From Polytrichum commune (taxonomy: Eukaryota; Streptophyta; Polytrichopsida; Polytrichales; Polytrichaceae): a DNA stretch of 64,000 nucleotides. Shown piece after piece: positions 1-64,000 of the stretch. Where the stretch lies: contig OX485807.1 in assembly GCA_950295325.1 (NCBI GenBank), positions 17,579,666 to 17,643,665 of the forward strand, read 5' to 3'. The translations under genes were made by a program, and so were the position numbers. The first letter of the stretch is position 1; each line of letters begins with the position of its first letter. Under the pieces are notes generated by a model, which was not told where the DNA came from, ran no database searches, and worked only from the letters and a program-made list of their open reading frames with translations.

Positions 1-1
1 T

Positions 2-2922
2 GTTGGCAAGGCGGTTACACGTGCCAAGGTGCATTTTAAAAGTGAGTCGAAGAAGATCTTACCAATTGCTGATCCTCAGAACACTCCTGCTTTTCTTGCC
101 GAAGTGAAGACTCATTATGAGTGTCGTGATGACGGTGTTGAGATGAAGTTAGAGAAGTTGTGGATGTTGGCTGTGTCTGCTATGGATCCTTCCATGAAGG
201 TACTTTGGCTTGAGCGCTGGAATCAGCCTCCAAGTCTTCGGGTGCAACTGAAATTCCCCAAGCAAGGTTTCAACGATGACGCCTTTTACACTTGGTTGAA
301 TAAGGCAACATGGTGGGCTCAAGTATGTGATTCTCCACTTGCCCTCTTTGTTGAGTTCTCAAAAATTGTTTTTTTGCTTTTGAACTTTCATTGCTAGGCC
401 ATTGCAAATTTGTTATCTTCTTTGTTCATAATTCCTCTGTCGTGCTATGCAGTTGGCAGTGGGAGCACAAAAGCTTCTCGATGGTGTCCTGCGTGATCAA
501 AAGGCCACCATCAACTATCAACCTGATGGCCGGGATCCAATTCCAATTTTTTTTTATATTGAGCAGATTCGCATATCATTATGGGACACGGCATTCTTCC
601 GCGAATTCGCAGTGGAGAAATGAGTAAATAAGAACAACACTATCGACAAGCAGTACTTGTTCAAGCCAGCATTACACCGTGTCCTGTACCGGTACTTCAA
701 ATATGTCCTCTTCCCCTCCAAGGCTATCTCTAGATCCCCTCCCTTCTTTGTTAATTTCTTGGAGAAAGATAGTGAGGATTTCATGCTCACTGAGGGGATC
801 ATGAAATCATGGGATTCTGTGCACTGGGAGCGATGTGGGTGGTATCTTGACTGCCCAGCTTCGAAGGCCCCTTCGTTTGACATCGTTCTTCGAGACTCCA
901 TCCAACCACCTTCCCTTCGAACTGGGACTCCCTCGGATACCGTCGACACTCCGCTTGAGGTGCTTGCCAGTCAACGGCCGGCCTCAAAATCCAAGAGGCA
1001 ACCGAGGCAGAAGAAGGCTCCCGTTTCTGATCAAGTTCAGAGGGTCACTTCCCCGGTTGGGACGCCGCCCCTCTTCTCTGCACCAGATGCTGCACTTGCT
1101 TCAAGTGCATCTAGACTTCCTGCATCACCACCGAGTCCTTCAGTACTTCTAGCAGAGCCAATTACGAAGCGCCACAAAGTTGATGTCCCGGAGTCCAGTA
1201 CTGCCACCACGTTCTTGTCTCCCCCTAAGCGTCATCCCATGAAGGTGAAGGTTGTTGCATTGTCAACCGCATATACTTCTCAGCAACTTCTTGTGAATGA
1301 TTCTTTTGTTCGTATTGTGGAGGAGAAGACAATCACTGGAAAATTCAGCACCAACTACGAAGACATTGTTTACTTTCTGAACAAGGTCTTCCCCTAATTT
1401 TCCAATTCACTATAGCATTGCTTTCATTTTTTCAATGTCATGTTGTAGGTTGGTAGTTGGATTTTTGTGGCATTTTTTCAATGTCATGTTATAGGTTTGG
1501 TAGTTGGATTTTTGTGGCATTTTCTCAATGTCAAGTTCTAGCTCGGAACTCCCAGGACTTATATTCCTCTCCGGTTTAGGTTGGCACTGGACGCCACTTC
1601 TACTTTGATGGCAAACTCATTGAGAAACCTGCAGTGGACTTGCTTATTGCTGAGTACCCTGACGGGCAGAGAGTTCCTGGAGTTTCTAATCCCCCGTCTC
1701 AGATCCCACCTTGGAATGAGTACTCCGATACTTTTCTTAAAGTGACCATGGGATTTGCATATTCCTACTTGCATGACGATGGAGCCTTCATTCTTTTCTA
1801 CCCCGACAGTCCCATGGTTCGCAAGGAGATTTCATCATTTTTCAAGAATTACAAGATGAAGGTTCTTGACGAGTGGACCATCATCAATTATTTGCACCTT
1901 GCCAATCCCCTCGTGCCAGCCAAAAATGTTTGTTTCTTGTCCTTCTCTCTTTCCTACTATTTAAACTAAGTTTTTTCTTCTATTCCGAATTTTCTTCTTA
2001 AGACTTAGCTTATTATTTGATGTGCCTTTGCAGACTTTGAAGTTCAAGGCTATTCTTATAGTCAGATCTGTCCTTACTTCTGAGGCTAGGCAGCCAAAGA
2101 TCCTCACGATCAAACCAGACCCTTCAGTCCCTCAGGTGGACTTAGCATGTGATGATGTCCTCTTCAATCCTGTCACATCCGAGACCCAGCTGATTCGTAA
2201 AAGCGATGGTTCGCCATGGCGAGGCCCGAAGGAGAAATCAGATGTTCTCATGAAGCTCTTTGTGCATGGATTATCTCCTCCAGATGGTATTGTCGCCGAC
2301 CTAACCGCTTCCACAGGTACCTCATACCCACTTCTCTTTCCATTTTTACTTTTAATTTTCATACCATGTTTCATGTCCTAATTTCTCCCATTTCTCCAGG
2401 AGCTACTATTTGCGCAGCCCGTGCATGTAATCGCCACATTCTGGCTTTAGAAAGCGACTCTATGCTCTTTTCTGAAGTCCTTAAACCCCTGGCAGTTCCA
2501 CCTCCAAATGCTTCGACTTTCTCTATTGCGGGCGACCTGAGTGATGATGACGAGGCCATTCCAGATGCCCCTTTGCACGATATATGTGAGTAAGTCCACG
2601 CCTTCGTTGGTTGATATTTTTTTCTATTTATCTCTTACTTGTAATCCATCCTTTGTTCATATCTAAATCTTGCTCTGAACATGGCAGTTTGACAAATTCA
2701 GGGAGACCGCTACGAACTCCACCTTCAACTTGGTACTTTCCATCGCCGCCCCCAAGTCCTCGTGGCTTACCTGTATATGCTGAAGCCATGGCCTTGGCGT
2801 ATGCCCATGGTAGCTCTGGGAATTCGACATCCTTCTTCACTCCTAAGAATCATGTTGACCCTCGAGTTCTACGCTACTTTGATTTAGAAGCAGTGTCGAG
2901 CCCTCTATGTAGCAGTGATTGA
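2..2922 (+). CDS. Methyltransferase-like protein (beta-class amino-MTase layout), 5' partial, one in-frame stop
   Basis: Exons 2-322, 453-1385, 1580-1927, 2034-2316, 2400-2585 and 2702-2922 join in frame through GT-AG junctions to 763 residues, with the start outside the window. The N-terminal 250 residues are unrecognised. About 255-360 is a basic Ser/Pro-rich linker. From about 419 the order is: a motif IV-like [11 protein letters not shown] (437-447), a strand ending [11 protein letters not shown], then [16 protein letters not shown] (621-636) and HILALESD. This matches the circular permutation of beta-class N6/N4 amino-methyltransferases (PF01555 type): motif IV first, the SAM-binding DPFxGSGT-like motif last. 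The usual DPPY/SPPY is AEYP here and DPF is DLT, so catalysis is doubtful. A single TGA at 621-623 interrupts exon 2 while the frame continues on both sides: a recent disabling mutation, a sequence error or an unrecognised intron. The gene faces the MULE transposase tail to tail and may belong to the same element. An AATAAA lies at 2995-3000. Confidence 0.6.
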
Positions 2923-3581
2923 AGTAATGGCGACCTTCTTGATCATACAAAGTATCTTGAGCTCCCAAGAATTGTCACGGATATAGGCCCCTTTAATAAA
3001 AATTGTGTTCTAAAACTTTCAAGTTTTAAGTGAAAACCGCGGTCATAGAGCTCAAAAGTTCTCAAATTCTTGCTCTAGTCCTGATTATAAGGCTTTATTT
3101 TCAATACAAAATTTCTAAAAACTGTGGAAGTTATCGCTCACCGCTCACCGCTCACAGAATAGCATTCCTCCTGTTTGGTACGCTTTCTTCGACTCCGATT
3201 GCCCGAGGCATCATCCCCTTGGTGGACACCACGGATGTCCGGCCTCCTTCGTCGACCATGACTACCCATGGACTGCTCGCCGCGTGCCCTTAAAGGGACG
3301 GGAACCCTAAGGAACACATACAATGCAACAACAAACAGGAAAAGTAACAGCCAATCTATAACTCCATTGACAACAATCTGCACTACGAGGAACATGCTTG
3401 CGGTACAACAAGAGGATAGGCGAAATGTGAAGAACTACGATGGCGTTGGACTTATATAGGACCGGATCCCCCCTGGCATAAGAATGAGTCCCGTCAGACC
3501 AAGAGTATGGCTGACGTTTTGGGTTTAGGGTGAGGGTTTAGGGTTTAGGCGATGACGACGGGATGGATATAGATATCGCAC
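2923..3581. other. Spacer between the two convergent transposon-like genes
   Basis: This is the shared 3' space of the methyltransferase-like gene and the MULE transposase. It has an AATAAA at 2995-3000, three GCTCACC repeats near 3135-3160 and a telomere-like run at 3518-3549. An 85-codon minus-strand frame (3395-3138, ATG) starts with a hydrophobic stretch and ends Arg-rich. I do not recognise it and cannot say that it is expressed. Confidence 0.5.
3518..3549 (+). repeat. Short interstitial telomere-like (TTTAGGG) run
   Basis: Three to four slightly imperfect units of the plant telomere repeat TTTAGGG sit 33 bases beyond the stop codon of the MULE transposase gene. A related AAACCCTAG box is upstream of the same gene at 7361-7369. 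The run is too short to mark a former chromosome end. It may be part of the element's terminal region. Confidence 0.7.
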
Positions 3582-6500
3582 CTATAGCCTCCGGGACACT
3601 GGATTCCAGGGGCGTTCGAGGAAATCTTTTCGACGTCCCAATTTGAATCCTTGTCCATCCACAACTGGGTGGAACACTGGAGAGCCGGCCATCGGATGGA
3701 CTGAACCAGATTGGATCTCCGCTTTCATCCTTCTAAGACGACCTAGAGTTTGATTAAACTCAGTGACCAAGTGCTCCATCATAACGGTATCCCCTGCCAC
3801 CTCTTCCGCTAATAGAATCACTTGATTCTGTAATGTTTCGGGTAAATCCATAGCCCTATGCCGGCTGGGGGTGGGTCTCGGGGCAGTTGCTGGAGTAACC
3901 GTCTCACTAGGTGGAGGGGGTTGCTCACGCCAAGGAGTCAGCAACTGTTGTAAACCGCCATTGACATTTCCAGCTAGACGGCCGCAATATCGAGCGATGG
4001 TTCCTTCTGCGATTTCGGGATTCATCATCATGACGACCTTAACATGATGCTTACATATGTTGCCCCGTTGAGCCCAGACACAGTTGCACACACCCCACTC
4101 TGACCCCGGATTGTGCACTGTGTAACGTAAGTGTCGATGCTCAGTGGAGGTGACTAATGCAGTGTCACCGTCTATTACAGGCAGTGTCACGTCCTCGTCT
4201 GGAATTGCTCTTGCCTTCAAAATAGACTCCACAACGCAGTCTTGCATCTTCTTGTTGTCCACAAATCCCTTCTCTTTCCGGAGATCCTTATACCAGCAGT
4301 GATCGAGTACGTCTTCGGTCAACGCGGTAATACACCAGTCCACCCTCCGCCCTGTCATTCTGCTCCTCTCTGATTTTAATATCGATTTTGCAAAACCGTG
4401 GTACCCTTCGATTGCCGCATTAGTATCCTGGCCACAGTAACTCAAATTACGAAAACCCACTACCCACATGTGAACTTTGTCAATCCATTGAGTCCTGACG
4501 TAATCCCAGAAATCTACCTCACCCGGATATTTTTTTGCTAACTCTTCGATACGATGTTGTGCCCATGCCTTGCCCTCCTCTCCATGCGGTGATGATCGGT
4601 CGTACATCAACATTCCAAGCTCTTTCAAAATGGCTGCTCTCCGAGCCAAATTCGGGATCTTGTAGCAAGAGTTTTTCTGCCAAGCTCGCTGCACATGCCA
4701 TAAGCAGAGGAAAACCGCAGTTCCAGGCCACGTTTCACTGCCGGTATATAAAGGAGCACCGTTAGCCGTGAGTACACAAAGAGCAATGTACTGCATGTCG
4801 ATAAAATAATAACAACCAACCAGTGTCACAAAGTACAGACAGTGATGCAACATATATTTAATTGTAGTATCGAAAGAAGAAGATGGTCCAATTAGTGTTC
4901 GAGAATTTACTTAATAGCGTTGATCTCTCCCTGTGCGCAGTCTACGATGAATTCTGATGGCTTCCAGTCGGGCTCCTCCTTGGTCAATCTTTCGTTCAAG
5001 GCTTTCATCCAAGGTGTTAAGTCAGGCTGGGCACATCTTGATGTAAGGACGAAGGCCACCGGTACTCCGTTGTGCCAGTCATCAAAAACCATGAGTGTGT
5101 ATAGAGGGAACTGCTTGGCCATTAGATGTGCACGTCAGTGTCACAAAGTAAAGGTGACACTGACACATGTATATTGCGGTAAGACATGTCACATTCACAA
5201 GAAATAGAAAGCCGGGCACATAGACACAACAACGAAGGGCAGCAACTAAGCACAATAGGTTAGAGACAATACCTTCTTGTCATTGGTTCCAAACGTAGCG
5301 TCAACCGATATCCCACCCCGATGTCCGTGCTTGAGCATCATTTGCTTCTGCCATTCCGTCTGAATCCCAATGGTGAAGGGCATATTCTTGCCCGTCAACT
5401 CTCCCTGAACCTTAACCGGATTCTTCTGATTTGAATCACTGTAATAAAATACCTTCTCGGGGTTCCGCTGAACCCACATCCTCACACTCTGAGCATCGTT
5501 TTTGTGCAACATGTAGGTTTCCTGGGCTAACTTGCCTGAAATGTTGCGTATGTCCTTTGTAGTCAGAAGTAGATCCCGGGTAATATCCTTACCCTCTGCT
5601 CGATACTTCTTTAGGATGTCGAGATGTTTCCTCATAATCTGATTTGGAGTGTCCTTCCTCCTGAGGCAGTCCTCGACGAAGGCCCTGATCTCCGGAGAGA
5701 GGTGCGCCGAAAAAGCGCTACGGTCTCCAAGCTTCATACCTCCATGCACAACTAGACCATCCGAATTAACGTGCTTTTCCTGAATGATTGAAATCTCCGA
5801 CACGTGCGGCAAGTACAGCAGTGTCTTCACTGTGAACTGAGCTCTACACCCCCTCTTTATAGACTGGCCCCATTTCTTCTTCGAATCCCTTTGTATTTTC
5901 GGCTTCATCATCACGCTCGTTCCTTCGATTGTCCCGCTCCGTACTGGAAAGGATGCCTCGATTTCCACAGGATTCAAAACCTCGCCGGGACCCTCTTCAG
6001 GTGGACAATCTCCAATGACAGTGTCACAGACGGGTGGTAAAGGCATTCCAGTGTCACCGCCATACCCGTTCCTCGCATGTTTTGCTGAAGGTAACAGACC
6101 AAAATTTCCTTCCGTAACACTGGACGAAGGTAACAGACCACAATCGGCATTGCATTCAACTTTCTTCTTTCTAGGAGCCCTTTTCTTGACGGCCTTAGCA
6201 GGGGGTGGGGGGGAGTCCATTACCATAGGAACTTCATTCAGGTCGGGGATGACATTGGTACATCCATGTGGACCTGTGTCGTCAGCTGCCTCCGACTGAG
6301 TTGCAGGTGTGGCCTTCTTTTGCGGCCCCCGTTTCTTTGGGACAGTAATTGGGTCAGCCACCATCCAGTCCATAGGTTCGATGATAGATTCTCCCGTTTT
6401 TGGTTTAAAGGTACGCGGCGGCTTTCTACCCTGACCTCCTTGGCTGCGGTTTGCCCGTGCCTTTCTTGTTGGGGCAAGAGTGTTACCTTCTTGCACTGTC

Positions 6501-7298
6501 TCCATAAGTACTTGCTTTTTCCTCAGCTTCCGCAGTAGACTTTCCGTGATTGGCTTTACGATCCTCGAGAAATCCTTAGGACCATACTCGCACTTGTATC
6601 TGCAATAGAAAAAATGAAGACAGTGTTCCACATGTTTAACGGCAGCATTCAGTTTGTATTGGTGGAACCCTAAGTTCCAATGTCGACCAAACCCTATATT
6701 ACCTACAGACAGTGGGTGTGGACACATTACACGATGAATTGTTGCCCCTAATGAACCCCACCATTGCACAACCCTAACCGTAAACCCTAGGATGCACCGA
6801 AATTCACCTTCAGAATATGCGAATAGTACGCAACACTGGTATGGAGTGACACAAGATGACTTACCTGACAAAGTTCATGGCAGTTCGGGGTCCGTCTCTA
6901 GACTGGTTCGGTTTCCGATTCTCCTTGTTGGGGCGAAACCTACACTGTGATCCCTCCCTTCCGCATTGCATTCCTTCGATGAAATCTTGTATTCTACAGG
7001 ATGGAACGTAACACTGCTGCACTAAATGGGCCTTCTTGTGTTCCCCTCGAGGTGGACGGTACTCCAACTCCCACTTCAAGTCGCGAGGACCGAACACGCC
7101 TTCAGGTGGATTCTGGACAAAGTCCTCGATCGCCTTGAGCTGAAGCACATGCAGGTCGAATGCACTCAAATCGACCTCCATGTCCACTGCAGGAAGATCG
7201 TGACTCTTCTCACCAAGCGGGCTCTCATTGGGCTCCATCGCTGCTTCGGAATTCAGTCGTTGGCGAAAACAAGGCACATTGGCAACGCACTGCAACAT
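3582..7298 (-). CDS. Mutator-like element (MULE) transposase with SWIM zinc finger, apparently intact
   Basis: Exons 7298-6865, 6599-5273, 5110-4911 and 4737-3582 join to exactly 1039 codons, with donors GTAAGT, GTATTG and GTAAAT and CAG acceptors, so the frame is intact across three introns (265, 162 and 173 bp). The start may instead be Met21 (7238). The N-terminus has a Cys-rich patch (about 97-125) and Lys/Arg/Pro-rich AT-hook-like stretches in the middle. The catalytic core is the MULE DDE fold: SVDATFGTN (Asp578), then VFDDWHNGVP, FIVDCAQGE (Asp644), the CLWH pair typical of MULEs (Cys665, His668), and DTNAAIEGYHG (Glu764). A SWIM finger CxCx8CxH follows (Cys871, Cys873, Cys882, His884). 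Together these predict cut-and-paste transposition in the nucleus. A domesticated FAR1-like role is possible, but the motif-dense surroundings favour a transposon. I could not identify terminal inverted repeats. Confidence 0.92.
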
Positions 7299-7502
7299 TT
7301 GGAGTCGGGGGGATTGGATTCGTATTGCGCGTGTGCAAAGAAGAAAGGTGAACTATGGCGAAACCCTAGATCGAGAAAACAGAAAATACAGTGACATTGC
7401 AAATCTGTTACGCCGACGTTCGTTGTCCGTAATGTTTTGCAGATCGGGCAGTGCGGGGCGAAGTTTTCATCGGGCAGTGTCACATTGTGATGGCAGTGTT
7501 AC
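4160..7502. promoter_or_regulatory. Cluster of CAGTGTYAC motifs through the MULE gene
   Basis: CAGTGTCAC occurs at 4160, 4182, 4821, 5136, 6019, 6049 and 7475, and inverted at 5154. CAGTGTTAC occurs at 7494 and inverted at 6114 and 7008. Chance predicts far less than one in this span. The sites lie in exons, introns and the 5' flank alike. Upstream variants (CAGTGTCTC, CAGTGTTTC, CAGTGCG) fill 7445-7565. They could be binding sites for an element-encoded protein. This is inferred only from density. Confidence 0.6.
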
Positions 7503-7700
7503 GTGTGCGGGCAGTGTCTCGCGAGGCGGGCGTCGTCCCGGCACAGTGTTTCGTGACAGTGCGAAATTACCCGGGCTCGGTTTTACGGGGACCGCGTGGG
7601 GGGGGGGGGGGAAATGGCGCAGCCGACGTGGACAGCCACGATGGCCACCGAGCCGCGTTATCCTACCCTACATGGGAAATAGCGTTCTCCCTTCCCACCT
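7299..7700 (-). promoter_or_regulatory. Putative 5' flank of the MULE transposase gene
   Basis: Sequence upstream of the transposase start, more GC-rich than its surroundings. It carries a telo-box (AAACCCTAG, 7361-7369), repeated GGGCAGTG-type words at 7446-7565 and a G tract near 7598-7611. The element end should be near here, but I found no partner for a terminal repeat in the window. Confidence 0.4.
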
Positions 7701-8213
7701 GACTTTAGCTAATAAAACTATAAGTTGGTTCTACCAAACTGGCCTTCACACCATCGACATTATCTAGTGTCGAGCCTAGTTGGCAAATGATGTGGCATGG
7801 CTTAAAAGTGGAGGTTCTAAGCTTCAAGCACCGACCCTCTCATCGGTTCTTAAACATGAGGCAAGAATATAGGAGGTTTAAAAGTGTCGCCTCCCACCCT
7901 TGTGATTTGTTGTTTTTTAGTCTTAGTTTGGAGGGCACGAGGAGTTTCATTAACAAAAACCGATGGTAAGATAGGTGAGTAGTAAGGCATTTGGGGATGG
8001 GACAAAAACTACCCAACATGTCATTGCTTGGTAGATCAAACAATGAACACGTGTGAAAGCTACTTAACTAAAACCTACTTGAAAATCTCCGGAGCAAGTT
8101 CTTGTAGGTGCATTGGGATAGTCGGATGCCTCCGCTATGACCGAGGGAGCTTTACCCGGGCTTTAGGAAATACTTTGGGTCTTAGCTAAAGTCAAGGGAG
8201 AATTGGGCATAAT

Positions 8214-8425
8214 CGTCTTGCTCGATACTACTAATTGTAAACCGCAAGGTGTAGTGTCACCAACACTCAATGTTAACCCAACGTTATTTATCCTTCCTTG
8301 TAGATTATTTGGGGCGATTATAGACTTACAGTGTGGCAATTACTGTACCTCACCAAGTGGGTTTTCATCCAAATATCCATCATCAATGACAATATTGCAT
8401 CACAAGTTGCTGACAAGAGAAGGTA
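8214..8425 (+). repeat. Dispersed repeat, copy 1 (partner at 26030-26210)
   Basis: Shares the blocks AGTGTCACCAACACTCAATGT and GCAATTACTG, and the word order over about 170 bases, with 26030-26210 in the same orientation. The partner lies about 400 bases upstream of an hAT transposase remnant, so the unit may be an hAT end or a non-autonomous relative. Confidence 0.7.
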
Positions 8426-10155
8426 GGGTTTTGGCCAATAGATGAACTCATCCATCATCCATGACAAATATTTGTTCGCCTATTCATAAGAAATGTCATC
8501 CGGAAAGTTACCATCGTGACATTAAATACCATATGACGCTAAATATCATATTTAGTGTGTCTAATACCTCGCAGGACTATTTCTAAATTCGACGCATATC
8601 TGTGGATTATATGATTATATCACATAATATTGTACATTGATTTGTATATGATAAGATGCAATGGTAGGGTGGCCATAATATTACTTAGCATGCAATCCTC
8701 ATTCTCCGGGCCCTCAAAAGATAACAATGAGATGTTCAAAAAGTTGCGTAGGGAGACTCAAATTTCGACTAAACTTCCAACATCTCACTCTCATATTTTG
8801 AGGGGCCATGTTACCGAGTAAATGTTATGATGACAGAGAAAACTTGTAGTTATTTATCAGAAGACCTTTATTAATCAAAGAAAACTTGTCCATTACAACC
8901 ATTTGTTGTGACATGTCCATGGCAAGAAAATGCATGAAATCATCATTTTGATTGTCAACAAGAGGTTTGTTGGTTGCAATTTTGGATGATCGACAATCCA
9001 ATGCTAACTTCATCCAAAGTTTAGAACGAAATAATTGAGAGGTTCACCAAACTCCAAGAAAGTATTTCAAACGTTTGAGCATCTTGTGAAATGAAAATGT
9101 TCAAAGTGAGACAATAAGAGCTACTTTTCAGAGGTTACTTTTTTTTTAGTGCATTAGACAATCAAACTATCAAGTGCATGTTGCACAATCATCTGCAAAA
9201 CACCAAGACCAACCCAACAAAAACAAATCAAAATCTTTCTTCTTCTCTCATGTCGATCAACGACAGTCATTTCTCCCACAAAGAAGAACACAAAAGAGAA
9301 GATAAAAATTGGAAAATAAGTATGAAAAAGTCCAAGATTCAAACAACTACAAGATTGCAAGCGGTCTCATCAATATAATAAGGACTGCCATTTTAGAATG
9401 TCCATGAAACATGTTGCAATCCATCAACATGATCCATTTTCACTTCACACCGAGCTTGAGGGCCCATGACCATGCATCAAAATCGAAATTCTATCTCCCA
9501 TGCACCAGCCCGTGAGGAGTTTCAAGGGCCCTTAGTATTTTCTTGGCCATGGCTCTTGGTCCGTGTGTAAAGAGGGCCCTGAGCATCTAAACTGCTCACC
9601 GATATTAAGTTATCCTTTTGCCTGGATCTCCGTTCGTCCAATCCGCCGCCAATCGGCATTATCCGGATACTTTTAGTTGCATCAAATTTCATCCACACAC
9701 CGTTCACACTGCATTCAAACACACCGGCATATTCCTCTTCCTACCTTTTTTTAAAAAACGGGATCCTCATTCGTGGCCAAATTGCAAGGGAAAATCGAAC
9801 CCCGCAATGCAAGGCTTTCTCATCGATTAGGGTTTTCATGCAACTTTGGCATGGATCCACACAGGTAGTGTTAGGCTTGCTACAATCTTTTATAAAAACT
9901 TCGGATTATGAAGACCAAGCATCCCTCCATGCACTGCTTCTTATGGAGACGGACGGGATTGTCATAACCCCAGCAATATCCTTTACAAAGACCATGATAG
10001 ATCCCCCGAATGCATTGTATGGAGGTGTTTCACGTTACTTATTGGTGATTTTAGTTTAAAAAGTTGAGCCCACCTCTGACATGAGGCAAGGATGGGGCGA
10101 AACAACCTATACATTGGTTCCTTGGAGGCAAGGGTTTAGGCGTTCAATAAGGAAG

Positions 10156-10158
<3 letters not shown>

Positions 10159-10197
<39 letters not shown>
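10159..10197 (+). repeat. (CT)n microsatellite
   Basis: About 19 uninterrupted CT units. Confidence 0.95.
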
Positions 10198-10198
<1 letters not shown>

Positions 10199-11597
10199 AT
10201 ATTTGTATCTTTATTTTTTCATATCATTTGTAACTATTTAGTGTACATCACCCACTTCTACATATTCCCTCGCTCGTCGTTGGTTAAATGCACCACCTCC
10301 CTTGCACACAGCACTCCAGTTTGTGTGAGTTATCATGCTTTGAAACACCATGTAGGGTAGGCATACCCAAGCTAACAATATGTATCATTGTCATGCATTC
10401 AAATCCCCTGTATGTTTGACTATAGTGTCAATTGTTGGTTTTAGGTTCAATGTTGATTCTAGGTAGACAAATCTTACGTATTTTGAACGTGAACCTTTTT
10501 CATGCTATCCCTTAAGCATCTAAGAAGCCCAACCCGGACCTCTCAATGCACAAATACATGGATTCAATGAGCTATGTGTTTCCACATTTAACAAATCATG
10601 TAAAAAAAACGACCCTATCTAAAATTGATTTATTTTTCAAGTGCATTCTTTACATCAGTTGAATACCTCAATATAATTGAGAATTTCAGTCACAATACAC
10701 ACTATAAATGCCTTTGGATGCAAATACATACTCAATGTTTTGGTCGTTGATGTCACACATGAGTATAAGTTTACTTTATCCTTGACATGAGATCATGTCC
10801 TAAACAAAGTTTCACACCCCTAAATAAATAAATTAAAAAAACACATTATACTTCAAGACTTCGTGAGGCTTGTAGAAATTGTACGAATACGCTGTACATT
10901 GAACCCTAGGGATTGAAAACGGATTCACATGCACTACTATACACATCCTTGTATGCAACTTTGAGTAAGTTAACTAGCGACCGGGAGAGTCCCCCTTGCA
11001 CGGATTCTTACCATTTACGGACTCCGGGCGGATGCAAAAAAAAATTCTTTCCACCTGAGACCCTTTATTTTAAGCCCCTATGATATTATTTCTCTCAGGC
11101 CTACTACTACAACAGCTCATTCGAACAATTCGCTTCTGAACGTTTAAAATAATGCTTACAACAAACATTCAAAACTTGGAATACTATTATCCCGCCCGGG
11201 GCAGCCTTGTGTAACAATGTGCAGGATATTCTAAGCCCATATTACATGGGGTAAGTTCAAGTGAAGTTTACGTAACTAACTGCCCACATCGTTATAAGTT
11301 CCTCAACAGTTTCTTCTGGAGGGTTCCAGCCACTCAAAAGTGGGGAGGGGTCCCATGCCCACCAGCTAAGCTATTTTTGCTGCCACTTGTATTTCGTGGC
11401 ATGTAGATGCCCGGAGATGGGGGACAGCTGGCTCTGTGGGCCCCCCACCTCTTGGGCGCCTCGGCCAATGGGAAAACGCGGTGGGCCCTCTCCTGGTGTA
11501 TGGGGGTCCCACCACGCCCGGATACCCCGGCCTCTAGAGTTGGGTCTCTACAACAGTGGCCGGGGAGATTGTTTGGACATAACCGGTTGAGATCCGA

Positions 11598-11815
11598 GTG
11601 TTTGCAAGTCCAACCGGTTATATGTTGACATCCTTCGGTTTTCCTTTATTAAATTAGGGCATATTCTATAAATTCTTCTAAAATGATCGGTAATTTTCCT
11701 ACGGTCTTGAACTTCAACCGGTTATTTCTCAAAATCAACCGGTTCATTTGTAACTAACTGTCGGTTCTCCCCAATCATTGCTTTACAAGTGTTGAAAACG
11801 CTTTGACCCAACAGG
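11598..11815 (+). repeat. Local direct repeat, copy A (partner at 12628-12830)
   Basis: Both copies run from GTCCAACCGGTTATATG through a TCTTGAACTTCAAC block to GTAACTAAC...GGTTCTCC. They are diverged direct copies about 1 kb apart, rich in the word AACCGGTT. A MITE sits between them at 11861-12007. Confidence 0.75.
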
Positions 11816-11860
11816 GCTTCAAGGACAAGAGAATTGTTGTTGCTGTAACATTCTTTAAAA

Positions 11861-12007
11861 CCATAACAATGTTCTGTGGGATTGACAGTATTCCATGGAA
11901 TATGTTTTAATATTTCTCACATTCATACTGAATATGCACGTGAGAATGTGGGAAATATCAGGGAATATTTTGTGGAATACTGTCAGTCACACTGAACATT
12001 GTTATGG
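11861..12007. mobile_element. Foldback MITE, about 147 bp
   Basis: Starts CCATAACAATGTTC and ends GAACATTGTTATGG. The two arms (about 65 bases each) are imperfect reverse complements over almost the whole length, sharing GACAGTATTCCA and TTTCTCACATTC-type blocks, with a loop of only about ten bases. I could not identify a target-site duplication, so the superfamily is open. Confidence 0.8.
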
Positions 12008-12199
12008 ATGTTGTTGTTGTTGTCGTCTTCTTTAATCATTTCTTATTAAATATGGGTTTTTAATATAAAATAATGTTCATCCCCCACCCCCCCCCAAAAA
12101 AAAATCCGATTGAAGGAATGAGTTAAAGGGAGGTTGGTCGCTCATCCGTGTGGAGGGGGGGAGGAGAGAGAGGGAATTATTGTATGTATGAGTGTACCT

Positions 12200-12440
12200 T
12201 TATTCTATATGACATAAAAACTTGATCTCCTATAAGTTTGTTGCCAACTCATCTCAAATAATCCTCGAGGACACTAATTCATGGTTTTTAAAATTGATTC
12301 CAGCGTCAAATCGACAAAGAAAGGTAATCTCTGAAAGTTGAATACTATTTTTAGGGTTTAATTTTTAATTTTTAATTTTTAATGTTGGATGAATGAGAGG
12401 TACCCTCACATATGATAATTCCCTTTGTGCCACGTGAAGG
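12200..12440 (+). repeat. Dispersed repeat, copy 1 (partner at 21470-21670)
   Basis: Shares TATAGGTTTGT/TATAAGTTTGT, CTCATCTCAA, TGATTCCAG, GTCAAATC and ATGTTGGATGAATG, then GAGGTAC and GATAATTCCC, with 21470-21670 in the same order and orientation. The partner lies in intron 2 of the fucosyltransferase gene. This copy has an internal TTTTTAA-rich expansion. Confidence 0.75.
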
Positions 12441-12627
12441 CACTTTCAACAACTCTTTTGTGCTTTCTACCCATGCATCAATGAACAGGGAGAACCAACC
12501 AGTAGTTATAGATGCACCCGTTGAGTTTGAGAAATGACCAGTTGAAGTTCAAGACTTCATGACGATCATCAGTCATTTAAGAGGAAAATATGTAATGTAC
12601 CTCATATTAATGTGTTATATGGTTATC

Positions 12628-12830
12628 TTGAAGTCCAACCGGTTATATGATGTGATCTTTTGGTTTTTCTTTATGAATATGAGGTGTATTGCATAGATAC
12701 CTCTAAAATGATTGGTGAGCTTCCTTAAGTCTTGAACTTCAACATGTCATTTTTCAAACTCAACCAGTTCGTATGTAACTAACAGTTGGTTCTCCTTGTT
12801 CATTGCTAGGAAACACTCAGATTTTGACCA
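12628..12830 (+). repeat. Local direct repeat, copy B (partner at 11598-11815)
   Basis: Diverged direct copy of 11598-11815. Some AACCGGTT words have decayed, for example to AACCAGTT. Confidence 0.75.
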
Positions 12831-12849
12831 ATTACACCCTAAACTCCAT

Positions 12850-12965
12850 ATTATCAACCCCCATAATGTCACACACTCTCTAGGATCCCGAAACCCTAGG
12901 GAATAGATGTTCGTAGTTCAAATCTCACTCGTTGTCACATTTCTCTCCCTTATATCACGAAATTT
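12850..12965 (+). repeat. Dispersed repeat, copy 1 (partner at 43590-43715)
   Basis: The blocks AAACCCTAGGGAA, GTTGTCACATTTC and TATATCACG occur in the same order and spacing at 43590-43715. Confidence 0.7.
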
Positions 12966-13492
12966 GTCATTAATGCAAACCACCAAAGAAGTCAACCCAA
13001 ACCCTCGCATTGCGCCATGTGTCAACATGTGGAGTGTCTTCTTCTTCTTCTTCTTATGCCACTTGTTGAATGTTGGGGCATGCGTCCACCACATCACTTG
13101 GGAAGGCCAAGTGGAGTGGACCACACTAGCGTAGGTGATGGGAGGATGAATTCAAATTGTCCTCACAATACTTAAACTCCCTATCATGAAATCAAGAGTA
13201 CATTCAAACAAATTAACATAATTGCCACAATATGCACACTCAATACTAGTTCGTAAACGTAGACTAGATCACCAACGACCTATCACAAACCTCCAAGACT
13301 TACTATAAACAAATAAACAAAACCTACAACCCGCTCTGCCTTGCCCCCTAAAGCAGTGCCATGAGAACTGCATGTCTTTTGGCTAAAGACAGTTACATGC
13401 TACCGGTTACCGGTAATGATTATCAGTTACTAAATATAATGTCTACTCCCTGTAAAGGGTGAAGTAGTTTTACATCAAACGCCATTGCCCTC

Positions 13493-14167
13493 GGGCGTGG
13501 CCTAGGATGTTCTATAGACAAACACTCTACTCACTCCGGCCTCCTCCGGAGACCGGAGTTCTCCTCCTCCTCGCATCTCCTTTGTGTCATTTTATAATGT
13601 CACATGCTACACTAATTCTATCGGTTCATGGCATTCATGTTGACACTGCAAAACCCCGTAATATCACGTGCACGTTGGTGGCCACAGGTGTGATACTACG
13701 GAGTTTAGAGAGTATACCCAAAAACCTCCCCAAACATTGCCAAGCAGAGGACATTCCATTCATAACCTTTTAGCTTATGTATTCCATACGTGGGCCCCGC
13801 CGAGAGGGAAGGGAGACGTGGGTCCTAGGGCGTGGCCTAGGATGTTCTATGAACAAACACTCTATTCACTCTCGCCTCCTCCGGAGACCGGAGTAGTTTT
13901 TCTTCTTCTTCTTCTTGTCCTCACATCTCCTTTGTGTCGTTCCATAATGTCACATGCTACACTAATTCTGTATGTTCACGGCATTCATGTTGACACTGTA
14001 AAACCCCGTAATATCACGTGCACTTTGGTTGCCAAAGGTGTGATGCTACGAAGTTTAGAGTGTGAACCCAAAAACCTCCCCAAACACACTGTCAAGCAGA
14101 GGGCATTCCATTCATAACCTTTTAGCTCATGTGGGCCCCACCGCAAGGGAAGGGCTACGTGGGCCCC
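13493..14167 (+). repeat. Two direct copies of a 335-bp unit
   Basis: Copy 1 is 13493-13827 and copy 2 is 13828-14167, head to tail. Each starts GGGCGTGGCCTAGGATGTTC and contains CCTCCGGAGACCGGAG, CACATGCTACACTAATTCT, AATATCACGTGCAC and CCCCAAACA, then a GTGGGCCCC-type end. Copy 2 has an expanded TTCTTC run. Part of the unit also resembles 43800-43930, so it is a dispersed repeat that duplicated here. The open frames across both copies are probably not coding. Confidence 0.9.
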
Positions 14168-15496
14168 ACCAGACGGGATGGGGAGTGTGGGGCCCAGCGC
14201 GAGCTATGGCGGAGGAGGAGAAGTCGTGGAGCGTATCGTCGGTGCGACGCCCGCTTTGCGGCCACGCCGGGCAGGCGGCAGCCTCCCTCCACGTAGCAGG
14301 CAGGCCCCTGTCAGTCCGGCTGCCGGCAAGCGGGCGAGATGCTCTCGCGCTCATCACCTCTCCAATCTATCCTGCGCCTGCTGCCAGAACGCTCTTGCGG
14401 CCGGGACCTGGAGTATCGCGCTTCTCATCAAATCACTCGCCCGCACGTCGGCAAGGTTCCAACGTCGGGGTTTCCCGGCTCAACTTTTGAACCACAGCCG
14501 GCCTCGAGCGCTAGCTGCTGCTGCTGCTGCTGCTGCTGTGATCGTTCGCAATCATCCGATACCGCCTACGCCCTTCACCGACTCAATTAGTAGTGGGCCT
14601 GCAGCTGGAATCTACCGGGTTTTCATCAACTTCGCTTTTCAAGTTGCCAACGTGCTGCTGCGGCTGCTAGAGGATTTGTAGTTGTGCGTGCGTGCTGATA
14701 AGTAGAGTTTTGGAGTGCTTTTTGTTGTCGTTGAGGTGAGGTTGTTGTGAGGTAGGTTCGCGTCTGAGTATGGAGGGAGGGCAGGTGGCGTTGAGGAGGA
14801 GTAGGAAGCAGGGTCGAGGATTACTGATGCAGCATCAAAAGGCGGCTCATCAGCATTGGATTGAGAATCGGGGATTCTTGATGAGGAATGGTGGAGAATT
14901 GGTGATCGGCCCTCGCTTATAGTGAAATGTGATGTGTGCCTGCCTGCCCGCCCGCCCTCCCTAATTCTTTCGCATGGGAGATTTTTGTACCTTGGAAGAT
15001 CGAATCCCGCTTTCCAGAGAGTACATGGATTGGAGGGGAATGTGTTGGTAATATTCCTTAGTCGTGACTCGGCAAGGGGATTCTTGGAGGTGAAGAGATT
15101 TTCTAACACATACTGGTACATATCCTGTGTCGACGGTGTTTAATATTTACCTTGGGAAGAAGAAGAAGTTAGCTTTCTTCGCTGGAGGATTTAGCGTTCT
15201 GCATTGTCTGATGTTGATGTTATCGGAAGAATGATGGTTTTTTCCAGTGAACCGGAGAGAAGAAGATCTCCAACATATGTTCCACAAACGCAGATTGACG
15301 GGGGCTTAAGCATGGTACAGCTCGTGTAATGTATGCATGTGAGGATGTGACCTACATCGCATTAAATAAGCGGAGCAAAGCATTGAACCGGAAATCAAAT
15401 CAACTCTAAAGTGCGTGACGGCTCATCGAAGTATCAAATCGAGAGGAGAAAGACAATTGGCCTCATCATCATCATCATCATCTTCATAATCATCAA
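14168..15496 (+). promoter_or_regulatory. GC-rich upstream region of the MIZ1 gene
   Basis: 14170-14500 is clearly richer in G+C and CpG than its surroundings, followed by a CTG microsatellite (14514-14538) and less biased sequence up to the MIZ1 start. I see no recognised protein. It may hold the promoter and a long 5' leader, perhaps with an untranslated exon. A CAT/ATC trinucleotide run (15463-15482) immediately precedes the start. Confidence 0.4.
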
Positions 15497-17022
15497 ATGG
15501 GAGCCTCGCGGTTGACGTTTGTGGAGAGCAGGAAGGTGCAGAGCTGCAGCAGTGTGAACAGCAGGAGGGCGCAGTCCACAGTGATGCAGCCTGCAACAGA
15601 CCACACCAACAACAAGAAGTCGAGTAGTACCACTCCCGGCAAGCCGAAGAAAGTGTCCTCCGTTCTTCGCTCCTTCTTCCACTTGCTGCCACCGTCCTTC
15701 TTGTCTTGCGGAGGAGCCGATTCGGCCTCGGATCATAACCGTCCCTCGCAAGGAAACCGTGTCATAGGTATGTCCAAATTTTTTGGAGGAATGCATCTTT
15801 GTGCCACATTTTCTGTCTGTCTGTCTGGTTCGTTCGTTCGTTCGTTCGTTCGTTTGTTGAGATCCATTAGCACCGGGTCCCTCTCCCATGCCAAGATGTA
15901 GGAAAAGGAAAGAAATACACAAGGGACCCGCGTCATGACAAAAGTGAAGCATTCCCTGGCCACATCATGGCTCAAGTGCGAACTTGTGATTGTGATTCAA
16001 TAGCATCAGTGCAAAGGAGAAGTCCTTTTCAAGAAGGTTGTCCTCTTATATACGTGCACACACAATCGCCGACCATTCTTTAACGGCTTAGTGGGGAAGG
16101 AGAAATCCTCTTGAAGTAGCAAGATTGACCTCTTATATTTGTGCACACTATAGTCTTCCATCTCTCAAAGCGTCTAAGTTTTGCGATGACGTCTAACCTA
16201 CTTGGCGATCGTGTTCCATTCTCAAGCATCTTATTGTCCCCGTAATGTTGTGGCGACTAACATGCTTGAAAGCCATTTCCCTTAATCGCCACCACCAACT
16301 ATCCACATGTTTTCTGGCCACATGGTTGAGGTGCAAACTTGGTATTGCACTAGCGCAAAGTAGAAGAAGTGCTCATGAAGAAGGTTGCCTCACTCGCAAG
16401 TGGCGCTTCCTTCCTGTGGTTCACATGGTTGAATCCACTGGCGAGCAATGAAAAATGGCTTTTTCCTCCATTTAAGCAATCCGCATTGCCTGCGCTTTGT
16501 TCGATGCCGTCTGCTGATGACTTACTCGTGATATCTGCAGGTACATTATATGGTCAGAGAAAAGGTCACGTGTTCCTGGCAATTCAAGATGATCCCAAGT
16601 GCTTCCCCCTCTTCATCCTGGAGCTCGCGACGCCCACCACTTCCCTGGTGAAGGAAATGGCGTCAGGGCTGGTTCGAATTGCGCTAGAGTGTGAGAAAGC
16701 ACCTGCAGGCGAAGGCAAGCTCCTGCTCCAGGAATCCACGTGGACCATGTTTTGCAACGGCCGGAAAAGAGGGTACGCATCTCGAAGGGAGTTCACCGAA
16801 ATCGACCGCTATATCCTCAACCTTGTACAAGCGGTGTCGATGGGGGCCGGCGTGTTGCCGATGGTGAATGGGTTTGAGGGCGAGCTTATGTACATGAGAG
16901 CTCAGTTCGATCGGGTGATCGCTTCAGGCGACTCGGAGTCGTTCTACATGATGAATCCGGATGGCAGTGAAGGGCCGGAACTCAGCATCTTCTTGATGCG
17001 CAAGGATTCAAGTTCGCTCTAA
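15497..17022 (+). CDS. MIZ1: MIZU-KUSSEI1-like (MIZ1/DUF617) protein
   Basis: Exons 15497-15767 and 16541-17022, joined GTCATAG|GTATGT...ATCTGCAG|GTACA, give 250 residues. The intron is 773 bp and carries a TTCG microsatellite (15829-15854). The short Ser-rich N-terminus leads to VLRSFFHLLPPSFLSC, and the MIZ domain starts at about 90. Family hallmarks are clear: GTLYGQRKGHV, LELATPTTSLVKEMASGLVR, IALECEK, WTMFCNGRKRGYA, LQAVSMGAGVLP-like, GELMYMRAQFDRV and FYMMNPDGSEGPELSIF. Length and layout match the family (about 230-290). Arabidopsis MIZ1 acts at the ER in root hydrotropism, but most members of this land-plant family are uncharacterised, so the exact role here is open. The symbol denotes the family, not orthology. 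The start is the first ATG of the exon. Confidence 0.93.
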
Positions 17023-17632
17023 GTTCAGGTTTAGGCAAGGGCGCATGGGCGTTGGTGCAATCGACGTTTTCGAAGTTCCAAACCGACCGGCCGGCCGTTG
17101 ACGGTGAGGGCGCATGACGCAATCGCCGTTTTCAAAAATTTCAAACCGGTCGTGGACGGCAACATGTTGAGCGGACGTTGGGGAAATCGCCCATGACATC
17201 AATTTACACGCACAGGTGTAACGCGTCGGGACGGCACATGCCCAAACTATCCTTCTACGTGTCAGCCGTGGCATCGTCGGGGCCGGTTGCTGCCACATAT
17301 GGCAACACACTCGAAGAGAACCGAAATCTGTTGTATGATAGATTGTTTTTTTGTGTAAAATAGATCGTTCGGCATCCATGCTATCTGACTCTGAGAGTTT
17401 GGCTTGAAAAGAAACAATTGGGGCAAATGTCAGAGATTCCTGTAATAGGATCCGAATTCGCCTTGCTCGATTTCCCGCAAGTTGAACGATATTTTGGAAG
17501 CCATGGGACTGGTGTAAGAGAGTTCACCCCGCTTACCAGTAGAGAACAGAGGTTCAAGAACCGGCTCGTGAGCTTCTGAACAGATAGTTCTACAGCGTAG
17601 AGTAGTAGTTGGATTGTGAGGATTTTTTGTTC

Positions 17633-18250
17633 ACACTTTCTGTGATGCATTGAGTTTCAAGTCCGTTTGATGCAGGAGTTTCAGAGGCTTACTCTTTAGG
17701 GGAGGATCAATCCCTGGCCTCTTCCTGTTTGTATTTGTCTTGTACATTTTAAAGTGGTCTAAGCAAAGAGGAACCCAACTTGGGTTCTGGTTGAAAGACC
17801 GGCTCTGGAATGCTGTGAGTAAATTGAGGGTATGGAGGTGAGTTATTTGTGAGGACTGTGAGAATTGTTCACATTCTCTGTGATGCATTGAGGCTGAGTC
17901 CGTTTGATGCAGGAGGAGTTTCATAGTATTACTCTTTAGGAGGAATTAAGTTCCTGGCCTCTCCCTGTTTGTATTTGTCTTGTACATTATCAAGTGGTGT
18001 AACCAATGAGGAACCCAGCTTGCGTTCTGATTAAAAGGCCGGCTCTGGAATGCTGCGAAGAAATTGAGGGTATGGAGGTGAGTTATTGTGAGGATTCTGA
18101 GAATTGTTCACACTTGTGATGCATTGAGGTTTCAAGTCTGTTTGATGCAGGAGGTGTTTCACAATATTGCTCTTTTAGGGGATCAAATCCCTGGCCGCTT
18201 CCTGTTTGTATTTGTCTCGTACATCATGAGGAGGTCTAAGCCCTGGACTT
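17633..18250 (+). repeat. Three tandem copies of a roughly 240-bp unit downstream of MIZ1
   Basis: Units at 17633-17872, 17873-18111 and 18112-18250 (last one partial). Each has GTGATGCATTGAG, CCGTTTGATGCAGGAG or a variant, CCTGTTTGTATTTGTC and GTACAT. The two full units also share GGCTCTGGAATGCTG and TGAGGGTATGGAGGTGAGTTAT. They begin about 600 bases beyond the MIZ1 stop and could lie in a long 3' UTR or just downstream. Confidence 0.9.
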
Positions 18251-19180
18251 TCGATGATGACAATGGTGGTCACTCACATCTGTCCCTGCTTCAGTTTGAC
18301 CCTTACAATACTTCGGTTCGCTTCACATCGTCACATCAGTGCTTACTAGGGGGATTTCAAAATTTTGTTCCAGTTCCACAACAGAAATATAGACTCTGCA
18401 AAACCTGCTAATTGTTTTCTTTAGCAGCAGATGTCGACTCTCGGTTGTCTTCAACACGTTGATTGTGGGAATTGATACGTGCATTCTTGCAACAAAGCTA
18501 CGCACTCCACAAATGCCTCAGTATGTTTGCTGTGTTTTAAGGACAAGCAGTGGTCGACTCCCACTGTTCCTCAAAAAAGCGACGATCTGCATTCTTGTGG
18601 ATCGGAAATGTACGATCCTTTACAACAGCAAGCAGAGAATTTCCTGGAAACTCCAAAAACGGTTGGGTCAATGTACGACCGATGTGCACAATTCTACAGG
18701 CCTCACCAAGTCTTAAAATCAAATCATTTTGTATTGTTCATGTCTAGTCATCAGCCTGGCCCCCTTTGAGCTGGCTCCTTTTGGGGTTTCAATGTCCTGG
18801 TTGTACTTGTGGTCTCTGTAATGGAAATCCACGAGTTAATTTTTCTTTTTGTTCACCATATTGTTTATCTTATGTCAAGGAGAAACTAAAAATATACTCA
18901 TATATGACACTTATGATCAGAATACTAAGCATGCATATGCATCCAACAGCACCCGTGTTGTGTATTCGAACCCAAATCTACAATGTACATCAAGGTATTC
19001 AACCATATTGAACAGTTGGTTCTAAATAGGCCGGGTTTGACAAAATTGGCTTAAAAATGGAAGTATGTATCTCAAATACATGTTTTTGTTCATGGACCTC
19101 TCCATCCACTATTAGGTTGTAGGTGACTTGAGAACCTGCTAGATTTAGCTTCCAATGGAAACTGGAATTGTCTGTCACTA
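18251..19180. other. Intergenic DNA between MIZ1 and the fucosyltransferase gene
   Basis: Convergent 3' space. Short frames at 18459-18769 on both strands show no domain. I see nothing else that can be supported. Confidence 0.4.
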
Positions 19181-19306
19181 ATTAGGCCACTGAGCTTTCT
19201 GATGAATCTGCTCTGTTGCGCAACACATTTTGAATCTACATCTACTAAGCGTACCTAGAAATAAGGCACCAATCCTACAATATGCTTTGTACGAATTCAT
19301 TGTCAA
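19181..19306 (-). pseudogene. Broken tandem copy of the fucosyltransferase 3' end
   Basis: This stretch repeats, with about a quarter of positions changed, the terminal coding sequence and stop region at 19311-19430. Compare TTAGGCCACTGAGCTTTC with TTTAGGTCACTGGGCTTTCC, and ATAAGGCACCAATCCTAC with ATAAGGCACGAATTCTAC. It is a local direct duplication of the end of exon 3, with nothing to suggest it is translated. Confidence 0.8.
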
Positions 19307-19313
19307 TGTTAAT

Positions 19314-22300
19314 TTAGGTCACTGGGCTTTCCAATGAATCTGTCCTATTGGGCTTAACAAGCTGAACACCTCCCGAATCCACATCTAAGCATGCCTTAAA
19401 ATAAGGCACGAATTCTACTATATGCTTGTTATTGAGTTCGGGGTTGTGGGGGCATGTGTATTTTGGGTTGGCTAATTGGAAGCAAATATCAATCGTCTGA
19501 CCTCGGGTGCAACTTGAAGGCCGATCAGCCTCTAATTCCTTGAAGCTCAAAAACCAAGGCACAGTGGCTCCATAAGCTTGCGCCAAACCCCCAAAGGTGG
19601 ATGCGCCTGTGACAAAGAGCGTATTTGAAAAGCTTAAACACAGGATTTCCACGAGCGCCTCCCAGTCCTCTTCTGTAGACGTCAATTGTCGTGTTGTTTG
19701 GGTGAGTTGCACCACTGCCACGTTGTCCCTGGAAATTGTTCGGTGCTTGAGGTAGTAGCTCGTCAAAAACTCCTTCAGGCCAGGGTAAAGTGACGCGATG
19801 AACACGATGATCCGTTTGGTTTTCCTTTTTGGGAGGGCTGGGGTGCTGCTGTAATTCTCAAACACTTCTGGAAGAAATCCTTGTTCAAGGGAGCATTTCA
19901 AGATGTTGGAGTTTGCGATATTGTTGTGTTTGTTGTAACTTTTTCCGAGAATGAACCGCACTTGAAAGCCCACCTAGCAAATTTAGTTACCAGCACATCA
20001 CAACATGCTTTCAAAGTTAGTTTTCAGGTAGAGATACCCAAAACCAGATCTCAACCTAAAACCGATGCTATCTACCACAGTCAGACATTTAATGAGGCAT
20101 CTATACTTTCACATTCAAACTGCACGACTTCAATCATGAAAAGAAGATTCATCTGACACAGATCCAAACAAGACTGAGGGCCGGTTCACACGGGTCCCAA
20201 GTCCCAAGTCGCTTGAGGTCAATCCATGCAATCTCAGCCGTTGAGAGCATGGAAGTTGGGACTTACCACTTCACACAAGGTCCCAAGTCCTAAGTCCCAA
20301 GTATCACATGGATATCTACATGGCAACACTTTTTGGAGTGAGCGTTGGGGCTTGTGTTGAGAGTTGGGTCGAGCAATTTTTTTAATGATTTCTAGAGGTT
20401 TAAAAGTTGGGACTTTGCGTCCATGTTGGGACTTGCTAACATGAGTGGGACTTGGGACTTGGGACTTGGGACCCCATCTAAACCGGCCATGGGTCTCATC
20501 ATGGGTGACAATTCTCCATAGCACTTGCAAGAGAGTGTGTATTTAGGGAGAGTTTCCAAGTAAGTTGCTTGTCCATCAGATTCTAGTGTGAGTAAGGACA
20601 AAACCACCCAAATGAAGGGGGGGGGGTTCTAGTGGTGTAGGGTTTGTATGTGTCAACTAGCTATTCCCACCTTCTCATATTGGGGACCATCTACTAACCT
20701 CCTCCTCTGGGTTTAAACCTCGTCCTCCTAATTTAAAACCGGTCATTAATCCTTCAATGATTAGCACTTGTAAGTTAAAGACTCTTTAGTGGACACATGG
20801 AAGTTTAGTGGTCTGTGACCACAACCCTCCACATTCTAGTGGACGGGTTGTATGTGGTTGAAGGACGGCTTGTGCTTGACTGCATGTGAACATCTTTGAC
20901 CCACTATTTTCTAAAATATGATGGGCTAGTGGCCTACATGGAAACTCACCCTTTGAACCTTGTTTGGAGCTGCCAAAACCATCAATTTGACTACTATTTT
21001 GGGAGCTGCGTCAATCGCCTCACTAGCATTTCTTAGACTGCAGCCTCTTTGGAAATTTACGACTTTTCTTAGAAGTCAAGCTAAATAGGTGTCCTCATGG
21101 GTGTTTGGGTGGTGAGCAACCTTGAGGGAGATTTCAATTAATCAATTAAAATTTTACTTTTGCCTCTACTTAGTTTCCAAAACGTCAAGATTTGAGGAGT
21201 GTAAATTTTTACTGATTCATCCACTAACGGTATCAAAGGATCCTCTTGCGCAATGCCCGCCACTCTCAAAGCATATTTCTCTGACTCTTTGTGAAGTAAC
21301 AAATGATGGGTACATTTGAAGCATTAGATAGAAGTGATTTAGAAACCGCTGTACTCAAGGGGAGAGTTGCCACGGTAACACGCGCAGGATACTTGCACCC
21401 CAGGCATTCATGCTTCCATCACTGTGACTCGGAGAGAGGGAATAATCACATACGACCGTGCTTCTCATCGATCCAATGTTAAAGAACTTGGACCCCTATA
21501 GGTTTGTGGCCGGTTCATCTCAATTGACTTATACTACACTCATTCGGGGTCTTTGAAGCTGATTCCAGTACTGTCAAATCAACTAAAAACAATAACCTCC
21601 GGGCAGCATACTATTTCAGGTTTTTATGTTGGATGAATGGGAGGTACGCTCATATGCGATAATTCCCCTCTCTCCCTGTGACTTCAATCCTATATCCACA
21701 CAATAATTCAAGAAATCTCACTTCTCATGAGATTCCGGATGGGTTTAACAGGCCAAGGAACTTTCACTCATCAGTATCGGACTTGTATCTTATCAGTTTT
21801 AGGCACTTTGCTTGCAGTTCACTGATCATACCACGTCAATTTTCTTCACATGTCTCAACCACACCACTGCGTGACATGCGGCACCCTCGCTTTAGGAGAA
21901 AACCAAATTGTGCCGATTCAAATTAATAGGATACTGTTATGGTATAAATTAACTCGTACCTGAACATCCCCAGGCTCCAAGTAGGATGACCTCACGGCTC
22001 GAGCTCTTTCCCAGACAACGTCGTTCGGCAGCATCACGGAGCGGAGCAAATAGGTGTATGTCAGTGATGGGTCGGGAAACAAGGCCTCCAGTGCGGGTCG
22101 GAAGGACGGTATCGCAAACAACTTCGGTATGAACGTGAAAATCCCGTGTGATGAAAGCCACGTGACACGATCAAAGAACTTCTGTTCGGTCGGACAATAA
22201 AACCTGCAAGTTGGAGACAGAATAATCCTGAGAAAAATCCTGAGAAAAATCGAAGGTGGATAGATGGGTCTAAAATGGTTACATTTTCTGACCAGCCCAC

Positions 22301-24138
22301 TTTTCTCCTTGGATATGGAAACGCGCAATTAGTACGAGATGGTTAGCACATCCAAATTGAGTCTGTAGCCACTTTTCCATGTAAATTTTGGAGCTCACAG
22401 GAATATCTTATTCATTCTCATAATAAGGACTCTTGTGCTCCTTAAACGGTCATATAGCCCCCCATCCAATTATGTTGACTATCGAGCCTAGAATGGTTAT
22501 CATAATTTGAGCACATAGTCCAATCTCTTTTAACCACAAGTCTCTTTGGCATCCGTTCTTGGAGGAGCCTCACCTAACCACATACCACTCATATATACGT
22601 GCCTGTTTAAGCTATGTAACGAAATTGGGCATGTCTTCCTTAAATCATATTAGTGTACCAACACTATGGAAAAACTGCTTACTAAGCGTCAGACTTGAAA
22701 ACCACCAGACTCCTATCCTTCCCCTCAATCATGCGAAATGTCTCCCCAACAACCCCAACAACCCCAACAAGCACCCACGTAACTATGGCTCATCCACATA
22801 ACCAGAACGATTGCCCAAGGCTTACATAGTCAACCGGTCTGTGGCCAATGCACGTCCATTAAAGAAAAAATAATATTCTAGGTGACTTTTGAGTGGCATT
22901 TCAACGTTCAAATTGTTCCGGAATTTATCAAAATAATGTTGAAATGGCCCTTGAAAGTCACACAGTTTCCATATCATTAACTAAGCCGCACTCAAGACCC
23001 TCACATTTTTTAGTTTGCTTGTGCCTCTCTTTTTAGAAAGGAAACCACCTCCGTCATGGGGCAAAAGAAACCACATAACTTAACCAAGTTCTGCTGGAGT
23101 CCAAAAGCTTTGTAACCCATTTCAAGTTTACACAGGAACTCGGCCTATTATGCTCAAGGGTGAACCAGCGCCAGATCTCATTCACTGATAACAACTCCCT
23201 TGCTCGCAATAAATTTAATTACTTTTTTTTGAAGAATATATAAATTTAATTTTCTCGAATTGGAATAGGTACTCATAATACCTGCTTTGAGGTTTCTCCC
23301 AGTTGTCGACTTTCGAGGCATACAATGAACATGAGTCGTTCCCCGCCATAGCTGTGTCCACGTTGCGGAAAAAGTCGTCGGGAGATTTCCACCCTTGCTC
23401 GTTCTCCAAAGCATAGTCGATCCTCCAACTCGAGCCTTCAAAGGGCTCGCACATCACGTCAGGAATACTTGTATGAGAAGGTATAACCATCACCCTCTGG
23501 GTCATGACGGCGTACAGAAATGTGGACGTCAAGTGAAGCACTTTGTTTCCCAAGCCATTATGCACCGACGCCACCACAAACTTACACCCCGTGCTCTCGT
23601 TCCTCGAACGAAAGTATTCCGTCAAATTCCCGGCCGCCCGGGTGCACACCCGATGCATGGCCGAGTACTCGCGTAGCACCGCGTCCCATTGCGGGTTTAG
23701 GATTACGGCTTTTCCGAGCTGCCTGTACAATGATAGAAGCTCCTCGCGACTCTTGCAAGGATTCTCTTGCCTCCACACACGCCTTTGCTCTTCGGAAAAG
23801 AAGTCTAATTCTCCCTTCGGGCGCCCCGGCGCCTGTTCCAAAGCCCTCACGGTCGCGTCTTGAAGAGCTTTTATGAGGTCCCGAACTGGAGGCTCAAAAG
23901 TATGGGCATAATTATTCCCGTAAGAAGAACCGACTGGCCTACCAAACCATGATTTCAACGAGGAGGAACTGAATAATGCGGTGGTGTGGATATGGATGAT
24001 TATGGAACCGGCAAACATAACGGCAAGTACATAGATGATTGCCAGTTTGAATCTCGCAACGACCTTGGCATTCTTCCCTGAGTAAATTGTATCGGCTGTC
24101 ATCATCATTTCCGAATCTTGGGCTTTTAAAAAAGACAT
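19314..24138 (-). CDS. Xyloglucan-type alpha-fucosyltransferase (GT37 family)
   Basis: Exons 24138-23282, 22203-21960 and 19973-19314 join in frame to 586 residues, with introns of 1078 and 1986 bp. I chose the ATG at 24138 because the open frame begins only at a GTG just after a stop. It is a type II Golgi-style protein: a short cytosolic tail, a membrane anchor at about 31-50 (KLAIIYVLAVMFAGSIII) and a lumenal catalytic domain. GT37 marks are SVHNGLGNKVLHLTSTFLYA (about 191-210; family consensus GLGNR), CEPFEGSSW, VTWLSSHG-type central sequence, and the C-terminal VTGASTFGGLAQAYGATVPW. The family transfers fucose from GDP-fucose to cell-wall polymers such as xyloglucan or arabinogalactan; the acceptor here cannot be told. 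Intron 2 carries a MITE (20178-20488), a dispersed repeat (21470-21670) and half of another MITE (20928-20955). Intron 1 carries a small foldback. Confidence 0.92.
20178..20488 (-). mobile_element. PIF/Harbinger-like (Tourist) MITE, copy 1, in fucosyltransferase intron 2
   Basis: Begins GGGCCGGTTCACACGGGTCC and ends GGGACCCCATCTAAACCGGCC. Both terminal regions are built from the words GTCCCAAGTC/GACTTGGGAC. It is inverted relative to copies at 31671-32046 and 48687-49059. No clear target duplication remains at this copy; the other two have TTA and TAA. Confidence 0.88.
20928..20955 (+). repeat. Half-copy of the 43083-43205 MITE end
   Basis: CTAGTGGCCTACATGGAAAC followed by TCACCCT nearly matches the right terminal region of the element at 43083-43205. 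The other arm is not seen here. Confidence 0.6.
21470..21670 (+). repeat. Dispersed repeat, copy 2 (partner at 12200-12440)
   Basis: Same block order as 12200-12440, including ATGTTGGATGAATGGGAGGT and GATAATTCCCCTC. It lies in intron 2 of the fucosyltransferase gene. Confidence 0.75.
22885..22966. repeat. Small foldback in fucosyltransferase intron 1
   Basis: GTGACTTTTGAGTGGCATTTC is answered by GTTGAAATGGCCCTTGAAAGTCAC, giving 24-base arms with a few mismatches around a loop of about 35 bases. It is probably a very short MITE. Confidence 0.7.
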
Positions 24139-24238
24139 TAAAGCTGGTGATGAATTCGCACTTGCATTATGAATTACTTCCAATAAATTACTTGAATGCA
24201 CCTCCTATCGATCCTGGTTCTCCCATCAAAGTTTCACC

Positions 24239-24616
24239 TTAGGAAATCGTTGCAGAAGAGGGTGCTAGTATATCACGTGTTGATAAATGAATGTCATCCC
24301 TTTCCGTTTGGAATTCCTCTAGCCTCATAGATGGAAGAGACCTGTAAAGATGTTTCAGGACGGCCGGATCGATCTCTCCCTTTGCTATATAAACCACCAA
24401 AATTCCTAGAGGTGAGCGCGTCCACAACTCAACTGCAAAAGAACACCATAACCCAATTAGGATCATAACTACGATCAGATTAGGCGAAGAGGTCTCTTTG
24501 GGAATAATGATAATATGTTGTAGAGTTAATGGGATGCCAATCTCTGATTCTTCAAAGCACGAAAAGCGAGGCTTATTTGAAAGCAATGAAATTTCTAAGT
24601 CGCCATATACTTCCAT
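24239..24616 (-). other. Unrecognised open frame with a membrane segment upstream of the fucosyltransferase
   Basis: An ATG-initiated minus-strand frame of 125 codons, 100 bases upstream of the fucosyltransferase start, contains a hydrophobic run (LIVVMILIGLWCSFAVEL) and no known domain. A TAG just upstream of the fucosyltransferase frame means it is not a simple N-terminal extension. It could be a 5' exon of a variant transcript, a relic of another gene, or chance. Confidence 0.2.
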
Positions 24617-24739
24617 AGCACAGATAAGCGTAGCCAACCTAACCCGTACGTCTTGTTGGATGGCGCATTTTGTTAGGAATTCCTACAATTACTACCTCAA
24701 CTCCACTTACTACGTCTTCAACAAGAGACACTGAATGAA

Positions 24740-26029
24740 ACTGAAATGTGGATACATGCAGAATGTGTCTTCACTTGGCTTTCCTTAAAAGAGGTCACAG
24801 AGCTCATGCAATAACTTGCATGAAAAGGAAAACAAATAAATAGGAATTCCATAGAAGTGCTCTCCAACACTTTTGTCAGCTAAAAGGGTGCTAGAAAAAG
24901 CTGATAATTCCTAATCCATCTGCTAAGGGCTGGAAAGGGGAATGAACAAAAAGGCACTTATAATAGTGGCTAGCGACCCAAGTCTTTTTGCTAAAGTAGA
25001 ACCAAGAATACCCAAAACCCATCCACTTTTAGTTCTTCACACAGAATTCTTCTGATGCTGTCACGTGTCAACATCCCCTCACTGCAATCGACTCATGTGC
25101 AAAAGATTGATTTTACGAAGCACCGCTTTCAAATGCCGTTGCGGTGATTGCAAATATAACCTCTCTTTTCAGTTTCTTAGTGTTTCTTTGTGTTTTCTTT
25201 TTGGGGCCCCACTCCATCACCCATGTCAATGCTTCCGGTTGGTGCCCTTGAACACCATCAAAAACACTGACAAGTCCAACATCTGCAGCTCCATTATCAC
25301 TACTGCAGCAATGCAACCAAAACTTCATCGTGGTTTTAAAGCAACACGAAAGCAAACCCAAAAAGCTGCCTGGCAGAAGGGAGAATACCTGCCACCACCA
25401 CCATTCAGCTTTACAAGCTCATCAGCAGCAGCAGCACTCCTCTTCAAGACACAATAATGATAACATCTTCACACACAACCACCTGATGCAAACCCCCAAA
25501 TCACTACTGCATAGCTGGGCCTTTAGTAACAAGCTTCGATCCTCACATACACCACCACGTAGACAGCTCCCCCTTCCTCAAACAAGATCGTCATTTATAG
25601 CACGAATGGGCAAGAAAAGTGCGGGCAAAAAGTGAGGTAAACATCATTCCCATGCAAGCTTCCGTATCGTCCCCCCAGAATAATCTCACAAATACTTCGG
25701 AGGTAGCGAGGACTTCTGGAGCAACATGTAGACAGACAACGTGGGGAAGCTCTTAGACGGCGACTCCTTGAGGTACATCAATTGGTATTGCCAAAGTGCG
25801 GGAAAATGGCCATAAATTTATCTTGTTCCTTCAACCATTAGTAGCTTGGTAGTCTGAATCAGTGCAGCAAATTTGCGGGCACAAGTGAGGCTCTAGCTCA
25901 GTCATGCAGATCATGGCAACTATACTTAGGGAGGAGGAGGCTGCACGTTCGATCACCTCCAGCTTAATTGCACCACTAAATGTTATATTTAAAGTCACCG
26001 ATTGTAAATTGTCTTGCTCCATACCTGAT
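24740..26029. other. Intergenic DNA upstream of the fucosyltransferase
   Basis: Probable promoter side of the fucosyltransferase gene. The stretch 25330-25625 has open frames with His/Gln-rich low-complexity translation and no recognised domain. I support no gene here. Confidence 0.35.
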
Positions 26030-26210
26030 TGCGAACCGCCCGCGAAGTGTCACCAACACTCAATGTAAACCTAACGTTGTTTGTCATTCCATGTGAAGAA
26101 AAAAGAAGAAGAAGAAGATGCTGGGCATTATAGATTCACAATGTTGCAATTACTGGACACACTTACTAAGTGATTTTTCGTCCAAGTTTCAATCATCCAT
26201 GACTGGCAAG
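26030..26210 (+). repeat. Dispersed repeat, copy 2 (partner at 8214-8425)
   Basis: Shares AGTGTCACCAACACTCAATGT and the following word order with 8214-8425, with an AAGAAG insertion at about 26100. Confidence 0.7.
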
Positions 26211-26275
26211 ATTGCTGACAATTTGCAAATTGCAGCCACTGTAGTTGCAATTATCAATCTTGTCACTCTAGCATA

Positions 26276-26557
26276 CACTTCCAAGTTCATGGCCTTATCA
26301 ACTAAAATGAGCCAATTGGGCCATTATGAGACAATCTTTTTGCTACAATTGATGAGATCTTCCATATTACAATTGATTCTTTGCATGGTTTTATAAACAT
26401 GTGTGGGTGTATTGGAATGGATGAGTTGTAATTTAAGAACCCTCAACGGGTATTCTCTCGTACCAACTAGCAAACATTACATTCCCATCACGTTCCCTAC
26501 ATTAAATTGAGCAGACCAATTGGCTCATTTTAGTTGATGAGGCCAACTTCCAATAAC
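26276..26557. repeat. Inverted repeat flanking about 200 bases
   Basis: CAACTAAAATGAGCCAATTGG (26299-26319) recurs inverted as CCAATTGGCTCATTTTAGTTG (26517-26537), and similarity extends outward on both sides (TTGGAAGTTGGCC-type words). It sits just 5' of the hAT remnant, so it may be a structure of that element or a later rearrangement. Confidence 0.7.
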
Positions 26558-26597
26558 TCTCGCAATTTGGACTCTGCAACTTCGACTTGGCAATGAC

Positions 26598-26825
26598 TGC
26601 AACTTCGGCTTCGCAAGCACAACTATATGTGAACGTGGATTTTCCAAACATGATTGGGTGAAGAGTGATCGTAGAAGTGGATTGAAACTTGAAACATTGG
26701 ATGCATTGATGCGAGTGTCATTATGCGGTCTTTGGATGGAAAATGTGGATTGGGCTGGAAAGATTTGCACTTGGAAATCGATCAAAAACCGGAGGACTTT
26801 GCCTTTGGAGTTGGATGATGATTAA
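26598..26825 (+). pseudogene. hAT transposase C-terminal (dimerisation) remnant
   Basis: One reading frame ending at TAA 26823-26825 gives ICERGFSKHDWVKSDRRS, then LETLDALMRVSLCG and a Glu/Asp tail. This is the hAT C-terminal dimerisation domain (PF05699 type) of plant zinc-finger/DUF4371-like hAT proteins. Nothing upstream of about 26598 in the frame is recognisable as the rest of the transposase, so it is a fragment of about 75 codons. Confidence 0.85.
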
Positions 26826-29063
26826 GTGCATTATGTAAGAAATCTTAAAAAAATTAGTGCATCATTTTATTGCATGTACTTCTTCAATATAGTGAGACGT
26901 CATACTAATTTCATATTCAATACAAACGGCCAATATCAAAAAAAATTGTAAAGTGTTTTAAAAAAGTTTGAAAGTTTGAGTGAAGTGTGATTATTTTGAA
27001 GCCCTTCACATTGAAATGCGTGTGCACACTTCAAACTTGAACACTGGTGGTAATTGCACCTATAAGTGTCCTTTGAAGCATCTTAAAAGCATCATATCAA
27101 CAACTACTAGAATACCTTGACGAATGTCGGGTTTTTGTTGGGAAATTTGAAAGAAGAGAGGTTCTAACTTCTCATCATCGCATGTTAGTAGTATGCATGG
27201 TTGGGTTTTGGACCAATATATGAATTGATTATGACTTACCAAGTGTGGGTTATATTAAGTGTGTTCAAATCCGATTGCGTGTTTTCTTTTTCTTTTCTTT
27301 TTCTTTAAAGTCACACTCATTTTAGGCAAAAATATGTAGGGTACACTTTTGCGAAAGGGTCACAGTAATGTGTAGTTATCATAGTTTAGGAGGCACAATG
27401 TAGAACATCCAATGTCCATGTGTATATGGCGAAGTTTCAATGGAACAACCATTATGGCTCGGCATCTTGAAAGATATTCAATAAAGAGGGCATGCGAATC
27501 ATCATCTTGGTGAAGGTCCCATGGGGTGGACTCTTCATACCATGTATAAACTAACATGAGTGTAGGAAGGGGTATTTATTTGAGGCATTAGCCTACAAAG
27601 TATACATAAGGGAGAGGTATTAGTTTTCTCTAGTGTGTACGTCTAGAAAGGCTATCGATTTTTTTGAAGTGAAGGTAGATGTACAATAGGGGGCTCTAAG
27701 GTTTAGAGAGAATTTGATAATAGATGTGTTAGTTTCATCCAATTCACGTTCTTCATTATTGTCATATGGTCATAGTCAATAATGACTATCATGTAATGTG
27801 TTCTTGATAGGGTTTGCATTTGGATCCTAGGTTTTTATAAACTAGGCACTCATGGGCTTCCTTAAGTTTTCTCTCCGGATTGTGGCTAACTTATTGTGCT
27901 CTTGTCTTTGTTTATTTGATACAATCGTTGGATTGCATGATATGGATGAAAAATGCTTCATGACTTTCTCATTGGAAAGAAAAATATATAGTTATGTCTA
28001 ATACAAGCATATTTAATTCATAATTTATATTTTGTATATGTAGTAGAGGCATTTAGCACTTTAAATTGAAAATTTTAGTACAAGTACATAAGTCGATTTT
28101 CTAGCATGTCATTAGTATGTATACATTTATTTATTTATTTTCTTTATAAACTTCTTGTGTATAGAGGGTTTAATTTCATAGTGACCTATTCACATCATTT
28201 AGGTTTCCAATGAAGAGTCCACCCCGAGGGCAAAGCTCTTCCATTTGGCGGGAGCACACATAGTGAAAATAACTATCCCCATACATAAAAGAAAATTAGG
28301 CCACAAAACAAAGGAACTAGATACATACCTATATGTAAGAATTAGCCTCAAATTTTTGCACAAGTTAAAAAAATGATTAGTAATGAAATGTCCAACATGC
28401 ATGTACCCCAAGAACATGATGCCTATAACTCTTAACCCTTCAATTCTTGACCCTTCAATGCCTATTATTAGTTGACCTCCCCAAAATTATTTTTGAAGAA
28501 GCCCGTCATTGTTACAGTAAACTTTGGCAATTTGTTTGCCAACATCCAAAGGAATGAATGACCACTTCAACCGTATAGATGTATCTCTTGTATGTCACTT
28601 GTACCTCAAACACTTTGAGTTGTCCACATGATTCAAATGAAGAGATTATAGCAAGTTAGTGAGGAGGTGTTCCATATTGTGATATTTTGAAATCATGATT
28701 TCTTATAATTTGAATACCTCTTAAGCACCACACAAAGCAAACAATGTACCATTAGAAAGGTAATGAAATTTTCCAACACCTGCAACTTTAGAATTTTGGT
28801 TGGCCACATTTTGGAGTTTTGATACTTCTTGTTGTACAAACATGACATTTGTGGAAGAATAGCAAGCCATTTTGGGTCACACGCTTCATATGCTCCAATC
28901 CAAAATCCCAACAATACATGCATTCAATACAAAAAATGAAGAAAATATTCAAAAATGTCCAAGATATGGTCACGAATAGCCAAATGTGAATATTTTCCCC
29001 CCAGCCGCCATTCGGGACTTCACGCACATGGTTTAAGGGCAAAAATGAAAGCCACAGAGGTCA
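26826..29063. other. AT-rich intergenic DNA
   Basis: No supported gene. It holds AT-rich low-complexity stretches and short frames without domains. The region is likely old transposon residue. Confidence 0.4.
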
Positions 29064-29500
29064 GGACCCATAGGGAGAACACTCCATTGTCAAGTTGAAC
29101 ACCACGTGCGAACAAAGTTTGCTACCCCTATATTACATGCCATAGATAATTTTTTTAATTTATGATATTCTTTCTACATATACATAATCATTGATAGTAT
29201 CTTTTTATATTTTTTTGAAAGTTTTAGTCTTCTTCATTTTTGTAGTAATTGTTTTAGTTCAATTCTGCGTCATTCTAATTAGAAACAGTACGTTTTTTTT
29301 TTAAAAACAAATCATCAAATTTAGTTATTATTTTCTACTATGTAATAGGTACCATGTATCTCTACTCATGAAAATAAAATGATAAAATTTTGACCCATAT
29401 TGGTGATGCTTTATGTAAAAAATGGGATTTTTTACATGTGTAGTGTTCGCACGTGGTTGTTCAACTTTACAATGGAGTGACCTCCCCGTGTTGGGACCCA
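29064..29500. mobile_element. Non-autonomous terminal-inverted-repeat element, about 440 bp
   Basis: The left end (GGACCCATAGGGAGAACACTCCATTG...GTTGAACACCACGTGCGAACA) is matched inverted at 29440-29500, with about 55 bases of imperfect arm. The AT-rich centre has T runs and no coding frame. I could not define a target duplication. Confidence 0.75.
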
Positions 29501-31459
29501 CCCTCCCACAATAGACTAACTAACCATTGCCTTCCCATTAACATGCCCATTGCCCACCCACTTGTGCATGGGGTTGCCCACGTCCCACATGTTGCCACTT
29601 GAGTCATTAACAAGCTCCACTACCCAAATGGTAATGGGGTCCACATGTGAACTCCATCTGGTGAAAATTCGGGAGGCTCTACCATATAAGAGGTTTAAAT
29701 GGTTTTCAATGAATTTCAATGAATATTTTTTGGGTGTATTTCAAATCAAAAAGTTCACAACACACTAAAAAAAATCAGACGAACTGGATAGAGTTAGCTA
29801 AGAAAAACCTTTAAAAAACACCATGAACATTGTGGATGATCACAGTCTCTTAAGTATTTAGGGGTTAATTTAAGAATATTGTATTATATGTATATGTTGT
29901 TGGAGGCTCTCAATAATCACAAATCATAATATAATCTCATGATGACATCCTTCAGGTTTCACCTTTAATCACACCTTGTGAATATTTTCATTAAGTTGGA
30001 TGGCGCAACTATGAATTACACCATGTGAGAGGCCGATGGAGTTGGTGTTCTTGTATAATGTAAAAATGAAAAGGGAATGAACGTTCAACCAATATTGGCT
30101 ACATTGAAATATTAGTTTCAAGAAATTCCAAATTATCAATGTGGCAATGTACTTTGGCCCAAAGCAGTTCTCCTTTGATGAAGAGAATGTGCATTTAAGC
30201 ACAAACAAATGGTTGGAGAGACTAATGAACAAACTTTCTTAGTGAAGAAGAACAAGACATTGCCAGAGGAATATTATTTCAATCTGTGGAGACCATGAGA
30301 CACAAGTGTGCATAAAAATTAACACGGGAGGCATGGTTTGTAATAAGAATTGTGTCTCTCCGTACATTAGTTAAAGGGGACAATGTGGATTTACTGGTGT
30401 GGCCAATTTTTTGATTGGTTGTCAAGGGACATGAAGGTTTTCAAGACTTAGATAAGGTGGCGTCCCTAGTCACCTGGCAAGCTCATCTAGAGTAGGGTGA
30501 CATGGACATTGCGCAAGGAAACTCTGGTTGTGGCATGTGGCAAGGAAAGTGAGGCAGTCGCCTCCAGTTGCTAGGCCACTGGGCTCCACTCGGTGGGTGC
30601 CCAATTGGAAGGTGGTGTTGGAGCAACACATAAGTCTTGTGGGAGGTTTTACAACTCTTTCTACTAGGGGGGGTCTGAGACGTTGTGCATTTTCTCCCAC
30701 TGCAACAATATAGTCGACTGAAGGTGGTGTAAATTCTGACTTCTGACTTCCATGTGTGGTTGTAACTAATGTTGATTATAATTAAGATGCTTTGTTGGCT
30801 CTGTCTGTAGGACAGAGACTATGCATCAACTTCTTCGTTTCAAGAGCAAATTTCCTAACCACTTTGTGTTCACACTTGGACGTTACTTGTTCTTGTTATT
30901 TTGGGTCCACTTTATGTAATGTGGATATTAACTATAGTTTTTATATATACAAGTGCTCCCTAAAATGCATTGAAAGAAATCTAGTTAACTATAGTTATTC
31001 CGGTAGTTCTTGATTATTTATTTTAAAAATTTTGGGTGATAAATGAGTAGCTTCAATTCTTGACCCATATTTGAGAAGAAGGTGCGCAAAATCCAAGAAA
31101 GGTTTAGTATAATGAATAGCCATGAATTGGTATGAGCAAAGTGGACAACTACAATTGTAGTCTTTCATAATAAAGAACAGAGCCTCACGGTTCTACCGTT
31201 TTCTTGTTATATGCAGCTATGATGTGTGTTTTAGTGGTGGTTTTGTTTTTGAGCTTTTCGGTCAAGCAACTCATATATTAATCAAGTTCCCAATAGATTG
31301 ACATGTGCATTCTTGACATGGTTCACCTCTTGCACGACAAATAAAGTGGTCCAGGTTGACCAAATAATTTTAAAAAAGTAGCTCATTACACTAGCAAGTA
31401 CAACATTTGCAAAAGAGAGTCCCAAACATGACATGATAAATAGCATCATGTGCTCTCAA
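29501..31459. other. AT-rich intergenic DNA
   Basis: No gene supported. The frames at 30470-30713 lie opposite each other in slightly GC-richer DNA and have no recognisable domain. Confidence 0.4.
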
Positions 31460-31515
31460 TTGTGTTTGAAAACTTTAGATGCCTTGATGCAAGTGTCATT
31501 GTGTGAGATTTTGAT
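31460..31515 (+). pseudogene. Second, very short hAT transposase remnant
   Basis: The frame reads LCLKTLDALMQVSLCEILI, matching the LKLETLDALMRVSLC core of the hAT dimerisation domain at 26598-26825. Flanking codons are no longer alignable by eye. Confidence 0.7.
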
Positions 31516-31670
31516 CAGGCTTCTATCGTCCAAGTGTGAAGGTGTATGCAAGACCAACATATTTTAATCATATATTTATGATACAAGTAGATATAGGTAT
31601 GTTTTTTTGGGTCCAGATTTGTTTTTTATGTTGTCATTGATTCAATATTGGACCTCGTCTATCTTTCTTA

Positions 31671-32046
31671 GGGCCGGTTCACATGGGGTCCCAAGTCTTA
31701 AGTCCCACTCATGTTAGCAAGTCCCAACATGGAGGCAAAGTCCCAACTTTTCAACCTCAAGAAACCATTAACATATGGTTAATTATCATCAACATTTGGA
31801 TCTTCATTATTTATGCAAAAAAAAATCACGGGACCTGCATTGAGAGTTGGGTCTAGCTTTTTGCTTAACCCAACTCTCAACACAAATCCCAACCTCACCT
31901 CCAAAAAGTATTGCCATATAGGCATCCATGTCATACTTGGGACTTGGAACCCCATGTGAAGTGGTGAGTCCCAACTTCCATACTCTCAACAACTAAGATT
32001 GCATGGATGGACCTCAAGTGACTTGGGACCTCGTGTGAACCGGCGC
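31671..32046 (+). mobile_element. PIF/Harbinger-like (Tourist) MITE, copy 2, with TTA target duplication
   Basis: Starts GGGCCGGTTCACATGGGGTC and ends GTGTGAACCGGCGC, flanked by TTA on both sides (31668-31670 and 32047-32049). A 3-bp TTA/TAA duplication and a GGGCC end are typical of PIF/Harbinger. It carries no transposase. Confidence 0.92.
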
Positions 32047-32049
32047 TTA

Positions 32050-33151
32050 GTTTCGTAATGAGCCCCTTGTTGCTTTTTGTTGGTCAAACATGAAATCCAC
32101 CTTTGTTCACAATTTTCATTGTTCTAGAGAAATATCTAGAGAACGGTTTTCATTGTTCATGAATGCATCGTACAATAGGTTGCCAAAGTTTACCCACAAC
32201 AAATCCGTCAAGACCCTTCGTCAAAAACTAACATTGGCCATTGACCAAATGTTAAGATTTCTCTAGTAAAGCGGCTAGGTTTGAAAAACTCAGGATGTTG
32301 ACCAAATGATTCTAGAACCTACCCATTGGTTGATGTGGCCTTGATCATAATAGCCAATTGTAATGTTGTAGATGATGAGGATTAATGATGATGTGGTTAA
32401 ACATGAACGCCATCTAATAGACCCTATTTGTCATAAAATGATGATATAACCAACTGGTAAGCCACACATCAGAGCAATATTTTGTAGATATACTTCAAAG
32501 CATTTGGATTTCCATTGCATTGAAGAATACAATCACAATCGTGACACCAGAACCCCGACCAAGAGCCATGCTCTGAGAGGAAAGAGACAACCATGAACCA
32601 CTCAACCAAGAAATCAACAGAAACCATGAGCACAAGGGAACAACATTAGAACCAACTAGAGTTCAAATTTTGGGTAGGGTCTAGGTTTCATGCTGAAATA
32701 ATGTTTTTCATCTATTAAAGCAGTTCTACTAAGCCACTTCAATGAGGGAAGATAAGATTATAGTCTACAATTATAGAAACATTCTGTGTGCTTCAAAGTG
32801 GTCAAGATGACTTCTGCATCCAATTCAGACTTCTCTAGGCAAATGATAATAGTCTACCTCAATTGGGTTGATCTAATTGCTTGGTAAAGAAGCAAGGATA
32901 CACAGATATTTCATGAACATACTACTCATGTAGGTGTAATATACCTGAAAAGCCCACCCTTGAGGCTCCAAAAAATCATAAAAATTTGTTTGTGAACTAA
33001 CAAAATTTAGAGAAGACCTACAAGAGTTAGCCTCATCGAAACTAGAGGGCCATGTTTACATTTTCAGTCTTTGGCCGTGAGGTATCTGCTACAAAGCCAA
33101 GTTTGGATTGCTTGGTGATCAATGCTTTTGTATATACCCAACAAAAATTGC
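32050..33151. other. Intergenic DNA 3' of the PHO88-like gene
   Basis: No additional gene seen. The part nearest 33151 should contain the 3' UTR of the PHO88-like gene. Confidence 0.4.
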
Positions 33152-36138
33152 CTACTCTTGGCTATTCTCCACATTCTCAACCCGCCGAGGTCGCCTCTCT
33201 GCCCTTGAGATGGGCTCACTTCCAGTGGTAACAGCACTGTCTCCTTCACCTGGCTCTGCCAGTGGCTCCTCATCTTTTTTCTGCCTCTCCAGTTCCCCCT
33301 TCTCTACTTGTTTCTTCATTGCTTCCAACCTGTTTGATGTTCCACTCAATTTTAGATTCCTACATCCAGATTTGATGTGGGAGAAGATAACTACCACTAA
33401 GTGTACATGTGGTGAGGTAGAAAGGCTTTGACATCACACTCACAATACCCAAGTATTGACATCAAGTGCAAACTTGTCAATAACTTGTGACATAAGCTGA
33501 ATTCGTAGACTTAATCGGCATGCACATTATCCTGAATTCACTGAAATATTATGCCTCACACAACCCAGGCATGGCATTATGTGTTGTTACCTTATAAACA
33601 GCTAATATAGTCACAGACGAGGACCAGCAACTAGAGTTTATGAAGATGAGTTTGCTTACTTGGCCAAAGGAGAGTCAGCAGCAAATGGCCGCTTCAATTT
33701 CTCATTTTTACTTGGATCCTTCTTCAGCATGTAAATGCAGAAGAGAGCATGGTCATACAAAGTGACTGGCTGGGTCACTGCATTTACAACTTACGGTTAG
33801 TGCAGAAACCTCAGACTGAGACCGTGATGCTAGTAGATCCACCCTCTAGACTCAATAAAACCAGGTGCAAGAGCAGACAGCCAAGCTTAAAGTCAATCAA
33901 CTGTGTTCATTGTGAACGGAATCTGGTCATAACTGAGAGGGTAAGAAGGGGACAGTCAGATGCATAGTCTTGAAACCACCGTATGGTGCTCTTGTTTTAG
34001 TCACATTTAGAAATTAAACTTAATAGTTATAAAATGAATACAGGGAGTTTATAACGCCCTTCACGAATATCTAACATTTTGCAAAACCTCTCAAAAAAAG
34101 CAAAGAAGTTCATGACTGGATGATAATGCAGTTCACAAATTTAATACCTAGAGAATTCCTCTTTACCTCCTAATCATTTCTAATCATTTCTGAACATTTC
34201 GGTTTGCATTTCTTTTGGTATAGATTTATAAGGATTATTAAAGCAACTCCAAGGCATAGTGGAAAGAATTACCCATTTGCAGAAAAAGTGCTGGGACCAC
34301 TTTCATGTACACATGGATACCAACAGTTATTGCTGCTCCCTGATGCAGAAAGACATGAAGTTCAATTATTTCCTGTCATATTCAATAATCTCGGTATATG
34401 CTGATCACCTATAATCGTGATGCACGATCACCTATATGAATATAGCAATAAAGAATAACAACAATATTGATCAATCTTCCAGCTACGCTTGCTCAATAAG
34501 AATAGTCTTAGCCTTGTGAACCAGGTGAATGAAATATGCCTTATTGCTACAACAAACGATGGTTATCCATCAAATTGATAATCATAGCAAATCAGAAACC
34601 ACATTGGACGAAGATATGTGCACATTTTGCAGCCAGAAACATATTAAGTGTGTAGATATCTTCTCTCAATGTGCTTTCTAAGTCAAACCTACACTAAAAA
34701 ATAATCAGACACACATAAGCGAGCAAACAAAGATTAGCACTGACCACGGCGAAGCTCTTGGCTAGCTTTTGAAGCTCTGACATATCGTATTCCTTGTATG
34801 TCATCTCCTGCTCTTCTTGTGGACCCCTGGAAGAGAAAGAAAGAAAAGTAACGCACCCATCAAAAAACAAGGTATTGTTTGTTATTTACACTTTCATATT
34901 TCTAGGTCAGTAAAGAGAAAGAAGCAAAGGGTACAACAAACCAAATTACACTCCTTTCGAACAGAAAAGATTGCAACAAAACAAATTTGCAAAACTGCCG
35001 CCTAAATTGAAAAATGCAGGAGTAGCGACTCTTCCGTGTTCAATCAAAAGGTCAAAAGTCTTGACACATAGCATGTGATATGTTCAGGAGCGTCGCCAGG
35101 CCTAGGCCCGGGCAGGCCGGGCCTACCCTGCGTCCGAAAGCTCACTTGAAAGCCTAGGCCATATACAGAAAATGATTTTTTCTTGAGAAAATATCCCTGG
35201 AAAAATTCGGTTTCCCTAGCGGACCTCCCCTTAAAATCAAGGCTGCCGACGCCCCTGGATATGTTCCATGCAGATATGCCTCTCTCTAGAGAACGCACCG
35301 CACCTCGGGATCCCCAAGCTGATGCTCTGAAACTAGAGAGAGAAATACATCTATTCACCGTAATCGAGGAAATGACAGACATACTAAAATCTCCATGTAC
35401 TAAAAAAATTCCTATTCCTCGAATATGCAATTGGAACTCAGGGATCAAGGACTGGGTCAACGGCGATAAAAATCAAGATATGTACATCACCTCAATAACG
35501 CACTTCTAAACAGAAGACCCCTGCCATCTCCCAATAACAACAACCCCCCCGCAGGCCGAAATACAATGGCACGAACTCACAAACTAAGATTTCCCTTTCC
35601 TAGGGTATGGTGTAGTGTACGGTCAACCTAACCAGCGCTGGGAAGACCCTAGCGAATCCTACAGAAATCAAGTCTCGCCCATATGCCAACATTCGATATA
35701 CCATATAGTTACACCAACAACAAAGCTTCTTCACATGGCAGTGCAACTTCGAATTTAGAGATTTCCCCGTAAAATTTATAAAAATAAATAAAAACCAATA
35801 AAGATCCAAGACAAGTAATAGCTACAACATCACATCCTACCAACCAACACACACAGCAAAAAAAAAAACAGAGTTGGCCGCGCCTGTCTGTCTGTCTGTC
35901 TGTCCGTCCGTCTTCCTTACATGGGAGACGCGGGCTTGACTTTGAGAGTCTTTTTGTCGTCGCCTTCTGCGGAGATGCGGGCGTACATCAGGGCCATGAC
36001 CGCGAATATGGCAACCTGCGAGACGCCATACAAGATGCGGATGATCAACAAGTTCTGCGGCACATCGTAGTCGAACTTAGCCACCTTCATGCCCAGCAGC
36101 AGCGCAGGCCCGATCATCATCTTCCATGGAAACCCCAT
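33152..36138 (-). CDS. PHO88/SND3-family ER membrane protein
   Basis: Five exons (36138-35921, 34826-34745, 34339-34273, 33777-33660, 33329-33152), all with GT-AG junctions, join to 220 residues. I chose the ATG at 36138 because no ATG lies further upstream in frame. The sequence follows yeast Pho88/Snd3: FDYDVPQNLLIIRILYGVSQ and an N-terminal membrane helix (VAIFAVMALMYA), then EMTYKEYDMSELQKLAK, GIHVYMKVVPALFLQM, LYDHALFCIYMLKK and the RPF block. The tail (about 160-220) is charged and Glu/Lys/Arg-rich. In yeast the protein acts in SRP-independent targeting to the ER and was first linked to phosphate uptake; the plant role is inferred. Intron 1 (1094 bp) carries a TCTG microsatellite just inside its donor and a complete hAT MITE. 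The small exon 34339-34273 (67 bases) would be easy to miss. Confidence 0.9.
35085..35257. mobile_element. hAT-type MITE in PHO88-like intron 1, 8-bp target duplication
   Basis: Starts CAGGAGCGTCGCCAG and ends CTGCCGACGCCCCTG, inverted repeats with two mismatches plus a short slip. It is flanked by perfect GATATGTT copies (35077-35084 and 35258-35265). An 8-bp duplication and CAGGRG ends are diagnostic of hAT. It is 173 bp with no coding capacity. Confidence 0.93.
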
Positions 36139-36668
36139 GCTAACCCTCCCCTTCCCTCTCTCCCCCTCCCCCTCCCTCGCGGCTTCGGCCTCCTCGGTCG
36201 CAGCGAATGGCCTAAATGCTGATTGTTGAGACTGAATGCGCAACAGAAATAGGGCAAGCGCAGATGAAGAAGAGGAGAGGAGAGGGGCGCATGAAACCCT
36301 CGGAATGCGAAGTTTGTCGGAAAGGTGAGTTTAGTTACGGACGTAGAGAGCTGGAGCACCTGCGGAGGCCGCACTTTGGGCAGGCCCGAACGTTGCAGGA
36401 AAGGAAGGGCAAGGAAGGCGAGGGGGCCCAGCCATTACCAGGGAAGCTGCTCGATCTTTAACTAGCTCACGGCCTTCTTACCTTAGGCTCCCTACCTTAG
36501 CTCCCTCGCTGCCAGCTGGGCAGGACCACCTACAATCATTTATTTCCCCATCGCTCTAGCCCCCCAGAAAGAAAAGAAAAAGAAAAAGTAACGCCCGTAC
36601 AATGTACCGGCATGAATGCGAGCCTGTTGTCCGAATGCTAAACACGGCCAGCCGTGTTGTAGCATGGG
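36139..36668. promoter_or_regulatory. 5' flank of the PHO88-like gene
   Basis: Purine-rich on the plus strand next to the start (a GGAGAGG-type leader), then GC-rich sequence up to the foldback element. I recognise no individual promoter box with confidence. Open frames here overlap the leader and show no domain. Confidence 0.35.
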
Positions 36669-36678
36669 GAGTTATGCC

Positions 36679-38048
36679 GGCTAGGGTGAACCAGCACCTA
36701 CACTCGTACCTTCGGGGGATGAAGGCCTCGCGGATGACACTGAAAACGTCATCCTTCTTTATAGGAAAGCCCCCGACATTTTTTCTGCACCCGACCGAAA
36801 ACTGCTGCCCGCCCGCCCGATTTCGAAAAAACTAGTGTACTTGCATTTTTGAAGGCTACTTGTCCACAAATCCCATATTGAGTGCACTTCATTTTCAAGG
36901 TCTCAAATCCAATATATATGTTCACTTCCATTGAGTAAATAAGCAATTGACTAGATTTCATTTTCAAAGTGAAACCGTCAATAAAGCATGCAATTAACTT
37001 GGAAGTTAAAAACATTACAAAATCCTCATTAATACTGAGGTTATAATTTTTGTCACTTACAATTGAAAGGGACCTTGTCATTCTAAAATGAAACTAAAAT
37101 TCATGATTTATTTATTTATTTTAATTTATTTTAATATTTTAATATAATATAGTTAATACCTTCTACTATCACAAAGTTTCCATATGCATTTAAACTAGTT
37201 AAGTAAGATTGAATGCAACTAAGTCTAATATATTTTGATTAATCCTAATTAAACCCAATTAAATCAGAAAATATGCTTACCAAATTAATTAAGTCTAATT
37301 AATCATAATTTATATTTACTGGAGTTAATTCCATTTAAATCATGACTAATTCCAGTAAGTACATTTTATAATTAATCAGGGTTAATTAATTTGGTACGCA
37401 TATTTTCTGATTTAATTGGGCTTGAATATGATTCATTAGGATTAACCACAAATTATTAGACTTAGTTGCATTCAATCTTACTTTACTAGTTTAAATGCGT
37501 ATGAAAACTTTGTGATTGTAGAAGGTATTAAATATATAATAGTATATATATAATAGTATAATATAGTAAAAATATATTATACTAGAATACATTATATTAT
37601 ATTAAAAATAAATAAATAAATCATGAATTTTAGTTTCATTTTAGAATGACAAGGTCCCTTTCAATTGTAAGTGACAAAAATTATAACCTCAGTATTAATG
37701 AGGATTTTGTAATGTTTTTAACTTCCAAGTTAATTGCATGCTTTATTGACGGTTTCACTTTGAAAATGAAATCTAGTCAATTGCTTATTTACTCAATGGA
37801 AGTGAACATATATATTGGATTTGAGACCTTGAAAATGAAGTGCACTCAATATGGGATTTGTGGACAAGTAGCCTTCAAAAATGCAAGTACACTAGTTTTT
37901 TCGAAATCGGGCGGGCGGGCAGCAGTTTTCGGTCGGGTGCAGAAAAAATGTCGGGGACTTTCCCATAAAGAAGGATGACGTTTTCAGTGTCATCCGCGAG
38001 GTCTTCATCCCCCGAAGGTACGAGTGTAGGTGCTGGTTCACCCTAGCC
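36679..38048. mobile_element. 1370-bp foldback element with roughly 690-bp arms and 10-bp target duplication
   Basis: The element starts GGCTAGGGTGAACCAGCACC and ends in its reverse complement. The outer approximately 400 bases of each arm are nearly identical, giving the same 110-codon frame in each (37081-36749 and 37646-37978) with one residue different. Inner parts are AT-rich and more diverged, meeting near 37345-37365. GAGTTATGCC flanks both sides (36669-36678 and 38049-38058). A 9-10 bp duplication and long arms fit a non-autonomous TIR-MULE/Foldback element. The near-identity of the arms suggests a recent insertion or ongoing gene conversion. The mirrored frame is probably not a gene. 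Confidence 0.93.
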
Positions 38049-38169
38049 GAGTTATGCCTCTGTTGGGAGGTGGGCTCTTTTAGTAAAAAGAAAGAAAAGG
38101 TAAGTATAGTGTAAGAAGTATAATGTAAGGAGCAGGGGGTAAATTTTTAGGGGGGTGCAACGGTGTTTT

Positions 38170-38550
38170 GTTTGTTATCAAGTTTTCTTTTATTTAATAG
38201 AGGTATGTGAGATATTTAATGGCGTTTTGATGTATGTTTTTCATGAGGATTTTGATAGTGGGTTTTGGGATTTTGAGGTCTTCTAATTTTTTGATGGATT
38301 GTTCGTGTATGGCGCCTCTAACTCCTGCTGTGATGGTTATAAGAGGGTTTGTTTTCCATCCTTTACTTTGTATAGCGCTGATTAATGGGTCGTATTTGGC
38401 ATGTTTTTGTGTTATGGCTTGTTCTGGGAATCTGTCATGACAGTACGTGAATTCAATGAATTGGATTGTTCGTGTGTGTGAAGGTAGCATGGGTGTTGGG
38501 GTGTGGTTAGGGGCTCCTATAATACATAGGATGTCGGGTCTTAGTCTCTA
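38170..38550 (-). pseudogene. 5'-truncated LINE copy: C-terminal restriction-like nuclease domain
   Basis: The minus-strand frame reads LRPDILCIIGAPNHTPTP, then IQFIEFTYCHDRFPEQA, KHAKYDPLISAIQSKGW and ITITAGVRGAIHEQS, to a stop at 38194. RPD...E...KY is the layout of the restriction-like endonuclease found at the C-terminus of some LINE classes (R2, NeSL, Dualen). The same segment occurs, more decayed, at 60270-60430. Upstream parts are missing, as expected for a 5'-truncated insertion. Confidence 0.75.
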
Positions 38551-41500
38551 GCCCCCCACACCCAAACCCCATCTCCCCACAAGTGTTCAACATTGAAGCC
38601 CTCATATGAGTCTCGTTTTGAAGGGCTCTCCAATTTCATCCAAGACATCAATCTAAGAATATATTGAAATGAGATACGAAACCCGTATTGAACTTGTGCA
38701 TGCATTATATATGATACATGTTTCCAGTATAGTGTGGAGGATTAAGAATCAACCATCTAACTCCACTTCTTGTAGTGATCGTGCCTTACGTTTGTTGGTT
38801 CTTGTGGTGGGCAGATTATATTGAGAACTTCAAGTGACGACGTCTTCGTTTTCAATTTGGGGTTGCCATTTTGAAAGGTTGTTTTGAGAGAGGTGTATTT
38901 TGAAGGGCCGAATCGCGTTTGAAGGGCATTGAAGACTTCAATCTCGAACATCGATCTCCCACATTGAGTGAGTCTATTAATGAAGTCGAGACCAAAATGT
39001 AGGACTTGTGTTAAGGAGTTTTTGCTAGCCTTTGGGTTCAAGGTATGGAAAAATATGAAGTGGTTACCTAGTCGTTGTCAAGGAAAGTGTTTAATCTTTG
39101 CCCAAACGAGTTTTCCTATTGGGTCCATGACTATCCATTGGATGTATGTAACCGGTTTGTCTAATAATATGAAGTCCAAAACAAAGGAAACTCCAAAATC
39201 AATCAATCTTATTATAGCATGCCCACGCTAGGGCTAGTCATTGCTCCTTGGCAACATGAGGAGGCCCTCTTGATGGGGAAGGTTTGGCTCTTTCAAAAAT
39301 TTACTACTATCAATAAGTAAATTGCGAGCAATAACCTCACTAGATGTATTGTATTGTATTGTAGTTTCGCCCATTCAGTTCACTACGTACAAGACCCAAA
39401 AAAAAAGTTCCTATCAAGATGGAAATTATCCCCATTGTTGTGGGTCAGTTGTTGGTCCTAGTGTGGGCTTGCTATTAGTTGAGAGCAAAAAATTGGATCC
39501 AAGGAATTTACACTACATTATGGTTCCATGCAAAGTATGGAAAAAATGAAGCGGCGCATTAACGTGAGCAATCCTTGCTAAGGAAATATTAAATCAACTC
39601 AAATTTCGTACTAGATCCAGGGCTACCAACTTGACATTGTAAATGATATATTTCATGAACCAAGGTCCAAGACCAAAGAATCTTCAGACATCAAGCACTC
39701 TTATCAGTCCAAAGCATGATTATGAACCCAAGGTGTCTACACAAGGACCCAAGTCTAAACTTTGAAAGAAGGGAGTGGCCCTAATGTGGCATCACTATCC
39801 CGTTAAATCTTCGTTGTCCACACTCGAGACAATATTCTTCCTAGTTCAAGCAAATATTAATCTTCAAGCCTAGGTCCAATCTTGAGTTCAAAAGTAAGGT
39901 CATTTTAAAAGATATCATGAACCCACGATTTTTTAACTTGGAGTTTGTTGTAAACCTAGCCTCAAACTATACATCTATTGTTTATTGTCATTCTTTTAAA
40001 AATTTACTTTTAATACAAACACCTTTCCATTGCATTTACAATTCTCCTATAAGTAAGTGAACCTTAAACAAACATTTTTAGCTCCACACCCACACACATA
40101 GAGAAGAACTCTGGCCCAAAGGGCCACCATGAATGAAGAGTCTGTTTGGGGGAATGCTATCATCGTTGCCACCAAGATGAAGATGGCGCATGCTACCCTT
40201 GATGCCCTCTTTTGAGGGTAGACTCCACACCCACATAATATTATTCAACGACCTCAACTCCTCTTTCTTTCTTTCTTTCTTTATAGTTTTAGCTTTGAAA
40301 AATGAGCATTTAAGGTGGAATGGTTGGTGAGGGAGCTGAAGTAAGATTAGGTAGGGTCGGGTTACTCTAAGCCGTTGGATCGGCTAGGTGAATCGATCAT
40401 GGACGGCGGAAATTCCCTCGGTTTTTATACACGAGGGGTCAATTTGAATTGGGGAAGATGAAGAAGTCCCAATGGAACAATTATCATCCATGTCAATGGG
40501 CCTGCAATGTTGTGCTTCAAATAGTACATCTGTATGCAAAGCATCTTGAAAATATAGTAAGGTCATTTGGGGGACAAGGAACGCAGGTCATAGCTAGGAT
40601 AAGTTTTGATAACCTTTACAATAAGCATTTTTTTCTTGTGGGGTGATAAATGTACGATTCTTGCCATTGCGGCTTTACAATACCGCAATATAAGAGATAC
40701 TAAGCACCATAATAATAATAATATATAATGTCGGACAATTCGACATGAATTTGAGCCCATTAACCTTATCATGCCCAAGGATTTCCTTGATGTAGGTTGG
40801 GATTATTGCCTATCTTGTGGTGGGTGGGCTCTTGGTTTTTATGTGAAGTAGAAAGAAGATTTCATGGCCGGGAATCGAACCACCAACCCCACCATTCAAA
40901 TTTGGGTACCTCTTTACTGTCATCCGGTAGTTTAAGGTCATCTTGGACCATACTAAGCACCGTCTACGTAGGTGCAGGCAAAAATGATCATGGTGATCAC
41001 CAACAACATGATATAGATTGTCGTGATGGCGAAGCACACATTGTAATTTACCAATGCCCTTGAGGTTCATTGGCGGGCCACCAATACAATGTCCTTGCAT
41101 TTGCCAAGCATACATTTATCGTGATCGTGATCGCCTTCCAAATAGCCTCGTGGTATTTACTTGGAAGCCTACCATATGCTATCTTTCTTGATGAGGACGG
41201 CCATTTATCGTTCCATTCCCAAACGATTCAGTCACAATATTATCAAGCAACGTGTGTTCGTTCATGTGGACCCCGAGAATATAACCATGGGATGCCGCAA
41301 CTAGTGCAGATCTAGATTATGCCTTTGATCATTTGTAAATGAATGGGCACTAGAAGAATCCATATTACGATCCGCAAATATGCAACCCTCACTGTATATT
41401 ATGAAATGGGTTTACGTCAGGCATGTCAAGCGTATTGACGAGCCTTACAATACCGTGTACATGTCATACTATTATTCTACATGAAAACTTCTACAAAGTG

Positions 41501-41555
41501 CTATTCTTCTCCATGAAAAATATAAGAGAAACCATTTAAAAAAAGTCTAAGTAAA
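38551..41555. other. Repeat-derived intergenic DNA
   Basis: No gene supported. Present are a CTTT microsatellite near 40262-40282 and, on the minus strand at about 40867-40885, GGTTCGATTCC, a match to the RNA polymerase III B box of tRNA genes. It is part of no foldable tRNA that I can see, so at most it is a SINE relic. Confidence 0.35.
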
Positions 41556-41708
41556 GATCATAACATTACTCAATTACTGAGTTGTGGTCATGGGCCCAAT
41601 AGTAGACTCGAGAATAAAGGATTCTGAATGCCGGAAACCGCTACAACCAAATTAAGCTTGAAGTCAGGGCAACTGAACACAACTCATCAACTGAGTAATG
41701 TTATGGTC
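41556..41708. mobile_element. Foldback MITE, about 153 bp
   Basis: GATCATAACATTACTCAATT and CTGAGTTGTGG on the left are matched inverted by CACAACTCATCAACTGAGTA and ATGTTATGGTC on the right. Arms are about 35-40 bases with scattered mismatches. No certain target duplication. Confidence 0.75.
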
Positions 41709-43079
41709 TACTAAATGATGTAGAATATCGGCAAGCTTTCCAATATACTACAATACACGTGACCATGGGGACATATTTGGCAGACACAACAACTATGAGA
41801 TTTTTATAAACCTCCAAAGAAGTTTTATGTTGCACACTAGTTGCACACGGTAGATGGGAAATTATGAACATACTTATTTGAGAGTATATATTAATATACT
41901 TTGATTGATGGACCTGTTGATACTACAAAACGGCCCACTCCAAATAACATGTATGTTCAAAATTACCAAAACTACCATTGAGGCACTTTAGAAAAAATAT
42001 CGGCAAGCCCCTCGGATATCCCGAATATGGAAGAAAAGAAACATGTCATCCACTACTTGGAAGACTTTAGATAACCACTTTGTAGTTACTATAGACTTCC
42101 TAAACGTGTAGAAAGGCACATGAGGTATTTAAAGTGTACAAAAAAACAATGTGGGAATAAAAAGGTGTGGTAGAGTCATAGATTTTTAGAGCATGTCCGA
42201 TGACAATATGGAAACACCTAGAACTACTTTATACCAATACATGTCACGCTTGGATTGCACTTGATTTACACATCCACCTTGCGCACTTGGGATGTGCATT
42301 TGCACACACGTAGTAGTTGTTTTGGTCTTCCTCAAACAATAGAGGAAGAAAAAGAAAAAGAAAAAGAAAAATGTCATTGAAGACGTTTATATCTCGGGTA
42401 CGCAATCCCTGTATTATATGGCCTTGATTATAATCACTTATAATGCATTTTAGTCCAATCTTGAGTGATATATTTTTTTAATATAGGAAACTCTTGTAGC
42501 CCTTCTAACAAGAAATCCAAAAATGTATATTTATACAGGAAATGAATATTCCTTTAGGCATATAATAACACTAAAAACCTAATTATATGATTTTTCTTAA
42601 TGCATGTAGCATAGACAAACTATCCAACTTTTTGGGCTTTTCAATTAAAAAATTAAGATTTTTTTTATTATAAATAAAACATTGCCAATGACTTTCAATT
42701 ATAAATGGAGGCAACTACTCATGTGGATCTTTTAAAATTAGACACTTTACAAGGTTAAAAAAAATAGGTGTTTCAATTCCTTACATACATTGTGGAGTTC
42801 TTTTTAAAAATAAACATGCGACCCAACTTCTGCTACATCTCATTTTATTCCATTTGGTCTTCACCCAACTTTTTGGTCCTTTTATTTTTGTATAATTTGA
42901 TAGAATTCTTGCAAAAGCCGTTATCTAAGCCGTTTTAATGCTGATGCCCCATGCGTATAATACGGGAGTTGTGTGCCTGGGGCTTATAAAGTGTAGCAAA
43001 GGACTTTGTCCACGGCCTTTGCATCCATTGAAAACACTAAGATCTTGCTTGTCGTTTGTGATTGGCCTACATGTCACTC
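41709..43079. other. AT-rich intergenic DNA
   Basis: No supported gene. An AAAAAG-type run lies near 42347-42370. Short frames show no domain. Confidence 0.4.
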
Positions 43080-43082
43080 TAA

Positions 43083-43205
43083 GGATGAGTTTCCATGTAG
43101 GCCACTCGCCCACCAAATTCTAATCAAAATGTAGATTCCACCTGGTGTTACCTCTACATTTCCACTAGAATCTAGTGGGCGAGCGGCCTACATGGAAACT
43201 CACCC
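43083..43205. mobile_element. Short PIF/Harbinger-like MITE with TAA target duplication
   Basis: Left arm GGATGAGTTTCCATGTAGGCC then CTCGCCCAC; right arm ends GTGGGCGAGCGGCCTACATG then GAAACTCACCC. It is flanked by TAA (43080-43082, 43206-43208). At 123 bp almost all of it is inverted repeat. A related end lies at 20928-20955. Confidence 0.88.
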
Positions 43206-43589
43206 TAAGTATTTAACGTGGCACCACCACATGCATCTACTAATCCAAATAGAGGGTACATGTATAACCTAAACATGTATTGCATATATAAATTGAGACG
43301 CAATTCCACACATACCGTGAATTCCCAAAGGATGCGTAATGGTTAGGCATACTATAATTTATGGTCACCTAATGGAATTTGCGGTTTATTGTAATGCAAA
43401 GCCTCATGCTAAAGCATATGGAAATTAGTGCATTCAAGAGTCCCGACACCATCATGGCTCAATGTATATATCGGATAGAAGTGAAATTTTAGATTTGATC
43501 ACCCATATTCCGTTTGAAGTGTTAATTGAAGCCTTGTATCTCCTTGCATTCCAATGGTTAATATTAGAACTATATACATCCTAATCTCC

Positions 43590-43930
43590 ATAATGTCATC
43601 TTTTGTAATGTGACTCCCTCTCTTATATCCCAAAACCCTAGGGAACGGATGTGCTTACTCTAAATCTCCCTCCTTGTTGTCACATTTCCCTCTCATATAT
43701 CACGGGAGTTGACTTTAAAATCTACCAAATAATTGAAACCACGCGCTTGCACACATCACATTGTTATTGTTGTCATTATTTTCAATATTGCAATGTTGAA
43801 TTTGTGTTATCCCATACTGTCACATGCTACATTGATTCTCTATTATCATGCATTCCATGTTGACACAACATACCTCCTTAATATCACATGCACTCTGGCT
43901 GCCAAATGCATGATACGAGGGAGGTTAGAG
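43590..43930 (+). repeat. Dispersed repeat combining homology to 12850-12965 and 13560-13720
   Basis: 43590-43715 matches 12850-12965, and 43800-43930 (CACATGCTACATTGATTCT, AATATCACATGCAC, GAGGTTAGAG) matches the core of the 335-bp unit at 13493-14167. At both places the two pieces lie in the same order, so they are parts of one larger repeat family. Confidence 0.75.
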
Positions 43931-45721
43931 TGCAGCTTGTTGCATAAAAATCATCATTGACTTCGTGAGAATGATCCAATGTGCATTTGGGCTTGAACTT
44001 GAATGAATGGACTCCCCTTTTACATGCCAATATTCAACAAGTCTTGCCGAATCAATTTTATTCATCCAGATAGCAACCACGTTTAAAACACGAATATTGT
44101 ATTTTGTTATTGTTGTAGTAAATATGCAAAATAGCTTGAAATGTGGAAAATTAGTGTGGAGCAACCTAATTGCTCATATCAATCTCCATCAAGTAGGGTC
44201 ATTAGTGTGACCTTTTCAATAAAGTCACTCACTGCATGGACTTGCGGTTCCAAGTTCCTAACATAAACTCACTTTCACTTTTGGGCATGTGGAGGCATGT
44301 GGAGCTTGGTGGATGTCTCTTCGTATTTATTTCATGAAATAAGCTAATTTTCTAGTAATTTTGGTGCAATATTGGGTTAGTATCATGATAAAAGTTAAAA
44401 TTATGTATAAATATGAAATTAGTGTTAGAAACTATTGTTAGCCACATTAATAACCCTATTTGGTGCTAATGAGGGCCGGCTTGCAATAGTGCCAAGTGAG
44501 CAGTGACCATGACAACCGCTTTCTAGAACCTCTCATTGGTTGAGAAATGGGTTTGTTTATCGCATTTTGTTTTACACAAGGTCACCTAAAGCAGGAGTGA
44601 CTATGTGTGAGCATGTAAAAAATGGGATCCTATATGTTCAAAAGATAGAATATGATTATTTTTCATTTTATTTGAGGACTCTTTGATTATGTGAAGAATA
44701 TTTGTAGTTATTTTAATATTTTAATCTATTTATGTTCCCGATTTCATTAAAACCACTACTATATGTCTCACTCTATGTCCGTGTCACAATGAATGACATG
44801 TGACCAAGGCTTTAAACATGTCATGTGGATTTTTCTTGGTCATGGGATTCAATCCACCGGGCATGAGCACAACGAGTCATAAATCAATGTCTCTCGCATT
44901 ATTTGGCCACATGTACAAAACGCCTAAATCGAATTTGGCTTATGTAAGTTAATTTAACTCATGCTTGAATTACCCAAGTTCATCTCCATTTAATAATGGC
45001 AAAGTGGCACGTCAAATATTTATTGCAATTCCAGTGTGGGAAACAAGTGGATAATATGCTCACCACGGTCAACAAAAACAACAACAATATGTGCAATTAG
45101 GTTGCCCCACATTAATATATTGACTTCCATGTTATTTTTGAATTTTCAACCGATCTATGTATCCAATCAAAACCATAATCAACACACACTCACACTGCCA
45201 ATAACCATGACAAACTCGAGGGAGGCCCAATATATTCTTCAATTTGATTTATGTTGACAAAATATTATAGATTTGCTAGACTTATCTAAGGTTATATGAT
45301 GATGATGTTGTTGTTGTTGTTGTTGTTGCTGATGATGATGATGATGATGCATTTTAGAGTAATTTTTGCAACAATAACATGAGATTATTATTTTTTAAAT
45401 AAAAAATGATAGAAACCCCAATTACACATACTTTAAAAAGTGATGTTGTTCAATGACGATCACTTTACATGTGTGCTTCCTATAAATAACACAATGTGCA
45501 TGCAACTAAAACATGTGTATAACAAGAGATGCAATCCACAATGAGTCTAGTTTCTTCAAGCTTTGTCATAATATCCGCAAAAGAAATGCACATTGATATA
45601 TTTATATATATATAAAATTCCATCTTGTCCAGAATGCATGCATCAGTCTAGACTCACTCAAAATTTAGCTAAGTTATGTGACTCTGATTCAGAGAAGATT
45701 TTTCTCATTTTGCTCCGGCTA
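43931..45721. other. AT-rich intergenic DNA
   Basis: No supported gene. Contains TTG and GAT trinucleotide runs (45306-45349). Confidence 0.4.
45306..45349 (+). repeat. (TTG)n-(GAT)n compound microsatellite
   Basis: About eight TTG units followed by about seven GAT units. Confidence 0.9.
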
Positions 45722-46806
45722 CTAGAAACTATCATCCCAGGAGCTCTCTCTCTCGACGCTGTTACGACGATTACGTAAGGTGGGAGGAGATCGCGACATT
45801 GATCTCCTAATGCTTGAGGGAGGAGATCGCGGCATTGATCTCCTAATGAAAGTGCGTGAGGGAGGAGATCGCGACATTGATCTCCTAATGGAACTGCGTG
45901 AGGTATCTGAAGGTGTTCCTGAATTTTTTTGTCTCTCTGCCGATCTTCGCTCAGGGGAGGGAGAAATCCTTCGTTTTTCAGATTTTGATACCTGTACCGC
46001 CTTCCCTGTTCCCTTCACGTATTCTTTGAGCTCCTCTTCCAACTCATATATCTTCTTGAGATACTTAACCTTCTCTTCCCCTACGATCAAAAGTTTCGCA
46101 TCCAGTGCCCAAGTGTTCTTGATCTGCTCCGCCGTCTCTCGATGAGCTTCCGCCAATTTCCCCTGGACCTCGGCAATCGTCTTGAGATACTCCACCTTCT
46201 CCTCAGCTTCGACGCGAAGTTGTGCCTCCAATTCCGCGATCTTGTCAAGCTGCTCCGCCTTCTCCTTATCACCTTGTTTCAGTTGGCCTTGCAGCTCGGA
46301 AATCCTTTTGAAAATCCTCTCTCCTAGATACTTCTCCAGGTTTCCGCTGTTCTGCAACCAGAAAAGCATGTTCACCCATCCTCTTTGTCATACTATGACA
46401 CAACCTGTGTGTTAACCCACGTTTGTATGGCGTTCTAGCCAAGGCATGACTAGGCCTTTCAAAACTTCTGCAAGAATGGATTCCTATTTTGTGACTAGAG
46501 GTAAGTTGAGTTCCATTTGGAAACACATCTAGAAGCAACGCCATGATACATTTTCTTCAAGTCCCTAGTTTATGAAAATTACAGACACATTGATAACTCC
46601 TAAGTCTCTGAGAACTTAAATTCCCTCCTTCTGTTAATCCAAAAAGGCAAGAAGAAGCGTAAGACAATGTTGAAAAAGAAGAAGAAAAGAAAACGTTGGC
46701 CGTAAAGTACCTCCTTCTCTTTCGAGGATACACAGTGTACCTTCGCAACCTCATTGTGTCCTTCCGAGATTAATCTGGCCCTCTTCGAACGTCCAATCGT
46801 CCACAT
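45722..46806 (-). CDS. Small coiled-coil protein with RS-like C-terminus
   Basis: Exons 46806-46711 and 46351-45722 (donor GAG|GTACTT, acceptor TTGCAG|AACAGC) join to 241 residues. The ATG at 46806 is preceded directly by an in-frame TGA, supporting this start. The first 32 residues are basic. About 40-150 is a strong coiled coil with a repeated EEKVEYLKTIAE/EEKVKYLKKIYE pattern, and 165-235 is Arg/Ser/Pro-rich with three SIRRSMSRSPP-type repeats and a WDDSF end. Coiled coil plus RS-like tail suggests a nuclear, possibly RNA-processing partner, but I do not recognise the family and give no function. Exons further upstream (46870-47400) are possible but unproven. Confidence 0.6.
45782..45901 (-). 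repeat. Coding minisatellite of three hairpin-forming units
   Basis: Units of 36, 42 and 42 bases (45782-45817, 45818-45859, 45860-45901) encode the SIRRSMSRSPP repeats of the coiled-coil protein. Each holds AGGAGATC, an 8-base spacer and GATCTCCT, a perfect 8-base inverted repeat. Confidence 0.92.
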
Positions 46807-48686
46807 TGTTGTTCAATCCCGTAGTTCTCAGGACTGGGTTTCCCAAGATACTGCAAAAGTTAACACATTCAATTCCTATCCCAGTTTTCTTGTAAGATGG
46901 AGAAGGTTAATATGTCCAGCTCAAAATTAGGGCTCAAAACTTTCCCGATTTCCGATGCAACCTTGATGTCGCCATTGCCAGCGCAAAACTGAAGTAGACA
47001 AAGTGGCCACCACGCAACAATAATGTGTACAAGATAGTTAACTCGGAGACTTCCAGACACAAGAGAGTAATACTGCTTCGCAAAAATCCCGCTACTTCTC
47101 TTTCTGATGGAATACAACTACTTTCAACTTTCGGACTCGACGACGACAACTATATGCAGATCAACAACCCAGACACGGCGCTTTGAAAATGAAAGTCCTA
47201 AAGAAATTAACTCCTTCAAAGGGTTAAGATGGAAATACATACCAGCAACGCAGAGTAACTCAAGGTGAAACCAACCATGTACATGACACAATTCCTGCAA
47301 ACAAATTTGAGGCGTTTGCGAAAGACGACCTGCAATATTCCATACACCTTTATTTCTCCGGACCAAGTGCAGTTGTGTGCTACTTCCGAAGTATAACTGC
47401 AACTTTCCTGGAGTCCTTTCTAAATCTTTTCTCAGACCTTATCTAAATCAAGCCTCGGATGTCTCTTCCTCTTGTCCAAAACTTATATCTAGGCTGCTGT
47501 GTTAACAGATTTGCCCGGCGCTGAGTTCAGGTTGCTCAATATGCGGCTGTAGATTCTTCCAAATTCACAGCTACACCTTTTTTGTCTAATTAGTGTGGGT
47601 TACCATTTAGAGGTACGTGTTGCTATAACTTTTCACCGACATTATTGTTTGTTTAACCACTTAAGTTATAGCATGTTCTTCCGTGTGCATACTAACTACT
47701 TTGGTTATTTGGGTAAAAAATCGGTACTCTAGGTAAAATGTTATATAGCAATGCCATAACTCCAAGTGGTAACCCACACTAATTAGACAAAGATTTGTAC
47801 TCCTTAAAGGTTTACCAATCTGTCCATGTAGGTACTTCCTCTGTTCTCTAACCCTCACTAATTATCATAACAATTAGAATTATTCTTAAAATCTCACAAA
47901 AACTCATGACTTGGTAGGGCGTTTTGGCCCACTATTCAGAACCCCCTAATATTTGGTGAAATGAAGGCAAGGCATATGAGTTTGGCCATAAAAATGAATA
48001 TCATGACAAACTTTTGAAGACACCTAAAACAATTGCTCTCAAAAGGGTGACAAGTTCATTATTTAACCGTCTCTTCCCTGAAGTCAAACAACTCCACTTC
48101 AAATTACCGAGATTGGTGGTTCCAACACCAGTTGAACGCTACTGAAACATCATAAATTATCAAAAGTGGAACAAAACTCCCTACCAAAACCTGAGTTTTT
48201 GAGACATTTCAAAGATTACCTTCTTACAAGTTATACATATTATTCTAACCACTTGATCTCCTAAAACAATTTATGTGCTTCAACACGGAGACTGGAATTT
48301 GGCATCATTTCTTGTTGTCACCAAGAATCCTTCACAAAGCCACTAGATGCTTCTTCCCAATTTGTCTTTGCAATGAGCAAGGTAAATCGTATGGAGTAGC
48401 CCTCTTTCTATTGACTGATGGCATCATGGCTGCAAGAATCTACAATAGTAGAGCCAACCAAAACGAGCGATCAACTAAATTACATGACTGTTTCATGGGC
48501 ATTAGGGCTTGTTTCTAATTGCACAAGAACGACATGATTCCACACATGTGAGATGTAGTATACTATATGGGTGTTACATTGTTCCCATGAAATGCCTCAC
48601 CATTGATGAGAATCCTCTATCAAGTACAACTAATAAACACCTCAGAACTCCAACTTGACAAGGCAAAACATACTAATTCAATATAA
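46807..48686. other. Intergenic DNA, possible 5' sequence of the coiled-coil gene
   Basis: The first approximately 600 bases may be promoter or further exons of the coiled-coil gene. Minus-strand frames at 46869-47402 have no recognised domain. A MITE lies at 47581-47791. No gene supported in 47800-48686. Confidence 0.35.
47581..47791. mobile_element. Terminal-inverted-repeat MITE, about 211 bp
   Basis: TTTGTCTAATTAGTGTGGGT then TACCA at the left, and TGGTAACCCACACTAATTAG then ACAAA at the right, are perfect inverted repeats of 25 bases. Weaker inverted similarity continues another 30 bases inward. No certain target duplication. Confidence 0.88.
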
Positions 48687-49059
48687 GGGCCAATTCACAT
48701 GGGTCCCAAGTCCCAAGTCTCACTCCTCTTAGCAAGTCCAAACATGGAGGCAAAATCCCAACTTTTGAGCCTAAGGAGACCATTTAAAAATGGTTGATGA
48801 TCGTTAAAAATCGGATCTTGATTGTTTTGTGTAAGTATATTCACGAGACTAGTGTTGAGAATTGGGTCTAGCTTTTTGCTCAACCCAACTCTCAACATGA
48901 GTCTTGAGTCTCACCTCCAAAAAGTGTTGCCATGTAGGCATCTATGTCATAGTTGACACTTAGGACTTGGGACCCTGTGTGAAGTGGTAAGTCCCAACTT
49001 CCATACTCTCAACAGCTAAGATTGATCTCAAGTGACTTGGGACCCATGTGAACCGGCCC
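48687..49059 (+). mobile_element. PIF/Harbinger-like (Tourist) MITE, copy 3, with TAA target duplication
   Basis: Starts GGGCCAATTCACATGGGTCC and ends GACCCATGTGAACCGGCCC, flanked by TAA at 48684-48686 and 49060-49062. It has the same internal blocks and orientation as 31671-32046. Confidence 0.92.
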
Positions 49060-49062
49060 TAA

Positions 49063-50124
49063 GAGCATCGGTTGTCTTTTTGGTACATGCACATTCCAAA
49101 ACAAAACAAATAAATAAAATAGTTGGAGGCAGAAAACTATAAGCATTTGATGGAAACTCTGATTATGCATGTTTGAAAAAGCAATGTGCTCAACACACCA
49201 CTTAGCTTCCCCAGCCCTCATCTTGGAACCTTAAGTCTTTTGTTCATGTTTGCTTTTCTACCAACACACCTCACAAAACCCATTTTCATTTATTATGATT
49301 GCAATCCTTTATATAATTTATAACCCGCATCACAAATACATAGTTGCAGTGGGTTAGAGATCCCTATATCTTCAACAAGTGTTGTGATAGTCATCTGCCA
49401 CTCTATCCCCAAGCGGAGCTATTTAATGTATGTGACCTTTATTGTGGACACTCCCAACTCCCAATCGGACATTGTCTCATTAAATTACCAATTTGAGATT
49501 CACAAAGATTGTCATATTAAGTTTCAAAATTGGAGTTGACATGCAAAAGTTATCAGAGGTAAAAGTGAAGATTCTCTCCCTCTACATCAGCCATATAGAC
49601 CTTCCTAGTTGTGTTCACTGTTAAACTTAGAATGGTGTCTATATGTTGACTACATAGTGCAATCTCACTGTGACACGTGTCTTTTTTGGTGTCCATCCTT
49701 AATGGTAAGACTTGCCATGAAACAAATATGGGCACTCCGTTAAGAAGAGTAACCACATAAGGCCCACATCCCTTACATAGCTTCCTACATGCACATTACA
49801 GTAAATACATGAGAAGAATCATCATGAACTCTCAGGCTGTCAGAATAATAGAGCCTGCCTGTGCCATCCTATTTGCCTTGCATTTCAACACACTCTCCCG
49901 CCTGCAAACGCCTTCATGGCAAGGAAGCTGTGGATATGAATTGCCCCAGAGGTAATCAGCCAAACATGAAGGGATTTGTCCAATATTTTAAAACCAGACA
50001 TCAGCTACAGGCAATACCCTCAACATTGCAATAGATGTAAGGGGGAGAGGGGTGTGGGGGACAACGAAAGGGAGAACTGCCAGCAGAACACTTTCCATAT
50101 TTTGCAATTCACAAAATACTATTA

Positions 50125-50156
<32 letters not shown>

Positions 50157-50463
50157 CACTTAAAGGCAAATGTAATAAATCCCCAAGTGGAGCAAAAAGG
50201 TAAGGTGGAGCAAAAGAATAAAATTATTGACACGCATACCGAGCTGCAAGTACTACAAGGAAAAGCGACTGAAATGCCCACCTCAGCACAGGTGTAGTTA
50301 AATTCCGTGGCTGGGGTATTCAAGCCTTCATCCAACCATTAACCTTGCATCCACTCAGGGCCAGTAAACCAATAAGCTACCACAATCTAATAATGACTTA
50401 ATAACCAAGCCAAGATAAAATCTCTACTGGTTGACACAAAGTTTAGTGTCAACTTGTAATTTC
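49063..50463. other. Intergenic DNA 3' of the TIP1-like gene
   Basis: No gene supported. An A tract of 27 lies at 50130-50156. The part nearest 50463 should contain the 3' UTR of the TIP1-like gene. Confidence 0.4.
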
Positions 50464-53400
50464 CTATGCAGTGTGTTGTCCATCATGACCACTACTCCGG
50501 GATAGACCAAGAGTTCCCAAACCTAGAGGAATGGAGCCAATCTGGCTATTGCCTTGATGGTGATGTGAACATGTTGATGAATGCACGTGGTGATTTCTTG
50601 AGGCACTGCCATTGGGCACATTTCCTGAATTTTGTCCAGGGACCCCACCAAGACTGGCACCTACAGCACCCGCTGCTACTGACCTGCAACAACCATCACG
50701 ACTTATAAGATAAGTCACCTTAACTTCACCATAACCTAACTTTGTACATAACACATGATGAATGTAATTAAGCCCCAACAAGTATTGAAACAATTCAGTG
50801 GGGTCTCTATGTATTCGGTCCATGTTTATCATGACCTATTACGAAGAGGAGGTGAAAATAAAGTCATATGTATTATGTAACGCGGAGATTAGATATACAT
50901 GGTACATGTTATATAGGTGTAGGTCTTTTATTTGAGGTCAAATCTCCTTGTAATTCATTATAGACATAGATGGGAATAATACATATAAGACATGGGCTTA
51001 TTTCAGAGAGGGTCACTTTTGACACGTTCAACTAAAATGATCAAGAAGAAATATTGATCCCTCTGTGACACCTTCTGGGCCTCAACAAGAAACGTATGAG
51101 TGCAAGTTTCCTCCTCTGTCAGCAAGTCTAAGGTAGGACATCATGCTGATGCTATCAGGATTCACTGTTGTTCAGAACATAAAGAAAACTCATAATCAAA
51201 GCATGAGAAACAAGTACACACGTATTGGAAATGAGATGTAGTTACCAGCCATATAATGGAAAGTATTTATTTTGAGAGCTAACTCAATAAAAAGGACATC
51301 CTGAAACCAGTTGGTTACAATGTGCCCAACCCAAGACCTCAATAAATGCTATTTCCATTTCCATTGGGCTTCCTGGAATTGTACCTGTTACCCATCTGAA
51401 TCATGCCTCCATGTTGCTGGATGGGCTCCCATGGGACTTCAATATCTTCATTGTAGCCAACAAGAAGAAAATCAGCACAGTTTTTGCGACACCCAGAATC
51501 ATATGGGTTGTAGAAACGGCCATCTGGACCCTTCAGGTAACCATACCGAAGCGAATTTGCCATCTCATTCGTTGTTATATTACGTGAAATCTGCACCAAG
51601 TACCAAGCTTCAGTCAACCACTTCCGTCACCCATCACCTAGATTTGAAAATTGCAGACGAAACCACCTAGAAAATCTATGACTTCAATTAACTTACAAGG
51701 CTGTACTAAAGGGGTGTCAAATATCGTTATAGCAACTGTCCCAGAATGAAGTACGTTCAAAGTGTAAATGGCAACCAATTTCAGTCAAATCCCAACCTAC
51801 AGTGGGCATTTCTAGTATTACAAGGACTGCAATGATTCTAGTCTGAGTATTACAACTTCCATGTATTGACACTAGTAACAGAACCCCCTCACCTGCATGG
51901 CCTGCATGACAGTCAATGTTCCTGCGCCAAAAAGTAAGAATATATCTCCAAAAAGAAAAACAAGTGCACCAGCATGGTAGATTGCCGTGTGACGAATAAA
52001 ATTGCCAGCTCCCGAGGGTGCTAGTGGGTCCAGCCACAACCCTGTTCCAGAGATAAAAGCAGTTATAAGCCAGTGACAAAATCACCTCAGAAGCATAAAT
52101 AGAAGTGTTCCTGTTCAAGTAATCCAAGCTCAAACCAAAAGCTCTGCTGATACAAAAACCAACCAAATCCCCCATTTATCAGCCATAAAATAAATCAAAG
52201 CAAGTGTAGGATTGTTACTGTGAAAAGTAACTCCCGCTGCTAGAACCATGGCTACAACTTCCATGCAGAGAAAAATAAAGAAGTCCCATTTGTTGTTCTG
52301 CAAGATAGAAAAGACCTGAAGAATTAGGTACTGCGGCAGAAAGTAAGTTGATGTGCATTCAACTTGCTGTTTCCTGGGATACAAAGATAGAAAAGTCTAG
52401 AAGTGGAACACCAGCTTAACACAACAGACAAGCGAGGCATCCACATCCATTCAGATCAGATAAAAGTACCATTGAGCCCACTGAGCACAGGTTTTATATA
52501 AATAACCAACAATACACAGGCCTCATTCTCTAGTTAGTTTCACTGATATTTGCTAACAACATGGAGATAAAGCCCTGTTAAATAAGATCAGGAGCTGCCT
52601 TCAGCCTTCCGTGTAAGCAATTGTGGAGGACAAAATAAGCGCTTTGCAGACTTAGGCAACATGGATAGAGAAAAATACGGGCTGTACAAAGTGCCAAACA
52701 CTATTTGTGACAACTAATATTCAGGTTATAAGGGACCTGCGCTTGGAGAAGCATGTATAGGATGATAGCATACCTTGCCAACACAGTTGGAGATCCAAGG
52801 ACAATGATGGTCGAATTGCTCCACACACCGGTTGCATGATGAGCAGTGCTTAGATCGCAATGGCCTTACTATCTGTTTTGAGTGACAAAACACAGGTTTA
52901 GGTCTTCATTTTACAGAAATCTTGAGCTGGACACCAGTGCACATCAATTTGAGTTCATGGCTCTTTAACAACAGTTCTCTTCTTTCAGTTTCTCTTATTT
53001 GGTGTGACATGTTTATCATGTTATTTATCATGTTTGCAAGTATAGTGTTCTAAAGATGTATCCAGCTTACCCATTAATGAATTTAACAACAATAGGCAAA
53101 TTCACCGCTACCTGACAAGTTCAGCTCTATTACTATTAGAGAAACAACATCTGCAGCATGTTCCTTCTACCTACTCTTACAGAGAGAATATTACTACAGA
53201 TGGATAAATGCACCCAAGTTTTTCTATTATATTTTGACTTCAATTCACCTATATTTAGTACTAAGATTTCTTTGGAAGATATGGGCCTAAACAGCTGTGT
53301 AAGCGAAGGGAAATTTTCCAACCTTGCAAGTAGGACATAGCTGTGCCCAATACCCTGCCCACAGCGCAGGGCTGCTCAAGTCACTCTTCAAAAGAGGCTC

Positions 53401-56400
53401 CTGTAGTCAAAATAAAATTTCAGAAACATGCAAATGTATACGTGCAAGCCTTCTCAAAGGGAACCTTACATGCCAATTCTTGCATGGCTACCGCTTGGCT
53501 TAAAATGATATCACGATGTAGCAAATACTGGACGGATTCTTTACAGGACCTTTTGTAACATCAGCACCATCAACACCACCCCTAATCAATACTGTTTCTC
53601 AAATAGCTTTAAAAAGGTCACTTCAATGATATCATACTTCCAAAGAATTCACAAGGCAGGTATAATTCCAAACTTACTTCAGTTTCCCTACGTGATTGCT
53701 CTTGTCTGGCACTAATGTACCCTGGATCCTTACTGTCATACACAATACCCAAAGTAATCAATTAGTCCAATTTACCACAGCATAATATTTTCACCATATG
53801 GCACCTCACAGTCTGAAAGAGATGTAGGGAGCGCACATGATGCACCTTAGAAGGCTTGCAAAAGCACACAGCACCCAGCAGAAGGAAATGACCAACCAAA
53901 GCTATATCTCAATTGTGAAATGTGAAGATGTTCATGTCTGTATTGAACAATTGGAGGACTTAGAGGACAAACCTGGTGCATCGATACAGTAAGAAAAGGC
54001 CACCACTGGCCAAGAAGACAACCATACAAGCCCAAAATGCATCTCCCGCAGTTATTGTCAACAATGTTCTTGCTGTTCACCCAACTCTTTACGGGTCAGA
54101 ACTCAGTCCTTGTCACAGTTTCCAAAAGACCTATAAAATCACTTGAGTAGTTCCAAGCTTTGGTAATTCTTCATTATTAGAATCTAGTGCCAACAACATT
54201 AAAAATTATTGAACTTCAAGTGATTAAATAGGTCTTTAAACCACAAAGAACCTACAGTGTTAGAGAGACGATTGTCATGTTCAGTGAAAAGATGTTCACA
54301 TCTAACCATATTTTGCTTCCAAATTGTGCCTCAGATACAGCAGTAGAAATAGGTTTCCCAAAACCTTGCTTGTATGTGTTTTATTGTGCCTATGTTGGTT
54401 TTGATCAGACATTTTCTGGTTCTTTCTAGCAATGGAACTCCACTGCCAATCTAAAAGTGCTAAAGAATGGAACGACATCTGGGCAATTTGATAAATGCAG
54501 GATCAACCTCTGATCTCAATCTCTTTTAGGCGTGCTGTCAAGACTTCAGATGCTAAAATCACCATATGATATTGCATTAATGGACAAATCTAAACACTCT
54601 CATGTATACCAATGGTGCAGCCTAACATGAACTAAGGCCACTTTCCCCATACTGCAGACAATTCTCTATTACCATTTCTACAGAAAGTAAAGACACTTAC
54701 ATGTGATCACAGAATTGATAAATGTAAGAAGCAAGGTAATAATAATGAGCCAAAGAACTGGGGCTAGGCCAAGCTTTGCAAATTTCCCAAAACGTCCTTT
54801 AGTATCCCATCGGTTACTGAATACCCTTTTGGCATTTGCCTATATTCAACACACAAAGAAGATGGCATTATGTCAGAGTAAGCTAAGCAGTGAGGAAAAT
54901 AAGACTCATAATGCTAAGAACTCCATAACAAAGAGTCAACAAACACAGGAACTACACACCAAGAGGCAGCCTGCAGAACAAACTCATAGTAACATTGATT
55001 TGTGAACAAGTCAAAACCATATGTGTACGTCTTAGCTAACATAACCGCTGATTACCATATCAACCCAATGTGTGAACAGGACATCCAATAACAGTACTAA
55101 GAATAGAGGATGATACTGTGGCCTCACCAAGAAAAAAGCCACATGTCGATGCCCCTTGTCAGATGCCAATTGCAAAGGTGTACAACCAGTACTCTCCTTA
55201 GCCATTAGATCCTCTAGGTCGCCTGCTTGTACTAACACTGTGCAAGCCTCAAGATTTCCTCTTATTGCTGCCCAGTGCAATGGTGTGCAGCCTGGCACAT
55301 ACACCAAAAAATGGTTAGATCAAAATCATCAATATAAATAAACAGACACGGTTTGATATGTAACACACCTTGTTGAACATGCAAAGAGGACAGGAGATTG
55401 CAAAACAGAATTGGGTGTAAAACAGATAAGGCAGCTGCTTGACATAAACAAAACAGATCTCTATACACACTCCCTTATTGTTTTCTTTTGCACCACACCT
55501 ACAAAAGTAAATATGTGATAAATGAAAGAATCAACAAAGAATGGCTGAAGCATTTTGTTACAGGTTGAACAGTTGGACAACTTGACAACTGAAAACTCTG
55601 CACACCATTGGACATACCCTCTTTATCTGCTCGACCAATGTATGCATCCATATAAAGCAGCAATCGAATGCAATCTGCAAACCCTTTGTAAGAAGCCCTG
55701 TAGACCACTCCACAAGCACCTGATATTATTCTTGAGAACCAGTTAATTGGCCTTCTGTTATTACAATTTATTAGTTCTTGAATACAGAAAACATGTGATG
55801 TTCTATCTGAAGCAAAAACAGTGCAATAAAAAGCTAAGAGGCATGCTTAATGAAACCACATTGCTTGAATTGTCGTGCTAATATGGAAAAATTTATCCCA
55901 TTGCCTCACAATATCAATTTTACATATATGTGTTCATAATGCATGAGTTTCACATAGTTACAGTGTTTTGATGACCTTGTTACAACCAGTAAGGTGATAG
56001 AAAATGGGAAGAGTTGCTCTAATGCAACATTATTTTGACCCTTTATCCTGGGGTAATTGAGAACAGCTATAGCAAACAAAGAACACTGACATACCAATGC
56101 AAGGGGCTCCGTCCATCATGGTCAGGAGAGTCAACTTCGGCACCCCATTTTGTGACTATATGGTAAAGGAGGGCAGTGTGTCCATACTGCGCTGCCACAT
56201 GTGTTGTCTGTAAAACAAGCAGATGCTGATTTAGAGGATTTGCCTAACAGCAAGTATTACAGAGTATTAAAACTTACAAGTCTGTAGATATATTGCTCAT
56301 TTCATAAAATATAAACAAAATGTATCTTCAGGAATAATAGAAGAGGCTTGCCAAATGAAAACAAGGTTCCCACCCTATATCCATGGGAATCTGCACATTC

Positions 56401-58015
56401 AATGCGAGCCCCGGCTTGAAGGAGCAACTCTGCAACCTGTATTGACCCCCGCACAGCTGTCCAGTGTAGAGCAGTTTGCCCTGTAAAATCAGAGGCATTC
56501 ACATCTGCTCCATGCTGCATGAGGAACCCATTGGAGTAACTGTGTTATCAGAAAATTCTAATGTTCAAGATACACCATTCCGCCCCTATAACTGAAAATG
56601 AATGTATAAGTGGGATGAAGAACATTTTATGAGGTGGCATGACTCCTCTAGAGAGTGAGACTGTAACCTTGTGAACACAACCTCACAATAATAACCAAAA
56701 CCAATATCATGCAGACTGACAATCCATCCACTTCTTGAATTCTTCTTCACCATTATAATTCCAACCAGAGATATTTGAAGGCTCCCAGTAACTAAAGATA
56801 TGCACCACCGTTACTCTGGACTACCAGGACTCAGAAGTGGTCACTAAAACCAACAAATCGAAATTTTCTGACAATAAGGTAGCCAAGTTACCAATCTCTG
56901 GCAGACCGAAAATGCAAAGTGCACTGCATGCCCCTGGCAACTCTCCGTAAACAACAATAAAGACTTCTCCTTCAATGTCCATGATGGACAGAAAAACTCT
57001 AAATGAAGCGAGAACACTGAAAGGTATTAATTTTTTTTTTGAAAAAATTCATGCTGGGGGGGGGGGGGGGATGGAAGAAAACTTCTGAGCTCCAGGAAAT
57101 CAGGTGGTCCGGTTATAATTTATTTTTGGCATACTGCAAGGTATATGGGCCATCTCAATTACTTCTCTTCATCAGACAGTGGTGTGTGGTTAGGGGTGGA
57201 TCTGAGAGCGAACACCAAAAGACATGTGCTTTAAAGAGATTGGATTAGGCGATCAACATTTGTCAACCATGCTAGATTCAATAGTCAACACAATTGGGAG
57301 GACCTATACGACCATTCAATGAGCTCAAGAATCTTCACTTTTTTAATGAACACAATATTCATATGAGCTCCGAAAATTATGATGACATTTTCATGAGCTC
57401 CAGAATCTTCACATTGATAATGAATAAGATATTCATATAAGCTACAAAAGTTGCGATAAAAATGGCTGCGGCATTTGTCAATAATCTCGCACTGGTTGCG
57501 TGTTGCATGTCCTTCGAGAAGTGGGTGCAGAGCTAAAAGTCTCCATTTAAGGCCCTCTTACCTTAGATGTCTGTCAATGAGTGCGAAAGAGGAAGGTTGT
57601 TGAGAGATTAAGTGGTTGAGAGGGAAAAAAACAGCATGAAAAGAGGGAAGAAATTTGGAAACAAAAACAAAAACAAAAAAAAAACAAAAAAAAACACAGG
57701 GACTGGGCTCCAGTTCCCTAGGTCTCAACGTAGGAAAAACCCGACCTCAAGTAGGTACTCAGCAGCCGCTGTCCGATTATTCAATGCACTCCATTGCAAC
57801 GCAAAGTAGCCACCAGCATCAGGCTCCGAGACTGAGCACCCTTTCTCCTCGACCAACCTGCGCAGATTCTCGACATCACCATAAGCGGCTGCAGTGTACA
57901 CATCATCCTTCCTCTGATCCTCCTGCACCTGCGGAGGAGCTGCTGTGGCCGCTTCCACATTCCTATTCCCACGTGGCGTCCCTCCCTCCGCTACAACCTC
58001 AATTTCCGAAGCCAT
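50464..58015 (-). CDS. TIP1: Ankyrin-repeat DHHC protein S-acyltransferase (TIP1-like)
   Basis: Fourteen exons join exactly to 626 residues: 58015-57746, 56514-56374, 56207-56095, 55697-55618, 55291-55128, 54839-54701, 54072-53973, 53732-53678, 53400-53323, 52872-52774, 52297-52219, 52041-51893, 51590-51392, 50678-50464. About six ankyrin repeats occupy 37-255. Membrane helices follow (around 275-300 and 312-330, then two after the catalytic domain). The cysteine-rich domain [19 protein letters not shown] has DHHC at 401-404, and the family DPG (KDPGYI) and TTxE (TTNE) motifs are present. The enzyme autoacylates on the DHHC cysteine and passes palmitate to substrate cysteines at the Golgi/endomembranes; Arabidopsis TIP1 (PAT24, 620 residues) controls cell size and root-hair growth. 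The final exon uses the acceptor GTCAG|TAGC, because the earlier GCAG|GTCAG would stop at once, a possible NAGNAG-like alternative. The C-terminus is Gly/Ser/His-rich and variable. Confidence 0.95.
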
Positions 58016-59215
58016 CCTTCACTCGAAATGCTAACCCTAGCACCTTACTCCACTGCCAAAGGAAACCCCCGTTCCGAGAGAACCACCAACCTAGGGAGCT
58101 AGCCCTCCTCCGCTACACCACAAAATGCACATGCATTCCAAAACAAGCGACGGTTCCAAATCATCAACCTCCTCGTAATTCATGGTAATTCACATGTCAT
58201 GCACATCCAACCAATTCTCAACACCTTCATATCCCAAACCAAACCCCTGTTCTCTCCGCCTCAAACCTCGCGCGTCTCCCTGTTAGCGACATCCGAGAGG
58301 AGGTTTCATGGCACTCGGCAAGCTGTTCCCCCACTGCATAAGAAAATGTAAAAAATAAAAAAAATTGCGATCCCCGCGACTTCTCTGCAAACAACAATCC
58401 GAGGCTCTGCTGCATAAAAAACACAGCGCAGAGCTCACTGGAGCTGCCAATTCCACACGTGCGCCATGTGCCCGAGGTGTTTTAAAAGCAAGCCGCGACA
58501 GACGAGATGGACAGTTTTGGTTGAATGCGAGCAGAGGGATGGAGAATGGTGGTTGAATGCGAGGTGCGCGAGACGGGTTTGGTGAGCAATTGATTAGGGT
58601 TTGGGGAGTTGTGAAGAGAGAAGAAAGAAGCAGGGGACGCAGTTCCGATGAGGGAGGGAAATTGGTGGGAACCCAAAGTGGAAAGCAGAACACTGCTGTT
58701 GACCTGACTGCCGAGATCCTTCGCTCGCTCTCTCGCTCGCTCGCTTTCCAGTTTCAACACATGACGAGAGAGACTCCGGAGATACTTCCGATCGCCTTCT
58801 AGCATATCCACCCACCCCCGTCACTTCCCCCTCTAAAGTGGCGGTGGAGGAGCTTGTGTGTGGACGACTAGGTGCCCAGGCTCCTCAGCTATGCGGGCCT
58901 AATTCGGTTATTTATCTTAATCGGACACTTCTATTCGTAATTGTGTTAGGTTCCAATTTGCAAACCCACCCACACACCAATCAAATATAAGTGTCCGGTT
59001 TGGGAATTTGGAATGCAAAAATGGACATTTAAAGGGACTAGAGTATGTATGTATTCACGGTTTGTTGATTATTTTAAGTTTAATATTTTGAGGAGTTGAT
59101 GTAATTGAGGGGACTTGGAAGTGGAAAGCAAAACATTTGATGTTGACTTGACTACCTAGGTCGTACGCTCGCTTTCAACACTTGAGCCTCCTAAGACACT
59201 TCTAATATGCGATAA
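58016..59215 (-). promoter_or_regulatory. Upstream region of the TIP1-like gene, with a partial duplication
   Basis: 58655-58800 (AAGTGGAAAGCAGAACACT...GTTGACCTGACT...TCGCTCGC...TTTCAACAC) reappears, diverged and in the same orientation, at 59112-59205 (AAGTGGAAAGCAAAACATTT...GTTGACTTGACT...CGCTCGCTTTCAACAC). A GCTCGCTC run lies at 58725-58745. The minus-strand frames inside show no domain and are likely leader or promoter. Confidence 0.5.
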
Positions 59216-60219
59216 CAAATGTTTGTTTAAGAATTGGTTTATCTTAGGTGGAGGGCCTTACATGTTATATTGAAAAATCCCCCCCCCCCTCCCCCAATCA
59301 ACTCCCTGAGCAAAAACCATATACTTGAGACTACACCCCCAGCTTGTCACTCCCTCCAACAAAACTAGGGAACAAAAGTAGTTGGCAAATGTTGCTCGTA
59401 TGCTCGCTCCTAGGGATGTAAACATCATGCATCACTAATTTGTCTCACGCCTCTCGGGATTCCAAATTGGGACCTCTCCAACAATACACCATGACACTAA
59501 CCAACCTACCCACTCATCCTCCGAGTGCTCCAACTCCACCCACCTAACCCTTTAAACACCCTACCCACGTTTCCCTCACTCAAATTCTCACTTACTTAAC
59601 AGTTTGGTTACTTTGTACTTATTACAGCTATGGAGTTTGCCCTTGAAAGAGGGCAGTAGCATCTTGGCAAATGAGGCTCTTCATTCATCCTTGCTCCTTT
59701 AATTGCCAACATTTATATCATCATCGGTGTAAAGGTCAACACAATTACAAAGCAAAACCTTGGTAAGCTCATTATGGGGCCACCACTAGATGAGCAATTA
59801 GAAAAAAAAGAAGAAGAAGAAGAAGAAGAAGAAGAAGAAGAAGAAGAAGAAAGAGTCAACGTCTTGTACCTTAACATGCGGTGTTTGTTCACCACCTCCC
59901 TCCCACGTCCGTGTGGGCATGGGAATGGGAGCAGCTCAATGCCTATTTTCATAGGTGGACCATGTTGTCAATGTTAGGACCATGTGTTCTATATTAGTTT
60001 TGGGTTTTAGTGTTAGTAAATGTGTTTAATCAAGTGGGACCAAGGATTGTTTCTTTTATAGTTTCCTTTCTTTAGGATTATGTGTGTAGGTATCTTATAG
60101 TGATTTGGGAGAAAGATTCCATTAGTTTATGGATTCTGGAGTTGAAGAGTTGCCGGTCTTGGGGAGTTCAATAGTTGTTGTGTGTATTGTGTATTTATTC
60201 ATGTCGTGATTATTACAGG
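59216..60219. other. Intergenic DNA
   Basis: No gene supported. Contains a C tract at 59281-59294 and a GAA microsatellite at 59809-59852, whose poly-Glu translation is not evidence of coding. Confidence 0.4.
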
Positions 60220-62250
60220 TGGTAATACTATCCACCCTAGTTGGGATAGGAGCGGGTGGAGAATGGTGTATTTATCAAGTTTACGATTGGTGGCTTTTGT
60301 GGGGAATCTATCATTATAGTAAGTGAATTCAAATATTTGTATTGTGTGGTTTGGGTTGGGTTGGGTGTGAAGGGTATTTATCTATAGGCGGGGCTCAAAA
60401 AATGAATAATATATCAGGTCTAAGTTGAGTTGGGCATTTACATATTGGTAGATAGCATGTGCATGGGAGTAGCCATGAAGATATGGTGTTGTCATGTGTC
60501 TGGTCTTTAATGTTACCGGTGTTGATTAGGGTACAACAACCAGTTGTGGGGTGGGCTAGTAGTGTATTTGTTAGTTCATGTATTGCCTTATCGTGTTGGT
60601 TTTTCCTTAGATTGCTTATGTGTTTATTAGTGTAGCATGATAGTAGGTGGAAGCATGTGTTATTCTAGTGGGATGTGCATAGGTTACATGTCGGAGATAT
60701 ATCTTGTTTGAGGATACATTTTCTTGGTAGTTCCCTACGTATCTACCATATCTAAATTTGAGGGTTTGTGTTATTTATGCATCGGTAATCCAAGGGGCAT
60801 CCCATAGTAGATTCGACCATATTATGTGTATGTATATGTTGGAGACCCATTTGTCTATATAGGGCATAATATTCTTTGCATGGAAGATGTGTGCGCTTAC
60901 ATAATCATTTTCTATGTAGTTTTTGAGGTTGCAAACGGATATATCATATTGCGTGGATGTTGGGGGGGATAGATGGTCAATACATTGTTTGACAGCCGAT
61001 GAGATGGAAAGGGGTTTCTATAATGCAAGGTTGTTTTGTTCTTTGTTCGGCCAATTTATCAACGTCATTGTTTCCAACGATGTTTGTGTGGGCTTTGACT
61101 TTGTGGATGGTGATATTGTGGTGGAAGTTTTTTAGCGTATTTACTATTCAAGTAACGAGAAGCTTATCTAGGTGGTTATATTGGGAGGATGGGTTACTTA
61201 CGTGCTTGAGCATATGAGATATGTTGTCGAGGCTATTTGTGAAAATGAATGTATTTGTTGGGAGCATTGTGGTGTGTTTTGTGGCGATCAAGAGCTTGCA
61301 TAATTATGCTAATAAAATATTGGGGTGTACAAGTAGTAGCATCAATATTTGTTTCTAGTGGTCCATTGAAAACTTCGGCTCGTGTAGTATTGCCTTTTCC
61401 TTTCCCATCTAGTGGTGTGAATGAGCCGTCCGTGCAGTAGGATTGGACAAGTGGGGAAACATAAAGGGAGGATTATATCATTGTTGGTGGGAGGGGGGGG
61501 GGGGGACTATTTGCCATGCTTTAGGAATTTTGATGTATATTTTGTTTGTATGGGTGTGGGTGTGGTGGGGTAGGTGGTGCAAGTGGGGAGGATTGTTATA
61601 GGGAGTTGTTGGACGAAGGTGGGTATTTGTGGTGTGGTGGGTGTGTGGGTGTGTGGGAGAAGTATTACAATGGAGGTGAGTTGGGCTTATTTGTTGTTGT
61701 AGAATACAGGGAAGGGCAATGTTTCGGTATATTGTAGACTGAGGGGTGGGATGATAAGTAAAGAGTCACACGTGGTTGTTGAAGCGGGTTGGTTGGATTG
61801 TTTGTCCAATTTTTGTGTGCGATGGTAATAATTGTATTGGAGATTATGATTGGTGTGTGCGGCTAGTCTTGCCCATTTTATAATTTTTGGGAGTAGATAT
61901 AGGGTTGTCATATGGGCGTATCCACATCCTTTCCGTTGAGTGGGTAAGGTTAGGCCTAGTGAGCCAAATATTGTATCTCTTTCATATGGGGAGTGGTAAT
62001 ATGACAATTGCATGGGACATGTGATTGGATTACAAAAATATGAGTGTGTGATTTGGAAGGTTGTATGAGTTTGTTTAGAATTGTTGATGGCAGTGTGTGG
62101 TGGTTATGGATGGATGGGAGGGTTGGTAGGTGGTTCACATCTTGGAAGTGGTTTGATGTATCAATTGACGAGGGAGAGAATTTCCGTGGCAAAATTTTGT
62201 ACATGTGGGGAGAGGGTGTGGTTCTCGATGGGTTCATAGACTAAGTATTT
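60220..62250 (-). pseudogene. Decayed LINE (RNase H, zinc knuckle and C-terminal nuclease segments)
   Basis: Reading the minus strand across several stops and shifts gives, in order: YCTDGSF near 61440 (the RNase H catalytic start), IFTNSLDNISHML near 61230, IHKVKAHTNIVGNNDVDKLA at about 61030-61100 (the RNase H KVxAHxxxxGNxxxDxLA signature), a CNLC...HLLSC cysteine/histidine knuckle near 60640-60700, and RPDILFI...NDRFP near 60300-60420, matching the nuclease domain at 38170-38550. The segment upstream (61700-62250) may be the C-terminal part of the reverse transcriptase, but I could not find its catalytic motif. RNase H plus a restriction-like nuclease in one LINE is the arrangement described for the Dualen/RandI class of green algae. 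The copy is inactive. Confidence 0.72.
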
Positions 62251-64000
62251 TTCCCATAACCATGTTAATCGTTGAAGTGGTATAGTTGTTTGGTAGTTTC
62301 CCATGTTGTTATGTATTTGGGCCAAAGGCGGTTGTATTTTGGGTGATGTAATAATGATGCCTTTGTTTATGTTACATTTTGGAGTATGGAAGGTAAGGTG
62401 TGCGATGTCAAGGTTGGGGAAAATATTTCGTCTATCATGTTATTGTTGGGGTTTTAGGTTGTTTTTTTAAAATCATTTTTTTATGTCTACTCGTTTATTT
62501 ATTTATTTTAAATGTGAGTTTTGTGATGGGTAGTAGGTTTCAATCATAGAGGATGGTGTCGGGGTTTAAGAGTTGTGTTTGTGTGTTCCATTTGGAGTGG
62601 TTGGTGTGTGGGATTTGCCAATGGCAGTGAAATGTATGTGTATGTTGCGTGGCTCCATGTTTGTCTTTTTTTGTGTGTGAATTTAAAGCAAGGTGTAGGA
62701 GATGGGTGTGCCTAAGGATTGTGTGGTTGTGTTATATCTTGAGTGCAGGGTAGAGTTTGGGGTTTTGGGGGGTGTGTGGCATGTGTTTGGTGGGAAGACA
62801 ATAGTGGCTTGTAAAAGTGCACCTTTCAATATTATAGATTTGGTATGGTATTTATCTTGGAATTCTTTAATGTGTGGGCATGCATGTGTTGGTGCAATCT
62901 TGGATTTGAGGTAAGGCAATAGTGTTGAAGCAAGAGAGTATTTTAAGGAATTTATGCGCATTAGACCTTTTGTTGTGGGGTGAGAGCATTGTAAAATGGG
63001 TTTTTGTACCATCCTTCTAATAGTGGGGAGTTTTTGAGAGGAAATGTGGTGTCCATGGAGTCTAGATGGATGTTGAAGTGTTTAACTATGTATAGGGATC
63101 TAGTGGTTGGTAATCTAGAGCACATTTGGTATTTTCATTGTGGGAGGTGTTCAGCTCCGCCATATTCGTTGTCTATAATTTCACTATTCCTTAATATATT
63201 TGGCCAAATGGGTTTGGGTCATTGAGTGTTTGGGTGAGTTATTCACTAAGTGTAGTGACAAATTTGGGGACTAGGAAGAATGCTTCAATGTTGAATGTTT
63301 TATGGGTTAGCTAGGTAAGGATGTTAGGGGAGTCTTTGAGGATGTTCATATGATGTTTGTGAGTTTGATGAGGAGTTTATTCATTTTATGATGTTTGGGA
63401 TAGAAAAGAGGCATATTCAATGCCAAGACGAATGATTGCATTGAGAATCTTTATCTTTTGTTGTAGTGATGTAGGTGATAATAGTAAAGTTGAGCAATTA
63501 TAAATTATTACATCCATTTTAATGCGCCTATTTAATATCCATCAAGTTCGTACCTAACTTATAAGGTTTATGGTTGCCTTACATATACTAGTTTGCTTAG
63601 GTTGCCCATTAGGCAATAATATTAGCATGTTGTACTCTTAATATTGGTGTGTGTAAATTAACTTCTCCAAATATTCAGAAGAAAATATCACAATTCCATC
63701 ACGTGTAAGAAAGTAATATACATGAATTGAACTTAATGGGAACTTAACTAGGGGTGAGGGAACATTGTTGTTCACTTTACTTGCCAAAATCCTTCGCTCG
63801 CTTTCACATGCAAGGAGACACATCCACTAACCTTAAAAAAACATTTCCACTATTGATGCCACGTCTCTCTCCAATACATATTTAGAGGGAGCAAAGGCAA
63901 AACAATCACCACCACATCTCCTTCTGATATGGTCAACGTATATTCAAATTAACCAAAATGAAGAAGGCACCCTATGTACAATTATACACAATTATACTAA
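62251..64000. other. G/T-rich continuation of LINE-derived DNA, then AT-rich DNA
   Basis: 62260-63240 keeps the strong strand bias of the LINE remnant. A minus-strand open stretch at 63012-62683 may be an upstream part of it, without identifiable motifs. 63240-64000 has no supported gene; 63790-63830 holds a CTTCGCTCGCTTTCA word shared with the TIP1 upstream region. Confidence 0.35.

Follow-up and report, generated by a model that had tools for sequence, protein, structure and literature searches.

A methyltransferase-like gene beside a MULE in Polytrichum commune lies in a nested giant transposon and is its likely accessory gene

The analyzed DNA (hereafter, the window; 64,000 nucleotides of Polytrichum commune) opens with two multi-exon genes that converge and are separated by some 660 bp, namely, a gene at 2–2922 on the plus strand, which ends in a beta-class amino-methyltransferase (MT) domain, and a gene at 3582–7352 on the minus strand, which resembles MULE transposases. 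This arrangement had been described in a first-pass annotation and was confirmed by the open frames; the same annotation had treated 2–7700 as one unit and the MT gene as cargo of the neighboring MULE. The question raised by this locus is to which mobile element the MT gene belongs and what its product may do there. The window contains two nested DNA transposons, and the MT-like gene of the inner, giant family is likely to encode a transposon accessory factor.

The leftward search for terminal repeats that the annotation had recommended located both an outer pair of terminal inverted repeats (TIRs) with a 9-bp duplication and the left end of an inner element. The inner element, bounded by TIRs and a perfect 10-bp duplication, extends from C5:17558790 to window position 3170, which is the boundary between the two transposons. 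Its 3′ part occupies 1–3170 (plus strand; left end found in L013), and its right TIR, containing GCTCACC repeats, is located at 3131–3170, the inverted match to the left end being that of the C1 copy; the target duplication CTGTTTGGTA at 3171–3180 is 10/10 identical to a second copy left of C5:17558790. Homology ended at 3155 and 3170 in L002 and L004, both being other copies read past their end against a longer window; in the DNA search for the MT element, the query itself stopped at 3170, and that search alone could not reveal the border. The outer MULE extends from C5:17552113 to window position 7690, and its right part (3181–7690, minus strand) is delimited by the TIR pair and the 9-bp duplication. 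The right TIR of 270 bp (7421–7690, minus strand) is 97% identical to C5:17552113–17552379, and the duplication CTTCCCACC at 7691–7699 was read by eye from both flanks. The transposase exons of the outer MULE were found in the open frames 3582–4910, 4907–5134, 5246–6874, and 6861–7352 on the minus strand; the designation of this gene as a MULE transposase held with respect to resemblance, but the PF10551 match was sub-threshold (E-value = 2.8e-4, 21.7 bits vs. a cut-off of 27.6). The range 2–7700 is not one unit, as it covers the ends of two different transposons, and the position of the MT gene beside the MULE is an accident of nesting: the inner giant element inserted into the outer MULE.

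It is extremely improbable that the MT gene serves the neighboring PF10551-type MULE as an accessory gene. The two genes do lie tail to tail within one outer TIR pair, but the inner element's own TIR end and the duplication at 3170–3180 separate them, and the homology of L002 and L004 stops at that border. Genome-wide, the co-occurrence of both genes showed no excess: 2 of the 148 listed MT places, one of which is this window, were found within 15 kb of the 136 listed MULE relatives, against a chance mean of 1.4 (200 rotations). The lists are lower bounds (at least 148 MT, at least 150 transposase, and at least 136 MULE places), and the MT list excludes the C53 entry as well as one half, the second, of the C7:35801799 copy. 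None of the 80 PF01555 hits lay within 25 kb of a listed MULE relative. At the DNA level, this window alone among the 27 listed MT-element places had a MULE match within 70 kb; the comparison covered 27 MT and 43 MULE places derived from 51 and 52 matches, respectively, with second pieces and weak matches left out. Co-mobilization of the two window genes was rejected, given the element border and duplication between them and the lack of excess co-location. From the original proposal, the idea of the MT-like gene as a transposon accessory gene was retained, whereas its host proved to be its own giant element rather than the MULE.

The giant-transposon family carries the MT gene in many copies. 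Its members have TIRs of about 50 bp, 10-bp target duplications, and a divergent pair consisting of a transposase-like and an MT-like gene; the gap-free C1 copy is 14.0 kb long, with an inverted match of 47 bp (94%) between its left and right TIRs. Target duplications were present in all 12 copies chosen because both of their ends were listed, with a 10/10 match in nine and 9/10 in three. A strict end motif was used; a looser one failed or misread 4 of 10 pairs at the same loci. MULEs generate target duplications of 9–11 bp, and both the TIRs of the C1 copy and the duplications of the 12 chosen copies agree with the MULE superfamily.

Within this family, the MT gene lies on the strand opposite the transposase, inside a transposon of more than 10 kb, and the pairing greatly exceeded chance. 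Listed transposases were found within 25 kb of 26 of 80 PF01555 hits (500 rotations gave a mean of 1.7 and at most 8), and 22 of these 80 hits formed divergent pairs (0.44 by chance, at most 3); three further hits of the total of 83, located on contigs C10 and C12, were dropped. In the MT list, 20 places had a listed transposase within 25 kb, the nearest one being divergent in 11. Among five loci chosen by their MT gene, the fetched 10 kb contained the transposase in three and yielded none in two, and when two of five fetched transposase loci were extended to the expected side, a divergent MT gene was present in both. The pair recurs in diverged subfamilies, with identities of 27–64% for the MT and 59–79% for the transposase core.

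The transposase-like gene of the inner element had no match among the transposase families in Pfam. The PF10551 MULE domain was found in none of seven members at E-values up to 10, and the Pfam SWIM domain was likewise unmatched; a CxC...CxH arrangement, the kind of pattern covered by the SWIM motif rule, was noticed by eye. Residues D319 and D385, candidates for a DDE catalytic core, were invariant in the seven members. In the predicted model (pLDDT 45, poor), strands and helices follow each other as in RNase H-like folds, and its top Foldseek matches, obtained with this low-confidence model, were to ISCth4 (best E-value 0.036), an IS256-family transposase (PDB 6xgx). Comparison with 6xgx by VIA gave Z = 8.4 (166 residues aligned, rmsd 10.0), a value near 8 being common without a clear match. 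MULEs and IS256 are related, and the ISCth4 match is suggestive only. An hhalign comparison with MULE proteins failed, as did the MULE-to-MULE control. A FERM_M match (0.0031, in one of seven members) was taken as chance, and a 2,500-aa transposase frame listed for C3 copies was rejected, since in the copy examined it had been created artificially by a run of 5,000 N.

The exon borders of the MT gene (plus strand) were placed by GT/AG inspection. Middle-region exons are located at 2–322 (open frame with a GT donor, matched in L008–L011) and, together with the linker, at 453–1385; the latter contains an in-frame stop at 621–623, and the same exon is open in the L034+L035 copy. The motif IV exon (1580–1927) was assigned by motif register against DpnA, with other sequence in place of DxxxxDPPY. 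It is followed by an exon (2034–2316) that carries PWRGPKEK and in which the SAM motif begins as VADLTAST, by the exon with the SAM motif end and ALESD (2400 to about 2590, 3′ border approximate), and by a putative last exon (about 2688–2922; open frame, acceptor by inspection, borders approximate). The SAM-motif-like string reported by the annotation appears once the fourth and fifth exons are joined, and the beta-class layout that it had described, with motif IV preceding the SAM motif, was borne out by the exon order in the window and by the profile order in L070.

The MT relationship is supported by profile searches, in line with the fold check that had been advised. In the window copy, the joined tail matched PF01555 below the cut-off (E-value = 3.1e-4, 21.2 vs. 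26.7 bits), mainly in the SAM half of the profile, as in the window family. Matches were obtained in 6/6 family members (E-value up to 1, best 3.6e-6) and were above the cut-off in the single-exon relative L070, which followed profile positions 1–216 in order (E-value = 1.1e-7), and in L071 (E-value = 1.5e-8). All eight PDB sequences matched at E-values up to 0.1 were methyltransferases, led by DpnA (3.4e-6). A pattern scan of viral contigs picked out 12 stretches, but no MT-domain relative was encoded by any of them.

Beta-class enzymes carry the catalytic tetrad [DNS]PP[YFW] (DPPY) in motif IV. This tetrad is absent from the window copy, which reads EYPDG, and DPPY was found in none of the motif IV matches in 18 of 20 sampled loci (12 [ED]YPDG, two QFPDG, DYPYG in L052, DYPNG in L053, EYLDG in L068, and one out of frame in L066); L070 and L071 had DIPYG and DIPDG, respectively. 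Most members have D or E at the Y position of DPPY, and E, D, Q, and H all occur as the first residue; catalysis has probably been altered or lost. These features bear on two readings of the domain. One tentative reading is that it works as an N6A or N4C methyltransferase and methylates the element, as suggested for algal ParB-MT proteins (PMC12477816): the SAM motif region is conserved in most members, the gene is under purifying selection where measured, and a few copies (L070, L052) have an aromatic residue at the fourth motif position, but the acidic residue in most members, the variable first residue, and the restriction of the window family's match mainly to the SAM half argue against it. 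An equally tentative reading is that the protein is a catalytically dead MT fold which, similarly to VANC of VANDAL, would attach to element DNA and either block or read the methylation imposed by the host; the alteration of motif IV with the rest conserved and the VANC precedent for MULE anti-silencing (PMC13317346) agree with it, whereas the copies with DIPYG or DYPYG may still be active.

Purifying selection on the MT gene was evident where it was measurable, namely, in one subfamily (dN/dS 0.07–0.22 for three pairs over 208 codons); the measurement was confined to this subfamily because synonymous sites were saturated between subfamilies. These values, together with the pairing kept across diverged subfamilies, make it improbable that the gene is a passenger captured once and carried without function, despite the in-frame stop in the window copy and the gene capture by plant MULEs described in PMC13317346.

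Upstream of the MT part, the family has a region with a WDGNHR motif, and its identity as ParB is a candidate assignment resting on this motif and its position. The assignment follows the ParB motif rule. In the window copy, the 5′ part including this region is unreadable, as the window follows directly on a run of 5,000 N. The upstream region had no match to ParB in Pfam, a PDB-profile search gave no ParB support for it, and no solved structure reached Z = 2 against its model (pLDDT 45, poor), while in PHROGs one of five members matched the ParB-like phrog_1033 (E-value = 0.11). PF02195 matched only the small contigs C10, C12, and C23, probably bacterial sequences within the assembly; the element's own domain was unmatched.

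If the MT-like protein is an accessory factor, its ParB-like N-terminal region would load on the element's own DNA, possible sites being the heptads of the TIRs and the internal tandem repeats, and the MT-fold C-terminal domain would bind SAM there. The protein may then mark the element with m6A or m4C; in view of its altered motif IV, it may instead recognize or shield the element. Host silencing would thereby be blocked or the transposase guided. More broadly, we tentatively propose an abundant land-plant lineage of giant transposons, with an IS256/MULE-like transposase and 10-bp duplications, whose second gene would combine a ParB-like clamp with a rewired or dead adenine/N4-cytosine methyltransferase and would provide either an epigenetic self-mark specific to the element or an anti-silencing factor. 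If so, MULE-like elements would have, in addition to VANC and Ulp1, a third way of countering host silencing. Transposons with their own DNA-methylation-type proteins bear on how selfish DNA may manage host silencing, and an abundant land-plant family in which the pairing is conserved and the catalytic motif altered makes it testable whether copies with an intact accessory gene carry m6A/m4C or are cleared of cytosine methylation.

Among known systems, ISCth4 was ranked first by Foldseek for the low-confidence model of the inner transposase. VANDAL/VANC of Arabidopsis is likewise a MULE-type element with an extra gene, which in the case of VANC acts on host methylation, element-specific hypomethylation being reported for it; VANDALs, unlike the inner element, are described as non-TIR MULEs (PMC13317346). 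Similarly to the Ulp1-carrying MULEs (Kaonashi/KIU) treated in the same source, the outer MULE has in its left half a frame that weakly resembles the Ulp1 protease (E-value = 0.036); however, it has long TIRs, and this match is below the cut-off. Accessory proteins combining ParB and methyltransferase have been reported, without tested function, in algal transposons (brown, green, and red lineages), including Sola1-1_Ec32 of Ectocarpus, where the methyltransferase is a DNA methyltransferase (PMC12477816), so the term "undescribed" in the annotation holds only in part; for land plants, the literature searched, with subscription papers largely outside it, yielded no such transposon gene. According to PMC12477816, Sola1-1_Ec32 and the algal examples share with the moss family a giant DNA transposon, a second gene opposite the transposase, and a bacterial-type N4C/N6A methyltransferase domain, accompanied by a ParB-like part that is only a candidate in the moss family. 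Compared by description only, the moss family differs in its land-plant host, 10-bp duplications, and MULE/IS256-leaning transposase, as well as in motif IV, which is altered in most moss members sampled, and in the ParB part, which is a motif only. The P. commune family looks like a variant of the algal ParB-MT kind, in a land plant and in a MULE-like element.

The MT gene, a plus-strand gene with a methyltransferase-like tail (window 2–2922), and the minus-strand transposase gene of the outer MULE (window 3582–7352) were convergent, with 660 bp between them. The minus-strand gene showed likeness to MULE transposases (Pfam profile PF10551, E = 2.8 × 10−4), and the 3′ end of the plus-strand gene to N6/N4 amino-methyltransferases (PF01555, E = 3.1 × 10−4), both matches being below the cut-off. 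The 5′ part of the window copy of the MT gene was not readable because 5,000 N lie directly upstream of the window; its second large exon contained an in-frame stop (window 621–623) that was absent from another copy. When window 1–3170 was used as a DNA query and the best 40 of 140 candidates were scored, at least 51 matches were obtained; full-length matches were 93–98% identical. The matches of loci L002 and L004 to a longer window stretch ended at 3155 and 3170, and the flanks past ...AGAATAGCATTCCTC were unlike. The inner element carrying the MT gene extended from C5:17558790, on the contig of the window, to window 3170, with an identical 10-bp duplication, CTGTTTGGTA, on both sides. Such duplications were found in 12 of 12 copies (the window copy, a copy on contig C1 and ten more), nine of them perfect and three with one mismatch; these copies were picked because both of their ends were among the listed matches. 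The two ends formed an inverted-repeat pair, 47 bp long and 94% identical in the C1 copy, and the element is thus evidently mobile. The outer MULE extended from C5:17552113 to window 7690, with terminal inverted repeats (TIRs) of 270 bp (97% identical) and a 9-bp duplication, CTTCCCACC. Consequently, the TIRs and duplications of both elements indicate that the inner element was inserted into the outer MULE, so that the two genes, interpreted in the first-pass annotation as a possible cargo system of one MULE, belong to different elements. Among 27 MT-element places taken from the listed matches, the window alone had MULE-matching DNA no more than 70 kb away. The left half of the outer MULE (L036, C5:17552000–17558700) contained zinc-finger-like frames; one frame (L036 4779–5768, plus strand) weakly matched Ulp1 proteases (E = 0.036) and may represent the MULE's own second (accessory) gene. 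Next to the MULE, on its outer side, a short stretch (window 7689–7737) matched at least 17 genomic places with 88–92% identity.

In the inner element, a transposase-like gene was located in divergent orientation to the MT gene. The C1 copy was 14,031 bp and N-free, a copy on contig C3 was 13,763 bp, 5 kb of which was an N stretch, and the window's own element had its transposase at C5:17561080, with the frame open over 890 codons. In addition, the C1 copy contained internal tandem repeats (period 117 bp; C1rc 15484–15979), and the TIRs contained GTGAGCR heptads; both are candidates for sites bound by the transposase or by the ParB-like part of the MT protein. Beside a shortened copy at C5:26.84 Mb, a second related element (L003:105–3038; 63–70% DNA identity over the transposase side, transposase core 78% identical) suggests clustered or nested insertions.

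The two genes of the inner element proved to be paired across the genome. Protein-level searches yielded at least 169 matches for MT (best 150 of 1,333 candidates scored) and at least 150 for the transposase (best 150 of 1,767). Among the best matches listed, a transposase lay within 15 kb of 17 of 148 MT places (chance mean 1.7, maximum 8), but relatives of the window MULE were this close to just two of the 148 (mean by chance, 1.4). Within 25 kb, 20 MT places had a transposase among the matches listed, the nearest one being divergent in 11. When the genome was scanned with the PF01555 profile, independently of the MT list, 83 matches had E values of 1 or less, 80 of them on chromosomes. For 26 of these 80, one of the listed transposases was no more than 25 kb away (1.7 expected by chance, and at most 8 in any of 500 rotations), and 22 of the 26 pairs were in divergent order (0.44 expected by chance, and at most 3 in any of 500 rotations); none of the 80 had a listed MULE relative within 25 kb. 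Five MT loci belonging to other subfamilies were also inspected. Three (L008, L011 and L012) contained a divergent transposase inside the 10 kb fetched (identity of 36–64% for MT segments, 59–67% for the transposase core and 26–56% for other transposase segments), and two (L009 and L010) contained no transposase inside the 10 kb fetched. Another five transposase loci were fetched, and extending two of them (L041/L042 and L038/L043) to the side where the MT gene was expected revealed a divergent MT gene in both (MT identity 27–49%; transposase cores 73% and 79%).

No match of the inner transposase to Pfam transposase families was obtained at E up to 10, and a FERM_M match (0.0031) in one of seven members was attributed to chance. 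Residues D319 and D385 were invariant in all seven. The low-confidence structural model (pLDDT 45) had an RNase H-like strand/helix order; ISCth4, an IS256 transposase, occupied the first three ranks in Foldseek (best E = 0.036) and was also first, although weakly, in VIA (Z 8.4, 166 aligned, rmsd 10.0). MULE and IS256 transposases are related. The weak ISCth4 match and the 10-bp duplications point to a putative placement of the inner transposase on the MULE/IS256 side, and it was not filed as a MULE.

The methyltransferase homology of the MT protein was established by PF01555 matches in six of six aligned members (best 3.6 × 10−6) and, above the cut-off, in the intronless loci L070 (C1:9660900–9663400; 1.1 × 10−7 over profile positions 1–216) and L071 (C4:44111200–44113700; 1.5 × 10−8 in the SAM half). 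A profile search of solved structures gave eight sequences with E values of 0.1 or less, every one a methyltransferase, with DpnA first (3.4 × 10−6) and CcrM and RsrI among the rest. The intronless relative (577 aa) was repeated in the genome, and its motif IV was closer to the canonical form (DIPYG in L070, DIPDG in L071). In the profile comparison, motif IV aligned to that of DpnA as vDLiivdyPdG versus VDAIITDPPYN, this first part of the match being weak on its own. It read EYPDG in the window family and HIPEG in L043, and was matched in 18 of 20 further sampled loci (12 [ED]YPDG, two QFPDG, one each of DYPYG, DYPNG and EYLDG, and a single out-of-frame match). Most members retained the SAM motif region (DLTASTG, DLTAGTG, DLTCSTG). 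The dN/dS ratio was 0.07–0.22 among L009, L010 and L012 (one subfamily, 208 codons); therefore, the MT gene has been maintained by selection, at least in this subfamily, despite its altered catalytic tetrad. Between subfamilies, synonymous sites were saturated or nearly so, and 0.23–0.33 of nonsynonymous sites differed.

The upstream exons of the MT gene encode IPLCRM..LPVVRP...(helix)...FYV...VWDGNHRLQAW, the motif and order of which we take to resemble ParB/Srx domains. No profile or fold test of this region gave confirmation; the ParB-like matches were weak and not significant (PadC first in Foldseek, E = 3.9; phrog_1033, E = 0.11). ParB_N domains above the cut-off on the small contigs C10, C12 and C23, as well as DNA methylases above the cut-off on C10 and C12, are probably bacterial contamination. 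A ParB-like domain is nevertheless the favoured reading of the upstream part, because the domain pair agrees with the ParB and methyltransferase domains of accessory proteins of algal transposons, as described in the published account (PMC12477816). The ParB-like part would load on DNA, the MT domain would bind SAM, and the protein may affect the methylation or transposition of its element, being with equal probability an active self-marking enzyme or a catalytically dead protein acting as a reader or protector in the manner of VANC of VANDAL elements.

Thus, according to the account of algal ParB–MT proteins (PMC12477816), this kind of accessory protein is already known. The host genome (408 Mb, with seven large contigs) contained about 14 NAC loci (28 exon matches), indicating a land plant; so small a number of NAC loci suggests a bryophyte. 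As far as the literature searched shows, the new features are the land-plant host with a MULE-like carrier producing 10-bp duplications, the MT–transposase pairing retained across subfamilies, and the altered catalytic motif under purifying selection (one subfamily measured).
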